A DNA stretch of 64,000 nucleotides from contig NZ_OW485601.1 in NCBI RefSeq assembly GCF_937425535.1, positions 1-64,000 of the forward strand, given 5' to 3'. Below are positions 1 to 64,000 of this stretch, piece after piece. This DNA is from Rhodovastum atsumiense (GTDB lineage Bacteria > Pseudomonadota > Alphaproteobacteria > Acetobacterales > Acetobacteraceae). The translations under genes and the position numbers were made by a program. The number at the start of each line of letters is the position of its first letter. Position 1 is the first letter of the stretch. The notes below the pieces were generated by a model. The model made no database searches. It had not been told where the DNA came from and saw only the letters and a list, made by a program, of their open reading frames with translations.

Positions 1-548
1 TGGCCCGCGCCGGGGTACCGGCCGCGGCGCGCGCGGCCGCGGCCCCCTGGACCACCCTGGTGCCGCATGCACTCGGCCCGGGCGGCGCGGCCCTGTGCGG
101 CGGCGATTGCAGTGCGCTGCTGCCGGACGCGCTGGCGGCGGCCACGGCCGAACTCAGCGCCGCCTATGGCCCCGATCCGGCGTCATGGCACTGGGGAACG
201 GCGCACGAGGCCCGATTCGAGCATCCGATCCTGCGCGCCTTCGGCCGCCTGGGCGGCATGGCCGGGGCGCGCATCGCCGCGCCGGGCGACGACTCCACGC
301 TGTTCCGTGCCGGCATGGGCCCGGGCAGCTTCGATGCCGTGCATGGCGCCGGGCTGCGCGGCGTGTTCGACCTTGCCGACCCGGACCGCAGCCTGTTCAT
401 GGTGGTGCCCGGCCAGTCCGGCAACCCGGCCAGCCGGCTGGCGCGAAACTTCATCGAACGCTGGCGCGATGGCGGTATGGTGACGATCCGCGCCGAGCCC
501 GAGGTGGTGGACGTCCGCCTGCACCTGACCCCTGGAGCCCAGCCATGA
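1..548 (+). CDS. Penicillin acylase family protein, C-terminal fragment (5' end outside window)
   Basis: Only the last 181 or so codons are visible, in the frame starting at base 3; the gene runs off the left edge. The fragment matches the end of the beta subunit of N-terminal-nucleophile amidohydrolases (penicillin/cephalosporin/AHL acylases). It has a WHWGTAHEARFEHP segment, a GDDSTLFR segment, a 'GVFDLADPDRS' strand and the characteristic VPGQSGNPAS motif, followed by a terminal 'F.ERW..GG' helix. These enzymes cleave amide bonds of acylated amines and are usually exported and self-processed; the signal peptide and catalytic Ser would lie upstream and cannot be checked. Its TGA overlaps the ATG of the RDD gene (ATGA at 545-548), so the two are translationally coupled. 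The substrate cannot be judged from this piece. Confidence 0.85.
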   Translation, partial: ARAGVPAAARAAAAPWTTLVPHALGPGGAALCGGDCSALLPDALAAATAELSAAYGPDPASWHWGTAHEARFEHPILRAFGRLGGMAGARIAAPGDDSTLFRAGMGPGSFDAVHGAGLRGVFDLADPDRSLFMVVPGQSGNPASRLARNFIERWRDGGMVTIRAEPEVVDVRLHLTPGAQP

Positions 549-1036
549 GCGATCGCTTCCGGCCCGCGCCACCGTCCCGGGCCGCCGTCCTGCAGGAAGA
601 CTGGCTGACCCGGGGCGTGCTGGTGCGGCGCCTGATGGCCTTCGGAATCGATGTGGTCATCCTGGCGGTGCTGATGACGGCGTTGTGGGCGCTGCTGTTT
701 GTGTTCGGCCTGGTCACGCTGGGCCTGGGCATGCCGCTGCTGTCGCTGCTGCCGGTGGCACCACCACTGTACCACTTTCTTTTCCTGGCCGGCCCCTGGG
801 CCGCCACGCCCGGCCAGATGATGATGGACCTGGTAGTGCGGCGGGACGCCGACCTGCGCCGCCCCGATACGCTGGAGGCGCTGATCAGCGTCGGCGGGTT
901 CTATCTGACCCTGGCGCTGGGCGCGTTCTGGCTGGCGGTGGCACTGCTGACGACGCGCAATCGCACCCTTCACGACCTGGTATCCGGGCTGGTGGTGGTG
1001 CGGCGCGACATGCTCTCGCCATTGACGACGCGATAA
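545..1036 (+). CDS. RDD family membrane protein
   Basis: A 163-residue protein that starts inside the stop codon of the acylase gene. After about 25 polar residues comes the RDD signature region ('VRRLMAFGIDVVILAVL', with Arg and Asp at the start of the first membrane helix). A second hydrophobic stretch follows around residues 50-80, then the family's 'ATPGQMMMDLVV' loop, and a third helix near 120-140 ending in 'RNRTLHDLVSGLVVVRR'. The G-Q/K-x-x and TLHDL motifs are typical of RDD proteins, which are small inner-membrane proteins of mostly unknown role, some linked to ion antiport. The coupling to the acylase gene does not indicate a function. Confidence 0.85.
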   Translation: MSDRFRPAPPSRAAVLQEDWLTRGVLVRRLMAFGIDVVILAVLMTALWALLFVFGLVTLGLGMPLLSLLPVAPPLYHFLFLAGPWAATPGQMMMDLVVRRDADLRRPDTLEALISVGGFYLTLALGAFWLAVALLTTRNRTLHDLVSGLVVVRRDMLSPLTTR

Positions 1037-1074
1037 CCGGGCTGGAACATGCCCGTGGGAGGTCCCCCCACCGT

Positions 1075-1851
1075 ATGAGCTACAAGCCCCCGCGGCGCCC
1101 CCAGTTCTTCTACACAACCGCGCCGCTGCCCTGTCCCTATGTCGCCGGCCGCATCGAGCGGAAGGTGGTCACGGAAATCGCCGGCCCGGAAGCCGACATG
1201 CTGCACGACCGCCTGTCGCGGGCCGGCTTCCGCCGCAGCCACAACATCGCCTATGCGCCGGTCTGTCCGGGCTGCAACGCCTGCATCCCCATCCGCGTGC
1301 CGGTGCGCGACTTCCAGCCCGACCGCACGCTGCGCCGCATCGCGCGCGCCAACGAGCAACTGGAAGGCTACGAGGTGCCGGCGCGCGCCAATGCCGAGCA
1401 GTTCCAGTTGTTCCAGCGCTATCAGCAGGCACGCCACCGCGACGGCGACATGGCGAGTATGAGCTTCTACGACTATCGCGCCATGGTGGAAGACACCCCG
1501 ATCGACACCTTCATCGCGGAGTTCCGCGACGAGAGCGACCGGCTGGTGGGGGCCTGCCTGACCGATCGCCTCGGCGACGGGTTGTCGGCGGTCTATTCCT
1601 TCTATGCGCCGGGCCTGGAGAAACGCTCGATCGGCACCTACACGATCCTGTGGCTGATCGAGCGGGCGCGCCTGTCGGGCCTGCCCTATGTCTACCTGGG
1701 CTACTGGGTGCCGGAGAGCCGCAAGATGGCCTACAAGGCCCGCTTCAAGCCCAGCGAGATCCTCGCCGGCGGCGTGTGGCGGGTGCTGACCGAGGCCGAC
1801 CTGACCACGCCGGCGGGTGCCAGGGCCCTGGTTCCGGAAACCGCCGGCTGA
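1075..1851 (+). CDS. bpt: Aspartate/glutamate leucyltransferase (bacterial N-end-rule transferase)
   Basis: A 258-residue member of the ATE/Bpt aminoacyl-tRNA-protein transferase family. It transfers Leu from leucyl-tRNA to proteins with N-terminal Asp or Glu, marking them for ClpS/ClpAP. Family marks in order are an N-terminal 'FYTTAPLPCPY' segment, 'LSRAGFRRSHNIAYAPVC', the Cys-rich 'CPGCNACIPIRVPV' motif, and a C-terminal acetyltransferase-like fold ending in 'YVYLGYWVPESRKMAYKA'. The length is normal for alphaproteobacterial Bpt. The ATG at 1075 was chosen because the conserved region begins immediately after it; upstream codons in this frame overlap the RDD gene and look random. It lies 38 bp after the RDD gene, so co-transcription is possible. 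Confidence 0.93.
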   Translation: MSYKPPRRPQFFYTTAPLPCPYVAGRIERKVVTEIAGPEADMLHDRLSRAGFRRSHNIAYAPVCPGCNACIPIRVPVRDFQPDRTLRRIARANEQLEGYEVPARANAEQFQLFQRYQQARHRDGDMASMSFYDYRAMVEDTPIDTFIAEFRDESDRLVGACLTDRLGDGLSAVYSFYAPGLEKRSIGTYTILWLIERARLSGLPYVYLGYWVPESRKMAYKARFKPSEILAGGVWRVLTEADLTTPAGARALVPETAG

Positions 1852-2178
1852 CCCGAGGCGAGAGCGGAACAAGGCACCCCCGGCGGCAAGCCGCGAAGGG
1901 CACGCCGCAGGAAAGCCGGCGGTGGAGAAGGTATCGGCGTCACGATTTCGTTACGAATTGATATCAACCGTGGCCGGAACTCCATGTTTTGCTCTCGGCT
2001 GCTGTCGTGGATGGCGGTGACGGTGCCAGCGATGCGGGAATGGCAACAAAATGCGCACCAGGAATATTTGCGGAAAAAATTGTACTGATTACACTTTTCG
2101 GTGGTGTTCCACGAAAAGCTGGATCGTCCCGCGATAGGGTGCTAAATCATAACAAATACATTGCGTCAGGCTTCCGCC
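1852..2178. other. Intergenic region between bpt and the J-domain gene
   Basis: About 330 bp without a convincing gene. The second half is much more AT-rich than its surroundings, as expected of a promoter region for the J-domain gene. A perfect 10-bp palindrome, TTGATATCAA, lies at 1958-1967; it could be an operator, but palindromes this short also arise by chance. No clear Rho-independent terminator follows bpt. Confidence 0.5.
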
Positions 2179-2940
2179 GTGAACCATTACGATGTACTCG
2201 GCATTGCCGTGGATGCCGATGCAGCAGCGATCAAGCAGGCCTATCGCCGCTTGGCGATGCGCCTGCACCCCGACCGCAATCCCGGCAACAGGCATGCCGA
2301 AGCGGCCTTCAAGGCCATCAACGAAGCCCATGCCGTTCTCGGCAATCCGGAGCGGCGTGCCGCCTATGACCGCACCCTGAGGACCGGCTCCGCCCATGCC
2401 GGAGTCCGCCACGAGGCCGGCGCCGCCGGCCCGGAGAGAGCCCGCCGCGAGACCGGTGCGGCGGCGCAAGCCAGCCCTCGCCGCCAGGCCGGTGCGACCA
2501 GCCAGGCCCAGTCCCGCCGCGAGGCCGATGTCGAGGCATTGCGGCAGGCCACCCGGGCGGCCCGGGCCCGGATGTTCGCCCAGATCAAGGCCGACCAGGC
2601 CCGCCGGCAGGCCGAGGCCGCGGCCCGTGCGCGGCTGGACGAGGAATGCCGCGCCGCCCAGGCCCGCGCCTATGCCCAGGCCGCCACCACGTCCAGGGCG
2701 GGCCGGCACACCACGCGGGGACGGGTGACGGCGATGGCAAAGAAACTTTCCGATGCCGTCATCGTCGGCCTGGTCGTGTTCCTGGCCATGGACCTGCTGC
2801 TGACGATCGCGGTCGGCACGGCCACCGGCGGCGTGGATGCCGCGCTGGTGGGGGGCTGCGTCTTCCTGGGCGGCCTGGGCATCTTCGTCGTGCTGCAGCG
2901 CCTGTTCTCCCGCCTGGGCTGGGCAGCCGGCACGAAATAG
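2179..2940 (+). CDS. DnaJ (J-domain) protein with C-terminal membrane segments
   Basis: The N-terminal 65 or so residues form a complete J domain: 'HYDVLGI', the basic helix 'IKQAYRRLAMRLHPDRNP' containing the HPD motif, and 'AFKAINEAHAVLGNPERRAAYD'. J domains stimulate the ATPase of a DnaK-type Hsp70. No Gly/Phe-rich or zinc-finger region follows. Instead there is an Ala/Arg/Gln-rich, probably helical middle (about residues 70-180) and two hydrophobic stretches near the C terminus ('VIVGLVVFLAMDLLLTIAV' and 'GGCVFLGGLGIFVVL'). This suggests a membrane-tethered type III J protein. I prefer GTG at 2179 because the J domain begins at once; TTG at 2161 is an in-frame alternative adding six residues. 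The client is unknown. Confidence 0.8.
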   Translation: MNHYDVLGIAVDADAAAIKQAYRRLAMRLHPDRNPGNRHAEAAFKAINEAHAVLGNPERRAAYDRTLRTGSAHAGVRHEAGAAGPERARRETGAAAQASPRRQAGATSQAQSRREADVEALRQATRAARARMFAQIKADQARRQAEAAARARLDEECRAAQARAYAQAATTSRAGRHTTRGRVTAMAKKLSDAVIVGLVVFLAMDLLLTIAVGTATGGVDAALVGGCVFLGGLGIFVVLQRLFSRLGWAAGTK

Positions 2941-3025
2941 GCCGCGGCCGCCCTTCCATGGGCGCTCAACCGAAATGCGCCCGTGGATGGCTGCCCACGG
3001 TTCCCCGGCACGGCATGATGCCGCC

Positions 3026-4252
3026 ATGTCCGATGATGCCGCCCCCCCTGCCCCACCTTCTGCCCCACCTGCCACCGTCGCCGTGATCGGTGCCGGACCG
3101 GCGGGATTGATGGCCGCCGAAACGCTTGCCGCCGGCGGAGCCGCAGTGACTGTCTACGATCATATGCCATCTCCGGGCCGCAAGCTGCTGATGGCGGGGC
3201 GCGGCGGATTGAACCTGACCCATAGCGAACACCTTGACGCCTTCCTCGATCGTTACGGTTCCGCCCGCGCCCGGCTGCAGGACGCCATCACCGCCTTTCC
3301 GCCCGAGGCCACGATCGCCTGGTGCGAAGGGCTGGCGCAGCCGACCTTCGTCGGCTCCAGCGGACGCGTGTTCCCGCGGGCGATGAAGGCCTCGCCGCTG
3401 CTGCGGGCCTGGCTCGGGCGGCTGGCAGCGAGGGGCGTGCGCTTCGTCCTGCGCCAGCGCTGGACCGGCTGGACCGAAGACGGGGCGCTTACCTTCGCCG
3501 GCGCGGCGCCGGTGCGGGCCGATGCCGTCGTGCTGGCCCTGGGCGGCGCGTCCTGGCCCCGGCTCGGTTCGGATGGCGGCTGGACCACGCTGCTGGCCGA
3601 TTGCGCGATCACACCGCTGCGCCCGGCCAATTGCGGCTTCGTCATCGACTGGTCGGAGGTGTTCCGCAGCCGTTTCGCCGGCACACCGCTCAAGCGCATC
3701 GCGCTGTCCTTCCGCGGCCGGGTCGTCCGCGGCGAGGCGGTGGTGACCGAAACCGGCATCGAGGGCGGCGCCGTCTACGCGCTCTCGGCCGCGTTGCGCG
3801 ACGCCATCGCCGCCGAGGGGCCGGTGACGCTGCATCTCGACCTGCGCCCCGATAGCGACCGCGCGGCCCTGGACCGGCGGCTGGGCGGGCCGCGCGGCAG
3901 CGCCTCGCTGTCGGGCTTCCTGCGCAAGGCGGGCGGGCTGCCGCCGGTCGGCATCGGACTGGTGCAGGAGGCGCTGCATGGCGGCGCGGCACCCGATCTG
4001 GTGGCGCTGGTGAAGGCGTTGCCGCTGCGCCTGCAGGCGCCGACCCCGCTCGCCAGGGCGATCTCCACCGCCGGCGGGCTGTCGATGGACGAACTGGACG
4101 AAAACTGGATGCTGCGCCGCCGCCCCGGCGTGTTCGCCGCGGGCGAGATGCTGGACTGGGAAGCGCCGACCGGGGGCTACCTGTTGCAGGCCTGCCTGGC
4201 CACCGGCGGCGCCGCGGGGCGCGGGGCGCTTGCATGGCTGGCCCGCGCTTGA
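3026..4252 (+). CDS. NAD(P)/FAD-dependent oxidoreductase, PP_4765-type HI0933-like flavoprotein
   Basis: A 408-residue flavoprotein. After a Pro-rich leader it opens with a dinucleotide-binding motif ('VAVIGAGPAGLMAAETLA') and continues with 'PGRKLLMAGRGGLNLTHSE', the GGRCN-like signature of the HI0933/YhiN superfamily in the form seen in the PP_4765 subgroup. Mid-protein it has 'VVLALGGASWPRLGSDG', and it ends with 'GVFAAGEMLDWEAPTGGYLLQACLATGG', the FAD-binding C-terminal motif. Members are uncharacterised; related proteins have been linked to tRNA or metabolite reduction. The ATG at 3026 follows an A/T-poor spacer; longer in-frame starts overlap the preceding gene. It runs 19 bp past the start of the next open frame, but the likely RidA start is downstream at 4309. 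Confidence 0.85.
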   Translation: MSDDAAPPAPPSAPPATVAVIGAGPAGLMAAETLAAGGAAVTVYDHMPSPGRKLLMAGRGGLNLTHSEHLDAFLDRYGSARARLQDAITAFPPEATIAWCEGLAQPTFVGSSGRVFPRAMKASPLLRAWLGRLAARGVRFVLRQRWTGWTEDGALTFAGAAPVRADAVVLALGGASWPRLGSDGGWTTLLADCAITPLRPANCGFVIDWSEVFRSRFAGTPLKRIALSFRGRVVRGEAVVTETGIEGGAVYALSAALRDAIAAEGPVTLHLDLRPDSDRAALDRRLGGPRGSASLSGFLRKAGGLPPVGIGLVQEALHGGAAPDLVALVKALPLRLQAPTPLARAISTAGGLSMDELDENWMLRRRPGVFAAGEMLDWEAPTGGYLLQACLATGGAAGRGALAWLARA

Positions 4253-4308
4253 GCGGCGGGCAGGCGTCGCGCAGAGTGTCCCGGCATCAGATGGAGGATC
4301 GCACGGCG

Positions 4309-4776
4309 ATGGCTGGCAGGATCGAGGCGAGGCTGCAGGAACTGGGGATCACGCTGCCGACCCCGATGGCGCCCCTGGCCAATTACGTCCCCTTCGTGCA
4401 GACCGGCGACCTGGTGGTGGTCAGCGGCCAGATCCCGGCGGTCGACGGCAAGGTGGCGGTCACCGGCAAGGTCGGGGCCGGGGTTTCTGTCGAGCAGGCG
4501 CAGCAGGCCGCGCGCCTCTGCCTGATCAACGTGCTGGCGCAATTGCGGGTGGCCTGCGGCGGCGATCTCGACCGGGTGCAGCAGGTGGTCCGCCTCGGCG
4601 GCTTCATCGCCGCGCCGTCCGAGTTCACCGGCCATGCCCAGGTGATGAACGGCGCCTCCGACCTCGCCGTGGCCGTGTTCGGCGATGCCGGGCGGCATGC
4701 GCGCAGCACGGTCGGCGTGCCGTCCCTGCCCGCGGACGCGGCGGTGGAAGTCGAGGGCATGTTCCGGATTGCCTGA
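4309..4776 (+). CDS. RidA/YjgF family protein (first copy)
   Basis: A 155-residue protein of the Rid (YjgF/YER057c/UK114) superfamily, in the longer subgroup of about 150 residues. Features are 'LANYVPFVQTGDLVVVSGQIP', 'ARLCLINVLAQLRVACG', and the C-terminal 'GRHARSTVGVPSLPADAAVEVEG', whose Arg is the residue that binds the carboxylate in active deaminases. RidA proteins hydrolyse reactive enamine/imine intermediates such as 2-aminoacrylate and protect PLP enzymes. The ATG at 4309 was chosen because a GGAGG lies about 10 bp upstream; an ATG at 4291 would place that site inside the gene. A second, shorter RidA homologue occurs at 49327-49671 in a catabolic operon; this copy lies in a general housekeeping context. 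Confidence 0.88.
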   Translation: MAGRIEARLQELGITLPTPMAPLANYVPFVQTGDLVVVSGQIPAVDGKVAVTGKVGAGVSVEQAQQAARLCLINVLAQLRVACGGDLDRVQQVVRLGGFIAAPSEFTGHAQVMNGASDLAVAVFGDAGRHARSTVGVPSLPADAAVEVEGMFRIA

Positions 4777-4803
4777 TCGCAACCCGTCCCTACCTGAAAG
4801 GGC

Positions 4804-5958
4804 ATGCCGGACGGATCGACCTCGCTCTCGCTGACGTTGCACAAGGCCATCGCCGATATCGCGCCATCCGCCTGGGATGGTTGCGGCGGCGAGGGCAATC
4901 CGTTCGTCTCGCATGCCTTCCTCTCGGCGATCGAGGACAGCGGCTCGGCCGGCGCGCGCACCGGCTGGCTGCCGCAGCACGCGGTGCTGCGCGACGGCAA
5001 GGGGCACGTGGTGGCGGTCGCGCCGATGTACGCGAAGTCGCACAGCTATGGCGAATACGTCTTCGACCATGGCTGGGCGCACGCCTTCGAGCGGGCCGGC
5101 GGGCAGTATTACCCAAAGTTGCAGATCGCCAGCCCGTTCAGCCCGGTGCCCGGCCCGCGCCTGCTGACGCGCAGCGTGCCGCCGGCGGCGCTGGCGGAGG
5201 GACTGGCGCAGGCCTGCGCGGAACTCGGACTGTCCTCGGCGCATGTGACCTTCTGCACCGAAGCCGAATGGCAGGCGCTCGGCGAGGCCGGCTGGCTGCA
5301 GCGAACCGGCATGCAGTTCCACTGGCAGAATGCCGGCTACGGTGATTTCGAGGGCTTCCTCGCCGCCCTGAACGCCCGCAAGCGCAAGAGCATCCGCCGC
5401 GAACGCCGCGACGCCCAGAACTGCGGCCTGGAATTCGTCACCCTGCGCGGCGGCGACATCGGCCGGCGCGACTGGGACGCGTTCTACGGCTTCTATACCT
5501 CGACCGTGGACCGCAAATGGGGCAGCGCCTATCTCACCCGGCGCTTCTTCACCCTGCTGGGCGAGCGGCTCGGGGAAAAGGTGGTGCTGATGATGGCCCG
5601 CTCGCCACGCGGCTGGGAGGCCGGGGCGCTGAACCTGATGGGCGCCGACACGCTCTATGGCCGCAACTGGGGCTGCCGCGGCGAGTGGCCGTTCCTGCAT
5701 TTCGAACTTTGCTATTACCGCGCCATCGCGTTCGCGATCGAGCAAGGGCTGGCCCGGGTCGAGGCCGGCGCGCAGGGCGAGCACAAGATCCAGCGCGGCT
5801 ACCTGCCGCAGCCGACCTGGTCGGCGCATTGGATCGCCCATCCCGCCCTGCGCCGGGCGGTGGCCGAGTTCCTGGACCAGGAACGGGCGCAGAAGATAGC
5901 GGAAATGGCGGCCCTGGCGGAATTCTCGCCGTTCCGCCATGCGGGCGAAACGGACTGA
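4804..5958 (+). CDS. FemAB-like GNAT-fold protein (PF04339, 'peptidoglycan biosynthesis/recognition')
   Basis: A 384-residue protein of the DUF482/FemAB_like family. Recognisable marks are 'NPFVSHAFLSAIEDSGS', 'PMYAKSHSYGEYVFDHGWA', 'YYPKLQIASPFSPVPGPRLL', the 'ARKRKSIRRER' basic helix, 'FYGFYTSTVDRKWGSAYL', and the C-terminal 'YGRNWGCRGEWPFLHFELCYY' and 'GAQGEHKIQRGYLP'. The length equals that of the family. These proteins have tandem acetyltransferase-like folds related to FemAB amino-acyl transferases; a role in amino-acyl or acyl transfer at the envelope is inferred and no member's substrate is firmly known to me. It starts 27 bp after the RidA gene on the same strand, which suggests a small operon. 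Confidence 0.85.
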   Translation: MPDGSTSLSLTLHKAIADIAPSAWDGCGGEGNPFVSHAFLSAIEDSGSAGARTGWLPQHAVLRDGKGHVVAVAPMYAKSHSYGEYVFDHGWAHAFERAGGQYYPKLQIASPFSPVPGPRLLTRSVPPAALAEGLAQACAELGLSSAHVTFCTEAEWQALGEAGWLQRTGMQFHWQNAGYGDFEGFLAALNARKRKSIRRERRDAQNCGLEFVTLRGGDIGRRDWDAFYGFYTSTVDRKWGSAYLTRRFFTLLGERLGEKVVLMMARSPRGWEAGALNLMGADTLYGRNWGCRGEWPFLHFELCYYRAIAFAIEQGLARVEAGAQGEHKIQRGYLPQPTWSAHWIAHPALRRAVAEFLDQERAQKIAEMAALAEFSPFRHAGETD

Positions 5959-5975
5959 CGCCGCCCGGCGAGCAG

Positions 5976-6077
5976 ATGACCGTTGCGCTGTCGATCGGTT
6001 TCGCGCTGATGTTGGCCTCGATCCTGTTGGCAACCTGGCCGGGGCGGCGCACACGTGATCTCGTACCGGGTGAGTGA
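5976..6077 (+). CDS. Possible 33-residue membrane peptide
   Basis: A short frame between the FemAB-like gene and the DUF2075 gene. The peptide has one strongly hydrophobic segment ('VALSIGFALMLASILLATW') followed by a basic tail (GRRTRD), as expected of a single-pass inner-membrane miniprotein. It overlaps the start of the next gene by 23 bp in another frame, which is compatible with coupling. There is no strong ribosome-binding site beyond a weak GCGAGCAG. The frame could be chance in GC-rich DNA, since such DNA often gives hydrophobic Ala/Leu-rich frames. Confidence 0.3.
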   Translation: MTVALSIGFALMLASILLATWPGRRTRDLVPGE

Positions 6078-8058
6078 CTTCCTGACGGCCGATCCGGCCG
6101 CGCTCGCGCATCGCCTGGCCTGGCAGGACCAGCAGCGCTTCCGGCGCAACGAACCGCAGCAATTGCGCGCCTGGACCGCCTCGATCGCGGCGTTGCGGGC
6201 GGCGCTGGCCGACTGGCCGGACGCGGCGTCATGGCGCATGGTGCTGGAATATCCGATGCGCCGCCTGTCGCGCCGGATCGATGCGGTGCTGGCGACCCCG
6301 CGCGCCATTCTGGTGCTGGAGTTCAAGATCGGCGCGGCGCGCCACGAGGCGGCAGACCGGCGGCAGGTGGACGATTACGCGCTCGACCTGCGCGACTTCC
6401 ATGCCGCGAGCGGCGCGCATCCGGTGGTGCCGATCCTGGTTGCCACTGATGCCCCGGCCCGGCCGGTGACCTGGCCGCTGCTGATCCCGGCGGTGACGGA
6501 GGTGCTGGACGCCAATGCCGCCACGCTGGCCGGGTTGCTGCGCGATCTCTGGCGACGCCTGCCCGTCCCGGCGCGGCCACTGGACGTGACCGCCTGGGAA
6601 GACGCGCCGTATCGCCCGGTGCCCGGCATCATCGACGCCGCCTGCACGCTCTATTCGCATCACGGCGTGCAGGAGATCGCCACCGCCCAGGCCGGGGCGC
6701 GCAACCTGACCGCGACCACGCAAGCCATCCTGGCGGCGGTTCGCGGCGCCGAAGTCGAAAGCCGGCACCTCGTGCTGTTCGTGACCGGCATCCCCGGCGC
6801 GGGCAAGACACTGTGCGGCCTGAATGCCACCTTCGGCGCCGGGCGCGACCAGGGCACCATCTTCCTCACCGGCAATCCCACCCTGGTCCACGTGCTGCGC
6901 GAGGCGCTCGCCCGTGATGCCGCGGCCCCCGGAGGCACCAGCCTGCGCGCCGCCCGCCAGCGCACCAAGGCGGCGATCCAGGCCCTGCCCGGATTCCGCG
7001 ACGACGCGATCCAGCGCGGCCATGTGCCGCCCGAGCACGTCGCCGTCATCGACGAGGCGCAGCGGGCCTGGGCGCGCGCGCATGCGGTGCGAAAAAGCCG
7101 TGACCGCGAGGTGCAGTTGTCGGATTCGGAACCGGGGCACCTGCTGGACATCATGGCCCGGCACCGGGATTGGGCGGTGCTGGTCTGCCTGGTTGGCGGC
7201 GGGCAGGAGATCCATGACGGCGAAGGCGGGCTGGCGGAATGGGGCAACGCCCTGGCGACGCGCCCGTGCTGGCAGGTATTGGCAGCCGAGCCCGTCCTGC
7301 GGCAAGCCGATCCGCGCCAGCGCCTGCCCGCCCTGCCCGGGCTGCGGATCGTCCCGGACCTGCATCTCGATGTGCCGGTGCGCAACCTGCGCAATCCCTT
7401 CGCCGCGCCCTGGGTGGATGCGCTGCTGCGCAACGCCTGCGACGAAGCCGCCGCCATCGCACGCGACCACGGCCCGCTGCCCTTCGTGCTGACCCGCGAC
7501 CTCGATGGAATGCGCGCGCAACTCCGCGCCCGTTGCCGCGGCGAACGGCGGGCCGGGCTGGTCGCCAGTTCCGGGGCGAAGCGGTTGCGGGCGGACGGGC
7601 TGGGCGCGGAGTTGCCGCATATGGACGCCGCCACGGTCGCGCACTGGTTCCTGGACCGCTGGCCCGCCGATGTGCGCGCCTCCGACGCGCTGGAGGTGGT
7701 GGCAAGCGAATTCTCGGTGCAGGGTCTCGAACTGGACCATGTCGGGCTCTGTTGGGGTGGCGACCTGATCCGCGCGCGCGGGAACTGGCTGGTGCGGGAT
7801 TTCGTCGGCACGCGCTGGCAGATCCCGCGCGGAGCGGAGGCCATCGCCAACCGCATCAACACCTATCGCGTGCTGCTGACGCGGGCGCGCTACGGGACGG
7901 TGATCTGGGTGCCGCGCGGCGCGGCCGTGGACCCCACGCGTCACCCCGTGGAATTCGATGCCGTCGCCGATACCCTGCGCGCCTGTGGCGTCACCGCCTT
8001 GAGCGACGCGGACGAGGTGAAGACGGGCGCGACCGCGGAACCGTCACTCCTGCTCTGA
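6055..8058 (+). CDS. DUF2075 helicase-like ATPase with N-terminal PD-(D/E)XK-like nuclease segment
   Basis: A 667-residue protein starting at GTG. Residues 65-91 show an E...D...ExK arrangement (E65, D76, E89-F-K91 in 'RRIDAVL' and 'ILVLEFKIG') that looks like a PD-(D/E)XK nuclease core. The centre is a P-loop ATPase of the DUF2075/superfamily-1 type: Walker A GIPGAGKT at 245-252, Walker B 'VAVIDEAQRAW' with D333-E334, and a late motif VI-like 'NTYRVLLTRARYGTVIWVP'. DUF2075 proteins are poorly known and include predicted helicases found in phage-defence and mobile contexts; an isolated copy is also common. Here no restriction, methylase or abortive-infection partner is adjacent. Its 3' end overlaps the convergent small gene by 15 bp. 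Confidence 0.82.
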   Translation: MISYRVSDFLTADPAALAHRLAWQDQQRFRRNEPQQLRAWTASIAALRAALADWPDAASWRMVLEYPMRRLSRRIDAVLATPRAILVLEFKIGAARHEAADRRQVDDYALDLRDFHAASGAHPVVPILVATDAPARPVTWPLLIPAVTEVLDANAATLAGLLRDLWRRLPVPARPLDVTAWEDAPYRPVPGIIDAACTLYSHHGVQEIATAQAGARNLTATTQAILAAVRGAEVESRHLVLFVTGIPGAGKTLCGLNATFGAGRDQGTIFLTGNPTLVHVLREALARDAAAPGGTSLRAARQRTKAAIQALPGFRDDAIQRGHVPPEHVAVIDEAQRAWARAHAVRKSRDREVQLSDSEPGHLLDIMARHRDWAVLVCLVGGGQEIHDGEGGLAEWGNALATRPCWQVLAAEPVLRQADPRQRLPALPGLRIVPDLHLDVPVRNLRNPFAAPWVDALLRNACDEAAAIARDHGPLPFVLTRDLDGMRAQLRARCRGERRAGLVASSGAKRLRADGLGAELPHMDAATVAHWFLDRWPADVRASDALEVVASEFSVQGLELDHVGLCWGGDLIRARGNWLVRDFVGTRWQIPRGAEAIANRINTYRVLLTRARYGTVIWVPRGAAVDPTRHPVEFDAVADTLRACGVTALSDADEVKTGATAEPSLLL

Positions 8059-8397
8059 AGCTGGTCCGCCGCCCCCCGACTCCACGCCGAGACCCGCAGC
8101 AAGATCCTCGAAGGACAGATGCAGATCCCCGATCGTCGGCAGGCGCAAGGCCCGCAGGCGTCGCTCCACCTCGCGCATCCGCGTCGAGCGCAGGTCGTGA
8201 CGAAATCGCGTCAGCACCGCTCCTGCCGAATCGGCCTGACGAAACCGGTCAGCCTGTATCAGGACGCGATGTTGCAGCGCGCGCAACTCCTGGCGTTGCA
8301 TTGCCGGGACGGCCTCCGCGTCAAGTTGCAGCACCGGATGGAAGGCATGCTGGTCCAGCCAATGGAGCATCCAGTCGCGGGCAATGTCATGCGGCAT
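8044..8397 (-). CDS. Hypothetical protein, 117 residues
   Basis: I do not recognise a family. The protein begins MPHDIARDWMLHWLDQHAFHPVL, is charged and probably alpha-helical (many Arg, Gln, Leu, Glu), and has no membrane segment or signal. The start at 8397 is supported by a GGGAAG sequence about 9 bp upstream; an in-frame extension to 8457 looks less natural. It lies 81 bp downstream of the aldehyde dehydrogenase gene on the same strand and converges with the DUF2075 gene, overlapping its 3' end. Amino-acid usage with a clear helix pattern supports a real gene, but the function is unknown. Confidence 0.55.
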   Translation of the reverse strand: MPHDIARDWMLHWLDQHAFHPVLQLDAEAVPAMQRQELRALQHRVLIQADRFRQADSAGAVLTRFRHDLRSTRMREVERRLRALRLPTIGDLHLSFEDLAAGLGVESGGGGPASEQE

Positions 8398-8478
8398 GGT
8401 GTCGGCTTCCCGTATCGATGGCGCTGACCGGACGTCCCCCGCGGCCCGCCCACGCACCGGATTGCGACAGGTGGCGGA

Positions 8479-9951
8479 TCAGAAAGGTGTGCTGGCAGGC
8501 TCGTGCTGCAGCGTGACCCATTGGTCGGTGGTGAAGGCGGTGATCGCCCAGTCCCCGCCGAAACGACCAAAGCCGGAGTTCTTCTCACCGCCAAACGGAT
8601 TGTTCGGCAGATCGTGCACCGGATGGTCGTTGACATGCGCCATGCCCACCGCCAGTCGCCGGGCGAAGCGGACACCGCGTTCGAGGTCGCGGGTGAACAC
8701 GGCGCCGGAAAGCCCCTGCTGCGTGGCATTGGCGAAACGCAGCGCCTCCTCCTCGTCGGCGGCACGGATCACCGGCGCGACCGGGCCGAACAATTCCTCC
8801 TGGGCGAGCGGTGAGTCGTTGGCCACGTCGGCGAAGACATGTGGCGGCACGACCAGGCCACGAGGCTCGCCGCCGAGCACTTCGCGCGTCCCCGCCTCGC
8901 GTGCCAGCCGGATGCGCGCGAGCAAGGCATCACGCTGGCGCCGGTTGATCAGTGGTCCGATCATCGTTGACGGGTCGGCAGGGTCGCCAACCCGCAGCCC
9001 CCGTACATAAGCGATGAAACGGTCGAGGAAGGCGTCGTACACCGCATCCGTCACGATCAGCCGGTTGGCGATCATGCAGATCTGGCCCTGATGCAGGAAC
9101 TTGCCGAAACAGGCGCAGCTCGCTGCCTGATCGAGATCCGCATCCTCCAGCACCACGATGCTGCCATTGCCGCCAAGCTCAAGCTCGGTGCGCTTGAGCA
9201 TCGAGGATTGCACGGCCAGCATGGCAACATGCCGCCCGATCCCGGTGGAGCCGGTGAAGGAAATGACGCGCGGGACCGGATGCAGGACGAAGGCATCACC
9301 GATCTCGCGCGCGGCGCCGGCGACGACGCTGAACACGCCCTCGGGCAACCCGGCCTCTTCCAGGATCTTCGCCAGCAGCAGGCCGCCGGTGACCGGCGTG
9401 TCGGACGCAGGCTTGACCACCACCGCATTGCCGACAGCCAGTGCCGGCGCCAGCGAGCGCGCCGTGAGCTGCAACGGCCAGTTCCACGGGCTGATCACGC
9501 CGACCACGCCGACCGGGCCACGATAGACCCGGAACTCCTTGCCGGTGACGTCGCCGGGCAGGATGCGCCCTTCCACCCGATAGGGCATCGAGGCGCTTTC
9601 CAGCATCACCGCATGCACCGCGCTCCATTCCATCTCCGCCTTGAGACGGGTGCTGCCGGATTCGCGGATCAGCCAGTCGACGATTTCGCCGCGACGTGCC
9701 CGCATGATGCAGGCCGCACGACGCAACACCGTGGCCCGCACCGTCGGCAGCGACGCGGCCCAGGCGGGTTGGGCCACGCGGGCGGTGGCATAGGCGACAT
9801 CAAGATCTGCCAGTCCCGCAGAGGGAATTTCCAGGATGGTCTCGCCACGATAGGGATCCTCGTCGCGGATCGTGGCCTTGCCGCTGCCGTGGCGCCAACT
9901 GCCGCCGATCGGCTGGCGATCGAACCCGTCATACGGGGCGGGCGGGCTCAC
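8479..9951 (-). CDS. Aldehyde dehydrogenase (NAD(P)+-dependent, benzaldehyde/vanillin-type)
   Basis: A 490-residue class of ALDH that oxidises an aldehyde to its acid with NAD(P)+. Visible motifs are 'GVVGVISPWNWPLQL' (cofactor-binding entry), the Rossmann 'ISFTGSTGIGRHVA', the general base E258 in 'TELELGGNGS', the catalytic Cys C292 in 'HQGQICMIANR', and the late 'EELFGPVAPVI' and 'NNPFGGEKNSGFGRFGGDW' segments. The overall pattern (SPWNWPLQLTARSL, HDLPNNPFGG) resembles the benzaldehyde, vanillin and salicylaldehyde dehydrogenases, but the substrate cannot be fixed from sequence. No aromatic-degradation gene is next to it; the nearest upstream neighbour is the hut cluster 650 bp away. Confidence 0.9.
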   Translation of the reverse strand: MSPPAPYDGFDRQPIGGSWRHGSGKATIRDEDPYRGETILEIPSAGLADLDVAYATARVAQPAWAASLPTVRATVLRRAACIMRARRGEIVDWLIRESGSTRLKAEMEWSAVHAVMLESASMPYRVEGRILPGDVTGKEFRVYRGPVGVVGVISPWNWPLQLTARSLAPALAVGNAVVVKPASDTPVTGGLLLAKILEEAGLPEGVFSVVAGAAREIGDAFVLHPVPRVISFTGSTGIGRHVAMLAVQSSMLKRTELELGGNGSIVVLEDADLDQAASCACFGKFLHQGQICMIANRLIVTDAVYDAFLDRFIAYVRGLRVGDPADPSTMIGPLINRRQRDALLARIRLAREAGTREVLGGEPRGLVVPPHVFADVANDSPLAQEELFGPVAPVIRAADEEEALRFANATQQGLSGAVFTRDLERGVRFARRLAVGMAHVNDHPVHDLPNNPFGGEKNSGFGRFGGDWAITAFTTDQWVTLQHEPASTPF

Positions 9952-10598
9952 TGCGCCGCTCCGGGGGGGCGGCCCGCCATGGCAGGAGTCTGCCCTCCTT
10001 CGCCGCCCGTCCTGAACCGGGACAGGCCGTGCTGCCGGACCTCACTTTCACGCAGCCCGGAAACGATGTCTGTCTTGCGCAAGCTGTCCTCGCAATGCTG
10101 GTTCTTGTTGTTGTTAAGGCATGGCCCAACAGCCCCTGCCAGGCGCTCGGCGCCGCAAACGAAACGGGACCGGCTTGCATCCGGTTTCGATTTTGCCGCC
10201 AAAGCGGCGGCCTTGACCAGCACTAACCCGGCCCAGGCACGATGGTCGATACCGGGCATTGCGTAGACAAGGTCATCTTTTTTCGAATTATCTCCAGAAT
10301 CGACCCGAATCTTCCTCAAATCCACAAGGCCGTCCCCAGCGACGATCGGTGACGAATATTCGCCGATTGCCCTCTCACCCCCCTTTCATCACCCCGAGGT
10401 TGCCGGCAAGTCGTTCGCATCGTCCCCATCTTCCCGGGACCAGCGAAGTCGTGGAAACGAATGAACTACATGCGCGGATGGGCTCCGGGCATCCCAAGGT
10501 TTTGTCACCTGTGCCCCCGAACGGAGCCATCCAGGCACCGGTTGCCGCACCAGCCGGAAGCCGTGCTTCACAATGGCGGTGGAGCCCGGCCATCCGCC
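9952..10598. other. Gene-poor 650-bp region between the aldehyde dehydrogenase and hutU
   Basis: No frame here has gene-like composition; the longest (minus strand, 9948-10325) is rich in Lys/Asn/Ser segments unlike its neighbours, has no good start and overlaps the ALDH start. The region should hold the ALDH promoter and the 3' end of the hut transcript. A perfect palindrome CGAATATTCG at 10353-10362, flanked by ATCGG (10345-10349) and CCGAT (10363-10367), could be an operator or hairpin. Confidence 0.45.
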
Positions 10599-12266
10599 TC
10601 AGGCAAGAATGCCGGGCAGATCCAGCCGATGGGTGCGGGCGCAGGCCAATGCGTCGTCGTACCCCGCATCCGCATGCCGCATGACGCCGCTGGCCGGATC
10701 GTTCCAGAGCACGCGCGCAATCCGTCGCGCCGCCTCCGGCGTGCCGTCGCAGACCACGACCATGCCGGCATGCTGCGAGAAGCCCATGCCCACGCCACCG
10801 CCATGATGGATCGACACCCAGGTGGCACCGGACGCGCAATTGAGCAGCGCGTTCAGCAGCGGCCAGTCGGACACGGCATCCGAGCCATCACGCATGGCCT
10901 CGGTCTCGCGGTTGGGGCTGGCGACCGAGCCGGCATCAAGATGATCGCGGCCAATCACCACCGGCGCCGATACCTCGCCGCGTGCCACCATCTCGTTGAA
11001 GGCCAGCCCGATGCGGTGGCGATCGCCGAGCCCGACCCAGCAGATGCGGGCCGGCAATCCCTGGAAGGCAATGCGCGCACGGGCCATGTCGAGCCAGTGA
11101 TGCAGATGCCGATCCTCGGGAAGCAGTTCCTTCACCTTCGCATCGGTGCGGAAGATGTCCTCGGGATCACCCGACAACGCCGCCCAGCGGAACGGCCCGA
11201 TGCCACGGCAGAACAACGGGCGGATATAGGCCGGAACAAATCCCGGAAAATCGAAGGCATCGTCCACGCCTTCGTCCTTCGCCATCTGGCGGATGTTGTT
11301 GCCGTAGTCGAAGGTGGGAATGCCCAGGCGGTGAAAGCCCAGCATGGCGCGCACATGGTCGGCCATCGACGCCCTGGCGGCCCGTTCGACACCACGGGGA
11401 TCGCTCGCACGGGCCTGTTCCCAGCGATCGAGCGTCCAGCCGCGCGGCAGGTAGCCATTGACCGGATCATGCGCCGAGGTCTGGTCGGTCACCACGTCCG
11501 GGCGCACGCCCCGCTTCAGCAGGTCCGGCAGAACCTCAGCCGCATTGCCCAGCACGCCGACCGAGACCGGCCGTCGCTCGCGCGTCGCCTGCGCGATGAT
11601 CGCCAGCGCCTCGTCAAGATCGCGCGCCTGCCGGTCGAGGTAGCGCGTACGCAGCCGCATCTCGATGCGGGAGGGCTGGCACTCCACCGCGAGCAGCGAG
11701 GCACCGGCCATGGTGGCGGCCAGCGGCTGGGCACCGCCCATGCCACCCAGCCCCGCGGTCAGGATCCATCTTCCCGTCAGGTCGCCGCCATAATGCCGAC
11801 GGCCGATCTCGGCGAAAGTCTCATACGTGCCCTGCACGATGCCCTGGCTGCCGATATAGATCCACGACCCCGCTGTCATCTGGCCGTACATCATCAGCCC
11901 CTTGCGATCGAGCTCGTGGAAACTGTCCCAGTTTGCCCAGTGCGGCACGAGATTGGAGTTGGCAATCAGCACGCGCGGCGCATCGGCATGGGTGCGGAAC
12001 ACACCGACCGGCTTGCCCGATTGCACCAGCAGGGTCTGATCCGCCTCCAGGCGTCGCAGCGCGGCGACAATGCGGTCGAAACTGTCCCAATCGCGCGCGG
12101 CCCGACCGATGCCGCCATAGACCACCAACTCGGCCGGGCGTTCCGCCACCTCCGGGTCGAGGTTGTTCATCAGCATGCGCAGCGGCGCTTCGGTCTGCCA
12201 ACTGCGCGCCGACAACGTTGTCCCACGCGGACTGCGGATGCTCCGGGCATTGTCGATGCGGGTCAT
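10599..12266 (-). CDS. hutU: Urocanate hydratase (urocanase)
   Basis: A 555-residue enzyme that converts urocanate to 4-imidazolone-5-propanoate with tightly bound NAD+, the second step of histidine degradation. The sequence matches HutU along its length: '[14 protein letters not shown]', '[16 protein letters not shown]', the NAD-binding '[20 protein letters not shown]', '[17 protein letters not shown]', and a C-terminal '[19 protein letters not shown]' region. The ATG at 12266 gives the usual length; longer frames read into the upstream repeat. It is the last gene of hutI-hutH-hutU, separated from hutH by 174 bp that contain a hairpin repeat. Confidence 0.96.
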
Positions 12267-12287
12267 CAGGGGGCATGTCCATCTGAT

Positions 12288-12438
12288 AAGGCCAGGGCTC
12301 CGCCCTGGACCTGCCAAGGGCCACAAGGCCCTTGGATCCCATTCGCGCTGCGCGGCACAGAGTCATGGGTTCCAAGGGCAAAGCCCTTGGCCCGGTCCAG
12401 GGGCGGAGCCCCTGGCGGGGGCGGGGCAGCGCCCCGCA
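12288..12438. repeat. REP-like hairpin array, copy 1 (between hutH and hutU)
   Basis: Five consecutive short inverted repeats with small loops are visible: CCAGGGC/GCCCTGG, CCAAGGGC/GCCCTTGG (twice), CCAGGGGC/GCCCCTGG and CGGGGC/GCCCCG. Between them lies a 17-nt word at 12345-12361 (GCGCTGCGCGGCACAGA) that recurs inverted in copy 4 at 60844-60860. Similar arrays occur near 35.4, 46.2 and 60.8 kb. Here the array sits inside the hut operon, so it could attenuate hutU or stabilise the upstream hutIH mRNA. Confidence 0.8.
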
Positions 12439-12440
12439 TC

Positions 12441-13982
12441 TCAGGTCAGCTCCGGATCAAGGCCAGGCAGGGCGATTTCGGCCACTTCCAGGCATATGCG
12501 CTCCCGGATCATGCCAGCGGCGCAGGCAATATCCGGGGCGAGCAACCGGTCCTCACCCAGGGTGGGCACGCGGCGGCGCAGGGCCGCGCGCACGCGTTCG
12601 AGCGGCGGGCTGGAGGCCAGCGGCGCGTGCATGTCGCAGCCCTGTGCCGCCGCGAGCAGTTCGATGCCGAGGATCTGCATCAGGTTCTCCGCCATCTCGC
12701 CCAGGCGCCGCGCGCCATGGGTGGCCATCGACACGTGATCTTCCTGGTTGGCCGAGGTCGGGATGGAATCGACGCTGGCGGGATGGGCGCGCTGGCGGTT
12801 CTCCGCCACCAGTGCCGCGGCGGTGACCTGCGGGATCATGAAGCCGGAATTCAGCCCCGGTGCGGGCGTCAGGAAGGCCGGCAGGCGTGACAGCGTGGGA
12901 TCGACCAGCATGGCGATGCGCCGCTCGGCGAGCGCGCCGATCTCGCAGAGCGCGAGCGCGATCTGGTCGGCGGCGAAGGCGACCGGCTCGGCGTGGAAAT
13001 TGCCGCCGGAGAGGATCTCCCCGGTGGCCGCGAACACCAGCGGGTTGTCGGTGACGCCGTTGGCTTCGGCGGCGAGGGTGACCGCGGCGGCGCGCAGCAG
13101 GTCGAGGCAGGCGCCCATGACCTGGGGCTGGCAGCGCAGGCAATAGGGATCCTGCACGCGATCGTCGCCGTCGCGATGGGAGGCACGGATCTCCGATCCC
13201 GCCATCAGGGCGCGCAACGCGGCGGCCACCTCGATCTGCCCTGGCTGGCGGCGCAGCGCGTGGATGCGGGCGTCGAATGGCGCGTCGGAGCCACGGGCCG
13301 CATCGGTCGAGAGCGCGCCGCTCACCAGGGCGGCGCGATGGGCATCCTCGGCGGCGAACAGGAAGGCGAGCGCGAGCGCGGTCGAGACCTGGGTGCCGTT
13401 GAGCAAGGCCAGGCCCTCTTTCGGCGCGAGCGTGAGCGGGGCCAGTCCGGCCCGCTGCAGCGCCTGCGCCGCCGGCATGCGCGCCCCTTCCAGGGTCGCC
13501 TCGCCCACGCCGATCAGGGTCGCGGCAAGGTGCGCCAGTGGCGCGAGGTCGCCGGAGGCGCCGACCGATCCCTGCGCCGGGATCACCGGCAGGATATCGC
13601 GCCGCAGCAGATCGTTCAGGCGCTGCAGCGTGGGCCAGCGGATTCCGGAAGCGCCCTGGCCGAGGCTGGCGATCTTCAGCGCCAGCACCAGCCGCACCAC
13701 CGGTGCCGGCAAGGGCGGCCCCACCCCCGCCGCGTGCGACAGCACGATGTTGCGCTGCAAGGCCGCAAGCTCGCCGGGGGCGATGCGGACCGAGGCGAGC
13801 CGGCCGAAGCCGGTATTGACGCCGTAGACCGGCGCGTCCGCGGTCACGACCTTGTCCACGGTCGCCGCCGCGGCCTCGACCGCGGGCCGGCAGGCGGGAT
13901 CAAGCGCGGCCGGGACGCCCTGCCAGATCGCCCGCCAGTCGCCGAGCGGCACCTGCCCCGGGCGCAAGGTCACGGCCGGCAC
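12441..13982 (-). CDS. hutH: Histidine ammonia-lyase (histidase)
   Basis: A 513-residue enzyme that deaminates L-histidine to urocanate, the first step of the hut pathway. The Ala142-Ser143-Gly144 triad in '[14 protein letters not shown]' forms the MIO electrophile autocatalytically, and Tyr53 in '[10 protein letters not shown]' is the conserved catalytic Tyr. Later features include '[12 protein letters not shown]', '[14 protein letters not shown]' and 'SADQ'-like '[11 protein letters not shown]'. Length and residue numbering match bacterial HutH closely. The start overlaps the end of hutI by 13 bp, so the two are translationally coupled. No hutC repressor or transporter gene is in the window. 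Confidence 0.97.
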
Positions 13983-15187
13983 GGCACACCCCCGAAGACG
14001 CGCTGGTGCAACGGGTTGAATCCCATGCGCCAGACCAGCTCGGCGGGAGTCTCGATGTCCCAGATGGCCAGGTCGCAGACCTTGCCCGGCTGCAGCGTGC
14101 CGATATCAGGCAACCGCCCCAGCGCGCGGGCGGCCTCGCGGGTGACGCCGGCGAGGCATTCCTCCACCGTCAGGCGGAACAGTGTCGCCGCCAGATTCAT
14201 CGTCAGCAGCAGCGAGGTCAGCGGCGAAGTGCCGGGATTGCAGTCGGTGGCAAGGGCGATCGGCACGCCATGGTGGCGCAACGCCGCGACCGGCGGGACC
14301 CGGGTTTCGCGCAGCACGTGGAAGGCACCGGGCAGCAGCACGGCCACCGTGCCGGCGCGCGCCATCGCCGCCACGCCGGCATCCGAGGCGTATTCCAGGT
14401 GATCGGCCGAAAGCGCGCCGTGTTCGGCCGCGAGCCCGGCGCCACCGAGATCGGAAAGCTGGTCGGCATGCAGCTTCACCGCCAGTCCGGCGGCGCGGGC
14501 AGCGGCGAGGACGCGCGCGGCCTGCTCCGGCGAGAAGGCGATGCGCTCGCAGAAGACGTCGGCCGCCGCGGCAAGTTTCGCCGCGGCGACCGCCGGGATC
14601 ATGTCGCGGCAGACCTGCTCGACATAGGTGTCGGCATCGATGGCTTCGGGCGGCAGGGCATGGGCGCCAAGGAAGGTCGGCACGATCCGCACCGGGCGCA
14701 GGCCGGCCAGATAACGGGCCACGCGCAACTGGCGCAGCTCGGCCGTGGCCTGCAGGCCGTACCCCGACTTCACCTCGACGGTGGTCGCGCCTTCGGCCAG
14801 CAGCGCGTCCAGCCGCGGCAGCGTGGCGGCGAGCAAGGCCGTCTCGTCCGCCGCCCGCGTCGCCCGCACCGTGGAGAGGATGCCGCCGCCGGCACGCGCG
14901 ATCTCCTCGTAGCTGGCGCCGGCCAGGCGCTGCGCGAATTCCCCGGCACGATCGCCGGCGAAGACCAGATGGGTATGGCAATCGACCAGGCCGGGCGTGA
15001 CCCAGCGCCCGGCACAGTCGATGCGCTCGGCGGCATCCAGGGCGGACGGGGCCACTTGCGCCTCGCCGGCATAGGCGATGCGGCCATCCTGCGTCGCGAT
15101 CAGGCCATCATCGATGGCGCCCAGGCCAGGGCGACCGGGGTCGAAGGTGAGCAGGCGGGCGCGGAACCAGAGACGGTCGCAACGCAT
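13970..15187 (-). CDS. hutI: Imidazolonepropionase
   Basis: A 405-residue amidohydrolase that opens 4-imidazolone-5-propanoate to N-formimino-L-glutamate, the third hut step. Metal-binding and substrate motifs are visible: '[18 protein letters not shown]' (HxH metal ligands), '[12 protein letters not shown]', 'FLGAHALP', '[15 protein letters not shown]' (metal His), 'SADHLEYAS', and '[12 protein letters not shown]' with the catalytic Asp. The ATG at 15187 is preceded by GAGGAG about 12 bp upstream; the longer frame to 15217 lacks such a site. This is the promoter-proximal hut gene, diverging from the PLP-enzyme gene over 136 bp that must contain both promoters. Confidence 0.96.
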
Positions 15188-15323
15188 GGGGCGGGCTCTC
15201 CTCGCCACAGGAGACACGGCGGGCGCCCGGCCTGTCCACTCAGAAGCGACACGTGGGTACCACCGGGCAGTGAATTCTCGCGTAGCGCTTGCCCGCCGGC
15301 ACCGGGGCGTCGATCATGCCCGC

Positions 15324-16481
15324 ATGACCGAACCTTCCCCCGCCTGGTCCCCCCGTACCCTTGCCGCCCAGGCGCTCGGGCATATCGACGAGCCTTCGCG
15401 TGCCGTCGTGCCGCCCATCCACATCGCCACCACCTTCCTGCGCGATCCCGACAACCAGTATCGCAGCGGCAACGTCTACGGCCGCGCCGACAACGTCACC
15501 GTGCGCGAGGCCGAGTCGATCATCGCGGCCCTCGAGGGTGCCGATGCCGCCATGGTGCTGGGCTCGGGCATGTCGGCCGCGACCGCCGTGTTCCTGGCGC
15601 TGGCACCGGGGGACCACGTGGTGGTGCCGAAGGTGATGTACTGGGCGCTGCGCGGCTGGCTGCAGAACGACGCCACGCACTGGGGCCTGCGGGTCGAGGG
15701 CGTGGACACCACCGACCTCGACGCCCTGCGCCAGGCCATGCGGCCCGGCGAGACGAAGCTCGTCTGGCTGGAATCGCCCGCCAACCCGCTCTGGGGCGTG
15801 ACCGACATCGCCGCCGCGGCGGACATCGCGCATGCCGCCGGGGCAAAGCTGGCCGTCGATTCGACCTGTGCCACCCCGGTGCTGACCCGGCCCCTCGCCC
15901 TTGGGGCCGACATCGTCATGCATGCCGCCACGAAATACCTGAACGGCCATTCCGACGTGATCGCCGGGGCGCTGGCGACCCTCCGCCCCGACGCGTTCTG
16001 GGAGCGCATTCGTCGCAACCGGTCGATGTTCGGCCAGATCCTGGGCCCGCTGGAGGCATACCTGCTGATTCGCGGCATGCGCACGCTGCCGCTGCGCGTC
16101 GCCGCCGCCTGCACCAGCGCCATGGACCTCGCCACCCGCTTCGCCGGCCATGACCACGTCGCGCAGGTGCTGTATCCGGGCCTGCCCGGCCATCCCGGCC
16201 ACGACATCGCCTGCCGGCAGATGCAGGGCGGCTTCGGCGGCATGCTCAGCATCCGCGTGCGCGGCGGCGAGCGCGCGGCGATCGACGCGGCGGCACGGGT
16301 GCGGTTGTGGAAGCGCGCGACCTCGCTGGGCGGGGTGGAGAGCCTGATCGAGCATCGCGCCTCGATCGAAGGGACGGGATCTCCCTGCCCGCCCGACCTG
16401 CTGCGTCTGTCGGTGGGCATCGAGGACCCGGCCGACCTGTTCGCCGATCTCGACGCGGCGCTGCGCGGCGCCAACGCATGA
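15324..16481 (+). CDS. Trans-sulfuration PLP enzyme (cystathionine beta-lyase/gamma-synthase family)
   Basis: A 385-residue member of the Cys/Met-metabolism PLP family. Marks are 'VVPPIHIATTFLR', 'YGRADNVTVREAESIIAALEG', 'LGSGMSAATAVFLAL', the aspartate that holds the pyridine nitrogen in 'LAVDSTCATPV', and the PLP lysine K204 in 'MHAATKYLNGHSDVIAG'. The end has 'LGGVESLIEHRAS' and 'LLRLSVGIEDPADLFADL'. Family members include cystathionine beta- and gamma-lyases, cystathionine gamma-synthase and methionine gamma-lyase, and the exact reaction is not decidable by eye. The Tyr-Gly-Arg motif and 'RSGNVYGR' are standard. It overlaps the downstream SGNH gene by 4 bp (ATGA) and is divergent from hutI. 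Confidence 0.88.
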   Translation: MTEPSPAWSPRTLAAQALGHIDEPSRAVVPPIHIATTFLRDPDNQYRSGNVYGRADNVTVREAESIIAALEGADAAMVLGSGMSAATAVFLALAPGDHVVVPKVMYWALRGWLQNDATHWGLRVEGVDTTDLDALRQAMRPGETKLVWLESPANPLWGVTDIAAAADIAHAAGAKLAVDSTCATPVLTRPLALGADIVMHAATKYLNGHSDVIAGALATLRPDAFWERIRRNRSMFGQILGPLEAYLLIRGMRTLPLRVAAACTSAMDLATRFAGHDHVAQVLYPGLPGHPGHDIACRQMQGGFGGMLSIRVRGGERAAIDAAARVRLWKRATSLGGVESLIEHRASIEGTGSPCPPDLLRLSVGIEDPADLFADLDAALRGANA

Positions 16482-17257
16482 TCGGCCGGCGGGCCCTGCT
16501 GGCCGCGGGCGCCGCTGCGCTCGGCGGCGCGGTGCCCGCCGCCGCGGCGCTGCCGCTGGCGGCAACCCCGGTCTCGCGCATGGACCTGCGCTGGTGGCGG
16601 GAGCGGCACGCGGCGAAGCTGGCCGAGATCCGGTCGCGCCCGGTCGAACTGGTGTTCCTCGGCGATTCGATCACGCAGAACTGGGAAACCTCCGGCCCGC
16701 CGCCCTGGCGGGATTTCGCGCCGCTCTGGCGGCACTGGTATGGCGACCGGCAGGCAGTCAACCTGGGTTTCAGCGGCGACGCCACCTGCCACCTGCTCTG
16801 GCGGCTGCGGAACGGCGAAATCGACGGCATCGCGCCGAAGGCGACGGTCATCCTGATCGGCGCCAACAATCTCGGCCGGCTGCACTGGCCGGCCGAGGAC
16901 ACCCTCGCCGGCATCGAGGCGGTGGTGGCGGAGACGCGGCACCGCCTGCCGGACAGCGGGATCCTGCTGCTGGGCATCCTGCCGAGCGAGCGCAGCGCCT
17001 GGGCCAGCGCAACCACGCAGACGGTCAACCGGGCGCTCGCGTCCCGTTTCGGCAAAGGGCAGGTGCCGGGCGTGGTCTGGTTCGATCCCGAACCGGTGTT
17101 CGCCCCGGGGGGACGGTTCGACCGCAGCCTGTTCTATGACCCGCTGCTGTCTCCGCCCCAGCCGCCGCTGCATCCCACCGCCGAGGGCCAGGCGCGCCTC
17201 GCCGCCGCCATCGAGCCGACGCTTGCCCGCCTGCTTGGGCAGGCACCACGGCACTGA
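16478..17257 (+). CDS. Exported SGNH/GDSL-type hydrolase
   Basis: A 259-residue protein with an N-terminal export signal (MIGRR followed by an Ala-rich hydrophobic run and a cleavage-like ALPLAA region; the Arg pair resembles a Tat signal but lacks a full consensus). The catalytic domain shows block I 'LVFLGDSITQNWE' with nucleophile Ser64, block II Gly in 'VNLGFSGDATCHLLWRL', block III 'VILIGANNLGRLHW', and block V 'PLHPTAEGQARLA' with the catalytic His. It resembles the PAF-acetylhydrolase IB subunit-type SGNH esterases that act on acyl groups of lipids or sugars. It is translationally coupled to the PLP-enzyme gene, which gives no clear functional hint. A terminator follows. Confidence 0.85.
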   Translation: MIGRRALLAAGAAALGGAVPAAAALPLAATPVSRMDLRWWRERHAAKLAEIRSRPVELVFLGDSITQNWETSGPPPWRDFAPLWRHWYGDRQAVNLGFSGDATCHLLWRLRNGEIDGIAPKATVILIGANNLGRLHWPAEDTLAGIEAVVAETRHRLPDSGILLLGILPSERSAWASATTQTVNRALASRFGKGQVPGVVWFDPEPVFAPGGRFDRSLFYDPLLSPPQPPLHPTAEGQARLAAAIEPTLARLLGQAPRH

Positions 17258-17282
17258 GCCGGGCACTGGCATGGAAAGAAAT

Positions 17283-17315
17283 CCCGGATTCCATCAGGAT
17301 CCGGGAGATCATTTT
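17283..17315 (+). terminator. Rho-independent terminator after the SGNH gene
   Basis: Perfect 7-bp stem CCCGGAT (17283-17289) / ATCCGGG (17299-17305) with a 9-nt loop, followed by a short T-rich stretch (ATTTTG at 17311). It lies 26 bp after the SGNH stop codon and ends the PLP-enzyme/SGNH transcript. Confidence 0.7.
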
Positions 17316-17371
17316 GTCTCAAATCCGCAAAAGACGGCCGCATTTCAAACAGAATCGTAATACTATTTAAT

Positions 17372-17388
17372 ATATCTCTGGTAGATAT
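17372..17388. promoter_or_regulatory. Perfect dyad ATATCT-N5-AGATAT upstream of NRPS gene
   Basis: Two 6-bp arms with a 5-bp spacer, perfectly symmetrical, 325 bp upstream of the NRPS start within the AT-rich island. The size and spacing fit an operator for a dimeric regulator; none is encoded nearby and I cannot match the site to a known regulator family. Confidence 0.4.
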
Positions 17389-17425
17389 CGCAGAGAAAAC
17401 TTATGTCATAGCGTTATTTATCAAA

Positions 17426-17437
17426 ATAAAATTTTAT
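17426..17437. promoter_or_regulatory. 12-bp palindrome ATAAAATTTTAT upstream of NRPS gene
   Basis: A perfect self-complementary 12-mer made only of A and T in the AT-rich island. It may be an operator or bendable/melting element of the NRPS promoter. Low complexity weakens the argument for a specific site. Confidence 0.3.
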
Positions 17438-17712
17438 CTCGTAGATTTGATTATAATAATTTCCCCAATACCCACCGACGCAAACTTTTGTGATTGTCTG
17501 GTGACAGGAACGGCTGCCTCCGCGATAACAATTCGGATGTGGGCGATCGGCGGCTTTTCCAGACAAGCGTCTGTGAGTGGTCTATCCATTTTCGCGATGT
17601 AATTGTGCGGAAATTGCTACTGCACCGTTTCGCCGCATCGGGAAGGGTCGTGCGGTGGAAAAGAACATCGCGCCACGGGTTCGGCGACGGCAGCGAAGGT
17701 AACGCACTCGAG

Positions 17713-20700
17713 ATGAGCAGCACTGTCATGGACACGACGCTTCCCGGGGAGCGTCGGGGAGCCTCGGCGTCGACCGGGCTCTCCTTTCCCTGTTCGGTTC
17801 AGCAGCAGCAATTCTGGGTGCTCGACCGGCTGGAGCCGGGCAATCCGGCGATGAACGTCGCGGTGCGCTGGCAGCTCGACGGGCGGATCTCGACGGAGGT
17901 GATGGAACAGGCCTTCCGCATCGTCATCGACCGTCATGAAGTGCTGCGCACCGGCTTTGTCGAGGTGGAGGGCAATCCGGTCCAGCGCGTGGCCTCCGCG
18001 CTGCCGCCGTTCCGGCTGGCCGATGTCGACCTGACCGGGTTGCCGGACACCGAGCGGGCCGCGCAGGTGCTGCGCATCAGCCGGCTGGAGGGGATGACGC
18101 CGTTCGACATCGCCGCGCCGCCGCTGATCCGCGCAACGCTGCTGCGGGTGGAGCCCACGCGCGCCATCCTGCTGGTCACCGCCCACCACATCGCCTGCGA
18201 CGGCTGGTCGATCGGCGTGCTGGCGCGGGAGGTCGGCACGATCTATCGCAGCCTGCGCGAGCAACGCCCGCACCCGCTGGCGGACCTGCCGATCCAGTGC
18301 GGCGATTTCGCGCTCTGGCAGCAGGAATGGCTGAGATCCGAAGCCCTGGGGGCGGAAGCCGAGTACTGGGCCGTCAAGCTCGCCGGCATGAAACATTTCG
18401 AGGTCATGCCGGACCGGCCGCGCCCGCCGGTGCAGAGCTCGAACGGCCAGATCGTCTCGGTGCTGCTGCCGAAGGCGCTGACGACAGAGGTGCGGGCCCT
18501 CGGGGCCCGCCACGGCGCCACCTTCTTCGCCACCGCCCTCGCCGCCCTGAAGGCGCTGCTGCACCGGCTCACCGGCGAAACCGACATCGGCATCGGCACC
18601 CAGATCGCCGGCCGCCATGCCCCCGAACTGGAAGGCATGATCGGCGTCTTCATCAACACCCTGGTGCTGCGCGACGACGCCGGCGGCGACCCAGGCTTTT
18701 CCGCTTTCCTCGACCGGGTGCGCTGCACGGTGGAAGAGGCGCTCGCGCATGCGCAGATGCCGATCCAGCATCTGGTGGAAATGCTGAAGCCGCCGCGCGA
18801 TCCCAGCCGCAATGCGCTGTTCTCGGTCAATTTCATCTTCCAGCGCAGCTTCATCAGCAATGCCGATTACGGCGAGTGGCGGCTGACCGACATCCCCTCG
18901 GTCTCGCCCGGCGCGATCTACGACCTCAATTTCTTCATGGTGGAGCGCCCGGAAGGCTGGCGGCTCTCCTGCGAATACAACACCGACCTGTTCGAAGAAG
19001 CGACGGTGCGGGGGATGCTGGAGCGACTGCAGCTCCTGCTCGGCGCCATCGTTGCCACCCCGCATTGCCGGCTTTCCGAGCTGCCAATCCTGCTGCCGGA
19101 CGAACACCAGCGCCTGCTGGAGACCTGGAACGACACCGCCGCCCCCTTCCCCGCGGACATGACGGTCGCGGACCTGTGGGCGCAACAGGTCGCGCGCACC
19201 CCCGCGGCCCCGGCGCTGCTGTGGGACGGCGGCAGCCTCGGTTGCGGCGCACTGGACGCCGAGGCGACGCGGATCGCCGCGCACCTGGTGGCGGCGGGCA
19301 TCGGGCCCGGGGCGGTGGTGGGCGTGGCGCTGCGGCGCTCGCCGGCGCTGGTGGCGGCACTGCTCGGCGTCCTCAAGGCCGGGGCGGCGTACCTGCCGCT
19401 CGATCCCGATCATCCGGCCAGCCGGCTGCTGTACATGGTCCGGACCGCCGGGGTCAGGCTGGTGGTGACCAGCGAGGCGATCGAGGCCAGCCTGCCGGCC
19501 GGGCTGCCCTGCCTGGTGCCGGAACGGGCCACAGGCAGCCTGCCGACTGCCGCCCCCGCCGCGGCGCGGCCGGAGGACATCGCCTATGTCATCTTCACCT
19601 CGGGCTCGACCGGCCAGCCGAAAGGTGTCGCCAACACGCATCGCGGCCTGATCAACCGCCTGGCCTGGCTGTGGCGAACCGAGCCGTATGGCCCGCGCGA
19701 ACTGTCAATCCACAAGACCTCGCCGAATTTCGTCGATGCCGTCACCGAACTGCTCGGCCCGCTGCTGCGCGGCGTGCCGGTGCTGGTGGCCTCGCCCGAG
19801 GACGGCGCCGATCCCGCACGGCTGGGCGCGCTGATCCGGACGCACCGGGTCACCCGGCTGACACTGGTGCCGAGCCTGCTGGAAGCCCTGCTCGACCTGC
19901 GGGCCGATCTCTCCAGCCTGCGCCTGGTGATCTGCAGCGGCGAGGTGTTGCCGCGACGCCTGGCCGATCGCCTGCACGCCGCCTTTCCCGAGCTGCGGCT
20001 GATGAATTTCTACGGCGCCTCGGAAGCCAATGGCGACAGCCTCGCCTCTGTGGTCGCGCCGGGCAGCGGAGCGGTGCCGATCGGCCGGCCGATCGCCAAC
20101 ACCACCGCCTATGTCCTGGACGGGGCGCTGCACCCGATGCCGGAAGGCGCGCCAGGATTCCTGTACATCGGTGGTGCCGGGCTGGCGGCGGGCTATTTGA
20201 ACCGGCCCGACCTGACCGCCGAACGCTTCATCGCCAACCCGTTCGGCGAAGGGCGGCTGTACCGGACCGGCGACATCGTCCGCTGGCGACATGACGGACA
20301 GCTCGACTATCTCGGCCGCGCCGACCACCAGGTGAAGCTGCGCGGCTTCCGCATCGAGCTCGGCGAGGTCGAGGCGGCGCTGCTGCAGCATCCGGGCATC
20401 GCCGAGGCGGTGGTGATGGCCGACGAAACCGCCGCCACGCTCGCCGCCTTCGTGGTGAAGCGGCCGAGCGCACCGGTCGATGCCGCCACCCTGCTGGCGG
20501 AGCTGCGGGCACAGGCCGGGCAGATCCTGCCCGCCTACATGCGGCCCGCCACCATCACCCTGCTGCAATCCCTGCCGCGCACCAGCACCGGCAAGATCGA
20601 CCGGACCCGGCTGGTTGCGCCGCGCCCGGCCCCCACCGCGCCCGGCCGCGACCCGGCCCTCGCCACCGCGACCGAACGGCGCATCGCCGGGATCTGGCAG

Positions 20701-21681
20701 GAAGTGCTCGGGGTCATGCCGGCCGCGGCGACGGACAATTTCTTCGACCTCGGGGGACATTCGCTGCTGGCCGCGCGCATGCTGGCGAAGCTGGAGGCGC
20801 AGTTCGGCCAACGCATCCCGGTCGCTGCCCTGTTCCAGGCGCCGACAGTGGCCGAGCTTGCTACCCTGGTCGGCCAGGAGCCGGCCGACATCGCATGCCA
20901 CCAACTGGTCCGGGTGCAGCCGCATGGCAGCCGGATCCCGGTGATCGCCATCAACAATACCGGGGTGTTCGCGCCCCTGGCGCGACGGCTCGGCAACGAC
21001 CAGCCCTTCCTGGCGGTGCAACTGTTCGACCCGGCCCTGCCGCAGGCATGGCCACCGCGCAGCTTCGAGGACATCGCGGCCGCGCAGTTGCGCATCATCC
21101 GCCGGGCGCAGCCGCATGGCCCCTACGTGCTGGTCGGGCTGTGCGTGGCCGGCTGCCTGGCCTGGGAGATCGCGCAGCAACTCACCGCCCAGGGCGAGAC
21201 GGTGAAGCTGCTGGTGATGTTCGACAGCTGGGCGCCGGGCTATACTCGGCGGCTGACACGACGCGGCCGGGTCCTGGCCGAACTCAGCTATCGCTGGCAG
21301 AATTTCCGCAACGAAATGCTGGAACGGCCGGGCACGGCGGCACGGCTGGGCTATGTCACCCGCCGCGTCGCCGAGAAGCTGCGCCTGCGCCGGCCGCCGC
21401 CGCCGCCCGCCGACACGCCCTGGTACCAGGCGCATCTCGTCGCCGCGGCGCAGGACTACACGGCGACGCCCTATGCCGGACGGGTGCTGCTGCTGCATCG
21501 CCGCGACCAGCCACACGGCCGCTTCCTCGACCCGCTGCTCGGCTGGAGCGGACTGCTGCAGGGGCCGCACGAGGTGCACGAGGTGCCCGGCACGCATGTG
21601 GGCATGTTCCAGGACCCGCATGCGGGCGTGCTCGCGGCGCATATCCGGCGCGCCCTGGCCGCCGCCGAGGCCGAGGACTGA
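17713..21681 (+). CDS. Single-module non-ribosomal peptide synthetase, C-A-T-TE
   Basis: 1322 residues. Condensation domain at about 20-450 with the active HHIACDG motif (158-164). Adenylation domain at about 475-970: core motif '[11 protein letters not shown]' (628-638), 'YRTGDIVRW', '[18 protein letters not shown]', and A10 Lys961. Thiolation domain with phosphopantetheine Ser1017 in '[10 protein letters not shown]'. Thioesterase at about 1050-1320 with catalytic Cys1144 in GLCVAG (Ser in most), Asp1171 and His1295. Aligning to PheA core motifs I read the specificity residues as V674, D675, T678, T717, I740, S742, F766, G774, D775, K961. Absence of Asp at the first position and Asp at the second and ninth recalls the beta-alanine code (as I remember it, VDWVISLADK). 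The ATG at 17713 lies just before the C domain. The hydrolase gene follows 5 bp later. Confidence 0.93.
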
Positions 21682-21686
21682 TCCGC

Positions 21687-23051
21687 ATGCGCCCCCTGGA
21701 GATCCTGGCCGTGCTCGCGGTGCTGGCCGGGCTGCTGCGACCGGGATGGCTGGCGGCCCTGGCGGTACTGGCGGCGGCGGCGCAGCTCGTGGTCGAAGGG
21801 GCGCGCTGGCAGATGGTGCCGGTCTATCTGGCGGCGTCCCTGGCCGTGCTCGCCGGCGTGGCGGAGCTGTCCGATCGCAAGGGGCTGCGCCTGGCCGCCC
21901 TCTGCGGCGCGATGGTGCTGGCGGTCGCCGGCGTGGGCGCCGCCATCGCCTTCCCGATCTTCCGCCTGCCGCCGCCGACCGGATCCGCCCCGGTTGGCAC
22001 ACGGCTGCTGCAGGTGCCGGCCGGGCCGGACGGGCGGGTGTTGTCGCTGCAGATCTGGTACCCGGCCCGGCCGGACGCGGCCCTCGCCACCGCTCGCTAT
22101 CGCGACACCGCCCCGGGGCTACTGCTGTCGCATCTTCCCCTGGTGCCCACCCATGCCCGCCTGGAAGCACCGATCACGCCGGGCCCGCATCCGGTCGTCC
22201 TGTACGCGCATGGCTGGGGCGGCTTCCCGCAGGACAACACAGCGCTGGTGGAAGACCTCGCGAGCCACGGCTTCGTCGTGGTCGCGGTGGGCACGCCCGG
22301 CGGCTTGGGCACCGGGCACGCGGCGGACGGCAGGCCGGTCGACCTGGACGGGCCACTCGACCTCTCCAGCGACGCGGCGACCGCCACTACGCAACTGATC
22401 GGGGCGCTGAACACCGCCGCCCGGGCACGCGACCTGGTGCGGGTGCTGGACACACTGGCCGCGCTGAATGCCGGCGATCCCGCCGGCCCCTTTACCGGAG
22501 CCTTGCAGGCCGCACGGGCCGGGGTGCTCGGCTTTTCCTTCGGCGGCTCGGTCGCGGCCGAGACCGCCCGCATCGACCGGCGCGTGGTCGCGGTCATGAA
22601 CATGGATGGCTGGCTGTTCGGCCCGGTCCAGCGCACCGGCGTCGCGGTGCCATACCTGGTCATGAGCGACGACGCCCCCCTGCCCGCGCCCGGCGACGAG
22701 ACGGCCGCCGATGCCGGCCGGCGCAACTGGGCCATCCTGATGAACCGCGACTGGACCTGCATGCGCGCCGGCTTCGCCCGCCATGGCGGCGAGCTGATGT
22801 TCCTGACCGGATCGCTGCACACCAATTTTTCGGACCGGCCGTACTACTCGCCGATTCGCCGCTGGAGCGGCGCGGGCCGGATCGACCCGGCCCGTGCCAC
22901 CGCGATCCAGCGGCGCATCGCCGTCACCTTCTTCGGCCGGTGGCTGCGCGGTGATCCGGCCCCGCCACCGGACCAGGACGGATCGCCCTTCCCGGAAATC
23001 CGGCGGCAGACCTGGCCGCTTCCCGCGCCGGCCGAGGCCGCTGCCGGGTAA
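21687..23051 (+). CDS. Membrane-anchored alpha/beta hydrolase, PAF-acetylhydrolase-like
   Basis: 454 residues. The first 95 or so form about four hydrophobic helices (starting 'LEILAVLAVLAGLLRPGW'). The rest is an alpha/beta hydrolase resembling plasma-type platelet-activating-factor acetylhydrolase: 'LQIWYPARP', the oxyanion strand 'VVLYAHGWGGFPQDNTALVE', nucleophile Ser284 in 'VLGFSFGGSVAAE', the acid in 'VMNMDGWLF', and the His in 'GSLHTNFSD'. PAF-AH enzymes cleave short acyl groups from phospholipids; related bacterial proteins act on esters or amides. It starts 5 bp after the NRPS stop, so the two are almost certainly co-translated; it could release, trim or detoxify the NRPS product at the membrane. 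That role is inferred. Confidence 0.83.
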   Translation: MRPLEILAVLAVLAGLLRPGWLAALAVLAAAAQLVVEGARWQMVPVYLAASLAVLAGVAELSDRKGLRLAALCGAMVLAVAGVGAAIAFPIFRLPPPTGSAPVGTRLLQVPAGPDGRVLSLQIWYPARPDAALATARYRDTAPGLLLSHLPLVPTHARLEAPITPGPHPVVLYAHGWGGFPQDNTALVEDLASHGFVVVAVGTPGGLGTGHAADGRPVDLDGPLDLSSDAATATTQLIGALNTAARARDLVRVLDTLAALNAGDPAGPFTGALQAARAGVLGFSFGGSVAAETARIDRRVVAVMNMDGWLFGPVQRTGVAVPYLVMSDDAPLPAPGDETAADAGRRNWAILMNRDWTCMRAGFARHGGELMFLTGSLHTNFSDRPYYSPIRRWSGAGRIDPARATAIQRRIAVTFFGRWLRGDPAPPPDQDGSPFPEIRRQTWPLPAPAEAAAG

Positions 23052-23152
23052 GGCCCGGCCGGGGCACCGGGATCGCGCACGCGATTGTGTCTCCGCCCGA
23101 CCCGGCACCGGGCGGTTTGTTCGGCCATGGGAGAAAACGGCAACGCGGGCGG

Positions 23153-23899
23153 ATGCTGAGCATCGAGGATTTCCGGCTGGAGGGGCGCGTGGCCCTGGTG
23201 AGCGGTGCCGGACATGGCATCGGGCGCGCGGTGGCCGAGGCATTCGGGGCGGCGGGGGCCCGGGTGGGCGTGGTCGAACCGGCCGATGCCGCGGCGGCCG
23301 AAGCCGTCGCCGGCGGCATCCGCGCAAGCGGCGGCGAGGCGCTGGCGCTGCCGGCCGATCCCGCCGACGCCGCCGCCGCGGCCGGGCTGATCGACAGCGT
23401 CGTGCGGCAGCTCGGCGGGCTCGACGTCCTGGTCACCAGCAGCGGCGCAGCCGCGCCGCTCGCCTTGCGCGACATCACCGCGGAGGAGTGGGAGGACGGG
23501 CTGCGCCGGCATCTCTCCGCAGCCTTCTTCCTGGCACGGCACGCACTTGCTTACATGTCCGTCCGCAAATGGGGCCGCGTGATCCTGATGCCGGGCGCGC
23601 CGGCCGGACCGATGCTCGCCGCACAGGCCGGGCTGCAGGGCCTCGCCCGGGCGATCGCAAGCGAATTCGGCGCCGACGGCATCACCGCGAACATCGTCGC
23701 CGCCGGCGCGATCGACACGGCGGGGGGCGAATGGTGGCGCGAGCACCGGATCCGCAACCGCATCACCGCGCAGGTGCCGCTCGGCCGGCTTGGCAGCGCC
23801 GACGAGGTCGCGGCGGCCTGCCTGTTCCTGAGCAGCCCTGCCGGCGGCTTCGTCTCCGGCCAGGTCCTGCATGTCGACGGCGGGCAGGGCACTGGTTGA
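23153..23899 (+). CDS. SDR-fold protein lacking the catalytic Tyr-x-x-x-Lys
   Basis: 248 residues with a classical short-chain dehydrogenase Rossmann fold: cofactor motif 'VSGAGHGIGRAVAEAFG' (GAGHGIG at 18-24), a degenerate NNAG segment ('VTSSGAAAP'), and the C-terminal 'VPLGRLGSADEVAAACLFLSS' and 'GQVLHVDGGQG'. Between residues 142 and 162 the usual Ser...Tyr-x-x-x-Lys active site is missing: 'GRVILMPGAPAGP' runs straight into 'MLAAQAGLQGLARAIASEFG', about ten residues short. The reading frame is intact on both sides, so this is not a frameshift. A normal oxidoreductase role is doubtful; it may be a binding or scaffold protein. It lies 101 bp after the hydrolase gene. Confidence 0.8.
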   Translation: MLSIEDFRLEGRVALVSGAGHGIGRAVAEAFGAAGARVGVVEPADAAAAEAVAGGIRASGGEALALPADPADAAAAAGLIDSVVRQLGGLDVLVTSSGAAAPLALRDITAEEWEDGLRRHLSAAFFLARHALAYMSVRKWGRVILMPGAPAGPMLAAQAGLQGLARAIASEFGADGITANIVAAGAIDTAGGEWWREHRIRNRITAQVPLGRLGSADEVAAACLFLSSPAGGFVSGQVLHVDGGQGTG

Positions 23900-24055
23900 A
23901 TGTTGAGCAGGCCCGCCCCGGTGCCGTGCCATACTGGCCGGGAGCCGCGGCCGCACGGGCAGACCCTGCCGGTGCGGGGTCTTGTTCGCTCGTCCGGCTC
24001 CGGTTCGTCACGACGGCCGCAGGATGACAACGGGTTTCCCCGTGGGAGGAGCGAG

Positions 24056-24415
24056 ATGAGCTTCGTCGATGACATGCTGAACGCCCTGTCAGGCACCCAG
24101 GGAGGGACTCATCCCTGGCTGATCCAGGCCGTGCGCGGCATCGCCGGCGACGACCAGGGCGCCGGCCCCGGCATCGCCTGGGTCCTGCAGAGACTGGAAG
24201 CGGCCGGCTACGGCGCCGCGGTGCGCGCCTGGACGCATGGGCTGAAGACCCCGGACGTGGCACCGCACGACCTGCATGCCGCCCTGGGCGACGCGCAGGT
24301 GCAGGCGATGGCGCATCGCGCCAACCTCACGCCCGACGAGCTGGTCGGCAAACTCAGCCAGCATCTTCCGGGCATCGTCGCCCATCTCTCGACGGACGGC
24401 AGGTTCCCGGGCTGA
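24056..24415 (+). CDS. YidB/DUF937 family protein
   Basis: 119 residues beginning 'MSFVDDMLNALSG', with 'GIAWVLQRLEAAGYGAAVRAWTHG' and 'LTPDELVGKLSQHLPGIVAHLS', the YidB-like DUF937 pattern: a helical domain with a 'GLG..V.SWVG.G.N' type core and a terminal 'LP.....LTP.G.LP' motif, here 'LSTDGRFPG'. These small cytoplasmic proteins have no established function. A strong ribosome-binding site (GGGAGGAG) lies just upstream of the ATG at 24056. It is preceded by 156 bp without a gene and converges with the histidine kinase gene, 5 bp apart. Confidence 0.82.
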   Translation: MSFVDDMLNALSGTQGGTHPWLIQAVRGIAGDDQGAGPGIAWVLQRLEAAGYGAAVRAWTHGLKTPDVAPHDLHAALGDAQVQAMAHRANLTPDELVGKLSQHLPGIVAHLSTDGRFPG

Positions 24416-24420
24416 GCTGA

Positions 24421-26712
24421 TCAGCGTCCCGCCGGGACGGTCGCCAGCAACCGGGCCACCGCTTCCAGCAACTGCACGGCGCGGTACGGCTTGTCGAGGA
24501 CGGGCAGCCCCGCCATGTCGCCAGTGGCCTTGTCCAGATCGGCATAGCCGGTGACCACAAGCACCGGCAGCCCCGGCCGCAGCGCGCGCGCATGGCGGAC
24601 GAGCACGCTACCGGTCATCTTCGGCATCGCCAGGTCGGTCACCAGCAGATCGACCGCCGTGCCCGCCTGCAGCAGCGCCAGCGCGACCGCGCCGTTCCCC
24701 GCCTGCAGGACACGGTAGCCGGCCTCATCCAGCGTGCAGGCGGCGAATTCCACGACATCCTCGTCATCATCCACCAGCAGGATCGTGGCCCCGCCCACCG
24801 CTGCCGGCGGTGCCTCGGCGCTCCCGGCGGAGAGATCGACCGGGAGGGCCTCGGCGCGCGGCAGCCAGAGGCTGACCGTGGTTCCCTCGCCGGGCTGGCT
24901 CTCGATCTGCACGCCGCCCCCCGACTGCATGGCGACCCCGTGCACCATCGACAATCCCAACCCGGAGCCGCGGCCCACCGGCTTGGTGGTGAAGAACGGC
25001 TCGCAGGCCCGCGCCAGCGTCGCCACATCCATCCCGACCCCGGTATCGACCACCGAAATGCGAACGTATTCACCCGCGGCCAGCTCCGCCGGATGGGTCG
25101 CCCCGGGAAGAACCGTCTCGTTGCCGGCCGAGATGATCAGCGTGCCCCCCTCGGGCATGGCGTCACGCGCATTGATGGCGAGGTTCAGCAGCACCAGCTC
25201 CAGTTGGGCGGGATCGGAGCGGACATGCCACAGGCCGGGCGGCAGCAGGCCGGCGACCCGCACGGCCGGGCCAATGGTGCGGGCAAGCAGGTTTTCCATG
25301 CCGCCGACCAGGGCCTGCAGATCCACCGCCTGCGGATGCAGCACCTGGCGGCGGGCGAAGGCCAGCATGCGCCGGATCAACGCCGCGCCGCGATCGGCCG
25401 CGCGCGATGCGCCGAGGAGCAGGCGCTGCAATTCGGCCTGGCCGGCGCTGCGGCGCATCGCCAGTTGCAGGTTGCCGATCACCGCCGTGAGCAGGTTGTT
25501 GAAGTCATGGGCGATGCCGCCGGTCAGGTAGCCCAGCACCTCCATTTTCTGCGACTGCAGCAGATCGGCCTGGGCCCTCTGGCGCTCCCGCATTTCGGCC
25601 TCGAGCTGCTGCGTGCGTTCGGCGACGCGCCGCTCGAGCTCGGCATTGGCCCGCGCCAGCGCCGCCTCGCTGTGCCCGGCGGCATCCACCAACTCGTTGA
25701 CGGCCCGCGCGATGCGCGCGATCTCGCCGCCGCCGCCCGGCACACGCACATGGATGCCGCGGGTCCCTTCGCGCCACTGCTCCACCGCCCGCAGGATGTC
25801 CCCGACCGGCTCACCGATGATCCGCCGCGCCACCAGGAAGGCCAGGATGCAGGCCAGGCCGAACCCCAGGGCCATCAGCAGGTAGGTGCGCCGCGAGGCC
25901 GCCGCGCCTTCGGCATAGGCGGCATCGGTGTCATAGCCGACGCTGACGAACAGATCCGGCATCGGCGCCACCGGCGGGACGTAGCCGATGATACGGCGCA
26001 CGCCGTCGCCGCCGCGCCATTCGGTCACGCCCGGCGCGGTGGCGGTCATCATCCAGCCGAATCCGGCCGTGACCAGATCGTCTTCCTTGCCGCCTTCCGG
26101 CAACGGCAGCAGGATATGCCCCGCCCGATCGGCCAGCATCACGCTGTACGGCGCCGGCAACTCCCGGCCCTCGATCTGCGTGCGCAGGCGCCGCAGGTCC
26201 AGGCCGGCCATCAGCATGGCGTCCGGCACCCCGGCGAGGCCGTGCACCGGATACACCACGCCGAGCAGGGAGCGGCCGGTAAAAGGGTCAAGGACATGGC
26301 CGCCGACGCTGAAACCACCCCGCCCGGCGGCCGACGGGACAGGCACGAACGTGCCGGAGGCTGCCTCCGGGGATGCCTGGGGACTGCCGCAGAGCACCCG
26401 CCCCGCGGCATCGACCAGCGCGAGCGTACCGTCCGGCAGCGCCCGCTCGCGCACGTCGGCGAGCGCCGCCATGCAGGCGGCCGGGTCGCCGGCGCGAATC
26501 GCCGGATGCGCGGCGAGCGCGACCAGCATGCCGCGGATGCCACTGAGCAACAGTTCCAGTTCGCCGGCGACGCTGCGCGCCTCGTGCTGCGCCTCGGCGC
26601 GCATGTCCCGCTCGGTGGCGGCGCGCAGGGCGTTCTCGTTGTAGAGCTGGATGCCCAGGGCGGGCAGCAGCGCCACCACGATGACCAGGACCACGCGCAG
26701 CAGCAGGCTCAT
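24421..26712 (-). CDS. Hybrid sensor histidine kinase with C-terminal receiver domain
   Basis: 763 residues. N-terminal membrane helix ('LLLRVVLVIVVALLPALGI'), an extracytoplasmic dCache-like sensor (about 35-275), a second membrane helix ('YLLMALGFGLACILAFLVA'), a HAMP-like linker and coiled coil (300-390), the HisKA H-box with His402 in 'GGIAHDFNNLLTAVIGNL', and the ATPase domain with N, G1 and G2 boxes ('LNLAINARDAM', 'VVDTGVGMD', 'GSGLGLSMVHG'). The C-terminal receiver has 'ILLVDDDEDVV', the phospho-acceptor Asp693 in 'LLVTDLAMPKMTG' and Lys in 'LDKPYR'. No output regulator is nearby, so it probably signals through an unlinked partner. An in-frame start at 26760 is less likely. Confidence 0.92.
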   Translation of the reverse strand: MSLLLRVVLVIVVALLPALGIQLYNENALRAATERDMRAEAQHEARSVAGELELLLSGIRGMLVALAAHPAIRAGDPAACMAALADVRERALPDGTLALVDAAGRVLCGSPQASPEAASGTFVPVPSAAGRGGFSVGGHVLDPFTGRSLLGVVYPVHGLAGVPDAMLMAGLDLRRLRTQIEGRELPAPYSVMLADRAGHILLPLPEGGKEDDLVTAGFGWMMTATAPGVTEWRGGDGVRRIIGYVPPVAPMPDLFVSVGYDTDAAYAEGAAASRRTYLLMALGFGLACILAFLVARRIIGEPVGDILRAVEQWREGTRGIHVRVPGGGGEIARIARAVNELVDAAGHSEAALARANAELERRVAERTQQLEAEMRERQRAQADLLQSQKMEVLGYLTGGIAHDFNNLLTAVIGNLQLAMRRSAGQAELQRLLLGASRAADRGAALIRRMLAFARRQVLHPQAVDLQALVGGMENLLARTIGPAVRVAGLLPPGLWHVRSDPAQLELVLLNLAINARDAMPEGGTLIISAGNETVLPGATHPAELAAGEYVRISVVDTGVGMDVATLARACEPFFTTKPVGRGSGLGLSMVHGVAMQSGGGVQIESQPGEGTTVSLWLPRAEALPVDLSAGSAEAPPAAVGGATILLVDDDEDVVEFAACTLDEAGYRVLQAGNGAVALALLQAGTAVDLLVTDLAMPKMTGSVLVRHARALRPGLPVLVVTGYADLDKATGDMAGLPVLDKPYRAVQLLEAVARLLATVPAGR

Positions 26713-26851
26713 TGGGTGGCCCGGGAATCGGTGAACGACGCGCACGCCTATAGGCGGCACTCCGTTTCGAGTCCACGCCGAAACCCGCCGGGGCCGAAAC
26801 CCGCCTGATCGGCGGGAAAGCCGCCCTGCCGGACCGCTTCCCCGCGCGGGA

Positions 26852-27697
26852 TCAGATCACCCGGGTGGTCCGCGCCCAGTCGAAATAGAGCTGCCGCGCC
26901 TTCGCACCGATCGGGCCGGCATTCAGCGCCCGTTGCTCGAAGCGGCTGCAGGGCACGACCTTGCCGTAATTGCCGGTCGAGAAGATTTCGTCGGCGTCCT
27001 GCAGGTCCGCGACGGTCAGCTTTGCCTCCTCGGCGGGGATGCCGGCCTCGTTCAGCAGCGCCAGCACGCGCCGGCGGGTGATGCCAGCGAGGAAGGTGCC
27101 GTTGGCTGCCGGCGTCAGCACCCGGCCGTCCTTGGCGATCATCAGGTTGGCGAAGGCGAATTCCGCCACGTTGTCCCAGGGATCGAGCATCACCGCCGCC
27201 TCGAAGCCGCGGTCATTGGCCTCGCGGGTGGCGCGGTCGGAATTGGGATAGAGACAGGCGGCCTTGGCATTGGTCGGGGCCATTTCCGGCGCCGGGCGGC
27301 GCAGCGGCGACAGCGTGGCCGAGAACCCGGCCGGGCCGGGCAGCGGCGCCTCGAAGATGTGCAGCACGAAGCGGGTCTCTGCCGCCCCGACGAAATGGCC
27401 TTCGCCGGCGGCGTAGAACACCGGCTTGATGTAGAGTTCCGCCTCTGGTCCGAAGCGGCGGATCCCCTCGATCGCGAGCCGCTCGATCTCCTCGGCGGCG
27501 ATGGCCGGATGCAGCCCGAGATTGGTGGCCGAGGCCACGGCGCGCCGGCAATGCAGGTCGAGGTCGGGGGCGCAGCCCTGGAAGGCGCGGGCGCCGTCGA
27601 ACGTCACCGAGGCCAGCCAGAACGCATGATCCTGCGGCCCGAGCAGGCGCGGCGGCGTCTCTGTCCATGCCCCGTCCAGCCAGAAGGTTGCCCGCAT
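26852..27697 (-). CDS. Class IV PLP aminotransferase, branched-chain (IlvE-like)
   Basis: 281 residues of fold-type IV aminotransferase. Family marks are 'ASVTFDGARAF', 'LYIKPVFYA', PLP lysine K145 in 'PTNAKAACLYPNSDRATREA', 'AVMLDPWDNVAEFAFANLMIAKDG', 'FLAGITRRRVLALLNEAGI' and 'ADEIFSTGNYGKVVPC'. Such enzymes transfer amino groups between branched-chain amino acids or D-amino acids and 2-oxoacids. The 'EFAFAN' motif is close to the 'E.S..N' of IlvE/DAAT. The ATG at 27697 begins exactly at the conserved N terminus (MRATFWLDGAW). It lies 58 bp after the PfkB kinase gene on the same strand, possibly the last gene of that operon. Confidence 0.88.
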   Translation of the reverse strand: MRATFWLDGAWTETPPRLLGPQDHAFWLASVTFDGARAFQGCAPDLDLHCRRAVASATNLGLHPAIAAEEIERLAIEGIRRFGPEAELYIKPVFYAAGEGHFVGAAETRFVLHIFEAPLPGPAGFSATLSPLRRPAPEMAPTNAKAACLYPNSDRATREANDRGFEAAVMLDPWDNVAEFAFANLMIAKDGRVLTPAANGTFLAGITRRRVLALLNEAGIPAEEAKLTVADLQDADEIFSTGNYGKVVPCSRFEQRALNAGPIGAKARQLYFDWARTTRVI

Positions 27698-27755
27698 GTC
27701 CGTGCTCCGTCGCTTGACCGTTGATCGCGCAACCTTGTGCGCGCGGCACGCCGCG

Positions 27756-28643
27756 TCAAGCCACCGCCAGCAGGGCCGCCATCTCGTGGCGCGAGGGGAA
27801 GGCGGTGAAGCAGCCCGGCCGCGACACCGCGAGGGCGGCGGCGCGCAGGGCGGTGTCGACCGGGCGCGTGGCCCCCAGCGCCATGGCGGCAACCAGGGCG
27901 CCGCAGAACGCATCGCCGCCCCCGCTGGTGTCATTCACCACGGTCGCCACCGCCGGCAGCCGTGCCACCCCCGCCGCATCCGCCACCACGCAGCCCTGCG
28001 GGCCGAGGGTCACGATCGCCATGCCCGCGCCGCGCAGCGCCTCGGCCGCCCGCGCCGGATCGGCATGGCCGGTGAGCTCCGCCGCCTCGCCCTCGTTGGC
28101 TACCACCACGTCGCACAGCTTCAGCAGGCGCCCGTAGTTCCAGCGCAGCGGCGCGGCGTTCACCACGAGGCGGGCACCCCGGGCACGGGCCAGGGTGGCG
28201 GCGTCAACGGTCACCGTTTCCGACAGATTGCCCTGCAGCAGCAGGATGTCACCCGCCCCCATCTCCACCACGAAGGCCTCGGCCTCGACGGCCGGCAGCG
28301 CCATGGCACAGTCGCCGGTGCTGACGATGCAGTTCTCGGCGGTGTCGTCGACCAGCAGGGTGGACAGGTCGGTGGGCGCCTCCACCTCCGGCAGGCGCAA
28401 CGAGGCGAAGGGCTCCTGCGCCAGCGCGGTGCGCACCACCACCGCCTCCGGCCCTGGCCCGAGCGGCGCGCAGAGATGCACCGGCACGCCCGCGCGGGCG
28501 GCCACCACCGCCTGGTTCAGCCCCTTGCCGCCGGGCGCGCGCGCCATCGCCGAGGCCAGCAGCGTCTCGCCGGGCAGCGGCAGCCGCGGCACGCGCAGCG
28601 TGATGTCGACGCTGGCATTGCCCAGGACAAAGACGTGGGTCAT
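27756..28643 (-). CDS. PfkB/ribokinase-family sugar or nucleoside kinase
   Basis: 295 residues. N-terminal 'FVLGNASVDITLRVPRLPLPGET' and the PfkB signature 1 'RAPGGKGLNQAVVAARAG' are followed by 'LLLQGNLSE', 'VVANEGEAAELTG', 'AIVTLGPQGCVV' and signature 2 'VVNDTSGGGDAFCGALVAA' with catalytic base D244. The family phosphorylates ribose, fructose-6-P, nucleosides and similar compounds; substrate is not evident. The start overlaps the BtpA gene by 4 bp (ATGA), showing coupling. Association of PfkB kinases with BtpA-family genes suggests a carbohydrate or nucleoside salvage unit. Confidence 0.88.
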   Translation of the reverse strand: MTHVFVLGNASVDITLRVPRLPLPGETLLASAMARAPGGKGLNQAVVAARAGVPVHLCAPLGPGPEAVVVRTALAQEPFASLRLPEVEAPTDLSTLLVDDTAENCIVSTGDCAMALPAVEAEAFVVEMGAGDILLLQGNLSETVTVDAATLARARGARLVVNAAPLRWNYGRLLKLCDVVVANEGEAAELTGHADPARAAEALRGAGMAIVTLGPQGCVVADAAGVARLPAVATVVNDTSGGGDAFCGALVAAMALGATRPVDTALRAAALAVSRPGCFTAFPSRHEMAALLAVA

Positions 28644-29485
28644 GCACGGGCCCGTGCGACCGCCGTCATGAAGGTCCGCAACCGGTCCGGATCCACCGGA
28701 TTCCACCATACGCCGTCCACTTTCAACCAGCTTGCCACGATGACCGCATCCGCCACGGCGAGGATGTCGCCGACATTGTCCGGGGTCACGCCCGACCCTA
28801 CCACCACCGGCAACGAACAGCCCGCGGCAACGGCGCGCAGCTCCTCGAGCGGGGCGGCGTCGCCGGTGCGCTGGCCGGTGACGATCGCGGCATCCGCGTC
28901 GAAGAATTCGGCATCGCGCGCCATCTCGGGGATCGAACGGTCGGCGACGATGGCATGCGCGCCATGCTTGACATGCACGTCCGCGAAAATGCGCACCTCC
29001 CGCGCGCGCAGCCAGGCCCGGTAGCGCGCCGCCGCGCCGGCCGGCCCCTCGATGAGGCCTTCGTTGGCAACATAGGCGTTGGCCCACTGGTTCACCCGGA
29101 TGAAACCCGCCCCCGCCGCCTTGGCCACCGCGAGCGCCATCACGGCCCCGTTGGCAAGCACGTTCACCCCGGTCGGCAGGCCGCTGGCCACGCGCACCGC
29201 CTGGGTCATCACCGCCATGCAGGCGGCGGTCTCCGGACCGAGCGCCTCGGGCTTGGCGAAGGGGATGTCGCCATGGTTCTCGACGATCAGGCCGTCCACC
29301 CCGCCGGCGCGGTAGCGCTCGGCCTCGGCGAGGGCGAAATCCAGGATCTCGGCCATGGGCTCGCCGTCATAGGCGGGGGAGCCGGGCAAGGGACGCGAAT
29401 GAATGACCCCGATCACCGCCTGCCGGCGGCCGAACAGGGCGGCGACAGCGTTCGGCTTGGAAAGGAACACGGGCTTGGCTGGCAT
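28640..29485 (-). CDS. BtpA/SgcQ family TIM-barrel protein
   Basis: 281 residues of the BtpA family: 'AVIGVIHSRPLPGSPAYDGEPM', 'AERYRAGGVDGLIVENHGDIPF', 'GLPTGVNVLANGAVMALAVAKAAGAGFIRVN', 'VRIFADVHVKHGAHAI', 'ADAAIVTGQRTGDA' and 'PVVVGSGVTPDNVGDIL'. The motifs form a TIM barrel with a likely phosphate-binding GSGVTPDN loop. The name-giving cyanobacterial protein affects photosystem I assembly, while SgcQ belongs to a sugar-metabolism cluster, so the biochemical role is unsettled. The ATG at 29485 is preceded by AGGAGGT, a strong ribosome-binding site. It is first in the operon with the PfkB kinase and probably the IlvE-like gene. Confidence 0.85.
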   Translation of the reverse strand: MPAKPVFLSKPNAVAALFGRRQAVIGVIHSRPLPGSPAYDGEPMAEILDFALAEAERYRAGGVDGLIVENHGDIPFAKPEALGPETAACMAVMTQAVRVASGLPTGVNVLANGAVMALAVAKAAGAGFIRVNQWANAYVANEGLIEGPAGAAARYRAWLRAREVRIFADVHVKHGAHAIVADRSIPEMARDAEFFDADAAIVTGQRTGDAAPLEELRAVAAGCSLPVVVGSGVTPDNVGDILAVADAVIVASWLKVDGVWWNPVDPDRLRTFMTAVARARA

Positions 29486-30614
29486 GGGACCTCCTGGCAC
29501 GGGGCGGGCAACGCCAGTGCTGTGACCGCGACGGACAATCCCATCGCGCCGCGGCCCTGGCCCTTGATTTGGTGTTCCGATTCGCGCGACGGGGCAGAGG
29601 CATTTGTCGCAACCGGAACACTACCCCGGCCGGACCCGATGCTTCAACGAATGGAGACGATGCCGCAGCGGACGGCGGGGATCGTCGCCCCGGCCGTTCC
29701 GCCCGGTTGCCAGACGGCGCCGCAGCACCATCTGGCAAAACGGAGGCGTGCGATCGCGTAACGTCCCTGGCCTGATCGGGGGCAGGCGCAGGAACCGTCG
29801 TGCCTCCCGTTCGTACCGGCTGCGGCCCTGGCGCGATCGGAATGGCGCGACGACGATCAGGCCCGGCGAGCATTGCCGTTCACATCGTCGCGGATATCGG
29901 CCGATGGTGAATCGTTGACGCACGGGGGGTGCTACACAGCGTTGTTCATGCCATGGATCCCGAAGCCCGGTGCCCTGGCGAGGGATGTCGCCGCACTCCC
30001 CGACAGCAAGAATGGCCTGAATGAACCGGCCATGTCGGGCGCGCGCGGTCATGGTGCAATGTGCGTCGGTTGCGTTGGCAGACGCAGGGACGGGATCAGG
30101 TGGTCGTCAGCAGTAGCGGCCCTTGGACAGGCTCCTTTCCCATCAAACATTGTCGAGGGAAAGGCACGAATTTCTCACTTTTACGGCGATGGATTGTGAT
30201 GGATTTTTCGCCCCTGGCGTGCAAGCATGCAGTCAAGCCCGTGTTACAAACACGGGGACACACGGCATTTCAATCAAAGCACGGCCGACAACCTGAGCCA
30301 CACCTGGGCAGAGTCGTCGGATCATCGGTCCGTCTGCGGGCAGAAGATGAAATGCCCACCAGCCGGATCGTGGATGTGAGAGAGTGGCCCGCCCGCCACG
30401 AGCAGCAAGGGTCATCGCGTCTGGGGTCGATTGTTCTCGACGCCCGTAAACTGGTTTTTTTATCTTCGTGGCAGAGAATTTAGGAGAGGGGACTCCCACC
30501 CCGCTCCTTAACATTCGGGTGACGAGGTCCGTGGCTAGGCGCGTCACCCGTTACACACCCTGAAAAGGGGCGCCGTGGCCGAAAGCTGCGCTCCGATGCG
30601 TGAGGAGTATCTCT
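29486..30614. other. 1.1-kb region without a convincing gene, upstream of prkA
   Basis: Frames here (for example 29873-30199 plus, 29621-30052 minus) lack recognisable domains, have biased Arg/Cys/His content typical of shadow frames and no good ribosome-binding sites. The right part must hold the prkA promoter. It contains a stem-loop at 30517-30549 and an A/T-rich patch near 30,455 (GGTTTTTTTATC). No tRNA, sRNA or mobile-element remnant could be identified by eye. The length is unusual for this compact genome. Confidence 0.5.
30517..30549 (+). promoter_or_regulatory. Stem-loop/dyad in the prkA leader
   Basis: Perfect 8-bp arms GGGTGACG (30517-30524) and CGTCACCC (30542-30549) separated by 17 nt, 66 bp before the prkA ATG. 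It could be an operator for a dimeric regulator or an mRNA stem in the 5' leader. Confidence 0.4.
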
Positions 30615-32558
30615 ATGAGCGTCGACCTTCTTCGCTCGCGCTTCTCGAGCCATTTCGAGGCCCGGCGCGATGCGGAAATACCCCTGGAAGCGTTCCTCGA
30701 ACGCTGCCGTACCGACCCGAAGACCTATAGCAGCGCTGCCGAGCGACTGCTGACGGCGATCGGCGAGGCCGAAATCATCGACACCTCCCAGGACCCGCGG
30801 CTCGGCCGGATCTTCGCCAACCGGACGATCCGCCGCTACCCCGCCTTCAGCGAGTTCCACGGCATGGAGGAGACGATCGAGCGCATCGTCGGCTTTCTCC
30901 GCCATGCCGCGCAGGGGCTCGAGGAACGCAAGCAGATCCTGTACCTGCTCGGCCCGGTCGGCGGTGGGAAGTCCTCGCTCGCCGAGCGGCTGAAGGAGCT
31001 GATGGAGCGCGAGCCGATCTACGTGCTCAAGGCCGGCGAGGAAGTCAGCCCCGTGTTCGAGAGCCCGCTCTCGCTGTTCAGCGACCCGCACATGGTCGAC
31101 ACGCTGGAGACCGAGTACGGCATCCCGCGGCGCGCGGTGCGCGGGCCGATGAGCCCGTGGGCGCTGAAGCGGTTGCAGGAATTCGGCGGCGACGCCTTCC
31201 GCTTCAGCGTGATGAAGATGATGCCGAGCCGGCTGCGCCAGGTCGGGGTGGCCAAGACCGAGCCGGGCGACGAGAACAACCAGGACATCTCCACCCTGGT
31301 CGGCAAGGTCGATATCCGCAAGCTGGAAGCCTTCGCCCAGAACGACCCCGACGCCTACAGCTTCTCGGGCGGGCTCAATCGCGCCAACCAGGGCATCCTC
31401 GAGTTCGTCGAGATGTTCAAGGCGCCGATCAAGATGCTGCATCCGCTGCTGACCGCCACCCAGGAAGGCAACTATGTCGGCACGGAGAACATCGGCGCCC
31501 TGCCCTTCCAGGGCCTGATCCTCGCCCACTCCAACGAGGCCGAGTGGCAGACCTTCAAGAACAATCGCAACAACGAAGCCTTCATCGACCGCATTTATGT
31601 CGTAAAGGTGCCGTACTGCCTGCGCGTGACCGAGGAACAGGCGATCTACCGCAAGATGCTGGCCGCCTCCGAGCTCGCCAACGCGGCCTGCGCCCCGGGC
31701 ACGATCGAGATGCTCGCCCGCTTCGCCGTGCTGTCGCGGGTGAAGGAGCACCCGAATTCCAACCTGTTCAGCAAGATGCGCGTCTATGATGGCGAGGCCA
31801 TCAAGGAACAGGACCCGCAGGCGCGCAGCGTGCAGGAATACCGCGACGCCGCCGGCGTGGACGAGGGCATGTCCGGCATCTCCACCCGCTTCGCCTTCAA
31901 GGTGCTCTCGCAAACCTTCAATTTCGACAGCACCGAGGTTGCGGCCGATCCGGTCCACCTCATGTACGTGCTCGAGCGGCTGCTGCGCCAAGAGCAGTTC
32001 CCCGAGGATGTCGAGAAGAAACTGTTGAACTTCATCAAGGCGATGCTGGCGCCGCGTTATGCCGAGTTCATCGGCAACGAGATCCAGAAGGCGTACCTGG
32101 AATCCTACAGCGACTACGGCCAGAACCTGTTCGAACGCTACATCTCCCTGGCCGATGCCTGGATCGAGGACGCCGATTTCAAGGATCCCGATACCGGCAC
32201 GCTGATGAGCCGGGACGAGCTGAACGCCGAGCTCACCAAGATCGAGAAGCCCGCGGGCATCGCCAATCCCAAGGACTTCCGCAACGAGGTGGTGAAGTTC
32301 GCCCTGCGCGCCAAGGCGCGCGACGGCGGGCGGATGCCACGCTGGACCGCCTATGAGAAGATCCGCGAAGTGATTGAACGGCGCATGTTCAGCCAGGTGG
32401 AAGACCTGCTGCCGATCATCTCCTTTGGGGCGAAGAAGGACGTCGAGACCGAGCGCAAGCACGGTGACTTCATCGCGCGCATGCGTGACCGCGGCTACAC
32501 CGAACGGCAGGTACGCCGCTCCGTGGAGTGGTTCATGCGCGTGCAGAAGTCCGGGTGA
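30615..32558 (+). CDS. prkA: PrkA serine protein kinase/AAA+ ATPase
   Basis: 647 residues, the normal length for PrkA (YeaG in E. coli). The AAA domain has the P-loop GPVGGGKS at 113-120 in 'ILYLLGPVGGGKSSLAERL', followed by family-specific 'YVLKAGEEVSPVFESPL', 'NQDISTLVGKVDIRKLE', 'DAYSFSGGLNRANQGILEFVEMFKAP' and a C-terminal PrkA kinase-like domain ('KARDGGRMPRWTAYEKIREVIERRMF'). PrkA/YeaG is a stress- and nitrogen-starvation-responsive kinase; its targets are largely unknown. GAGGA lies 8 bp before the ATG at 30615. It heads the conserved prkA-DUF444-spoVR operon (yeaG-yeaH-ycgB in enterobacteria). Confidence 0.96.
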   Translation: MSVDLLRSRFSSHFEARRDAEIPLEAFLERCRTDPKTYSSAAERLLTAIGEAEIIDTSQDPRLGRIFANRTIRRYPAFSEFHGMEETIERIVGFLRHAAQGLEERKQILYLLGPVGGGKSSLAERLKELMEREPIYVLKAGEEVSPVFESPLSLFSDPHMVDTLETEYGIPRRAVRGPMSPWALKRLQEFGGDAFRFSVMKMMPSRLRQVGVAKTEPGDENNQDISTLVGKVDIRKLEAFAQNDPDAYSFSGGLNRANQGILEFVEMFKAPIKMLHPLLTATQEGNYVGTENIGALPFQGLILAHSNEAEWQTFKNNRNNEAFIDRIYVVKVPYCLRVTEEQAIYRKMLAASELANAACAPGTIEMLARFAVLSRVKEHPNSNLFSKMRVYDGEAIKEQDPQARSVQEYRDAAGVDEGMSGISTRFAFKVLSQTFNFDSTEVAADPVHLMYVLERLLRQEQFPEDVEKKLLNFIKAMLAPRYAEFIGNEIQKAYLESYSDYGQNLFERYISLADAWIEDADFKDPDTGTLMSRDELNAELTKIEKPAGIANPKDFRNEVVKFALRAKARDGGRMPRWTAYEKIREVIERRMFSQVEDLLPIISFGAKKDVETERKHGDFIARMRDRGYTERQVRRSVEWFMRVQKSG

Positions 32559-32595
32559 GACGCCCGGCCGCAAGACCATCAACACAGGCCATGCC

Positions 32596-33891
32596 ATGAT
32601 CATCGTCGACCGCCGTCCGAATCCGCAGGGCAAGAGCCTGCCCAACCGGCAGCGCTTCCTGTCCCGCGTGAAAGCCCAGGTGCGGAGGGCTGTCGCTGAC
32701 AGCATCGACCGCCGGCGCGTCTCGGACGTCGGCGCCGAGGAGGAGGTAAAGGTCCGGGTGGCCGGGACCTCCGAGCCGCATTTCCGCATCGCCCCCGGCG
32801 GTGACGGAGACTATGTGGTCCCCGGCACCGGCACGCTGAACCGCGGCGACCGCATCCCCAAGCCCCAGGGCGGCGGGGGCGGTCGCGGACGGGAAGCGGC
32901 GGATTCGGGGGGCGGCGAGGATGCCTTCGAATTCACCCTCTCCCGCGAGGAGTTCCTCGACTTCTTCTTCGAGGAACTGGAACTGCCGCGCCTGGCCCGC
33001 ACCCAGCTCGGCGAGGCGACTCTCAGCAAGCCGCGCCGTGCCGGCTTCACCGTCTCCGGCTCGCCCACCGCGCTGGATGTGCGGCGGACCATGCGCAACA
33101 GCCTCGCCCGCCGGGTGGCGCTGCGCCGCCCCGACCGCGAGGAGATCGAGGAAGCGCAGGCCGAGGTCGCCGCCGCCATCAAGGCGCATGACGACGCCCG
33201 GCTCGCGCGGGCACGGGCGCATCTCGACCTGGTGCTGCGACGCACCGCCCGCATTCCCTTCGTCGATCCGATCGACGTGCGCTATCGCCGTCACGAAAGG
33301 GTCAAGCTGCCGGCCTCGGACGCCGTCATGTTCTGCCTGATGGACGTCTCCGGATCGATGACCGAGCACATGAAGGGGCTGGCCAAGCGCTTCTTCATGC
33401 TGTTGCACCTGTTCCTCGAACGCAAATATACGCGCGTGCATGTGGTGTTCATCCGCCACACCGAGAAGGCGCAGGAAGTGGACGAGGATACTTTCTTCCG
33501 CTCCCGCGAGACCGGCGGCACCATCGTCTCCTCGGCGCTGACCGAGATGCTGCGCGTGCAATCGGAACGTTTCCCGCCGAGCGACTACAACATCTACGTG
33601 GCGCAGGCGTCGGACGGCGACAACCTGCACGCCGATGCCGGGGCGGTGGTCGAGCTGATGGGCCGCATCCTGCCACTGGTCCGCTACTTCGCCTATGTCG
33701 AGACCGGCCATGGCGAGGAGGAACGCTTCGGCATCGCGCGCGGGCTGGAAACCAGCCTGTGGGGCACCTATCGCAGCATCCTCGGCGAGAGCGCGCCACA
33801 ACTGGCGATGCGCAAGCTGTCGGAGGTCCGCGACGTCTGGGGCGTGTTCGCCGACCTGTTCCGCAAGAATCCTGCCGGAGCGACGCCATGA
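32596..33891 (+). CDS. YeaH/DUF444 family von Willebrand-type protein
   Basis: 431 residues of the UPF0229/YeaH family, found with PrkA. The N terminus has 'IVDRRPNPQGKSLPNRQRFLSR'-type sequence, then a Gly-rich linker (about 90-115), 'FELTLS'-like 'FEFTLSREEFLDFFFEELELP', and a VWA domain with the MIDAS motif 'MDVSGSM' (249-255) and 'VHVVFIRHTEKAQEVDEDTFF'. YeaH forms a functional pair with YeaG/PrkA in stress survival. It follows prkA by 37 bp and overlaps spoVR by 4 bp (ATGA at 33888-33891), which is clear operon structure. Confidence 0.93.
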   Translation: MIIVDRRPNPQGKSLPNRQRFLSRVKAQVRRAVADSIDRRRVSDVGAEEEVKVRVAGTSEPHFRIAPGGDGDYVVPGTGTLNRGDRIPKPQGGGGGRGREAADSGGGEDAFEFTLSREEFLDFFFEELELPRLARTQLGEATLSKPRRAGFTVSGSPTALDVRRTMRNSLARRVALRRPDREEIEEAQAEVAAAIKAHDDARLARARAHLDLVLRRTARIPFVDPIDVRYRRHERVKLPASDAVMFCLMDVSGSMTEHMKGLAKRFFMLLHLFLERKYTRVHVVFIRHTEKAQEVDEDTFFRSRETGGTIVSSALTEMLRVQSERFPPSDYNIYVAQASDGDNLHADAGAVVELMGRILPLVRYFAYVETGHGEEERFGIARGLETSLWGTYRSILGESAPQLAMRKLSEVRDVWGVFADLFRKNPAGATP

Positions 33892-35396
33892 CTCTGCTGT
33901 TCGACGGCGCGGAATGGGATTTCGGCAAGCTCGACGCCACCTTCCGTGCCTGCGAGGAAATCGCGGTCGGCGAACTGGGGCTGACCTGCTACCCGAACCA
34001 GGTCGAGGTGATCACCTCCGAGCAGATGCTGGATGCCTATTCCAGCGTCGGCCTGCCGCTGATGTACCGCCACTGGAGCTTCGGCAAGCGCTTCGCCCGC
34101 GACGATCTGCTCTACCGGGCCGGCATGCAGAATCTCGCCTACGAAATCGTCATCAACTCCAATCCCTGCATCGCCTATCTGATGGAGGAGAACACGATGA
34201 CGATGCAGGCGCTGGTGATTGCCCACGCCTGTTTTGGCCATAACCACTTCTTCCGCAACAACCACCTGTTCCGGCAATGGACGGATGCCGACGGCATCCT
34301 CGATTACCTCGCCTTCGCCCGCCGCTTCGTCGCCGAATGCGAGGAGCGTCACGGCATGGCCGCGGTGGAGCGCATCCTCGACGCCGCCCACGCGCTGCAG
34401 GGCCAGGGCGTGCATCGCTATCTGCGGCGCAAATGGCGGCTTGCGGACGAAGAGACGCGGGCGCGCGAGCGGCAGAAGCACGAGGAGGAAAGTTACAATC
34501 CGCTCTGGACCACCGTTCCGGCACCCGAGCGCAGCGCGGTGGCCAAGAAGGCCGTGAACGAGGCCAAGGCGCGGCTGAACCTGCCCGAGGAGAACCTGCT
34601 CTATCTCTGCGAGAAGCACTCGCCCCGGTTGCGGGGATGGGAACGTGAGCTGGTCCGGATCGTGCGGGTGGTCGCCCAGTATTTCTACCCGCAGATGCAG
34701 ACCAAGCTGTCCAACGAGGGCTGCGCCACCACGGTGCACTACGCCATCATGAGCCGGCTGCACGACCGCGGCCAGATCAGCGACGGCGCCTTCATGGAGT
34801 TCCTGGCTTCCCACACCGCGGTCACGCGCCAGCCGACGCTCGCCGACCAGAATTTCCAGGGCTGGAACCCGTACGCCCTGGGATTCGCCATCATGCGCGA
34901 CGTCGAGCGCATCTGCACCGAGCCGGACGCAGAGGACGAGCGCTGGTTCCCCGGCTTCGCCGGCAACGGCGATCCCTGGGGCACGTTGCGCGAGGCCTGG
35001 GCGGAGTATCGCGACGAAAGCCTGGTGCGGCAGTTCCTCGGTCCCAAGGTCATGCGCCAGTTCCGCATGGTGAACCTGACCGACCGGTCCAACGATCCGG
35101 CCCTGGTGGTGACGGATATCCATGACGATGTGGGCTATCGCCGCATCCGCTCGCAACTCGCCGACCGCTACGACCCGGCGCATTACGGGCCGCTGATCGA
35201 GGCCACCGATGTCGACCTGTTCGGCGACCGCAGCCTGCTGGTGACGCATATCTCCCGTCGCAAGTCCCGCCTGCACGATTCCTCGGCCCGTCAGACGCTG
35301 GCGCATCTGCAGGTGCTGTGGGGGTATCCGGTGACGCTGCAGGAAGTCGACGCCGAGACCGACCGGGTGCTGGGCGAGATCCGCGCCGGCATGTAG
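33888..35396 (+). CDS. SpoVR family protein
   Basis: 502 residues, matching the SpoVR/YcgB family across its length: 'CYPNQVEVITSEQMLDAYSS', 'MYRHWSFGKRF', 'AYEIVINSNPCIAYLMEENTM', 'IAHACFGHNHFFRNNHLFRQW', 'YLCEKHSPRLRGWERELVRIV', 'YFYPQMQTKLSNEGCATTVHY' and 'FNPYALGF'-like 'WNPYALGFAIMRD'. SpoVR was named in Bacillus for spore cortex formation; in proteobacteria it is a stationary-phase/stress protein of unknown biochemistry, made together with PrkA and DUF444. Conserved His/Cys residues in 'ACFGHNHFF' hint at metal binding. A hairpin repeat array follows the stop codon at once. Confidence 0.95.
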   Translation: MTLLFDGAEWDFGKLDATFRACEEIAVGELGLTCYPNQVEVITSEQMLDAYSSVGLPLMYRHWSFGKRFARDDLLYRAGMQNLAYEIVINSNPCIAYLMEENTMTMQALVIAHACFGHNHFFRNNHLFRQWTDADGILDYLAFARRFVAECEERHGMAAVERILDAAHALQGQGVHRYLRRKWRLADEETRARERQKHEEESYNPLWTTVPAPERSAVAKKAVNEAKARLNLPEENLLYLCEKHSPRLRGWERELVRIVRVVAQYFYPQMQTKLSNEGCATTVHYAIMSRLHDRGQISDGAFMEFLASHTAVTRQPTLADQNFQGWNPYALGFAIMRDVERICTEPDAEDERWFPGFAGNGDPWGTLREAWAEYRDESLVRQFLGPKVMRQFRMVNLTDRSNDPALVVTDIHDDVGYRRIRSQLADRYDPAHYGPLIEATDVDLFGDRSLLVTHISRRKSRLHDSSARQTLAHLQVLWGYPVTLQEVDAETDRVLGEIRAGM

Positions 35397-35410
35397 CCGG
35401 CCGAAAACCC

Positions 35411-35576
35411 GGGATCCAAGGGCTTCGCCCTTGGTGGAGGTCCAGGAGGCGAAGCCTCCTGGTGGGGTTTGGGGCAACGCCCCAACGACCTTCTCGACCC
35501 AGGCATCTTGGGGCGTTGCCCCAAACCCCACCAGGGCCTTGCCCTGGACCCACCAAGGGCTTCGCCCTTGGATCCC
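35411..35576. repeat. REP-like hairpin array, copy 2: double unit in inverted orientation
   Basis: Six hairpins in mirror order: CCAAGGGC/GCCCTTGG, CCAGGAGGC/GCCTCCTGG, TTGGGGC/GCCCCAA, then TTGGGGC/GCCCCAA, CCAGGGC/GCCCTGG, CCAAGGGC/GCCCTTGG. The left half begins GGGATCCAAGGGC and the right half ends GCCCTTGGATCCC, so the whole element is a roughly 166-bp imperfect palindrome with about 30 bp of unrelated sequence at its centre (near 35,480-35,508). It follows the spoVR stop by 14 bp and may end or protect that transcript. Confidence 0.85.
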
Positions 35577-35664
35577 GCTTATCAGCACCCGTTTTCGGTT
35601 TAGCGACAGAACCGCAGAATCGCGGTATGGGCGCAATCGATGATTGTCGCGGCCGGCATGGCCG

Positions 35665-35677
35665 TATCATCATGATA
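35665..35677. promoter_or_regulatory. Dyad TATCAT-C-ATGATA upstream of the MarR gene
   Basis: Perfect 6-bp arms around a central C, 52 bp upstream of the MarR ATG. MarR proteins usually bind palindromes of this size and repress their own genes, so it is a reasonable autoregulatory operator. The assignment is by position and symmetry only. Confidence 0.45.
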
Positions 35678-35729
35678 AATCAAATGCCCCACCGCGTCGC
35701 ACCAGCGGCGTCAGACCTTGAGAGCGACC

Positions 35730-36239
35730 ATGGCATCACCGTCCCGGCAGCGGGTCACAGAGTCTCGACCGACCGGACAGGAGGACGTGCTCCTCCTCGA
35801 AGAGTTCCTGCCCTTCCGACTGGTCGTGCTCGCATCCAGCGTCGGCCAGGGCTTCACCCGGCTCTATACCCAGCGCTTCGGCGTCGGCCTGCCGGAATGG
35901 CGGGTAATCGCCATGCTGGGCCAGCACGGCACCCTGACCTCGAAAGCCGTCGGCGAGCGGACGTTCATGCACAAGACCATGGTCTCGCGCGCGGTCTCCG
36001 ACCTGGAACGCGACGACCTGGTGGTGCGCGAGCCGAACCGGGCCGACAAGCGCGAGGTGTTCCTCTCGCTGAGCGAGAAAGGACAGCGCGTCTATGCCGA
36101 GATCGTCCCACTCGCCCGTGAATACGCCACCCGCCTGACCGCCGACCTGACCAAGGAAGACCTGGCGGCGCTCGATCGCATCGTGGCGATCCTGCACGAG
36201 CGCTCCGGCGAGGTGTTCTCCGCCGAACGCCGGGAATAA
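35730..36239 (+). CDS. MarR family transcriptional regulator
   Basis: 169 residues with a winged helix-turn-helix: 'FGVGLPEWRVIAMLGQHGTLTSKAVGERTFMHKTMVSRAVSDLERDDLVVREPNRADKREVFLSLSEKGQ' contains the recognition helix ('MHKTMVSRAVSDLE') and the wing with the family's D-x-R motif (ADKRE). MarR dimers usually repress genes for stress, aromatic or xenobiotic metabolism and release DNA on ligand binding. The convergent neighbour is an MDR-type oxidoreductase. The ATG at 35730 gives the usual length; a TTG at 35718 is an alternative. Confidence 0.88.
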   Translation: MASPSRQRVTESRPTGQEDVLLLEEFLPFRLVVLASSVGQGFTRLYTQRFGVGLPEWRVIAMLGQHGTLTSKAVGERTFMHKTMVSRAVSDLERDDLVVREPNRADKREVFLSLSEKGQRVYAEIVPLAREYATRLTADLTKEDLAALDRIVAILHERSGEVFSAERRE

Positions 36240-36280
36240 GCGGGGCCGCGCGGGACGGCTGGACCGCCCGCGCGGTCGGT

Positions 36281-37300
36281 TCAGGCGCCCGCCGGCTCGC
36301 GGCCGACGCGGACCAGCATCTTCCCGAAATTCCCGCCCCGCAGCACCTGGCGCAAGGCTTCGGGCGCTGCATCGAGGCCATCGACGATCGTCTCGCGATG
36401 CCGGAGCGATCCGTCCGCGACCCATGGGGCGGCGAGCGCGCGCCACTCGGCGAAGCGTTCCGGCTTGTCGCTGACGATCATGCCCTCGATGCGCACGCGC
36501 TTGGCCACCACGAAGCCCAGATTGGGGCCGGGCGGGAACTCGGCCTCGTTGTACTGGGCGATCATGCCGCACATGACCACGCGGGCGAAGGGATTGAGCC
36601 GGGCGAACACCGCTTCCTGCACGGCACCGCCGACATTCTCGAAATAGACATCGATGCCGTTCGGGCAGGCATCGGCGAGTGCCAGGTCGAGATTGCCGAC
36701 GCGATGATCGACGCAATCATCGAAGCCCAGCGTCTCCTGCACCCAGACGCATTTATCCGCCCCGCCGGCGATGCCCACCACGCGCGCGCCGGCCCGCTTG
36801 GCCAGTTGGCCGGCGACCGACCCGACCCCGCCCGAGGCCGCCGACACCACCACCGTCTCGCCCGCCTTCGGCTGGCCGATATCCTTCATGCCCGAATAGG
36901 CGGTGGTACCGGGCATGCCCAGCACGCCGAGATAGGCGCCGAGCGGCGCACCGGGACGCTCGATCCGGGCCAGTGCCCCGGCCCGGCTGATGCTGTGGGT
37001 CTGCCAGCCGCGGCTGCCCACCACCACGTCGCCGGGGGAGAAGCCGGGATCGTTGCTGGCGAGCACCTCGCCGACCGTCTCCCCGGTCATGACGCCGCCG
37101 ATCGCCACCGGCTCGGCATAGGATTTCCGGTCCGACATGCGGCCGCGCATATAGGGATCGATCGACAGCCAGATCGTGCGGGTCAGCACCTCGCCCGGCC
37201 CCGGTTCGGGAACCGGCTCCTCGACGATCTGGAAATCCTCCCGCCGCGGCTCGCCGGTAGGGCGGCGGCGCAGGATGATCGAGCGGCGGATGTCTGGCAC
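36281..37300 (-). CDS. NADP-dependent zinc-free MDR oxidoreductase (enone/quinone reductase-like)
   Basis: 339 residues of the medium-chain dehydrogenase/reductase superfamily, leukotriene B4/CurA subgroup. Marks are 'LSIDPYMRGRMSD', 'VGSRGWQTHS', 'YLGVLGMPGTTAYSGMKDIGQPKAGETVVVSAASGGVGS' (nucleotide-binding AASGGVGS), 'DCVDHRVGNLDLALADACPNGIDVYFENVGG' and 'GFVVAKRVRIEGMIV'. No structural zinc cysteines are present. Such enzymes reduce activated C=C bonds of enones with NADPH. It converges on the MarR gene; the alcohol dehydrogenase gene lies 101 bp upstream on the same strand, so the two may be co-regulated. Confidence 0.9.
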   Translation of the reverse strand: MPDIRRSIILRRRPTGEPRREDFQIVEEPVPEPGPGEVLTRTIWLSIDPYMRGRMSDRKSYAEPVAIGGVMTGETVGEVLASNDPGFSPGDVVVGSRGWQTHSISRAGALARIERPGAPLGAYLGVLGMPGTTAYSGMKDIGQPKAGETVVVSAASGGVGSVAGQLAKRAGARVVGIAGGADKCVWVQETLGFDDCVDHRVGNLDLALADACPNGIDVYFENVGGAVQEAVFARLNPFARVVMCGMIAQYNEAEFPPGPNLGFVVAKRVRIEGMIVSDKPERFAEWRALAAPWVADGSLRHRETIVDGLDAAPEALRQVLRGGNFGKMLVRVGREPAGA

Positions 37301-37401
37301 GGGGGTACTCCCTTTCAGTCAAGGGCCTCAGGACCCGGCCCGATGCCGTGACATCACGCGGCACGGGGCAGCGGGCACGGGGAACCTGATCCCTCCCCTT
37401 T

Positions 37402-38463
37402 TCAGGCCGTCTCGGCCTTGAGCACAAGCCGTCCCGTCACCTTGCCGTCGCGCAGGCGCATCAATGCCTCGTTGGCCTGGCTCTGCGGCACGGTCTGCAC
37501 CGGCACCGGCGCGAGCCGGCCGTCCTGCGCCAGCGCCACCAGTTCCCGCAATTCCCGGGGATTGCCGACATAGCTTCCCTGCACGGTCAGCGCCCGGATC
37601 GGCATCAGCGGCAGCGGCAGGGACAACTCGCCCCCGAACAGCCCGACCTGGATCAGCTTGCCGCCCTTGCGCAGCGAATCGAAGGCAAAGCGGGCCGTGG
37701 CGGTGCCGTTCACGAGGTCGATGATGGCGACCGGCTGGGCGCCACAGGCCTCGATGATGGCACGATGCACCGCGGGTCCGGAACCATCCACCGTCCGGCT
37801 GGCGCCGGCCTGCTCCGCGGCGGCGCGCTTCTCGGCGCTGATGTCGACCACGACGATGGCCCGGTGTCCCAGGGCCCGCAGCACCGAGATCGCCTGCAGG
37901 CCAAGCCCGCCCGCCCCCACCAGGACGATCGGCTCGTCGGGCGGCAACGGCAGCACCTTGTTGATGGCGGAATAGACGGTGATGCCCGAACAGGCATAGG
38001 TGGCGGCGACAGCCGGATCGATGGTGCCGGGATCAACCAGATGCCGGGGATGCGGCGCCAGCACATGCGTCGCGTAGCCGCCATGCTGGTAGATGCCGAT
38101 CGACCGCGGCGTGAGGCACATATTGTCCTGTTCGGAGCTGCAGGCGGCGCAGTTGCCGCAGCCGACCCATGGGAAGACGATGCGGATATCGCCCGGCTTC
38201 ACCCCGGTCGCCTCCGGGCCAAGCTTGACGACGCGGCCAACCACCTCATGCCCCATCGCCACCGGCAGGGTCAGGCCACGATCCTTCAGGTTCATCACCT
38301 TGCCGCCGCCAAGGTCGTAGCGCCCCTCCCAGATGTGGATATCAGAGTGGCAGACACCACAATATGTGGTCTCGAGCAGGATTTCGGTCCCTTGCGGCTC
38401 CGGGGTTGGCAGATCCAGTTCCTGCAAGGGCGCTTCGTTCTCGACCACAGCCCAGGCGCGCAT
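37402..38463 (-). CDS. Zinc-dependent alcohol dehydrogenase
   Basis: 353 residues of the zinc MDR family. The catalytic zinc region 'TTYCGVCHSDIHIWEGRY' and 'VAMGHEVVGRVVKLG' supplies Cys and His/Glu ligands, and the structural zinc motif is 'WVGCGNCAACSSEQDNMC' with four cysteines. The Rossmann motif is 'IVLVGAGGLGLQAISVLRALG', with an Asp ('VVVDIS') after strand two that favours NAD+. It oxidises alcohols to aldehydes or the reverse; substrate unknown. It may share a transcript with the MDR enone reductase downstream. Confidence 0.92.
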   Translation of the reverse strand: MRAWAVVENEAPLQELDLPTPEPQGTEILLETTYCGVCHSDIHIWEGRYDLGGGKVMNLKDRGLTLPVAMGHEVVGRVVKLGPEATGVKPGDIRIVFPWVGCGNCAACSSEQDNMCLTPRSIGIYQHGGYATHVLAPHPRHLVDPGTIDPAVAATYACSGITVYSAINKVLPLPPDEPIVLVGAGGLGLQAISVLRALGHRAIVVVDISAEKRAAAEQAGASRTVDGSGPAVHRAIIEACGAQPVAIIDLVNGTATARFAFDSLRKGGKLIQVGLFGGELSLPLPLMPIRALTVQGSYVGNPRELRELVALAQDGRLAPVPVQTVPQSQANEALMRLRDGKVTGRLVLKAETA

Positions 38464-38549
38464 GGGACTTCCTCCGTTTATTGATTGTCCGGATGAAGTG
38501 AATGCGGGCGCGATGCGGGCGTCAAGCAGGGCGGCGACGGCGCGCCGGA

Positions 38550-38774
38550 TCAGGCGTCCTGCTGACGCCCCTGCTCGAGGAAATAGTCGTCCGGACCAGA
38601 GCTGTCGCGCCCCGTCCGCGGCAGCAATTCAGCGGCTTTCTGCGCCGCTTCCTCCATTTCGAGCAGGGAAGGCTCCCGCCCGATCGCCGCGAAGGGTTCG
38701 AGCGCCGCTTCCAGGACCCGGATGCGCTCGTAGAGAGCGTCGATCTGCTCGTCGGTCAGATGATGCCGTCCCAT
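38550..38774 (-). CDS. Small acidic hypothetical protein, 74 residues
   Basis: No family is recognised. The sequence begins MGRHHLTDEQIDALYERIRVL and continues with Glu-rich helices ('LLEMEEAAQKAAELLPR'); it is probably a soluble helical, possibly coiled-coil protein. AT-balanced codon use and a GGGGGAATG context just before the start (38774) support a real gene. It stands alone between the alcohol dehydrogenase and hydroxyacid dehydrogenase genes, all on the minus strand. Confidence 0.6.
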   Translation of the reverse strand: MGRHHLTDEQIDALYERIRVLEAALEPFAAIGREPSLLEMEEAAQKAAELLPRTGRDSSGPDDYFLEQGRQQDA

Positions 38775-38852
38775 GTGGCATTCCCCCTGTTGGCGCGATC
38801 ATAGCCAGATTCCCGCGGCGCTGCCCATGGTTCGACCGGATCGCGCGTGGCC

Positions 38853-39833
38853 TCAGGCGTCCTCGGCGAGCAGCTCGGGATTGACCACGCGGATCGGCGC
38901 GCCGTCGAGAAACGCCAGGACATTCTCGATGCTGGCCCGGTAGAAGGCGGCCATGTTGGTCTCGGTGACATAGCCGAGATGGGGCGTCAGCACCGCGTTG
39001 GGAACGATGCGCAACGGATGCGCCGGCGGCAACGGCTCGATGTCGTAGACATCGAGCCCGGCGAGGATGCGCCCGCCATCCAGGGCGGCGAGCAGCGCGT
39101 CCTGGTCGACCAGCGGGCCGCGCGAGGTGTTGACCAGAATGGCACCACGCTTCATCGCCGCGATCTCGCGCGCCCCCACCACCCCGCGGGTGCGCGGCGA
39201 GAGCACGAGATGGATGCTGATGGCATCGGCGCGGGCGAACAACTCGTCCTTGCCGACGCGGGTGACGCCCAGTTCCTGGGCGCGCGCTTCGGTCAGGTTC
39301 TGGCTCCAGGCGATCACCTGCATGTCGAGCGCCTTGCCGTACCGCGCGACGCGACCGCCGATATGGCCCAGGCCAACGAGGCCGAGCGTGCGACCGGCCA
39401 GTTCCAGCCCGGGCGGCACACCGTCCTGGAAGAAGCCCGTGCGGATGCGCGCATCGCCCAGCGGGATCCGCCGCGCGCAGGCCAGCAACAGCCCAAGCGC
39501 CAGTTCCGCCGTGGCGTGGGAGGAACGGCCGGCGGTGTTGCAGACCAGGATGCCCTTCGCCGTCGCGGCCGCCGTGTCGATCGCGGCATTGCGGGCACCG
39601 GTGAAGCTGAGCAGCCGCAACTCGCCGAGGCGCTGCAGCACCGCGGCGGGAAACTGCGTGCGCTCGCGCATGGCCAGCACGATGTCGAAGCCCGCGAGCC
39701 TCTGCACGAGGTCGTCGGGCGTGGCGATGGCATTGCGGAAGAACACCACCTCGGCGCGCGCGCGCAGGACCGACCAGTCCGCCAGCTTCTCGGCGATACC
39801 CTGCCAGTCGTCCAACACCGCAACCCGCGCCAT
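38853..39833 (-). CDS. D-isomer-specific 2-hydroxyacid dehydrogenase
   Basis: 326 residues. The NAD-binding core has 'GRTLGLVGLGHIGGRVARYGKALDMQVIAWSQNL', followed by 'ARADAISIHLVLSPRTRGVVG', 'MKRGAILVNTSRGPLVDQDALLAAL' with the catalytic Arg, 'RILAGLDVYDIEPLPPAHPL' with the Glu, and 'VLTPHLGYVTETNM' with the catalytic His. The enzyme reduces 2-oxoacids to D-2-hydroxyacids or runs in reverse; phosphoglycerate and glyoxylate/hydroxypyruvate reductases belong here. The ATG at 39833 has GGAGAGAG about 8 bp upstream, whereas a GTG at 39845 would overlap that site. Neighbours give no substrate clue. Confidence 0.92.
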   Translation of the reverse strand: MARVAVLDDWQGIAEKLADWSVLRARAEVVFFRNAIATPDDLVQRLAGFDIVLAMRERTQFPAAVLQRLGELRLLSFTGARNAAIDTAAATAKGILVCNTAGRSSHATAELALGLLLACARRIPLGDARIRTGFFQDGVPPGLELAGRTLGLVGLGHIGGRVARYGKALDMQVIAWSQNLTEARAQELGVTRVGKDELFARADAISIHLVLSPRTRGVVGAREIAAMKRGAILVNTSRGPLVDQDALLAALDGGRILAGLDVYDIEPLPPAHPLRIVPNAVLTPHLGYVTETNMAAFYRASIENVLAFLDGAPIRVVNPELLAEDA

Positions 39834-39998
39834 CACTCTCTCCACTCCGGCCCGCTACACCCTGCAACGGCCGCCCCCCGTTCGCAAGGCAACGTGTGAC
39901 AGGTCGCACACGAAGAAAATCCATGGCATTGCGTGTCGGCAACGGAACCAGGCCGGTCAGGCGCAGATGACGGCTTGCCGCCCCCCGGGGCAGGAGCA

Positions 39999-40343
39999 TC
40001 AGCGCTGTGGCGGCGTCGTCTTCGGTGGTTGGGTGATCGGAATCTCTCCCCCCGGCCGCACGCCATAGGCATTGCTTTTGCTCTCGGGTACGGCAGCGGC
40101 GTCCTGGGCGGCGCGGTCGTTCAACTGGCGCCCGATCCGGTCGAGATCCTGCTCTTCCTGGCGGGCCTGGGCATCGCTCGGCGCGACGCCGGCCCGGCGC
40201 TGGCTGTCCTCGACGCCGGTGGCGCCGGGCTGGTGGGCCGTGCCATCCCAGACATTGCCATTGCGAGCCGGTTGGCCGGTGGCAACGGCCGGCAGCAGCA
40301 GGGTGGCAAAGAATGCAAGACGCGGCATCGTGCGCGGCGGCAT
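39999..40343 (-). CDS. Exported hypothetical protein, 114 residues
   Basis: N-terminal signal peptide ('MPRLAFFATLLLPAVATGQPA' region) and a polar, Gln/Asp/Ala-rich remainder that ends 'GEIPITQPPKTTPPQR'. No known domain; it looks like a small periplasmic, partly disordered protein. A GGGAGGA ribosome-binding site lies 6 bp before the ATG at 40343. It is located downstream of the DUF2189 gene on the same strand with an 82-bp gap, so co-transcription is possible. Confidence 0.6.
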   Translation of the reverse strand: MPPRTMPRLAFFATLLLPAVATGQPARNGNVWDGTAHQPGATGVEDSQRRAGVAPSDAQARQEEQDLDRIGRQLNDRAAQDAAAVPESKSNAYGVRPGGEIPITQPPKTTPPQR

Positions 40344-40425
40344 GGCGGCATCCTCCCTGCCTGGAGAAACGCGCGGGATCAGGAGAAGTACCGTCGTCGG
40401 AACGCGGCCCAGGGCGGATACGGGA

Positions 40426-41289
40426 TCAGTGCGCCACGACCTTGCGATAAAGATGCCAGGTGGCATGGCCAAGTACGGGCAGCACGATGACAAGCCCGAA
40501 AAAGAGCGGGATCGAGCCGATCACCAGGCTGGCGGCAACGATCAGTCCCCACATCGCCATCGGCCGCGGATTCGCGGCGACCGCGCGAATCGAGGTCCAC
40601 ACCGCCGTCTCGAGCCCCACCTCGCGGTCCAGCATCAGCGGAAAGGAAACGACGCTGATCGCCATGACCAGCAGGGCGAAGAGAAAGCCGGCGCCGATCC
40701 CGCCGACGATCATCGCCCAGCCCGCCGGGGTGGTGAAGACGTCCTGGACGAAGGCCGAGACGGAGACAGGCGGTTCGGGACCAAGGGTCACGTCGTAGAT
40801 CGCCTGCGCCGCCAGCAGCCAGAGCACGAAAATGCCGGTCAGGATGAGCCCCAGCAGCAGGATCGCGCCGAAGGCAGGCGCACGGACCACGCCAAAGGCG
40901 CTCGACCAGCCGGCATGCCCGCCCCGTTCCCGTTGCCGGCTCATTTCATAGAGCCCGACCCCCGCCAGCGGGCCGACCAGCGCGAAGCCGGATGCGAGCG
41001 GGAACAGCAGCGGCACCATGCCATAGCCGGCGGCCGCACGCGCCATGACAAGACCCAGCACCGGATAGAGGACACAGAGGAACAGCACGTCCGTGCGGTT
41101 CGCCCCGAAATCGTCCAGACCCCTGGCCAGCACATCCCAGAGCTCGGACGATCGGATGCGGCGGACGACCGGCGTCACGGCCGCCGCGGGGCGATCGACC
41201 GGGTGGACGGAGTGGCTCGCCGAGCGGATGGCCGAGCCGGCATGGATGGAGCGATCGGCCACCCATTCGACGGGATTGCGAATGGTCAT
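40426..41289 (-). CDS. DUF2189 family integral membrane protein
   Basis: 287 residues with six hydrophobic segments, for example 'VLFLCVLYPVLGLVMARAA', 'LLFPLASGFALVGPLAGVGLYEMSRQRE', 'ILLLGLILTGIFVLWLLAAQAIY', 'GFLFALLVMAISVVSFPLMLDR' and 'IVAASLVIGSIPLFFGLVIVLPVLGHATWHLYRK'. The 'GPLLAIGLYE.SRR' -type motif and 'HATWHLYRKVV' ending are characteristic of DUF2189, a proteobacterial family of unknown function. The ATG at 41289 is preceded by GGGAGGAAACAGC, a good ribosome-binding site. It is divergent from the cytochrome oxidase operon, an arrangement that might reflect a respiratory role, but this is inferred. Confidence 0.85.
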   Translation of the reverse strand: MTIRNPVEWVADRSIHAGSAIRSASHSVHPVDRPAAAVTPVVRRIRSSELWDVLARGLDDFGANRTDVLFLCVLYPVLGLVMARAAAGYGMVPLLFPLASGFALVGPLAGVGLYEMSRQRERGGHAGWSSAFGVVRAPAFGAILLLGLILTGIFVLWLLAAQAIYDVTLGPEPPVSVSAFVQDVFTTPAGWAMIVGGIGAGFLFALLVMAISVVSFPLMLDREVGLETAVWTSIRAVAANPRPMAMWGLIVAASLVIGSIPLFFGLVIVLPVLGHATWHLYRKVVAH

Positions 41290-41544
41290 GCTGTTTCCTC
41301 CCGGATTTCTGGTTCCGAGGGCCGTGGGCAAACCATGACCGGGTCATCCAGGCCGGGTCACCAGTCATGAAACCCACAGCCCTTGTATCGGGAAAACATA
41401 TCACCCGCGTCCTGGCGGAATCCACGTGGTATCCGGGCCGGTGCCCGGGCACGGTTACGCGATCCGTCCGCCACGCACCGTGCCCGGGACTCCGCGGCAA
41501 TTGACAGCACAAGCGAAAGTCGATTATTAATTGAGATTAAGTTG

Positions 41545-41561
41545 CAGTCTGATCAAGACTG
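41545..41561. promoter_or_regulatory. Dyad CAGTCT-N5-AGACTG upstream of the oxidase operon
   Basis: Perfect 6-bp arms with a 5-bp spacer (GATCA, itself nearly symmetrical), next to an AT-rich stretch and about 190 bp before the subunit II gene. It may be an operator or a short leader hairpin. Confidence 0.4.
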
Positions 41562-41623
41562 GCAGTGCCGGCTGTGTACATCGCCTCCGACAGAACAATG
41601 ACGCGCACGCGAAGGGGGAGATC

Positions 41624-41719
41624 ATGGCGAGTGTGACGCCATCTGAGCGCGATCACGCCGATGCATCCACGGCCCGACTGCATGATTCGGAACCCAAGCC
41701 CGGCGACCGGGCCCGCTGA
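41624..41719 (+). CDS. Possible 31-residue leader peptide before the oxidase operon
   Basis: A short frame starting at an ATG with an excellent ribosome-binding site (AAGGGGGAG, 6 bp upstream). The peptide is hydrophilic (MASVTPSERDHADAS...), with no membrane segment, and ends 29 bp before the subunit II start. It could be a translational leader or a tiny independent protein; the main support is the ribosome-binding site. Confidence 0.35.
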   Translation: MASVTPSERDHADASTARLHDSEPKPGDRAR

Positions 41720-41748
41720 TCCCGGCGGGCGGCAAGGATCCCTGACGC

Positions 41749-42555
41749 ATGGTTCCCGCACTCGTCCTGGTGCTGATCGTCGTCGGCTCGGTGCTGTTCC
41801 ACTTCCTCAGCCCCTGGTGGTTCACGCCCATCGCCTCGAACTGGCACTATATCGACACCACGATCCTGATCACGTTCTGGATCACCGGCTTCGTCTTCAC
41901 CGCCGTCGTCCTGTTCATGGCCTGGTGCGTGTTCCGCTTCCGCCACCGCCCCGGACACCGCGCCGCCTACGATCCCGAAAACCGGCGCCTGGAATCATGG
42001 CTGGGCATCGCGACCGCGATCGGGGTCGCGGCGATGTTGGCCCCCGGCCTGTTCGTCTGGCGGGACTTCGTGAACGTGCCGCAGCAGGCTGCCGAAATCG
42101 AGATCGTCGGCCAGCAATGGCAATGGGGTTTCCGCCTGCCCGGCAAGGAAGGCCGCCTTGGCACGACCGACGCCAAATTCGTGAGCGCCGACAACCCGCT
42201 CGGGCTCAATCCCGACGATCCCGCCGGACGGGACAACGTCGTGGTGATCGGCGATGACCTGCATCTGCCGGTCGGCCACCCCGTCAAGCTGCTGCTCCGC
42301 TCCATCGATGTCGTGCACGATTTCTGGGTGCCGGAGTTCCGCGCCAAGATGGACCTGATGCCGGGCCTGGTCACGTATTTCTGGGTCACGCCGACGCGAA
42401 CCGGCACGTTCGAGATCTTCTGTGCCGGCTTCTGCGGTATCGGGCACCCGCAGATGCGCGGCAATCTCGTGGTCGATACCGAGGGCGACTACCGGAGCTG
42501 GCTGGCAAAGCAGAAGACCTTCGCCGAATTGTCACCGCCGGCCGCGGAAAAATAA
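41749..42555 (+). CDS. coxB: Cytochrome c oxidase subunit II (CuA-bearing)
   Basis: 268 residues. Two N-terminal membrane helices ('VPALVLVLIVVGSVLFHFL' and 'ILITFWITGFVFTAVVLFMAW') precede a periplasmic cupredoxin domain. CuA ligands are visible as His190 ('VVHDFWVPEF'), Cys225, Cys229, His233 and Met236 in 'FCAGFCGIGHPQM'. The usual Glu between the cysteines (C-S-E-x-C) is Gly here, an unusual variation because that Glu helps bind Mg/Mn at the subunit interface. No C-terminal heme c domain is fused, so an external cytochrome c is the donor. First gene of a five-gene operon resembling coxMNOP of Bradyrhizobium. Confidence 0.93.
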   Translation: MVPALVLVLIVVGSVLFHFLSPWWFTPIASNWHYIDTTILITFWITGFVFTAVVLFMAWCVFRFRHRPGHRAAYDPENRRLESWLGIATAIGVAAMLAPGLFVWRDFVNVPQQAAEIEIVGQQWQWGFRLPGKEGRLGTTDAKFVSADNPLGLNPDDPAGRDNVVVIGDDLHLPVGHPVKLLLRSIDVVHDFWVPEFRAKMDLMPGLVTYFWVTPTRTGTFEIFCAGFCGIGHPQMRGNLVVDTEGDYRSWLAKQKTFAELSPPAAEK

Positions 42556-42570
42556 GGGGGAAGCGTTGCG

Positions 42571-44331
42571 ATGGTCGATGTCACGCTGGGCGCGGGCGGG
42601 GCCGGCGCGGCGGCCGAAAGCGGGGAGATGGAGCTTTACCACCCGCAGAGCTGGGTCACGAAATATGTCTGGTCGCAGGACGCCAAGGTCATCGCCATCC
42701 AGTATGCGCTGACGGCGATGGCAATCGGCCTGGTGGCGCTGGTGCTGTCCTGGCTGATGCGACTGCAACTGGCCTTCCCCGGCCAGTTCGCCTTCATCCA
42801 GTCATCCGACTACTATCAGTTCATCACCATGCACGGCATGATCATGGTGATCTACCTGCTCACGGCGCTGTTCCTGGGGGGATTCGGCAACTACCTCATT
42901 CCGCTGATGGTGGGGGCCCGGGACATGGTGTTCCCCTATGCGAACATGCTGAGCTACTGGATCTACCTGCTCGCGGTGCTGGTCCTGGTTGCCGGCTTCT
43001 TCGTCCCCGACGGCCCCACCGGCGCGGGCTGGACGCTCTATCCGCCCCAGGCCATCCTCGCCGGCACACCGGGGGAAAGCTGGGGCATCATCCTGATGCT
43101 CGTCTCGCTGATCCTGTTCATCATCGGCTTCACCATGGGCGGGCTGAACTACGTGGTGACGGTGCTGCAGGCACGCACGCGCGGGATGACGCTGATGCGC
43201 CTGCCGCTGACGGTCTGGGGCATCTTCACCGCGACCGTGATGGCCTTGCTGGCCTTCCCCGCCCTGTTCGTCGCCTCCGTGATGATGCTGTTCGACCGGC
43301 TGTTGGGCACCAGCTTCTTCATGCCGGGCCTGGTGGCAATGGGCGAGCACCTGAAATACGGCGGCGGCAGCCCGATCCTGTGGCAGCACCTGTTCTGGTT
43401 CTTCGGCCATCCCGAGGTCTACATCGTCGCCCTGCCCGCCTTCGGCATCGTCTCCGACCTGATCAGCACGCATGCGCGCAAGAACATCTTCGGCTACCGC
43501 ATGATGGTCTGGGCGATCGTGGCGATCGGCGCGCTCAGCTTCGTCGTCTGGGCCCACCACATGTACGTCAGCGGCATGAACCCGCGCTTCGGATTCTTCT
43601 TCGCCACCACGACACTGATCATCGCCGTGCCGACCGCGATCAAGGTCTATAACTGGATCCTGACGCTGTGGCGCGGCGACATCCACCTGACGGTGCCGAT
43701 GCTGTTCGCCCTGGGGTTCATCGTCACCTTCGTCAATGGCGGGCTGACCGGCCTGTTCCTCGGCAACGTGGTGGTGGACGTGCCGCTGTCGGGGACCATG
43801 TTCGTGGTTGCCCATTTCCACATGGTGATGGGCGTGGCACCGATCCTCGTCGTCTTCGGCGGCATCTATCACTGGTACCCGAAGATCACCGGACGGATGC
43901 TCGACGATCGGCTGGGCAAGCTGCATTTCTGGATCACCTTCCTGGGCGCCTACGCGATCTTCTTCCCCATGCACTATCTCGGCCTGATGGGGGTGCCGCG
44001 CCGCTATTACGAGATGGGGGCCGCCGCCTTCGTGCCGCCCTCAGCGGAGACGCTGAACATCTTCATCACCGTGGCGGCCCTGGTGGTCGGGGCGGCGCAA
44101 CTGCTGTTCTTCTTCAATCTGGTCTGGAGCCTCGTCAGGGGCCGGGCGGCCGGCGGCAACCCCTGGAACGCCACCACGCTGGAATGGCAGACGCCGCACA
44201 CGCCGCCGCAGCATGGCAACTGGGGCCGCGACCTGCCGGTGGTCTATCGCTGGGCCTATGACTACAGCGTGCCGGGCGCCGAACGCGATTTCCTGCCACA
44301 GAACCAGCCCCCCTCCCCCCAGACCGCCTGA
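42571..44331 (+). CDS. ctaD: Cytochrome c oxidase subunit I (heme-copper, A-type)
   Basis: 586 residues with 12 or more membrane helices. Heme a ligand His lies in 'QFITMHGMIMVIY'; CuB ligands are in 'FFGHPEVYIVALPAFG' (His, with the cross-linked Tyr and the D-channel Glu of A1-type oxidases) and 'VVWAHHMYVSGM'; heme ligands are the His pair in 'FVVAHFHMVMG'. D-channel residues Asp and Asn are present in 'GARDMVFPYANMLSYW', and the K-channel Lys in 'AVPTAIKVYNW'. It reduces O2 to water and pumps protons. AAGGGGGAAG precedes the ATG at 42571. Subunit III is not fused. Confidence 0.96.
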   Translation: MVDVTLGAGGAGAAAESGEMELYHPQSWVTKYVWSQDAKVIAIQYALTAMAIGLVALVLSWLMRLQLAFPGQFAFIQSSDYYQFITMHGMIMVIYLLTALFLGGFGNYLIPLMVGARDMVFPYANMLSYWIYLLAVLVLVAGFFVPDGPTGAGWTLYPPQAILAGTPGESWGIILMLVSLILFIIGFTMGGLNYVVTVLQARTRGMTLMRLPLTVWGIFTATVMALLAFPALFVASVMMLFDRLLGTSFFMPGLVAMGEHLKYGGGSPILWQHLFWFFGHPEVYIVALPAFGIVSDLISTHARKNIFGYRMMVWAIVAIGALSFVVWAHHMYVSGMNPRFGFFFATTTLIIAVPTAIKVYNWILTLWRGDIHLTVPMLFALGFIVTFVNGGLTGLFLGNVVVDVPLSGTMFVVAHFHMVMGVAPILVVFGGIYHWYPKITGRMLDDRLGKLHFWITFLGAYAIFFPMHYLGLMGVPRRYYEMGAAAFVPPSAETLNIFITVAALVVGAAQLLFFFNLVWSLVRGRAAGGNPWNATTLEWQTPHTPPQHGNWGRDLPVVYRWAYDYSVPGAERDFLPQNQPPSPQTA

Positions 44332-44346
44332 CCGGGAAGCCGGCGC

Positions 44347-45060
44347 GTGGCCGCCATGCTCGTGTTCCTGGGCATCATCGCCGCCATCAGCTTCGGATGG
44401 CTGGCGCGGCAGCGGCTCGCATCCAGGCCATGGCTGGAGGAAGGCATCCCGGACGAGGGCAGCGGCGCCGTGCGCCTGCCGGCCGCGAAGCTCGGCCTGG
44501 GTGTGTTCCTCGCCGTGGCCGGATCGCTGTTCGCGTTGCTGATCAGCGCCTATGTGCTGCGCACGGAGGTGGCGGCGCCCGATGGCAGCGGTCTGCTTCT
44601 GCTGTCGGCGCCCCGGCTGCTGTGGTTCAACACAGGCGTGCTTGCCACCGGCAGCGTTGCCCTGCACCTGGCCCAGGCCGCGGCGCGCCGGGGCCACAGG
44701 GCCGGCCTGCGCGATGGGTTGCTGGCCGGCGGGCTGGCGGCCCTGACCTTCGTAGCGGGACAGGTGCTGGTATGGCGGCAACTCGCGGAGGCCGGATATT
44801 TCCTGACGACCAGCCCGGCCAGTTCCTTCTTCTACCTGATCACCGGCCTGCACGGGCTGCACGTGCTGGGCGGCGTGGCGGCCCTGGCCCGGACCACCGC
44901 CCGGCTGCGGCACGGCGTGCCCACGGAAAGCCTGTGCCTGGGCGTGGAGCTTTGCGCCCTCTACTGGCACTTCCTGCTGCTGGCCTGGGTGGTCCTGTTC
45001 GCCGTGCTGATGGGCTGGGCCGGCAATGTCCTCGATGTCTGCCGTGCCTGGCTTGGCTGA
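44347..45060 (+). CDS. Cytochrome c oxidase subunit III-like protein (first of two)
   Basis: 237 residues, about six hydrophobic helices, with the subunit III marks 'SSFFYLITGLHGLHVLGGVAAL' and 'ALYWHFLLLAWVVLFAVLM'. N-terminal 'AMLVFLGIIAAISFGWLARQRL' adds a helix. The GTG at 44347 is chosen because GGGAAG lies 8 bp upstream; ATG at 44356 is possible. Bradyrhizobium coxO/coxP also show two tandem subunit III-related genes. Compared with the next gene, this one is more divergent and shares only the last helices well. Confidence 0.85.
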   Translation: MAAMLVFLGIIAAISFGWLARQRLASRPWLEEGIPDEGSGAVRLPAAKLGLGVFLAVAGSLFALLISAYVLRTEVAAPDGSGLLLLSAPRLLWFNTGVLATGSVALHLAQAAARRGHRAGLRDGLLAGGLAALTFVAGQVLVWRQLAEAGYFLTTSPASSFFYLITGLHGLHVLGGVAALARTTARLRHGVPTESLCLGVELCALYWHFLLLAWVVLFAVLMGWAGNVLDVCRAWLG

Positions 45061-45081
45061 TGCCGCAGCGGGGACCGACGC

Positions 45082-45819
45082 ATGCGCGAGGGAACGATGG
45101 ACGATTCCACACTGCCGAACACACCGGACGCCCTGGCGCGCCCCGGACGCTGGCAAGGCGTCGCCGGCGACTGGGCCTCCGACCAGCGGGCGTTCCGGAC
45201 CGCGTCCTGGGGCAAGGTCATGATGTGGATCTTCCTCCTGAGCGACACCTTCATCTTCAGTTGCTTTCTGCTGTCGTACATGACGGTGCGGATGTCCACC
45301 ACCGAGCCCTGGCCCAATCCCAGCGAGGTCTTCGCGCTGCGGATCGGCGGCCAGGAGATCCCGCTGATCCTGATCGCCATCATGACCTTCGTCCTGATCA
45401 GCAGCAGTGGCACCATGGCCATGGCGGTCAACTACGCCTATCGGCGCGACCGGGTGCGGACGGTGATCCTGATGCTGCTGACGGCCGCCTTCGGCGCCAC
45501 CTTCGTCGGCATGCAGGCCTTCGAGTGGACCAAGCTGATCACCGAGGGCGTCCGCCCCTGGGGCAATCCCTGGGGTGCCTTCCAGTTCGGATCAAGCTTC
45601 TTCATGATAACCGGATTCCACGGCACGCACGTCACCATCGGCGTGATCTTCCTGATCCTGATCGCGCGCAAGGTCTGGCGGGGCGACTTCGACCAGGGCC
45701 GCAAGGGCTTCTTCACCAGCCGGTCCGGACGCTACGAGATCGTCGAGATCACCGGCCTCTACTGGCACTTCGTCGATCTGGTCTGGGTCTTCATCTTCGC
45801 GCTGTTCTATCTTTGGTAA
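45082..45819 (+). CDS. Cytochrome c oxidase subunit III (second of two)
   Basis: 245 residues (or 240 from ATG 45097, which has a GAGG 6 bp upstream). Hydrophobic helices start with 'VMMWIFLLSDTFIFSCFLLSYM'. Conserved motifs are 'FVGMQAFEWTKLI', 'FGSSFFMITGFHGTHVTIGVIFL' and 'YWHFVDLVWVFIFALFYLW', all standard for subunit III. It stabilises subunit I and helps proton uptake in aa3 oxidases. It follows the first subunit III gene by 21 bp and precedes subunit IV by 11 bp. Confidence 0.92.
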   Translation: MREGTMDDSTLPNTPDALARPGRWQGVAGDWASDQRAFRTASWGKVMMWIFLLSDTFIFSCFLLSYMTVRMSTTEPWPNPSEVFALRIGGQEIPLILIAIMTFVLISSSGTMAMAVNYAYRRDRVRTVILMLLTAAFGATFVGMQAFEWTKLITEGVRPWGNPWGAFQFGSSFFMITGFHGTHVTIGVIFLILIARKVWRGDFDQGRKGFFTSRSGRYEIVEITGLYWHFVDLVWVFIFALFYLW

Positions 45820-45830
45820 GGGGCACGACC

Positions 45831-46154
45831 ATGGCGCAGGCCGAGGCGCAGCAGCATCCGATCCGGCTCTACCTCATCGTCTGGGGCTGGCTGTTCGTGC
45901 TCAGCACCTGTTCCTACCTGGTCGATTATTTCGGATTCCAAGGCTATCTCCGCTGGTTCCTGATCCTGCTGTTCATGATCGTGAAGGCGGGCCTGATCGT
46001 GGCGGTGTTCATGCACATGGCCTGGGAACGGCTCGCCCTGGTCTATGCGATCCTGGTGCCGCCACTGGTCCTGCTGGTGTTCGTGGGCATCATGGCCTTC
46101 GAGTCGGACTACACCCGCTTTACCCGGCTGGCGTTCTTCGCGATGGGACAATAG
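45831..46154 (+). CDS. Cytochrome c oxidase subunit IV family protein
   Basis: 107 residues, three membrane helices: 'LYLIVWGWLFVLSTCSYLVDYF', 'WFLILLFMIVKAGLIVAVFMHMAWE' (with the family's K..L...FMH motif) and 'AILVPPLVLLVFVGIMAFE'. It belongs to the prokaryotic caa3/aa3 subunit IV family, a small accessory subunit. Last gene of the oxidase operon; hairpin array copy 3 follows 6 bp after its stop. Confidence 0.9.
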   Translation: MAQAEAQQHPIRLYLIVWGWLFVLSTCSYLVDYFGFQGYLRWFLILLFMIVKAGLIVAVFMHMAWERLALVYAILVPPLVLLVFVGIMAFESDYTRFTRLAFFAMGQ

Positions 46155-46160
46155 GAAAAG

Positions 46161-46293
46161 ACAAGGGCTTTGCCCTTAACCCGGCAGGGGCCACAAGGCC
46201 CCCGCGGCCCAAGAATGGGATCCAAGGGCCTATGGCCCTTGGTGGAGGTCCAGGAGGCAAAGCCTCCTGGTAGGGTGCGGGGCAAGGCCCCGC
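46161..46293. repeat. REP-like hairpin array, copy 3 (after the oxidase operon)
   Basis: Five hairpins: AAGGGC/GCCCTT, GGGGCC/GGCCCC, CCAAGGGC/GCCCTTGG, CCAGGAGGC/GCCTCCTGG and CGGGGC/GCCCCG. The stretch 'GGGATCCAAGGGC...TTGGTGGAGGTCCAGGAGGC' is nearly identical to the left half of copy 2. It fills the gap between two convergent operons and probably acts as a bidirectional terminator or mRNA 3'-end stabiliser. Confidence 0.82.
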
Positions 46294-46295
46294 CG

Positions 46296-47915
46296 TCACG
46301 GCCTGAGAGTGATTCCGGTAAACGGCGTGCCTCCCAGCACATGCACCTTGTAGCCGACCACATTGCTGCGCACCGCTGAAAACGCCGGGGTGTCAGCGAA
46401 CAGCACGGCGGGAACGTCTTCGGCGAAAACCTCCTGCGCCTGTTGGTACAGCTTCGTCCGCTCGACTGGATCGCTGACCACGTTGGCGCGGGAGACGAGA
46501 TCGCTGAAGGCGGCGTTGCACCAGCGGCTCCAGTTGCCGGGCCGGGGCTTGCCGCCGGGGCAGGCCCAGTAGCCGTAGACGAGCTGGCTCGGGTCCGGGT
46601 AATCCCAACTGCCGCCCAGCATGCCGACCGGGGCCTCGCTGCTGCGCACCCGGCGCAGGTACTCGCCCCATTCATAGGTCACGATCTCGGCCTGCACGCC
46701 GATCTTCGCCCAGTCGGCCTGGATCATTTCCGCGGCCCGGCGTCCGTTGGGCATGTAGGCGCGCGCCACCGGGATGGCCCAGATCTGAGTGCGGAATCCC
46801 TCCGGATAGCCGGCCTGCACCAGCTTCGCCTTCGCCGCGGCGGGATCGTACGGGCGCGGCCGCACGCCGGGATTGTGCCCCCACAGCACCGGCGGGATCA
46901 GGGCCCCGGTCGGCTCCCCCACCCCCTGGAAGACGCTTGCCACCAGCGATTTCAGGTCGATTGCCATGGCCAGCGCCTCGCGCACCTCCCGCTTGTCGAA
47001 AGGCGGGCGGTCGGAGCGGAAGGCGATATAGCCGATCGAGGCCATCTTCCCGCTCGCGAGCCGCAGTTGCGGATTGGCGCGAATGGCGTCGAAATCGGCC
47101 GGGTTCGGATAGCGGGCGATATGGCATTCGCCAGCCCGCAGCTTGGCCAGCCGCACCGCCGGATCAGGCACGATGGTAAATACGAGGGACTCGACCTGGG
47201 CAACCCGGTCCGGCAGCCTGGCCTGTTTCGCCCAATGCTGCGGGAAGGCGCGGAAGCGCAGATCGGTGTCGCGCTGGTAGCGCACGAAGGAGAACGCGCC
47301 AGTGCCGATCGGCTCGCTGTCCAGCCGCTCCGGCGTGCCCGCCGCCAGCAACTTCTCCGCATATTCGGCCGAGAAGATGGCGAAGGACTGCATCGACAGG
47401 ATGCCGAGCAGGGAGGCTACCGGTTCCTTGAGGTCGAAGCGGACGGTGTGATCATCCACCGCGACCACGGCGTTGACGCGGTCGCGCAGCAGCGAATCCC
47501 ATTCGTCGTAGCTGAGGCCGCCGATACGATGGAACGGATGGTTGGGGTCCAGCATGCGGTTGAAGCTGAACACCACGTCGGTGGCCGTGAGATCGCGTGT
47601 CGGCGTGAATGACTTGTTGGCGTGGAACTTCACGCCGCGGCGCAGATGGAACGTCACCGACAGCCCGTCCGGTGCCGTGCTCCAGGATTCTGCCAGGGCC
47701 GGCTGAATGACCGAGCCGCCGCGCTCGGTCTCGACCAGTTCGTCGTAGATCTGCGCACCGACATCGAAGACGGTGTTGGCGGTCGAAAGCTGCGGGTTCA
47801 GCACCGCCGGACTCGCCTCGGTGCAGACCACCAGCGTGCTGGCGGCCCGGGCGGCGGGCGCTGCCAGCCCGAGCGCGAGACCGGCCGCGGCAGCCAGCGA
47901 AATGCGACGGATCAT
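46296..47915 (-). CDS. ABC transporter substrate-binding protein, family 5 (peptide/opine type)
   Basis: 539 residues with a signal peptide (MIRRISLAAAAGLALGLAAP...ARA). The family 5 pattern includes 'LNPQLSTANTVFDVGAQIYDELVE', 'PALAESWSTAPDGLSVTFHLRRGVKFH', 'LTATDVVFSFNRMLDP', 'GTGAFSFVRYQRDTDL' and 'REALAMAIDLKSLV'. Such proteins deliver oligopeptides, dipeptides, opines or nickel to Dpp/Opp permeases. No Dpp/Opp permease or ATPase is in the window, so the cognate transporter is elsewhere. It is the last gene of the minus-strand operon, overlapping the M20 peptidase gene by 4 bp. Confidence 0.92.
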   Translation of the reverse strand: MIRRISLAAAAGLALGLAAPAARAASTLVVCTEASPAVLNPQLSTANTVFDVGAQIYDELVETERGGSVIQPALAESWSTAPDGLSVTFHLRRGVKFHANKSFTPTRDLTATDVVFSFNRMLDPNHPFHRIGGLSYDEWDSLLRDRVNAVVAVDDHTVRFDLKEPVASLLGILSMQSFAIFSAEYAEKLLAAGTPERLDSEPIGTGAFSFVRYQRDTDLRFRAFPQHWAKQARLPDRVAQVESLVFTIVPDPAVRLAKLRAGECHIARYPNPADFDAIRANPQLRLASGKMASIGYIAFRSDRPPFDKREVREALAMAIDLKSLVASVFQGVGEPTGALIPPVLWGHNPGVRPRPYDPAAAKAKLVQAGYPEGFRTQIWAIPVARAYMPNGRRAAEMIQADWAKIGVQAEIVTYEWGEYLRRVRSSEAPVGMLGGSWDYPDPSQLVYGYWACPGGKPRPGNWSRWCNAAFSDLVSRANVVSDPVERTKLYQQAQEVFAEDVPAVLFADTPAFSAVRSNVVGYKVHVLGGTPFTGITLRP

Positions 47916-49330
47916 GCGCCCCCCTCCCCGGCATAGGCGGCGGCGAGTTCCGGCAGCAACAGCGTCCAGGCAGCCATGCCTTCGTCGAAGGAGGACAGCC
48001 GGAAGAACTCGTTGGGCGCGTGCACGCCGGAATCGGAAATGGCGTAGGAGACCATCACCGTTTCCATTCCAAGATGCTCTTTGATCAGCGACGAGATCGG
48101 CAGGGTCCCGCCGACGCCGACATGCAGCGGGCGCTCTCCGTGCAGGGCCAGCATCATGCGCTCGACGGCCAGCAGCGCCGGATGGTCGTCGGGCAGCGCA
48201 TAGGCGCGGGCACCGCCGGCTCCGCGTCGCACGGTCAGACGGGCGTAAGGCGGGCACTGCGCCTGCAGATGCCGCTCCACCGCCGCTGCCACCACCTGCG
48301 GATCCTGGCCGATGCCCAGGCGGCAGGTGATCTTGGCGCTGGCGGTATGCGGCAGCACCGTCTTGGTGCCGGGCCCGCTATAGCCGGAGGTGATGCCGTT
48401 GATCTCCAGCGTCGGGCGCAGCCACATCGCCTCCAGCATATTCACGCCACGTTCCACCGCCCCCGGCAGGGCGCCGATCTCGCCGAGAAACCCCGCCTCG
48501 TCGAAATCGATCGCGGCGATGGCGGCACGGTCCTGCGGCCCTGGCGGACGCAACCCTTCGAAGAAGCCGGCGACGGCAACGCGGCGGTCGGCATCGTGCA
48601 GACTGGCGACCATCTGGCAGAGAACCGTGGCGGCATTGGCCACCGCCCCGCCGTAGCGGCCCGAATGCAGGTCCTCGTTGGCCGTCTCGACGGTGAATTC
48701 CAGCGCGCAGAGACCGCGGCTGTTGGTATTGACGCTGACCAGATCGGGCCGCCAGCGGCTGCCATCGGCCGAGATCAGCACATCGGCACGCAGCAACGCG
48801 GCATGGCGCTGCAGGATGGTGGCGAGCGAACGGCTGCCGACCTCCTCCTCGCCTTCCAGCAGCAGCCGGACATTGACCGGCAGCCGGCCCTCGGTCGCCA
48901 GCACCGCCTCGATGGCGGCGAGCGCGGTCCACAGCGGCCCCTTGTCGTCCGAAGCACCGCGGCAATAGACACGCCCGTCGCGGATGGTTGGCTCGAACGG
49001 CGGCGATCGCCACAAATCCAGCGGGTCGGGCGGCTGCACGTCGTAATGGCCGTAGACCAGGATGGTGGGGGCGCCGGGAGCGCCGAGCCATTCGGCATAG
49101 ACCGCCGGATTGCCGCCTTCCTCGATCAGCCGCGCCCCTTGCAGGCCGATGCGCGTGACATGATCGCGCAGGAAGGCCGCGGCCTCGGCGACCGCCCCCG
49201 CGCAGGCGGGATCAGTGCTGACGCTGGGGATACGCATCAGCGCCAGCATCTGCTGCAGCAGGCGGTCGCGGTGGACCGCCAGCCACGACTGCGCCGCGGC
49301 AGAGGACCGCGGCGCCTGCTGCACGGTCAC
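47912..49330 (-). CDS. M20 family metallopeptidase (dipeptidase)
   Basis: 472 residues starting at GTG. Dinuclear zinc site motifs are 'ILVYGHYDVQPPDPLDLW' (His, Asp), 'YCRGASDDKGPLWTALAAIEA' (bridging Asp), and 'LLLEGEEEVGSRSL' (catalytic Glu-Glu). The dimerisation insert includes 'SRGLCALEFTVETANEDLHSGRYGG' and the late His in 'VSYAISDSGVHAPNEFF'. The protein belongs to the CNDP/DUG1/PepV-like branch that cleaves dipeptides or N-acyl amino acids. It overlaps the RidA gene by 4 bp (GTGA) and the binding-protein gene by 4 bp, so its substrate should belong to this catabolic operon. Confidence 0.93.
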   Translation of the reverse strand: MTVQQAPRSSAAAQSWLAVHRDRLLQQMLALMRIPSVSTDPACAGAVAEAAAFLRDHVTRIGLQGARLIEEGGNPAVYAEWLGAPGAPTILVYGHYDVQPPDPLDLWRSPPFEPTIRDGRVYCRGASDDKGPLWTALAAIEAVLATEGRLPVNVRLLLEGEEEVGSRSLATILQRHAALLRADVLISADGSRWRPDLVSVNTNSRGLCALEFTVETANEDLHSGRYGGAVANAATVLCQMVASLHDADRRVAVAGFFEGLRPPGPQDRAAIAAIDFDEAGFLGEIGALPGAVERGVNMLEAMWLRPTLEINGITSGYSGPGTKTVLPHTASAKITCRLGIGQDPQVVAAAVERHLQAQCPPYARLTVRRGAGGARAYALPDDHPALLAVERMMLALHGERPLHVGVGGTLPISSLIKEHLGMETVMVSYAISDSGVHAPNEFFRLSSFDEGMAAWTLLLPELAAAYAGEGGA

Positions 49331-49671
49331 CGCGCCGCCGTGAACACGACTTCCAGCAGCGTGTCCTTGCTGCCGAGATCGGCGACGCCAATGGTCGCAC
49401 GGGTCGGCAGATGCTCGCCGAAGAAGGCGACCCAGGCCTCGTTCATCTCCTTCTTCAGCCCCAGGTCAGTGACGTAGATGGTGGCCGCCAGCACCTTGTC
49501 GCGGCCGCTGCCGAACGGGGCGAGAATGGCCTCGAGCCGCTGCAGCACCTGCTCGGTCTGCCCCTTCATGCCGACGCTGCGGTCCTCGGCGACCAGCCCG
49601 CCGACATGCAGCACGCCGTTATATTCCACCACGCGGTGCATGATCGGCGTGCGGCCGTGTCGTTCGATCAT
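49327..49671 (-). CDS. RidA family protein (second copy, in catabolic operon)
   Basis: 114 residues of the Rid family: 'HRVVEYNGVLHVGGLVAED', 'KGQTEQVLQRLEAILAPFG', 'VLAATIYVTDLGLKKEMNEAWVAFF' and 'PTRATIGVADLGSKDTLLEVVFTAA' with the substrate-binding Arg. RidA-type enzymes hydrolyse imines/enamines released by flavin amine oxidases. The ATG (49671) follows the TAA of the upstream oxidoreductase directly, and AGGAGATTTTG serves as ribosome-binding site inside that gene's end. Position between imine-forming oxidoreductases and a peptidase strongly supports a pathway role. Confidence 0.93.
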   Translation of the reverse strand: MIERHGRTPIMHRVVEYNGVLHVGGLVAEDRSVGMKGQTEQVLQRLEAILAPFGSGRDKVLAATIYVTDLGLKKEMNEAWVAFFGEHLPTRATIGVADLGSKDTLLEVVFTAAR

Positions 49672-50829
49672 TTACAAAATCTCCTGGTTGGAAGGGGTCA
49701 TGCCGGCCGAATCCCCGAAAGCGGCGAAACGGCGGACCGAAAACGGGGCGATCGGCAGGGAGGCGGTGCCGGTCTCCACCAGCTCGGCCAGCAACTGGCC
49801 GACGATGGGGCCAAGCTGGAAGCCGTGTGCGGAGAAACCGAAGGCGTGGAAGGCACCTTCCTCGGTGCTGCTCGGGCCGATCACCGGCATGTCGTCGGGC
49901 AGGCGCGATTCGATGCCGGACCAACTGCGCACCACCACCGCATCGCGCATCACCGGAAACAGCGAGGCCACGGTCGCAGCGCTCTCGTGCAGCTTGCGGA
50001 AATCGACCGAGGAGGTCTCGCGGTCCAGATAGGGAATGCCGCGATAGCCGCCGCCGATCATCACCGTCCGGTTCGGCATCTGCTTGAAGGACAGCTTGCG
50101 CTCCACGCCGATCACCACCGGCTCGACGAAAGGCGGCAGCGGCGCGGTCACCATCATCATCGGCGCGATCGGTTCCAGCGGCACCGTCTCGCCCAGCGCC
50201 GCCGCCACCTCCGCGCCCCAGGCACCGCCGCAGTTCAGCAGCACCGCGGCTTCCACCGGGCCAGCGGTGCTTGCCACCTGCCACCGCCCGGCCACGCGGC
50301 GGAAGCCGGTGGCGCGCGTGCCTTCCAGCACGGTGGCGCCGGCGCGGATCGCCGCGGCACGGAAGGCCATGGTGGTGTGATAGGGACTGGCGAAACCGTC
50401 CTCGCGCGAGACCAGCCCGCCCAGGCAACCCGGCGCCAGCGCCGGCAACAGCGCGTACAGCTCCTCCGGGCCGATCAGTTCCTCATGCGTGTAGCCATGC
50501 GCCGCCATCTCCGCGGCACGGTCGCGCAGGCGGGCGAGCCCGGCCTCGGTCTCCGCCACCGCGACCTGGCCGCTGACCTGAAAACCACAGTCCTCGCCGA
50601 CCAGATCGGCGATATGGTGCCAGATGCGCATGGAGGCGCAAGAGAGCGGCACCTCCGGCAGCACGCGCAGCAGCCGCCGCACCCCGCCCGCGTTCACGCC
50701 CGAGGCATGGCGGCCGGCGCTTTCCTTCTCCAGCAGGATCACGCGGCGGCCGCGCCGGGCCAGATGCAGGGCGGCGGAGCAGCCGTGCAGGCCGCCCCCC
50801 ACCACCACCGCATCCGCCGTCAGGCTCAC
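49672..50829 (-). CDS. FAD-dependent oxidoreductase, DAO type (opine/amino-acid oxidase beta subunit 1)
   Basis: 385 residues from GTG 50829. N-terminal 'AVVVGGGLHGCSAALHLARRG' binds FAD, followed by 'GRHASGVNAGGVRRLLR', 'CGGAWGAEVAAALGE' and the C-terminal 'GIESRLPDDMPVIGPSS' and 'AFGFSAHGFQLGPIVGQLLAELV' typical of DAO/SoxB/OoxB proteins. The 'SRPLPD' and 'SGHGF'-type motifs contact flavin and substrate carboxylate. In opine oxidases and D-hydroxyproline dehydrogenases such a beta subunit carries the amine oxidation. It is coupled to the alpha subunit gene by a 4-bp overlap. A second beta-like gene lies at 52494-53603. Confidence 0.9.
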   Translation of the reverse strand: MSLTADAVVVGGGLHGCSAALHLARRGRRVILLEKESAGRHASGVNAGGVRRLLRVLPEVPLSCASMRIWHHIADLVGEDCGFQVSGQVAVAETEAGLARLRDRAAEMAAHGYTHEELIGPEELYALLPALAPGCLGGLVSREDGFASPYHTTMAFRAAAIRAGATVLEGTRATGFRRVAGRWQVASTAGPVEAAVLLNCGGAWGAEVAAALGETVPLEPIAPMMMVTAPLPPFVEPVVIGVERKLSFKQMPNRTVMIGGGYRGIPYLDRETSSVDFRKLHESAATVASLFPVMRDAVVVRSWSGIESRLPDDMPVIGPSSTEEGAFHAFGFSAHGFQLGPIVGQLLAELVETGTASLPIAPFSVRRFAAFGDSAGMTPSNQEIL

Positions 50830-52223
50830 CGGGGGATGTCCATGGCGGCCAACTCGCCCACGGTGACCGGCTTGAGTGGCGGGCGGATGCGGAAATACCC
50901 GACCTCGTCCATGCCGATGCCGCGCTCGGCGGCGATCAGCGCCGAGACGGTCAGGCCGCACATGCGCCCCTGGCACGGCCCCATGCCGGCGCGCAGGAAG
51001 CTCTTGGCCTGGTTGGGACCAAGGCAGCCGTGCCGCACCACCTCCCGAACCTGACCGGCGGTGATCTCCTCGCAGCGGCAGACCACCACCTCGTCGGCCG
51101 GGGTCAGGATCTCCGCGCGCGGACGGAATATGCGCTCCAGCAAAGGCCGGATCGCCAGATGCGCCGCCAGTTCCCGCCGGTCCGGGGCGGCCCCGGCGTC
51201 ACGCCGCGCCGCGTCGATGCGGCCAAGCTGGTGCAGCACCTCCCAGGCGGCGATCCGTCCGGCATGCTCGGCCGCGAGCGCGCCGCCGATGCCGCCGCCA
51301 TCGCCCGCGACCAGGAAGCCCGGCACGCTGCTGTTGCCCCAGGAATCCAGCACCGGACGGAAACAGCATTGCGCGTCGTCCCAGACATGCTCGCAGCCGA
51401 GCGAACGGGTGACCTGCGTCATCGGCACCACGCCCTCGTGCAGCGCCACCAGCGTCGCCGCGACGCGCCGCGGACCGCCCGGCGTGCGGAAGCTGACCGC
51501 CTGCGCCTCGGTGTCACCCTCGATGCGGATGTCGCTGACCTCGCGGAAGACCGGGATGCCGGCGCGCCACAGCGCCAGCTTCATCTGCACGCCCTTGAGC
51601 AGGTAGCCGCGCGCCACCCGCCCCAGCGCCGCCGGCAGATGCCGCAGCGCCGCCAGTGCATCCGCCCGCGTCGCCGTCTCCAGGATCGCCGCCGGCTTCA
51701 CCCCGGCGCGCAGGCACTGCATCGCCACCACGGAAAGCAGCGGCCCGGAACCAGCCAGCACCAGCCCTTCGGCGGGCAGTACCTGTGCCGATTTCAGCAG
51801 GATCTGCACCGCACCCGCGGTCATCACCCCGGGCAGGGTCCAACCCGGCACCGGCACCGGACGTTCCATCGCACCGGTCGCCAGCACCACCGCACGGCCT
51901 TGCAGCAGTTCCGAACGGCCGCCGCTGGTCACCCAGACCTCGCGCTCGGCCGTCACCTGCCAGACCTGGGTGCCAGGCCGGTAACTGGCGCCGCTGGCGC
52001 GGAAGCGCGCCGCGAGCGTGCCGCCATGGGCGTATTCCGGGCCGAGGATGCGCAGCAGCCCGGCATTGGCCTGCCCGGCCTCGATGGCGCGGTAGATCTG
52101 CCCGCCCGGCGCCGGCTGCTCGTCCAGCACGACGACCTGCGCGCCCTGCTCGGCGAGCAGGCTCGCGGCGGCAAGCCCGGCCGGGCCGGCGCCGATGACG
52201 ATGGCGTCCCAGACGGTGCTCAT
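50826..52223 (-). CDS. NAD(P)/FAD-dependent oxidoreductase with BFD-like [2Fe-2S] domain (opine-oxidase alpha-like)
   Basis: 465 residues. Opening 'AIVIGAGPAGLAAASLLAEQGAQVVVLDEQPAPGGQIYR' is a FAD-binding motif; 'VVLATGAMERPVPVPGWTLPGVMTAGAVQ' and 'LVLAGSGPLLSVVAMQCLRAG' follow. The C terminus carries 'VVVCRCEEITAGQVREVV' and 'GMGPCQGRMCG', giving the C-x-C...C-x4-C pattern of a BFD-like [2Fe-2S] domain. This is the domain order of OoxA/HcnB alpha subunits, which pass electrons from the beta subunit to the respiratory chain. It overlaps the small ferredoxin gene by 4 bp at 52220-52223. Confidence 0.92.
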   Translation of the reverse strand: MSTVWDAIVIGAGPAGLAAASLLAEQGAQVVVLDEQPAPGGQIYRAIEAGQANAGLLRILGPEYAHGGTLAARFRASGASYRPGTQVWQVTAEREVWVTSGGRSELLQGRAVVLATGAMERPVPVPGWTLPGVMTAGAVQILLKSAQVLPAEGLVLAGSGPLLSVVAMQCLRAGVKPAAILETATRADALAALRHLPAALGRVARGYLLKGVQMKLALWRAGIPVFREVSDIRIEGDTEAQAVSFRTPGGPRRVAATLVALHEGVVPMTQVTRSLGCEHVWDDAQCCFRPVLDSWGNSSVPGFLVAGDGGGIGGALAAEHAGRIAAWEVLHQLGRIDAARRDAGAAPDRRELAAHLAIRPLLERIFRPRAEILTPADEVVVCRCEEITAGQVREVVRHGCLGPNQAKSFLRAGMGPCQGRMCGLTVSALIAAERGIGMDEVGYFRIRPPLKPVTVGELAAMDIPR

Positions 52224-52510
52224 GCCAGGCCTCGCGCGCCGTGCTGGCGCCGCACCTGCATCCCCTCGGCGACCGGGGTCTGGCAGGACTGGCGGTTGGC
52301 CACGCCGTCGATCTCGACGAGGCAGTCGAAGCACACGCCCATCATGCAATGCGGGGCGCGCGGGGCACCGCTCACCGGGGTCTCGCGGAAGACGCCGATC
52401 CCGGCCGCCAGCAGGGCCGCCGCGACGGTCTCCCCGGGCCGGGCGGCGATGCTCTGCCCCTCGAAGGTGAAGCGCAGCGTCGCCTGCGCCGGATCAAGCC
52501 GCTTGAACAT
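52220..52510 (-). CDS. Small (2Fe-2S)-binding protein (opine-oxidase gamma-like)
   Basis: 96 residues of the HcnA/OoxC-type ferredoxin domain. Four cysteines, C55, C60, C63 and C76, in 'HCMMGVCFDCLVEIDG' and 'RQSCQTPV' give the C-x4-C-x2-C-x12-C spacing of plant-type clusters. It should be the gamma subunit linking alpha and beta flavoproteins. The ATG at 52510 lies inside the end of the DAO gene (17-bp overlap). Confidence 0.92.
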   Translation of the reverse strand: MFKRLDPAQATLRFTFEGQSIAARPGETVAAALLAAGIGVFRETPVSGAPRAPHCMMGVCFDCLVEIDGVANRQSCQTPVAEGMQVRRQHGARGLA

Positions 52511-53603
52511 GGAATCGCCTGCTGGAGAAAGTCTCGAAACCTTGGGGAAGCGCGCCGGCCAGGATGGCGGGGGCCAGCGCCAGCGCATGCGCGCCGGCCA
52601 GCGTCACGCCGCTGTGGCAGGCCGCCGAAAACGCGCCGGGATGGGTTTCCGACTGGTCGTAGACCGGGAAGCCGTCCGGCGTCATGACACGCAACGCGCC
52701 CCAGACGCGCACAACCGTGGCATCGGCCAGGCAAGGCAGCGCCGCGAGGTTGCGCGCCGCGATCTCGTGCATCGCCGCGGCGGTGGTGCCGGCATTGAAG
52801 CCGACATCCTCGTGGCTGTCGCCGAGCATCACCGAGCCTTCCGCGGTCTGGCGGATGGTGTGGCCGGGATAGTCGAGGAAAGGCCGCATCCGCTCGGTGA
52901 CCAGGATCTGGCCGCGCAACGGCGTCACCGGCATGTCGAGCCCCACCATCGGCGCCAGTCGCGCCGCGCCGAGCCCGGCGGCAATGACGATCTTGCCGCT
53001 GCGCAGCGTGTTCGCCCCGGCCTGCACGGTGAAGCTGCCTTCGGTGGGATCGATGCGATCGACCATGTGGTTGGGCAGATACGTGCCGCCCGCCGCCACC
53101 AGCGCCTGCTGCAACGCCCGCAGTGTGTACAACGGGGATGCGTGGCCGTCGCGCGGACAATAGGCGGCGCCGACCACGCGGTCGCCAATGGCCGGCACCA
53201 TGGCACGCAACTCGTCGCGGTGAATGATGCGGGTGCCGATATCACCGCTTTCATTGTGCATGCGTTGGATGAGAGCCGCACGCTGTTCCAGTTCCGCCTC
53301 GGAGAGACAGAAGATCAACCCGCCTGGCTGGCGCAGTGCCACGTCGAGGCCGGTCTTCGCCGCCATGTCGCCGGCCAGCTCCGGCCAAAGCTCCGACGAG
53401 CGCAGGGTCCAGCGTGCATAGGCCGGCATGTTCGCGCCCTTGCCCTGCACCCAGACCAGGCCGAAATTGCCGCGGGAGGCGCGGAAGGCCGTGTCGCCCT
53501 CGTCCAGTAACCCGACCCGCGCCCCCTGCCGCGCCGCCCCCCAGGCGATCGCGCTGCCGACAAGGCCGCCGCCGACGACCAGCAGATCGAAACTGTCGCT
53601 CAC
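52494..53603 (-). CDS. FAD-dependent oxidoreductase, DAO type (beta subunit 2)
   Basis: 369 residues. 'LLVVGGGLVGSAIAWGAARQG' binds FAD; 'RASRGNFGLVWVQGKGANMPAYARW', 'SPLYTLRALQQALVAAGGTYL', 'PLRGQILVTERMRPFLDYPG' and 'FSAACHSGVTLAGAHALALAPAILAG' match the HcnC/OoxB-like branch. The 'GNFGLVWVQGKG' segment resembles sequences of D-hydroxyproline/opine oxidase beta subunits. It overlaps the upstream permease by 4 bp and the downstream ferredoxin by 17 bp. Its relation to the other DAO gene (49672-50829) is distant: the two share FAD motifs but little else visible. Confidence 0.9.
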   Translation of the reverse strand: MSDSFDLLVVGGGLVGSAIAWGAARQGARVGLLDEGDTAFRASRGNFGLVWVQGKGANMPAYARWTLRSSELWPELAGDMAAKTGLDVALRQPGGLIFCLSEAELEQRAALIQRMHNESGDIGTRIIHRDELRAMVPAIGDRVVGAAYCPRDGHASPLYTLRALQQALVAAGGTYLPNHMVDRIDPTEGSFTVQAGANTLRSGKIVIAAGLGAARLAPMVGLDMPVTPLRGQILVTERMRPFLDYPGHTIRQTAEGSVMLGDSHEDVGFNAGTTAAAMHEIAARNLAALPCLADATVVRVWGALRVMTPDGFPVYDQSETHPGAFSAACHSGVTLAGAHALALAPAILAGALPQGFETFSSRRFHVQAA

Positions 53604-54397
53604 CGCCGCCCCCCGGAGAACAGTCGGTCAACGCCGTAGAGCCGGTCGAGCAGGATCAGCAGCACGGTGGTCAGGGCCATGATCACCGCCGAAACCGAGG
53701 CAACCAGGGGGTCGGTGGTCTCGGCGATGTGGGAGAACAGCCGCAGCGGCAAGGGCGTCACTTGCGGCGAGGAAATGAAGATCGTCACGGTCAACTCATC
53801 GAAAGAGGAAATGAAGGCGAGGATCCAGCCGCCGGCGATGCCGGAGAGCAGCAGTGGCACGGTGATGCGCCAGAAGGCCCGCCAGGAGGACGCGCCGAGC
53901 GAGACGGCCGCGCGGTTGAGGTTGGGATCAAGCCCGGCCACCGCCGCCAGCACCATGCGCAGCACGTAGGGACCGACGACGATGGCATGGCACAGCACCA
54001 GCCCACCGAAGCTCCCTTGCACCCCGAACAGCGTCAGGAAGCGCAGGAAGCCGACGCCAAGCACCACCGCCGGCACCATCAGCGGCGACATCACGAAGCC
54101 CAGGATCGCCTCGCGGCCGGGGAAGCGGAAACGGCCGATCGCCAGCGCCGCCGGCAGCAGCGCCACCGTCGCCAGCGTCGCGGATGCCAGGCCCAGCCGC
54201 ACCGAGATCCAGAAGCTGTCGATGAAATCGGGATTCTCGCCGATCGCCCGGAACCAGCGCAGCGACGGGCCATCGACCGGCAGCGACAGGTAGCCCTCCG
54301 GGGTGAAGGCAACCAGCGCCACCACCACCAGCGGTGCCAGCATGAAAATGACGAACAGCGCGTGGAAGGCCAGCGCCAGGGGACCGTTGCGTCTCAT
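53600..54397 (-). CDS. ABC transporter permease, PotC type
   Basis: 265 residues, about six membrane helices: 'LALAFHALFVIFMLAPLVVVALVAF', 'LGLASATLATVALLPAALAIG', 'VMSPLMVPAVVLGVGFLRFL' and others. The EAA loop is 'RAAVSLGASSWRAFWRITVPLLLSGI', which contacts the ATPase. The closest class is the spermidine/putrescine (PotC) importer family, which also moves opines and other small amines. Coupled by 4-bp overlaps to both neighbours. Confidence 0.93.
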   Translation of the reverse strand: MRRNGPLALAFHALFVIFMLAPLVVVALVAFTPEGYLSLPVDGPSLRWFRAIGENPDFIDSFWISVRLGLASATLATVALLPAALAIGRFRFPGREAILGFVMSPLMVPAVVLGVGFLRFLTLFGVQGSFGGLVLCHAIVVGPYVLRMVLAAVAGLDPNLNRAAVSLGASSWRAFWRITVPLLLSGIAGGWILAFISSFDELTVTIFISSPQVTPLPLRLFSHIAETTDPLVASVSAVIMALTTVLLILLDRLYGVDRLFSGGRR

Positions 54398-55272
54398 GCC
54401 GTGGCTCCCTGGGTGCGACGTTCGACGATGCGGTTCCACAGGAGCATGATCGCCATCACGGATGCGACCAGCAGGCAGGCGATGGCGGCGCCGAGCGGCC
54501 AGTTGAGCGTGGCAAGGAACTCGTCGTAGATCGCCGTCGCCGCCACCTTCAGCCGCCGTCCGCCGATCAGCGCCGGGGTGGCGAAAGCACTGGCCGACAG
54601 CGAGAACACGATCAGGCTGCCCGACAGCACGCCCTGCATCACCTGCGGCAGCACGATGCGGAAGAATACCACAGCATCGGAAGCGCCGAGCGAAATCGCC
54701 GCGTTCTCGCCGGCGGGATCGACGCCCTGCAGCGCGGTCCAGACGGCCAGCACCATGAATGGCACCATCACATGCACCAGGGCGATGATGATGCCGGTTT
54801 CGGTGAACAGCAGCTCGACCGGCGTGCCGCTCAGGTGCAGGGCCTGCAGTCCCTGGTTGATCAGGCCGTTGCGGCCCATCAGGATGGTCCAGCCCAGCGT
54901 GCGCACCACCACCGAGATCAGCAGCGGCCCCAGCACCACCAGCAGGCAGAGGCCCCGCCAGCGCGGGCTCAGCCGGCTGATGATCCAGGCTTCCGGCACG
55001 CCGATCAGGGTGCAGATCACCGTGGTAGCCAGCGCGATCCGCAGCGTGCGCAGGAAGATCGTATGGAAATACCCGTCCGACAGCACCTCGGTGTAGTTGT
55101 GGAGCCCCCAGGTGAGCAGCACGCCTTCGGTGTCGCTGTAGCTGTTGAAGGAGAGCAGCGCGGTCATGGCCAGCGGGGTGGCCAGCATCACCCCGTAGAG
55201 CAGCAGCGCCGGCAGGCAGAGCCAGTACGGCGTCGCCCGGGGCCGGCGCACCGTGGCGGGATCAGTGGCCAA
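54394..55272 (-). CDS. ABC transporter permease, PotB type
   Basis: 292 residues if it starts at TTG 55272, which has GCGGAGC about 7 bp upstream and overlaps the ATPase end; GTG 55251 is an alternative. Hydrophobic helices include 'YWLCLPALLLYGVMLATPLAMTALL' and 'LCLLVVLGPLLISVVVRTLGW'. The EAA loop is 'AAISLGASDAVVFFRIVLPQVMQGV'. It is the second permease of the PotABCD-like importer. Structure and order (ATPase, PotB, PotC) match the family. Confidence 0.9.
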   Translation of the reverse strand: MATDPATVRRPRATPYWLCLPALLLYGVMLATPLAMTALLSFNSYSDTEGVLLTWGLHNYTEVLSDGYFHTIFLRTLRIALATTVICTLIGVPEAWIISRLSPRWRGLCLLVVLGPLLISVVVRTLGWTILMGRNGLINQGLQALHLSGTPVELLFTETGIIIALVHVMVPFMVLAVWTALQGVDPAGENAAISLGASDAVVFFRIVLPQVMQGVLSGSLIVFSLSASAFATPALIGGRRLKVAATAIYDEFLATLNWPLGAAIACLLVASVMAIMLLWNRIVERRTQGATA

Positions 55273-56326
55273 GGCGGGCGGGCTCCGCGGGCAGCACGCG
55301 CAGGCTGGAGGCATGCCAGTCGAGCCCGACCACATCCCCCTCCGCCGGCGGCACCCGGTTGGTGTTCTGCTGGTAGACCAGCAATTCGCCGAGGTCGCTG
55401 TCGACCTGGAACAGCCAGTGCGTGCCGAGGAACAGGCGGGAGCGGATGGTGGCGCGCAACTGCCCGCTGCCGGGCTCGGTCATCCACAGTTTCTCCGGCC
55501 GCAACGAACACAGCACCTCCCCTTGGGGCGCCGGTGGCCCGCCCGGCGGCAAGGCCAGGGTCAGCCCGCCCGGCAGCGCGATGCTGCGGCCGGTGACGCG
55601 CGCGGGCACGTTGTTGCTCTTGCCGAGGAAGGTGGAGGCGAAATCGTCCGCCGGGTATTCGTAGGCAGCCTCGGGCGTGTCGATCTGCACGATGCGGCCG
55701 GCACGCATCACCGCGATGCGGTCGCTCATCGCCATCGCCTCGTTCTGGTCATGCGTCACCATGATGGTGGTGATGCCCAGGCTGCGCTGCAGGCGGCGCA
55801 ACTCGATCTGCATGTCCTCGCGCAGCTTGGCGTCGAGGTTGGACATCGGCTCGTCGAGCAGCAGCAGCCGCGGCTCGATCACCAGCGCGCGGGCAAGCGC
55901 CACGCGCTGCTGCTGGCCACCGGAAAGCTGGCGCGGATAGCGCCCGGCGAGATGGGCCAGATGCACCAGTTCCAGCGCCCGCCCGACCCGCTCGGTGCGC
56001 TCGGCGCGAGGCACGCGGCGCATCTCCAGCCCGAAGGCGACATTCGCCGCCACCGTCATGTGCGGGAACAGCGCATAGGACTGGAAGACGATGCCGATGC
56101 CGCGCCGGTTGGCCGGGACCCGCGTGAGGTCCCGGCCCTCGATCGTCACCGAGCCGGCAGTGGGCTCGATGAAGCCGGCGATCATCTGCAGCGTGGTGGT
56201 CTTGCCACAGCCGGAAGGACCAAGCAGAGAAACGAATTCGCCCTGCCGCATCGCCAGCGTCACATCGCTCACGGCATGGAAGTCTCCGTAGCGACGTGCC
56301 AGGCCGGTCAGTTCCAGAAAGCTCAT
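55262..56326 (-). CDS. ABC transporter ATPase, PotA type
   Basis: 354 residues. Walker A 'GPSGCGKTTT' at 36-45, signature 'RQLSGGQQQRVALARAL', Walker B 'LLLLDEPMSNLDAKLRE' and H-loop 'IMVTHDQNEAM' are intact. The C-terminal 100 or so residues form a TOBE-like regulatory domain ('GEVLCSLRPEKLWM'). It drives the importer encoded by the neighbouring genes. ATG 56326 was preferred over an in-frame 56356 because the ATPase domain starts immediately. Confidence 0.94.
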   Translation of the reverse strand: MSFLELTGLARRYGDFHAVSDVTLAMRQGEFVSLLGPSGCGKTTTLQMIAGFIEPTAGSVTIEGRDLTRVPANRRGIGIVFQSYALFPHMTVAANVAFGLEMRRVPRAERTERVGRALELVHLAHLAGRYPRQLSGGQQQRVALARALVIEPRLLLLDEPMSNLDAKLREDMQIELRRLQRSLGITTIMVTHDQNEAMAMSDRIAVMRAGRIVQIDTPEAAYEYPADDFASTFLGKSNNVPARVTGRSIALPGGLTLALPPGGPPAPQGEVLCSLRPEKLWMTEPGSGQLRATIRSRLFLGTHWLFQVDSDLGELLVYQQNTNRVPPAEGDVVGLDWHASSLRVLPAEPARLGH

Positions 56327-56365
56327 GTCAGCATCCGTCCGCGGAAGCGGTACCACCCTGGCTGA

Positions 56366-57409
56366 TCAGCGCTCGATCTCCCGGTTCCAGCGCTTGGTCC
56401 AGGCGTCACGCTTGGTGTTGATCGCCGGCCAGTCGAAGGTCACCAGCTTGGCGATCTCCGCCGGGCCATAGGGCATGCCCTGCGCCTGTTCCGGCGTCAG
56501 TTCAACCTTCTTGTTCACCGGCCCCGCGCCGGTCTCGGCGAAGGCGACCTGGGCGGGCGGGGCCAGCAGAGTCTCGATGAAGGCCTGCCCGTCCGCCTCG
56601 TTGCGCGCGCCCTTGACCACGCAGGCGGTGGTGAACAGCGCCGGCGAGCCTTCCTTCGGGAACACGAACTTCGCCGGGAAGCCGGTCATCGCCAGCGCCT
56701 TGGTGCGCGAGCTGCCCCACACGGCGGCAACGATCTCGCCGCTCTGGAACAGTTCCGACATGCGACCGGGCGAGGATTCGAAGGCACGCATGTTGGGGGC
56801 GATCTTGCTCTTCATGTAGGCGAAGCCGGGATCGATGTGGTCGATGTCGCCGCCGTTGATGCGGGCGAACATGATCAGTTCCTGCAGGCCGTAGGTGTTG
56901 TCGATGCCCGGGGTCGCGATCTTGCCCTTGAACTTGGGATCGGCGAGATCGGTCCAGCCCTGCGGCACCGCCCAGCCGAGCTTCTGGAAGGCATCGGCGT
57001 TATAGGCGATGCCGACGCCGACCGCGCCGGTCGCCACCGCCTCCGGGCTGATCTTGGCTACGTCATAGAGGTTGGCATAGCTCGGGCCCGGCTTGAGCGG
57101 CGCGCAGAAACCCAGTTGCAGCGCCCGCTGCATCGGCCCGTCATCGACGATGATGACGTCGATGTCAGGCGCGTTCTTCTGCGCCTGCAGCTTGGCCAAT
57201 GTATCGGTGGAGTTGCCGGCGACATAGGCGATGCGCACGTTGCGGGATCGTTCGAAGTCAGGAAAGACCTTCTGGCGCATGATGGTCTCGAACGAGCCGC
57301 CATAGGCCGCGACGTACAGCGTCTTCTGCTGCGCCTGGGCCAACGAAGGGACACAGGCCGTGGCGCCGATCAAGGCAGCGGCAGCAGCAATTGCCCAGTT
57401 TTTGCTCAT
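56366..57409 (-). CDS. ABC transporter substrate-binding protein, PotD/family 1-like
   Basis: 347 residues with a signal peptide ('MSKNWAIAAAAALIGATACVPSLAQA') and a periplasmic binding domain: 'TLYVAAYGGSFETIMRQKVFPDFE', 'APDIDVIIVDDGPMQRALQLG', 'GVGIAYNADAFQKLGW', 'GKIATPGIDNTYGLQELI' and 'AAVWGSSRTKALAMTGF'. This is the spermidine/putrescine-binding superfamily, which also includes opine- and amino-acid-binding proteins. It leads the operon and lies immediately next to the operator-like dyad in the divergent promoter region. Confidence 0.93.
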   Translation of the reverse strand: MSKNWAIAAAAALIGATACVPSLAQAQQKTLYVAAYGGSFETIMRQKVFPDFERSRNVRIAYVAGNSTDTLAKLQAQKNAPDIDVIIVDDGPMQRALQLGFCAPLKPGPSYANLYDVAKISPEAVATGAVGVGIAYNADAFQKLGWAVPQGWTDLADPKFKGKIATPGIDNTYGLQELIMFARINGGDIDHIDPGFAYMKSKIAPNMRAFESSPGRMSELFQSGEIVAAVWGSSRTKALAMTGFPAKFVFPKEGSPALFTTACVVKGARNEADGQAFIETLLAPPAQVAFAETGAGPVNKKVELTPEQAQGMPYGPAEIAKLVTFDWPAINTKRDAWTKRWNREIER

Positions 57410-57451
57410 GTAACCGATCAACCTCCGCGCTACGCCGGGAAAATCAAGTTA

Positions 57452-57470
57452 CTGCACAGGTTGTGTGCAG
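57452..57470. promoter_or_regulatory. Perfect dyad CTGCACA-N5-TGTGCAG, likely LysR operator
   Basis: Seven-bp arms (57452-57458 and 57464-57470) around GGTTG, 42 bp upstream of the binding-protein start and 63 bp upstream of the LysR start. Position between divergent LysR and target genes, and size, are what a LysR-family operator should show, although the classic T-N11-A core is not evident. Confidence 0.65.
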
Positions 57471-57533
57471 ACGCTCATTCCGTCAAATGCTAATATTTTC
57501 TGGTTTCATGCCTCCAGGTTATCCGATTCGCCC

Positions 57534-58454
57534 ATGACCCCCCAACGCCTGCGCCGGCTCCACGCCTTCCACCTGGTGATGCGCACCGGATCGGTGACCC
57601 AGGCCGCCGAGGCACTGTCGATCTCCCAGCCGGCGGTCAGCAAGCTGCTGCAGGCGCTGGAGGCAGAAACCCATCTGGTGCTGTTCGACCGCTCGCGGCG
57701 CCGGCTGCTGCCCACGCCCCAGGCCACGCGCCTGCACCTGGAAGTGGAGCGCCTGTTCCGCACCGCCACGGGCATCGACCATCTCGCCAACGAATTGCGC
57801 GCCGCCGGGCCGGGCGAGTTGCGCATCGCCGCGCTGCCGTTGCTTGGCGCCCGCACCATGCCGCTCTGGCTCGCCACCTTCGCCCGCCGCCATCCCGGCC
57901 TGCGCACGTCACTGGAAATCCGCTCCTCGCGCCAGATCGCGCGCAGCATCGCCGCCGGCGAGATCGATCTCGGCTTCGCCCTGGCGCTCAGCGGCGCGCT
58001 CGGCGTCGGGCGCCATCCCTTCATGGAAATCCCGGCGGTGATCGTGCTGCCACGCGGCCATCGCCTGGCGTCACGCCCGTCGCTGGTGCCCAGGGACCTG
58101 GAAGGCGAGAGCTTCGTCTCGCTCGGGCGGGAGGACGAGGCCCGTGACCTGGTGGACAGCCTGTTCGAAAGCCACCGGGTGAAGCGGAAGATCAGCATCG
58201 AAACCAATGTTTCCTCGGCCGCCTGCGCGCTGGTCGCGGGCGGCGCCGGAGTCGCGCTGGTGGATGCCCTCACCCCCGCCCTCTACAGCGCCGAGGTGGT
58301 AGCCCTGCCCATCCAGCCGACCGTCCGCTTCAAAATCGAGATGCTGACGATGGTCGGCCGGCCGCCGTCCGCCCTGATCGACAAGTTCACCGCCTTCATC
58401 GCAGAAAGGCTGGCCGTGCCGGGCAGCCCGTGGCTGGTGTCGCCCTCCGGATAA
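57534..58454 (+). CDS. LysR family transcriptional regulator
   Basis: 306 residues. N-terminal winged HTH: 'RLRRLHAFHLVMRTGSVTQAAEALSISQPAVSKLLQALEAETHLVLFDRSRRRLLPTPQ', followed by the periplasmic-binding-like effector domain ('GELRIAALPLLGARTMPLWLATF', 'LEIRSSRQIARSIAAGEIDLGFAL', 'ALVAGGAGVALVDALTP'). LysR regulators usually activate the divergent operon when the pathway substrate or an intermediate binds. The ATG at 57534 gives the normal N terminus; 57465 is too long. It controls the opine-like catabolic operon by inference. Confidence 0.93.
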   Translation: MTPQRLRRLHAFHLVMRTGSVTQAAEALSISQPAVSKLLQALEAETHLVLFDRSRRRLLPTPQATRLHLEVERLFRTATGIDHLANELRAAGPGELRIAALPLLGARTMPLWLATFARRHPGLRTSLEIRSSRQIARSIAAGEIDLGFALALSGALGVGRHPFMEIPAVIVLPRGHRLASRPSLVPRDLEGESFVSLGREDEARDLVDSLFESHRVKRKISIETNVSSAACALVAGGAGVALVDALTPALYSAEVVALPIQPTVRFKIEMLTMVGRPPSALIDKFTAFIAERLAVPGSPWLVSPSG

Positions 58455-58463
58455 AGCCCGGGC

Positions 58464-60113
58464 TCAGTCGTCGCGGCGCAGACGGCTCGGCAGCAATTCG
58501 CCGTGGGTCTCCAGCACGGGATAGGCCGCGGCGGCCACCAGATGCGCGTTCACCCGGCGGAGGTCGCGCAGCAGATCGAGGTGCAGCGCGCTGATCTCGG
58601 TCGCCTCGCCGGCGCGCATCGCCGCGAAATGCGCCTCGGCCGCTTCCGCCTCGATGCGCCGGAACTCCGGTTTCTCCTCGGCGAGCAGGCGCGCGAGGCG
58701 TGGATCCTCGGAGAGGAACAGCGCCGCCGCCATCCGCAGATTGGCGCCCACCCGCTGCAGCACCTGGGCAAGCTCGTCCTGCTGCGCCGGCGTGAGCGGC
58801 CGGCCGCGCTTGAGCGCGCGATTGGCCAGGACCAGCAGGTTGCGGTCCACCACGTCGCCGGCATGTTCCATATTGATGACGAAAGTCAGGATCTCGGTGA
58901 CGCGACGGTGATCCGCCTCGCTCATCGCCTCGCCGTCGAGGCCACTGAGATAGCCGCGGATCGCGCCAGTGAGGCGGTCGAGCACGTCATCGAGCCGTCG
59001 CGCCTCGGCAAGCCGGCGGCGATCGGCGCGGGCCAGCCCTTCGGCGAGGCCGGCCAGCATCGCTTCCAGCACGTCGGCCAGACGCAGCGCTTCCCGCGCG
59101 GCGCCGCCGAGCGCCACCACCGGGGTCTCGCGGGCGGCGGCATCAAGATAGAGCGGGCGCGCCGGATCGGCCGGATCGACGCGCGCCGGCAGCAGGCGGC
59201 GGAGCAGCCGCGCATAGGCGGGCAGCAGCGGAAACAGCAACGTCGCCAGCACGAGATTGAACAGGGTGTGGAAATCGGCAACGAGCCGCGCGGCATCGCC
59301 CGGCATCGCCGCCAGCACCGGGGCGAGCCGCGGCAGCACCGCCAGGGTGACGACCACCCCGAGCACGCGGCTGGCGAAATTGCCGAGCGGCACCCGCCGC
59401 GCCACCGGATCCGCGCCGCTGCCTTCCAGCACCGGATTGATCGCGGTGCCAAGGTTGGCACCGAGCACGAGCGCGAAGGCAGCCGCCAGCGGCAGCACGC
59501 CCTTGGCGGCCAACGACATCACCAGCAGCACGATGGCAACGGAGGAATGCGCGGCCCAGGCCAGCACCGCGCCCACCAGCACATCCAGCAGAGGCTCACT
59601 CGCCAGCGCACCGAGCAGCAGGCGCAGGCTTGGGGTATCCTCATACGGCGTCACGATGTCGAGCAACTGGCGCAATGCCAGCAGCATCAGCCCGAGCCCG
59701 ATCAACACCCGCCCGACATCGCGGGTCGCGGCCGCATCGGCACGGCGGAACGCCAGCACCCCGCCCAGCACCAGGGCCGGCGAGAGGAAAGACACGTCGA
59801 AGGACAGCGCCTGCACGATCAGCGTGGTGCCGACATTGGCCCCGAGCATGACCGCCAGCGCCGGCACCAGATCGACCATTCCGCCCGCGGCGAATCCCGT
59901 CACCATCAGGCCGGTGGCGGTGCTGCTCTGCAGCAGCGCGGTGACGCCAAGCCCCGCGGCGAAGGCGGCGAAGCGGTTGCGCAGCGCCTGGCCGAGCACT
60001 GTCCGCAACCGCGCGCCCCAGGCGCGTTGCACGCCCGTCTGCACCATGTGCACGCCCCACAGCAGCAGGGCGACCGAGCCGGCAAGTTCAAGCAGCGTGC
60101 GGGGAAATTCCAT
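58464..60113 (-). CDS. Na+/phosphate cotransporter family protein with PhoU-like C terminus
   Basis: 549 residues. N-terminal half has about eight hydrophobic helices with two inverted-repeat motifs of the NptA/NaPi-II family: 'ALLQSSTATGLMVTGFAAGG' (QSSTAT) and 'AHSSVAIVLLVMSLAAKG' with 'LGANVGTTLIVQAL' and 'LGANLGTAINPVLEGSG'. The C-terminal 200 residues are helical and PhoU-like ('VTEILTFVINMEHAGDVVDRNLLVLA'). It imports phosphate with sodium or is a phosphate exporter. The ATG at 60113 has CGGAGG 9 bp upstream. It stands alone after the LysR gene, convergent with it. Confidence 0.92.
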   Translation of the reverse strand: MEFPRTLLELAGSVALLLWGVHMVQTGVQRAWGARLRTVLGQALRNRFAAFAAGLGVTALLQSSTATGLMVTGFAAGGMVDLVPALAVMLGANVGTTLIVQALSFDVSFLSPALVLGGVLAFRRADAAATRDVGRVLIGLGLMLLALRQLLDIVTPYEDTPSLRLLLGALASEPLLDVLVGAVLAWAAHSSVAIVLLVMSLAAKGVLPLAAAFALVLGANLGTAINPVLEGSGADPVARRVPLGNFASRVLGVVVTLAVLPRLAPVLAAMPGDAARLVADFHTLFNLVLATLLFPLLPAYARLLRRLLPARVDPADPARPLYLDAAARETPVVALGGAAREALRLADVLEAMLAGLAEGLARADRRRLAEARRLDDVLDRLTGAIRGYLSGLDGEAMSEADHRRVTEILTFVINMEHAGDVVDRNLLVLANRALKRGRPLTPAQQDELAQVLQRVGANLRMAAALFLSEDPRLARLLAEEKPEFRRIEAEAAEAHFAAMRAGEATEISALHLDLLRDLRRVNAHLVAAAAYPVLETHGELLPSRLRRDD

Positions 60114-60213
60114 CCGGTTTCCTCCGATGGGCGGCAGAACCCATAAGGATCCACCAATGGCACCCCCGGGGGAAGTCACGCCGTGTCACATGCGTCGCGG
60201 TTGCCGCTCCGTC

Positions 60214-60759
60214 TCAGCGCAGCTTCTGCCCGGGATCCGCCGGATTGAGGCCCAGCGCAGTGACGGTCTGCGGATTCACCCGGCCGGTGACCTGGATGCC
60301 GCTGGATTGCTGGAAACGCTGCAGCGCATCCTGCGTGCCCGCCCCCCAGGCGCCATCGATGCTGCCCCGGTAATAGCCGAGGTCGCGCAGGCGCGATTGC
60401 AGGTTGCGCACTTCCACGCTGCTCAGTGGCCGCGGTGCCTGGGCCGCGTCCTGGTCGGCGGCCGCGGCAGCGAGCAGTTCGGCGGGATTAAGGTTCAGCA
60501 TCGCCGCGGTCGCCTGGTTGAGCTGGCCGGTGGCCTGCAGCCCGTGGCCCTGCTGGAACTGCCGCAGCGCGGCGGCGCTGTCCTCGCCCCAGATCCCGTC
60601 CACCACTCCGGTATAGGCCCCGAGCTGGCGCAGGCGATCCTGGACCGAGCGCACGGCGGCGGGCGCAAGCGGCTGGTCATAGGTCAGTTGCGACTGCGCG
60701 AGCGCCGGGGCAGCGAACAAAGCAAGCGCGCAGGCGGCAACGAACGGACGTGGGATCAT
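60214..60759 (-). CDS. Exported protein with two peptidoglycan-binding (PG_binding_1) domains
   Basis: 181 residues. Signal peptide ('MIPRPFVAACALALFAAPALAQ'), then two PGB repeats: 'VRSVQDRLRQLGAYTGVVDGIWGEDSAAALRQFQQGHGL' and 'VRNLQSRLRDLGYYRGSIDGAWGAGTQDALQRFQQSSGI'. Both have the L-G-Y-x-G-x-x-D-G-x-W/F-G core. Such proteins bind the cell wall; no catalytic domain is attached. GGAGGGC lies 6 bp before the ATG at 60759. Hairpin array copy 4 lies just upstream. Confidence 0.9.
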   Translation of the reverse strand: MIPRPFVAACALALFAAPALAQSQLTYDQPLAPAAVRSVQDRLRQLGAYTGVVDGIWGEDSAAALRQFQQGHGLQATGQLNQATAAMLNLNPAELLAAAAADQDAAQAPRPLSSVEVRNLQSRLRDLGYYRGSIDGAWGAGTQDALQRFQQSSGIQVTGRVNPQTVTALGLNPADPGQKLR

Positions 60760-60802
60760 GGCGGCCCTCCTCCTTTTTCTTGCCGCCGCGAACGCGGGCC
60801 GG

Positions 60803-60940
60803 GCCACCCGGGTTCTTGCCCCAGGTTGGCAGGGTGTTGCCATTCTGTGCCGCGCAGCGCACCTGGGGTGCAGGGGCCTTGTGGCCGTCACGCGTAAGCG
60901 TGCCTGCGCACGACGCTGGGTCCAGGGCAAAGCCCTGGCC
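60803..60940. repeat. REP-like hairpin array, copy 4 (between NTF2 and PG-binding genes)
   Basis: Contains CCAGGGC/GCCCTGG (60911-60928 region), CACGC/GCGTG and a 17-nt word at 60844-60860 that is the reverse complement of 12345-12361 in copy 1. Stems are less regular than in copies 2 and 3. It lies immediately after the stop of the NTF2 gene, again at a 3' end. Confidence 0.7.
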
Positions 60941-61372
60941 TTACTTGCGCGTTACCTGCGCCAGCCAGTCCTGCAGATTGTAATAATTGGAAATTCGGGC
61001 AACCCGGCCGTCGCGCAGGGTGAAGAACGCGCCGGCCGGCAGCACGTAGCTTTGCCCCTGCGCCTCGGGCAGGCCGGGGTCGGTCTTCAGGTAGGTGCCA
61101 TGGACCGTGAACTCGGCGGCGGCCCGCGTGCCATCGGGCGCGGTGAGGATCACCAGATCGGCGATGCGCTCGCGGTAGCAGGCATTCATGCGCGCGAGGA
61201 AGCGCGCGAAGGCCTCGTGGCCGACCTCCCGCCCACCCTGGTTGATATCGTGCACGACATCCTCGGTGAGCAGGGCGAGGAAGGCGACCTCGTCGCCGGC
61301 ATTGAAGGCGTCGTAATAAGCGCGGATCACGCGCGCCGTATCGGCAGTGGCATTGGGGACGGCGGCGCTCAT
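60941..61372 (-). CDS. NTF2-like (SnoaL/ketosteroid-isomerase-related) protein
   Basis: 143 residues with the cone-shaped NTF2 fold: 'VIRAYYDAFNAGDEVAFLALLTEDVVHDINQGG', 'FARFLARMNACYRERIADLVILTAPDGTRAAAEFTVHGTY', 'GQSYVLPAGAFFTLRDGRVARISNYYN'. This matches the ketosteroid-isomerase-related protein family near nitrilase genes. Function unknown; the pocket may bind a small acid or ring compound. It overlaps the nitrilase gene by 4 bp (ATGA). Confidence 0.88.
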   Translation of the reverse strand: MSAAVPNATADTARVIRAYYDAFNAGDEVAFLALLTEDVVHDINQGGREVGHEAFARFLARMNACYRERIADLVILTAPDGTRAAAEFTVHGTYLKTDPGLPEAQGQSYVLPAGAFFTLRDGRVARISNYYNLQDWLAQVTRK

Positions 61373-62250
61373 GGCATCTCCCGGGGCGTGAGCAGGGGAC
61401 AGGGGGGCGGCGGCGCCGGCCAGTCGCGGTGATTGCGCACGCCGCCATCAGTGCGAACGGCTTCGAGCCGGGCGGGATCGAGGGTGGCGAACACAAATTG
61501 CCCGGCATCCGGCTCGCCCTCGATGATCACGCCATCCTCGGGGAAGCCGCGATCGACCGGGCCGTAGACGGCGGCGAAGCCGCGGTTGACGTCGAGCGTG
61601 GCCAGGTGCGGCGCCACGCCCACGGTGGGCGCGATGGCGACAAAGCACTGGTTCTCCAGCGCCCGTGCCCGCGCCGAGAGCCGCACCCGGTTGAAGCCGT
61701 GCAACGTGTCGGTGCAGGTCGGCGCCAGGATCAGCCAGGCCCCCGCCTCCACCTGCGCGCGCACCAGCGAGGGAAATTCCAGGTCGTAGCAGATGGCGAT
61801 GCCGATCCGGCCCCAGGGCGTTTCGAACACGGCGGGCGGATCACCTGCCCCGACCCCCCAGGCTTCCGCCTCGAAGCGGGTCATGACGCGCTTGTCCTGG
61901 AAGGCCACGCGCCCGTCCGGCGCGATCAGCGGGGCGCGGTTGCGCACCCGGCCCTGCTCGCGCCAGGGCAGCGAGCCCGGCAGCAGCCAGACCTGATGCC
62001 GCCGCGCCGCCGCGCGCATGACCTGCAGCACGTCGGCCGCGCGGGCACAGACCGCGTCGAGCTCGGCGGCGGGGTCGGTCGGCGCGCCGAGCGGAGCGGC
62101 GACCTCCATGCAGGCATATTCGGGCATGACCAGCAGCTCGGCGCCACGGGCGCCTTCGGCGATCAGCCGGTCGAGCTTGGCGGCGAAGGCCTCGAAGCTG
62201 GCGAGGGGCTCGACGGGATACTGCAGCAGGCCCAGGCGCAGCTCGCTCAC
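61369..62250 (-). CDS. Carbon-nitrogen hydrolase (nitrilase superfamily)
   Basis: 293 residues with the nitrilase catalytic triad Glu44 ('LLVMPEYACMEV'), Lys120 ('VAFQDKRVMTRFEAEAWG') and Cys154 ('IGIAICYDLEFPSLVRAQ'). The 'GAWLILAPTCTDTLHGFNRVR' segment and 'LENQCFVAIAPTVG' fit amidase-type members. These hydrolyse amide or nitrile bonds of small metabolites, for example omega-amides or N-carbamoyl compounds. It lies between a GNAT gene and an NTF2-like gene with 4-bp overlaps on both sides, a conserved-looking three-gene unit. Confidence 0.93.
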   Translation of the reverse strand: MSELRLGLLQYPVEPLASFEAFAAKLDRLIAEGARGAELLVMPEYACMEVAAPLGAPTDPAAELDAVCARAADVLQVMRAAARRHQVWLLPGSLPWREQGRVRNRAPLIAPDGRVAFQDKRVMTRFEAEAWGVGAGDPPAVFETPWGRIGIAICYDLEFPSLVRAQVEAGAWLILAPTCTDTLHGFNRVRLSARARALENQCFVAIAPTVGVAPHLATLDVNRGFAAVYGPVDRGFPEDGVIIEGEPDAGQFVFATLDPARLEAVRTDGGVRNHRDWPAPPPPCPLLTPREMP

Positions 62251-62864
62251 GGCAGGTCGGCTCCGCTCAGGGACTTCACCCAGAAGGCCAGGGTCTTCGA
62301 TGTCTCGGCCGGCTCGCCGACTTCCTTCCAGGACATGGTGCAGGCCAGCCCGGGATCAGGCGAGAAGCCGCGCCGGCGCCAGAAAGTGTCGAGCGGCTGC
62401 CAGGAAGCCGGGCGCGCGGGATGGTCGGCCGGGCGACGCACCGCGCAGAACGTGGCGAAGTCGCAGGACGACACGGCACGGGCATGCGCCTCGCGGGCGG
62501 CGAAGAAACCGACGCCAAGCCCCTGGCCGCGATAGGCCGGCAGCAACACGGATTCACCGAAATAGAAGAACCGGGCCGGATCCCAGCCGCGCGCGCGGAA
62601 GGGCGCGGTGACGTTGTCGGTCTCGTCGGCGAGCGGCAGGCAGGTGGCGGCCCCGACCGGCGTGGTCCCGTCGAAGGCCACGATCACCCCCGCCTGCGGG
62701 CTCGCGGCATAGGTCCGCAGGTACTCCGCCTCGTAGCCCTCGTCACCGTCGTAGAGATAGGGATACTCGCGAAACACCGTGATGCGCAGGCGGGCGAGCG
62801 CCGGCAGCAGCGGCAGCAGTTCGGCACCGCCGAGGGTCTTCAGGACGATCGATGAAGTGGCCAT
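62247..62864 (-). CDS. GNAT family N-acetyltransferase
   Basis: 205 residues. The acetyl-CoA loop is visible as 'VLLPAYRGQGLGVGFFAAREAHA' (R/Q-x-x-G-x-G/A), preceded by 'ESVLL' and followed by 'FATFCAVRRPADHPARPASWQPLDTFWRRRGF'. It also has 'FREYPYLYDGDEGYEAEYLRTYA', a sequence of this particular subgroup found near nitrilase genes. Substrate unknown. Four-bp overlap with the nitrilase gene indicates coupling. Confidence 0.9.
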   Translation of the reverse strand: MATSSIVLKTLGGAELLPLLPALARLRITVFREYPYLYDGDEGYEAEYLRTYAASPQAGVIVAFDGTTPVGAATCLPLADETDNVTAPFRARGWDPARFFYFGESVLLPAYRGQGLGVGFFAAREAHARAVSSCDFATFCAVRRPADHPARPASWQPLDTFWRRRGFSPDPGLACTMSWKEVGEPAETSKTLAFWVKSLSGADLP

Positions 62865-62910
62865 GACCCGGATCTAGGGCCGCGCCAATCGACGATGCAA
62901 GGGCGCGCCG

Positions 62911-63930
62911 TCAACGCGTCGGCAGGAAGCGCGTATCGATGATATCGTTGGCATCGATCCGACCTTTCACCAGCTTCTGCGAGATGAACCAGTCGAGTTG
63001 CCTGACAACATCGATGACGTCGAGCGCCGCCCCCTCGTCGTACCAGCCGGCGCCGTCGCGGATCCGTTCAGCCGCCTTCGGATCACCGGGAAACACATAC
63101 GGCTTGATGGCGGCGATGGCGGCCTCGGTGGCCGGACCATGGACCGGCTTGAAGTCGGACCCGACGCGCAGGAAGGCCTGGCGGTATTCGGCCACGCCCT
63201 TCTGGTAGCCACGACAGAAACGGCGCAGCACATCGGCACGGGCCGGCATGAGCATGGCCCGCCGCGCGAACAGGGCGGTGACCTGGCACGGCACGGCCTC
63301 GCCGACCCAGGCGAGCAGCTTCACCTCCCCCGCCTCGATCAGCGGGCGCGCAACGGAGGCAACCGCCATGATGGAATCGACCTCGCCGCTGCGCACGGCG
63401 GCAAGCATGTTGGAAACGGTCTGCAGCGGGCGCACCGTCACCGAATTGAAGGCGAAGCCACGCGCCTGGGCGAGCCGGCCGAGCATGCAATGAAACGAGC
63501 TGCCGGGCTGGGTCACGCCGAAACTGTGGCCGGGCAGCTTGCGCAGATCGGTGAGGCCGGCGTTGTAGGCCCGGTTGGACACCAGCAGGGCGGTGAGCCC
63601 GAAGCCTTTCTGCTCGTGCAGCCCGCCACCGATCACCTTCAGCGCGCCCCGTCCGGCGAGGGAGAAGAAACCGGCGGTCAGCCCGGTCACGCCCAGGTCG
63701 ATATCGCCGGCCACCGCGGCCTCGGCGATCGGCTGCGCCGCATCGAAGAAACGGAACTCGACCGCAACGCCCTCGGCCGCCCAGGCGCCGTGCGCCTGGG
63801 CGAGATAGAACGGTGCCGGGGACAAGGTGTGCAGCAGCCCCAGCCGCACCGGGCCGACGGCCTGTGCCCGAGGTGCACCGAAGGCTGCGAGGGCTGGCAG
63901 CAGCAGGGCGGCACGGCGGCCGATAGGCAT
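62911..63930 (-). CDS. ABC transporter substrate-binding protein, NitT/TauT-like
   Basis: 339 residues with a signal peptide ('RRAALLLPALAAFGAPRAQA', Arg pair at the start). The binding domain has 'VRLGLLHTLSPAPFYLAQAHGAWAAEGVAVEFRFFDAAQP', 'GDIDLGVTGLTAGFFSLAGRG', 'LPGHSFGVTQPGSSFHCMLGRLA' and 'VRSGEVDSIMAVASVARPLIEAG', the pattern of nitrate/sulfonate/taurine and thiamine-precursor binding proteins. The ligand is not evident. It lies 46 bp upstream of the GNAT gene on the same strand, which suggests transport and processing of one substrate. Permease and ATPase genes, if adjacent, would be outside the window to the right. Confidence 0.9.
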   Translation of the reverse strand: MPIGRRAALLLPALAAFGAPRAQAVGPVRLGLLHTLSPAPFYLAQAHGAWAAEGVAVEFRFFDAAQPIAEAAVAGDIDLGVTGLTAGFFSLAGRGALKVIGGGLHEQKGFGLTALLVSNRAYNAGLTDLRKLPGHSFGVTQPGSSFHCMLGRLAQARGFAFNSVTVRPLQTVSNMLAAVRSGEVDSIMAVASVARPLIEAGEVKLLAWVGEAVPCQVTALFARRAMLMPARADVLRRFCRGYQKGVAEYRQAFLRVGSDFKPVHGPATEAAIAAIKPYVFPGDPKAAERIRDGAGWYDEGAALDVIDVVRQLDWFISQKLVKGRIDANDIIDTRFLPTR

Positions 63931-64000
63931 GGGTCTGTCTCTCTGGATCCGGGCGGAGCACATGCCACAGTCGCGGCGGTGCGGCCAGCGGGCGCTGACT

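Follow-up and report, generated by a model that had tools for sequence, protein, structure and literature searches.

Organization of the locus

The window, by which we mean the whole stretch of 64,000 nucleotides of Rhodovastum atsumiense DNA that was analysed, carries a nonribosomal peptide synthetase (NRPS) gene on the plus strand (17713..21681), coding for a C-A-T-TE protein of 1322 aa; the open frame extends upstream to a TTG at 17494. Pfam places Condensation at residues 26-469 (17788..19119), AMP-binding at 490-829 and AMP-binding_C at 885-961 (an adenylation domain of residues about 490-961; 19180..20595), PP-binding at 990-1053 (20680..20871) and Thioesterase at 1085-1313 (20965..21651), all on the plus strand. 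The protein keeps its catalytic motifs ([17 protein letters not shown] and the A10 Lys961), with HHIACDG intact in the C domain and, from residue 1008 of the carrier domain, [10 protein letters not shown]. The open frame is real and intact, and domains and motifs bear out the first-pass annotation, which had described a stand-alone C-A-T-TE NRPS. One feature absent from that annotation is a Cys at the nucleophile position of the TE domain (GLCVAG; Cys1144, 21142-21144). The gene therefore has the makeup of an NRPS terminal module, namely four domains with catalytic motifs in a single open frame, with Cys for Ser in the TE. Among the best 25 of 101 NCBIfam matches there are general NRPS models only, and TIGR01733 (the amino-acid adenylation domain model) is the sole one above cut-off. 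The GC3 of the gene is 0.887, versus 0.883-0.905 in four neighbouring genes.

Directly downstream on the plus strand (21687..23051) lies the gene of a PAF-acetylhydrolase-like serine hydrolase of 454 aa (GFSFGG) with three N-terminal hydrophobic stretches. Upstream, a terminator-like hairpin follows a GDSL gene (17282..17306, plus strand), and a sigma-70-like promoter match (17403..17432, plus strand) lies between it and the NRPS gene, in a gap that is richer in AT. Both are weak evidence. The hairpin would set the NRPS transcription unit apart from the upstream genes. In 4/4 fetched genus mates carrying the Cys/Met-PLP-GDSL gene pair, no NRPS gene stands behind the pair, so the window site is not the shared one. 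As for marks of insertion, a search across the window found no tRNA, and no convincing repeat was found between 16400 and 24600 among 20 of 27 direct families.

The adenylation pocket and its probable substrate

The pocket is lined by Val674 and Asp675 (positions 235 and 236 in PheA numbering; codons 19732..19737, plus strand), Thr678, Thr717, Ile740, Ser742, Phe766, Gly774, Asp775 and Lys961. All ten residues agree with those read by the first-pass annotation (V-D-T-T-I-S-F-G-D-K), which had likened the pocket to that of beta-alanine-activating domains. Its stated weak point, an Asp that might appear at position 235 after gap correction, is ruled out by a phmmer alignment with LgrA (PDB 6mfy): the window segment ...[11 protein letters not shown]... 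stands opposite '...yifdisvaeif...' with no gap and with matching F and E to either side. The window Val thus takes the place that the Asp235 equivalent has in LgrA. The A-domain trees point the same way. The window domain groups (support 99 in two trees, with 2 and 5 other VD/ID domains) with domains having the codes VDWVTSLADK, VDSVISLADK and IDTT(I/L)SFGDK, whose substrates are at best presumed, the trees including no characterised beta-Ala A domain. Common to all of them are V/I235, D236, S301, D331 and K517, and the window domain has the V235-D236 pair together with S301, D331 and K517 that are taken as marks of the beta-alanine code. Overall identity does not point that way, being 48% to the Ser-code domain of L036 and about equal, 45-50%, to the VD/ID domains. 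Code, LgrA register and grouping together support a beta-alanine-like pocket, and beta-alanine is most likely the substrate. PanD, which could supply it, is present in the genome, as is a PPTase that by eye is of the Sfp type.

Judging from the code, this type of pocket is not unique. Codes that depart from it at 1-2 of the ten positions are found on plasmids of Rhizobium (in a 7.2-kb NRPS gene) and Caballeronia (in an A domain). One plasmid search gave 101 records (40 listed), of which the 8 typed for code comprised 2 ID, 1 VD and 5 DVWH (Ser-like) domains, and another, with the whole window protein, gave 293 records, all below 60% identity (20 listed). In the literature, none of the VD/ID codes tried turned up.

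Could the domain activate another small beta-amino acid, such as beta-aminoisobutyrate, or a related non-alpha substrate? The Phe at 322 and the Thr/Thr at 239/278 are as in IDTTISFGDK and IDTTLSFGDK, unlike VDWVTSLADK and VDSVISLADK, and PMC12305651 describes a module that incorporates either beta-alanine or beta-aminoisobutyrate, although its A domain was assigned to isoleucine by the usual predictors. Yet the five shared positions run through all these codes and the host is able to make beta-alanine, so that we regard a different substrate as unlikely.

A TE-less PKS-NRPS line elsewhere in the genome

The statement of the first-pass annotation that only one module with a C domain is present holds for the window, where no C or carrier domain was found outside the NRPS gene, but not for the genome, which has a second C domain; its corollary, that the donor must arrive in trans, gains support, since these two C domains are the only ones in the genome. 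The second sits 2.95 Mb from the window in a KS-AT-ACP-aminotransferase-C-A-T protein (C1:2970229-2978136) with AT motif HAFH and A code DILQLGMIWK, given as a Gly code in PMC12283262. This PKS-NRPS, in which KS, AT and ACP active-site residues are present, comes after a stand-alone A-T protein with the Val-like code DALWLGGTFK (G000:C1:2978133-2980097). It has no TE of its own, and the genes picked at L041/L042 (C1:2955000-2990000) gave no TE match. Both parts thus lie on one 6.48 Mb contig, but they do not form a contiguous cluster. A literature search for split clusters brought up nothing helpful. At the distant locus, a gap of 458 bases holds no terminal-module remnant beyond chance (best E 0.74), so relocation of the module, as opposed to its separate acquisition, is presumed.

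The C-terminal tail of the distant protein has the pattern PxLxx(F/W)xR, which is kept in 8/8 upstream proteins, counting this one; G271 has Trp at the variable position and the other 7 have Phe. Such conservation suggests that the tail may serve chain transfer to the terminal module.

Two other large carrier-protein genes were considered as sources of the donor and rejected: according to their translations, both read as acetoacetyl-CoA-synthetase-like A-T-TE proteins with a TE of their own behind the T domain. Their TEs were placed in the TE tree.

Terminal modules of relatives

The C and A trees drew on 32 sources (the window and 31 loci), and each domain used spans 75% or more of the query (47 C, 55 A); they are of the 'quick' type with SH-aLRT support only, and the FastTree set was made without duplicate loci and without the extra own-genome stretch L055. 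In the C tree, 8 terminal C domains, that of the window included, form one clade and 8 internal ones another (support 100 for each). The clade-mates of the window C domain are terminal C domains encoded directly after a KS-AT-ACP-aminotransferase-C-A-T protein. Its pairing with the C domain of G285 alone is weakly supported (FastTree 0.135; an open fork in the later tree), and no C domain of this clade was found in the 8 loci from the genome-contig set. G053 also has an aminotransferase module (48%), in another architecture and without a terminal-clade C domain.

Where a relative has both parts on a single contig, the PKS-NRPS gene is immediately followed by a gene carrying a C domain of the window clade, in 6/6 cases. 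Hydrolase homologues occur inside the cluster in 5/6 of these, directly after the terminal gene in 4/6 and about 4.7 kb further on in the fifth; from G115, the hydrolase is absent in the stretch examined. A strongly hydrophobic N-terminal stretch is present in only 3/6 hydrolases. The window TE, like its C domain, groups with those of the relatives' terminal modules, and the TE nucleophile is Cys in 7/8 terminal modules.

Another link comes from G285, of the same genus, where a C-A-T-TE gene on contig C331 stands directly before GT2/WbaP/GT4 genes; in the window's genome, homologues of these, 65-71% identical, come right after the TE-less protein. The PKS contig of G285 (C8) and C331 have no overlap with identity. 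The module upstream of the C-A-T-TE on C331 is 55.6% like that of the window's genome, versus 75% for C8; accordingly, either there is an additional module in G285 or C331 does not belong to it (listed contamination 8).

The A domains tell a different story, those of the relatives' terminal modules being Gly-type, dead or missing: dead in G086 and absent from G006, G028, G115 and G168, with a degenerate TE in G006 as well. An AU test rejects the window A domain as sister of the terminal Gly A domains of G285 and G271 (p=0.00138), for a clade chosen after the first FastTree had been seen. By its placement, then, the window A domain is replaced relative to its orthologues, apparently from a Gly-type to a beta-Ala-type, most clearly in the substrate-binding core.

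A probable split assembly line

Taken together, these observations make it quite probable that the window gene encodes the last module, for extension and release, of a hybrid line of three proteins whose genes lie at two loci in this genome. The stand-alone A-T protein would load valine, and the KS-AT-ACP-aminotransferase-C-A-T protein would add malonate, replace the beta-keto by a beta-amino group and then add glycine. From this TE-less protein the chain would pass to the window protein, probably via the PxLxx(F/W)xR tail. The window protein would extend the chain by a small beta-amino acid, beta-alanine being the likeliest, and free it through a Cys-nucleophile TE; the neighbouring and probably membrane-anchored hydrolase may then process the product. 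The probable donor for the window C domain is therein a peptidyl (polyketide-Gly) thioester from the TE-less synthetase and not a simple acyl group.

The first-pass annotation had instead proposed a single-module synthetase joining an acyl donor to a beta-amino acid, a view that does not agree with the place of the C domain in the PKS-NRPS terminal clade. An autonomous module of this kind would accept an acyl group bound either to a free carrier protein or to CoA, couple it to beta-alanine and release N-acyl-beta-alanine. It would fit the possible transcription unit of its own indicated by the terminator-like and promoter-like matches, the lone C and carrier domains of the window, and four free-standing carrier-protein frames (90-139 aa) in the genome. 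On the other hand, in the 6 genomes resolved the C domains of clade-mates come after the peptidyl T domain of a PKS-NRPS, the Ser-code C-A-T-TE proteins taken as EntF-like fall elsewhere in the C tree, the hydrolase accompanies the terminal module in relatives, and the same genome holds a TE-less line whose relatives carry this very module. We therefore consider autonomy rather improbable. Even less credible is a broken line, with module and hydrolase as relics or unrelated acquisitions that do not cooperate with the distant PKS-NRPS: although 2.95 Mb separates the parts and terminal modules decay in relatives (dead or absent A, degenerate TE), no stop interrupts the frame of the window gene and its domains still carry their catalytic motifs, the distant protein retains its tail motif and the active sites checked, and GC contents (0.708 and 0.697) match the surroundings.

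A split and re-programmed hybrid assembly line is thus the most likely explanation. A fuller scenario may be put forward more tentatively, and all of its parts together are perhaps a one-in-three proposition at best guess. In these conserved clusters the terminal A domain would have undergone repeated exchange, inactivation or loss (and be Gly-type, beta-Ala-type, dead or absent), with C, T and TE mostly kept; module and hydrolase would have moved 2.95 Mb and would still dock in trans through the short C-terminal tail; and the product would be 3,4-diamino-5-methylhexanoyl-Gly-beta-Ala, with Gly-Gly or a shorter end in relatives. A flippase would export this product and the membrane-anchored hydrolase would trim it.

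If the split line is real, one bacterial family shows a natural A-domain exchange that succeeded, from Gly-type to beta-Ala-type, and a terminal module that kept its motifs although physically separated from the rest of the line. Synthetase engineering aims at exchange and separation alike. Genome mining based on clusters may take the window gene for an orphan and the distant line for an incomplete one. The relatives with absent or dead A domains, in turn, raise the testable question of how the last carrier protein is loaded without an A domain.

Comparison with known systems

EntF and other C-A-T-TE synthetases share domain order and size with the window protein. However, the EntF-like proteins of our set, presumably using an aryl donor, have the Ser code DVWHFSLVDK, and the window C domain belongs to a different clade; on the C tree and for want of a Ser code, an EntF-type single module was dropped. 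The stand-alone A enzymes VinN, IdnL1 and HitB resemble the window A domain in their presumed beta-amino acid substrate class, but Asp235 is retained in them, and the beta13-beta14 loop of VinN is shortened (PMC11253843). A VinN-type pocket is ruled out by the Val235-Asp236 pair of the window domain and by its being embedded in C-A-T-TE. A closer likeness is pAMDE1-108-A1 (VDATVSIADK), which has V235, D236, T278, S301, D331 and K517 in common with the window code and differs at 239, 299, 322 and 330 (window/other T/A, I/V, F/I, G/A); its beta-Ala assignment in PMC3777966 is itself a prediction.

The TEs of ObiF, SulM and AB3403 also have Cys for the catalytic Ser. The catalytic Asp of the window TE seems, from its sequence, to occupy its ordinary position ('MFDSWAPGY'), as in AB3403 and unlike ObiF and SulM, in which it is relocated (PMC11298585). 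A beta-alanine end would have neither the hydroxyl nor the sulfamate for a beta-lactone or beta-lactam.

The closest parallel for the line as a whole is MycA of the mycosubtilin/iturin type, which has the same KS-AT-ACP-aminotransferase-C-A-T order at the PKS/NRPS junction. The MycA starter is a fatty acyl group. Here the starter would be an amino acid, provided by the Val-like A-T protein, and a 3,4-diamino acid is predicted in consequence; only two amino acids would follow, release would be by a Cys-TE and the line is split across two loci. Common to both is a class III aminotransferase, expected to aminate a beta-ketothioester (PMC3870968), the step that we propose for the distant PKS-NRPS.

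The window NRPS and its predicted substrate

The gene at 17713-21681 (+) encodes 1322 residues in a stop-free translation, in which Pfam places Condensation, AMP-binding together with its C-terminal part, PP-binding and Thioesterase domains, all above the cut-off. Alignment of the A domain with the solved LgrA A domain is free of gaps across the pocket (V674 D675 T678 T717 I740 S742 F766 G774 D775 K961, or VDTTISFGDK) and puts Val at the Asp235 position and Asp at 236. Translation, Pfam and this alignment thus bear out the first-pass annotation, which had read the protein as C-A-T-TE with a V-D pocket; it had not mentioned the Cys at the TE nucleophile position (GLCVAG). The finding is real, and the gene is more than an orphan.

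In the A-domain tree, the window domain groups with VDWVTSLADK domains from two other genomes (99; quick tree, SH-aLRT only). Once eight plasmid domains are added, the group also takes in IDTTISFGDK (Caballeronia), IDTTLSFGDK (Rhizobium) and VDSVISLADK (Bradyrhizobium), with the same kind of support (99). Ser-code domains are the next neighbours of this VD/ID group, and overall identity is about equal, being 48% to one Ser-code domain and 45-50% to VD/ID domains. VDATVSIADK is assigned to beta-alanine in a table of PMC3777966, itself a prediction by similarity. The pocket is of the V/I-D type and not of the VinN type, because VinN-type enzymes, as described in PMC11253843, retain Asp235. Beta-alanine is the most likely predicted substrate, although the domain may take another small beta-amino acid instead. 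A PanD gene is present in the genome.

A distant PKS-NRPS without a thioesterase

A whole-genome search found only two condensation domains in R. atsumiense, that of the window and one at C1:2972110, on the same 6.48 Mb contig but 2.95 Mb away. The latter belongs to a TE-less protein that combines KS, AT, ACP, class III aminotransferase, C, A and T domains. An A-T protein is encoded before it, and glycosyltransferase and WbaP-type genes come after it. The active-site residues of KS and ACP are present, and the AT has a HAFH motif, which we take to indicate malonyl. The A code of the loader, DALWLGGTFK, is one position off the Val code DALWIGGTFK in PMC12283262, where DILQLGMIWK, the code of the TE-less protein, is given as Gly. 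Upstream of the loader lies a 509-aa gene (L052:14398-15927, (-)) with no Pfam match and a 40% homologue on the PKS contig of the genus mate G285.

The main contig also encodes two homologous proteins at ~6.00 Mb (L056:2768-5896, (-)) and 1.33 Mb (L057:1578-4613, (+); GC3 lower, 0.66), read as an acetoacetyl-CoA-synthetase-like adenylating domain, a carrier and a thioesterase, without a condensation domain. They are possible single-step acyl-transfer enzymes.

Adjacent parts in relatives

The ACP-aminotransferase-C part, used as a probe, matched nine of 397 family genomes at E <= 1e-90: R. atsumiense itself, G285, G086, G168, G006, G271, G028, G115 and G053, the last at 48% identity and with a different architecture. 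An order-level draw of 395 genomes gave seven matches at E <= 1e-120; six repeat genomes of the first set, and G463 (46%) is a further, more distant one. In all six genomes with both parts on one contig (G086, G271, G006, G028, G115, G168), the gene directly 3' of the PKS-NRPS has C and T domains, its C domain being 41-51% identical to that of the window; a TE is matched in five, and that of G006 is degenerate. These six terminal C domains form one clade with those of the window and G285 (100), and eight internal C domains form a separate clade (100; n=47, quick tree, SH-aLRT only). A C-terminal tail motif, PxLxx(F/W)xR, is common to all eight upstream proteins, the distant one included, with Trp in G271 and Phe in the other seven. 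Since the terminal module of the relatives adjoins the PKS-NRPS, the window holds what the distant locus is missing.

In G285, a C-A-T-TE gene on contig C331 (L043) directly precedes GT2, WbaP and GT4 genes, 65-71% homologues of those directly after the TE-less protein of R. atsumiense, and the PKS contig C8 (L068) encodes a 75% homologue of that protein. The A-domain starts of C8 and C331 differ, with no identical overlap where homology predicts one, so the contigs are not simply contiguous: either G285 has one extra (Gly) module or C331 is foreign to the bin, whose listed contamination is 8. The split-line argument rests on more than G285.

Exchange of the A domain

The terminal A domain has a Gly code in G285 and G271, is of the predicted beta-alanine type in the window and is absent from G006, G028, G115 and G168. 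That of G086 (L053:2238-6197, (-)) is dead: the P-loop TSGSTG is lost, the A10 Lys has become His and an internal stretch is deleted. The C, T and TE motifs of the same protein are intact. We compared the modules in 50-residue windows, leaving out one invalid row (G285u). Over the C domain (residues 1-450), the window module is 42-68% identical to the terminal module of G285 and 29-58% to that of G271; other aligned modules reach 11-48%. Over residues 651-750, which cover the initial part of the pocket region, VDWVTSLADK domains are the nearest match to the window module (40-52%), with Ser-code domains intermediate (30-42%) and the G285 and G271 orthologues at 28-32%. Residues 751-800 and the remaining A domain show no comparable difference. 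The window protein joins its orthologues in the C and TE trees and stands apart from them in the A tree, where an AU test (p=0.00138; quick tree, with the group defined after an initial FastTree) rejects placing its A domain together with the terminal Gly A domains of G285 and G271. Judged by these comparisons, the A domain of the window module is exchanged relative to its orthologues.

Of the four A-less C-T-TE proteins (L063:7416-9422, L064:13241-15778, L065:5256-7790, L066:13585-16134), three have HHxxxDC as their C motif, and L063, from G006, is the one with the degenerate TE; either another A domain loads their last carrier, or it stays unloaded. A related two-gene line in G036 (L050:7919-16432), next to an ABC-2 transporter pair, combines C-A(VDWVTSLADK)-T with an A-less C-T-TE protein with a Cys TE. 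Gene order in G275 (L051) is the same by position, Pfam having been run on L050 only.

Genomic site and accessory genes

The Cys/Met-PLP and GDSL pair upstream of the NRPS is kept in all four fetched genus mates, at 82.8-83.8% and 67-73%, respectively. Within the fetched stretch no NRPS follows the pair in any of them (G285 contig C287 ends ~2.1 kb further on); two further genus mates have no GDSL match. A terminator-like hairpin lies 3' of GDSL and a weak promoter match 5' of the NRPS; the window has no tRNA. Relocation of NRPS and hydrolase to this site is the simplest account. Alternatively, the terminal module may have been lost at the distant locus and the window NRPS acquired independently; the 458-base gap there holds no recognisable terminal-module remnant. 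Elsewhere in the window are a Schlafen group 3 type DNA/RNA helicase domain protein (6055-8058; PF09848), with FemAB-like and YjgF-family proteins among its neighbours, and a PrkA serine kinase followed by DUF444 (30600-33891; PF04285).

The PAF-acetylhydrolase-like gene adjoining the window NRPS (21687..23051, (+)) matches PF03403, as do those of G086 and G271. Similar genes directly follow the terminal gene in G086, G006, G028 and G168. In G271 such a gene lies ~4.7 kb beyond the terminal gene, and the G115 stretch examined has none. All six aligned hydrolases keep the Ser, Asp and His presumed to be catalytic, and N-terminal hydrophobic stretches exceed the threshold in three of them: the window protein has three such stretches, those of G271 and G028 a single one. 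Flippase-like genes in relatives (PF13440 in G271 and G086; 27-29% homologues in G028, G115 and G168) suggest product export there; the annotated genes adjoining either R. atsumiense locus include none.

A probable split assembly line

The most likely reading of the window gene is that it encodes a displaced and re-programmed final module of a hybrid line. We infer every step beyond the domain assignments: valine would be loaded by the A-T protein, extended with malonate and transaminated to a beta-amino group, a reaction shown for MycA in PMC3870968; after addition of glycine, the window C domain would accept the chain in trans, the window module would add beta-alanine, the Cys-TE would release the chain and the hydrolase would process the product. 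Such an arrangement has a counterpart in an animal system, the nemamides, for which PMC8363725 describes genes of one pathway scattered over the genome, with in-trans chain transfer shown.
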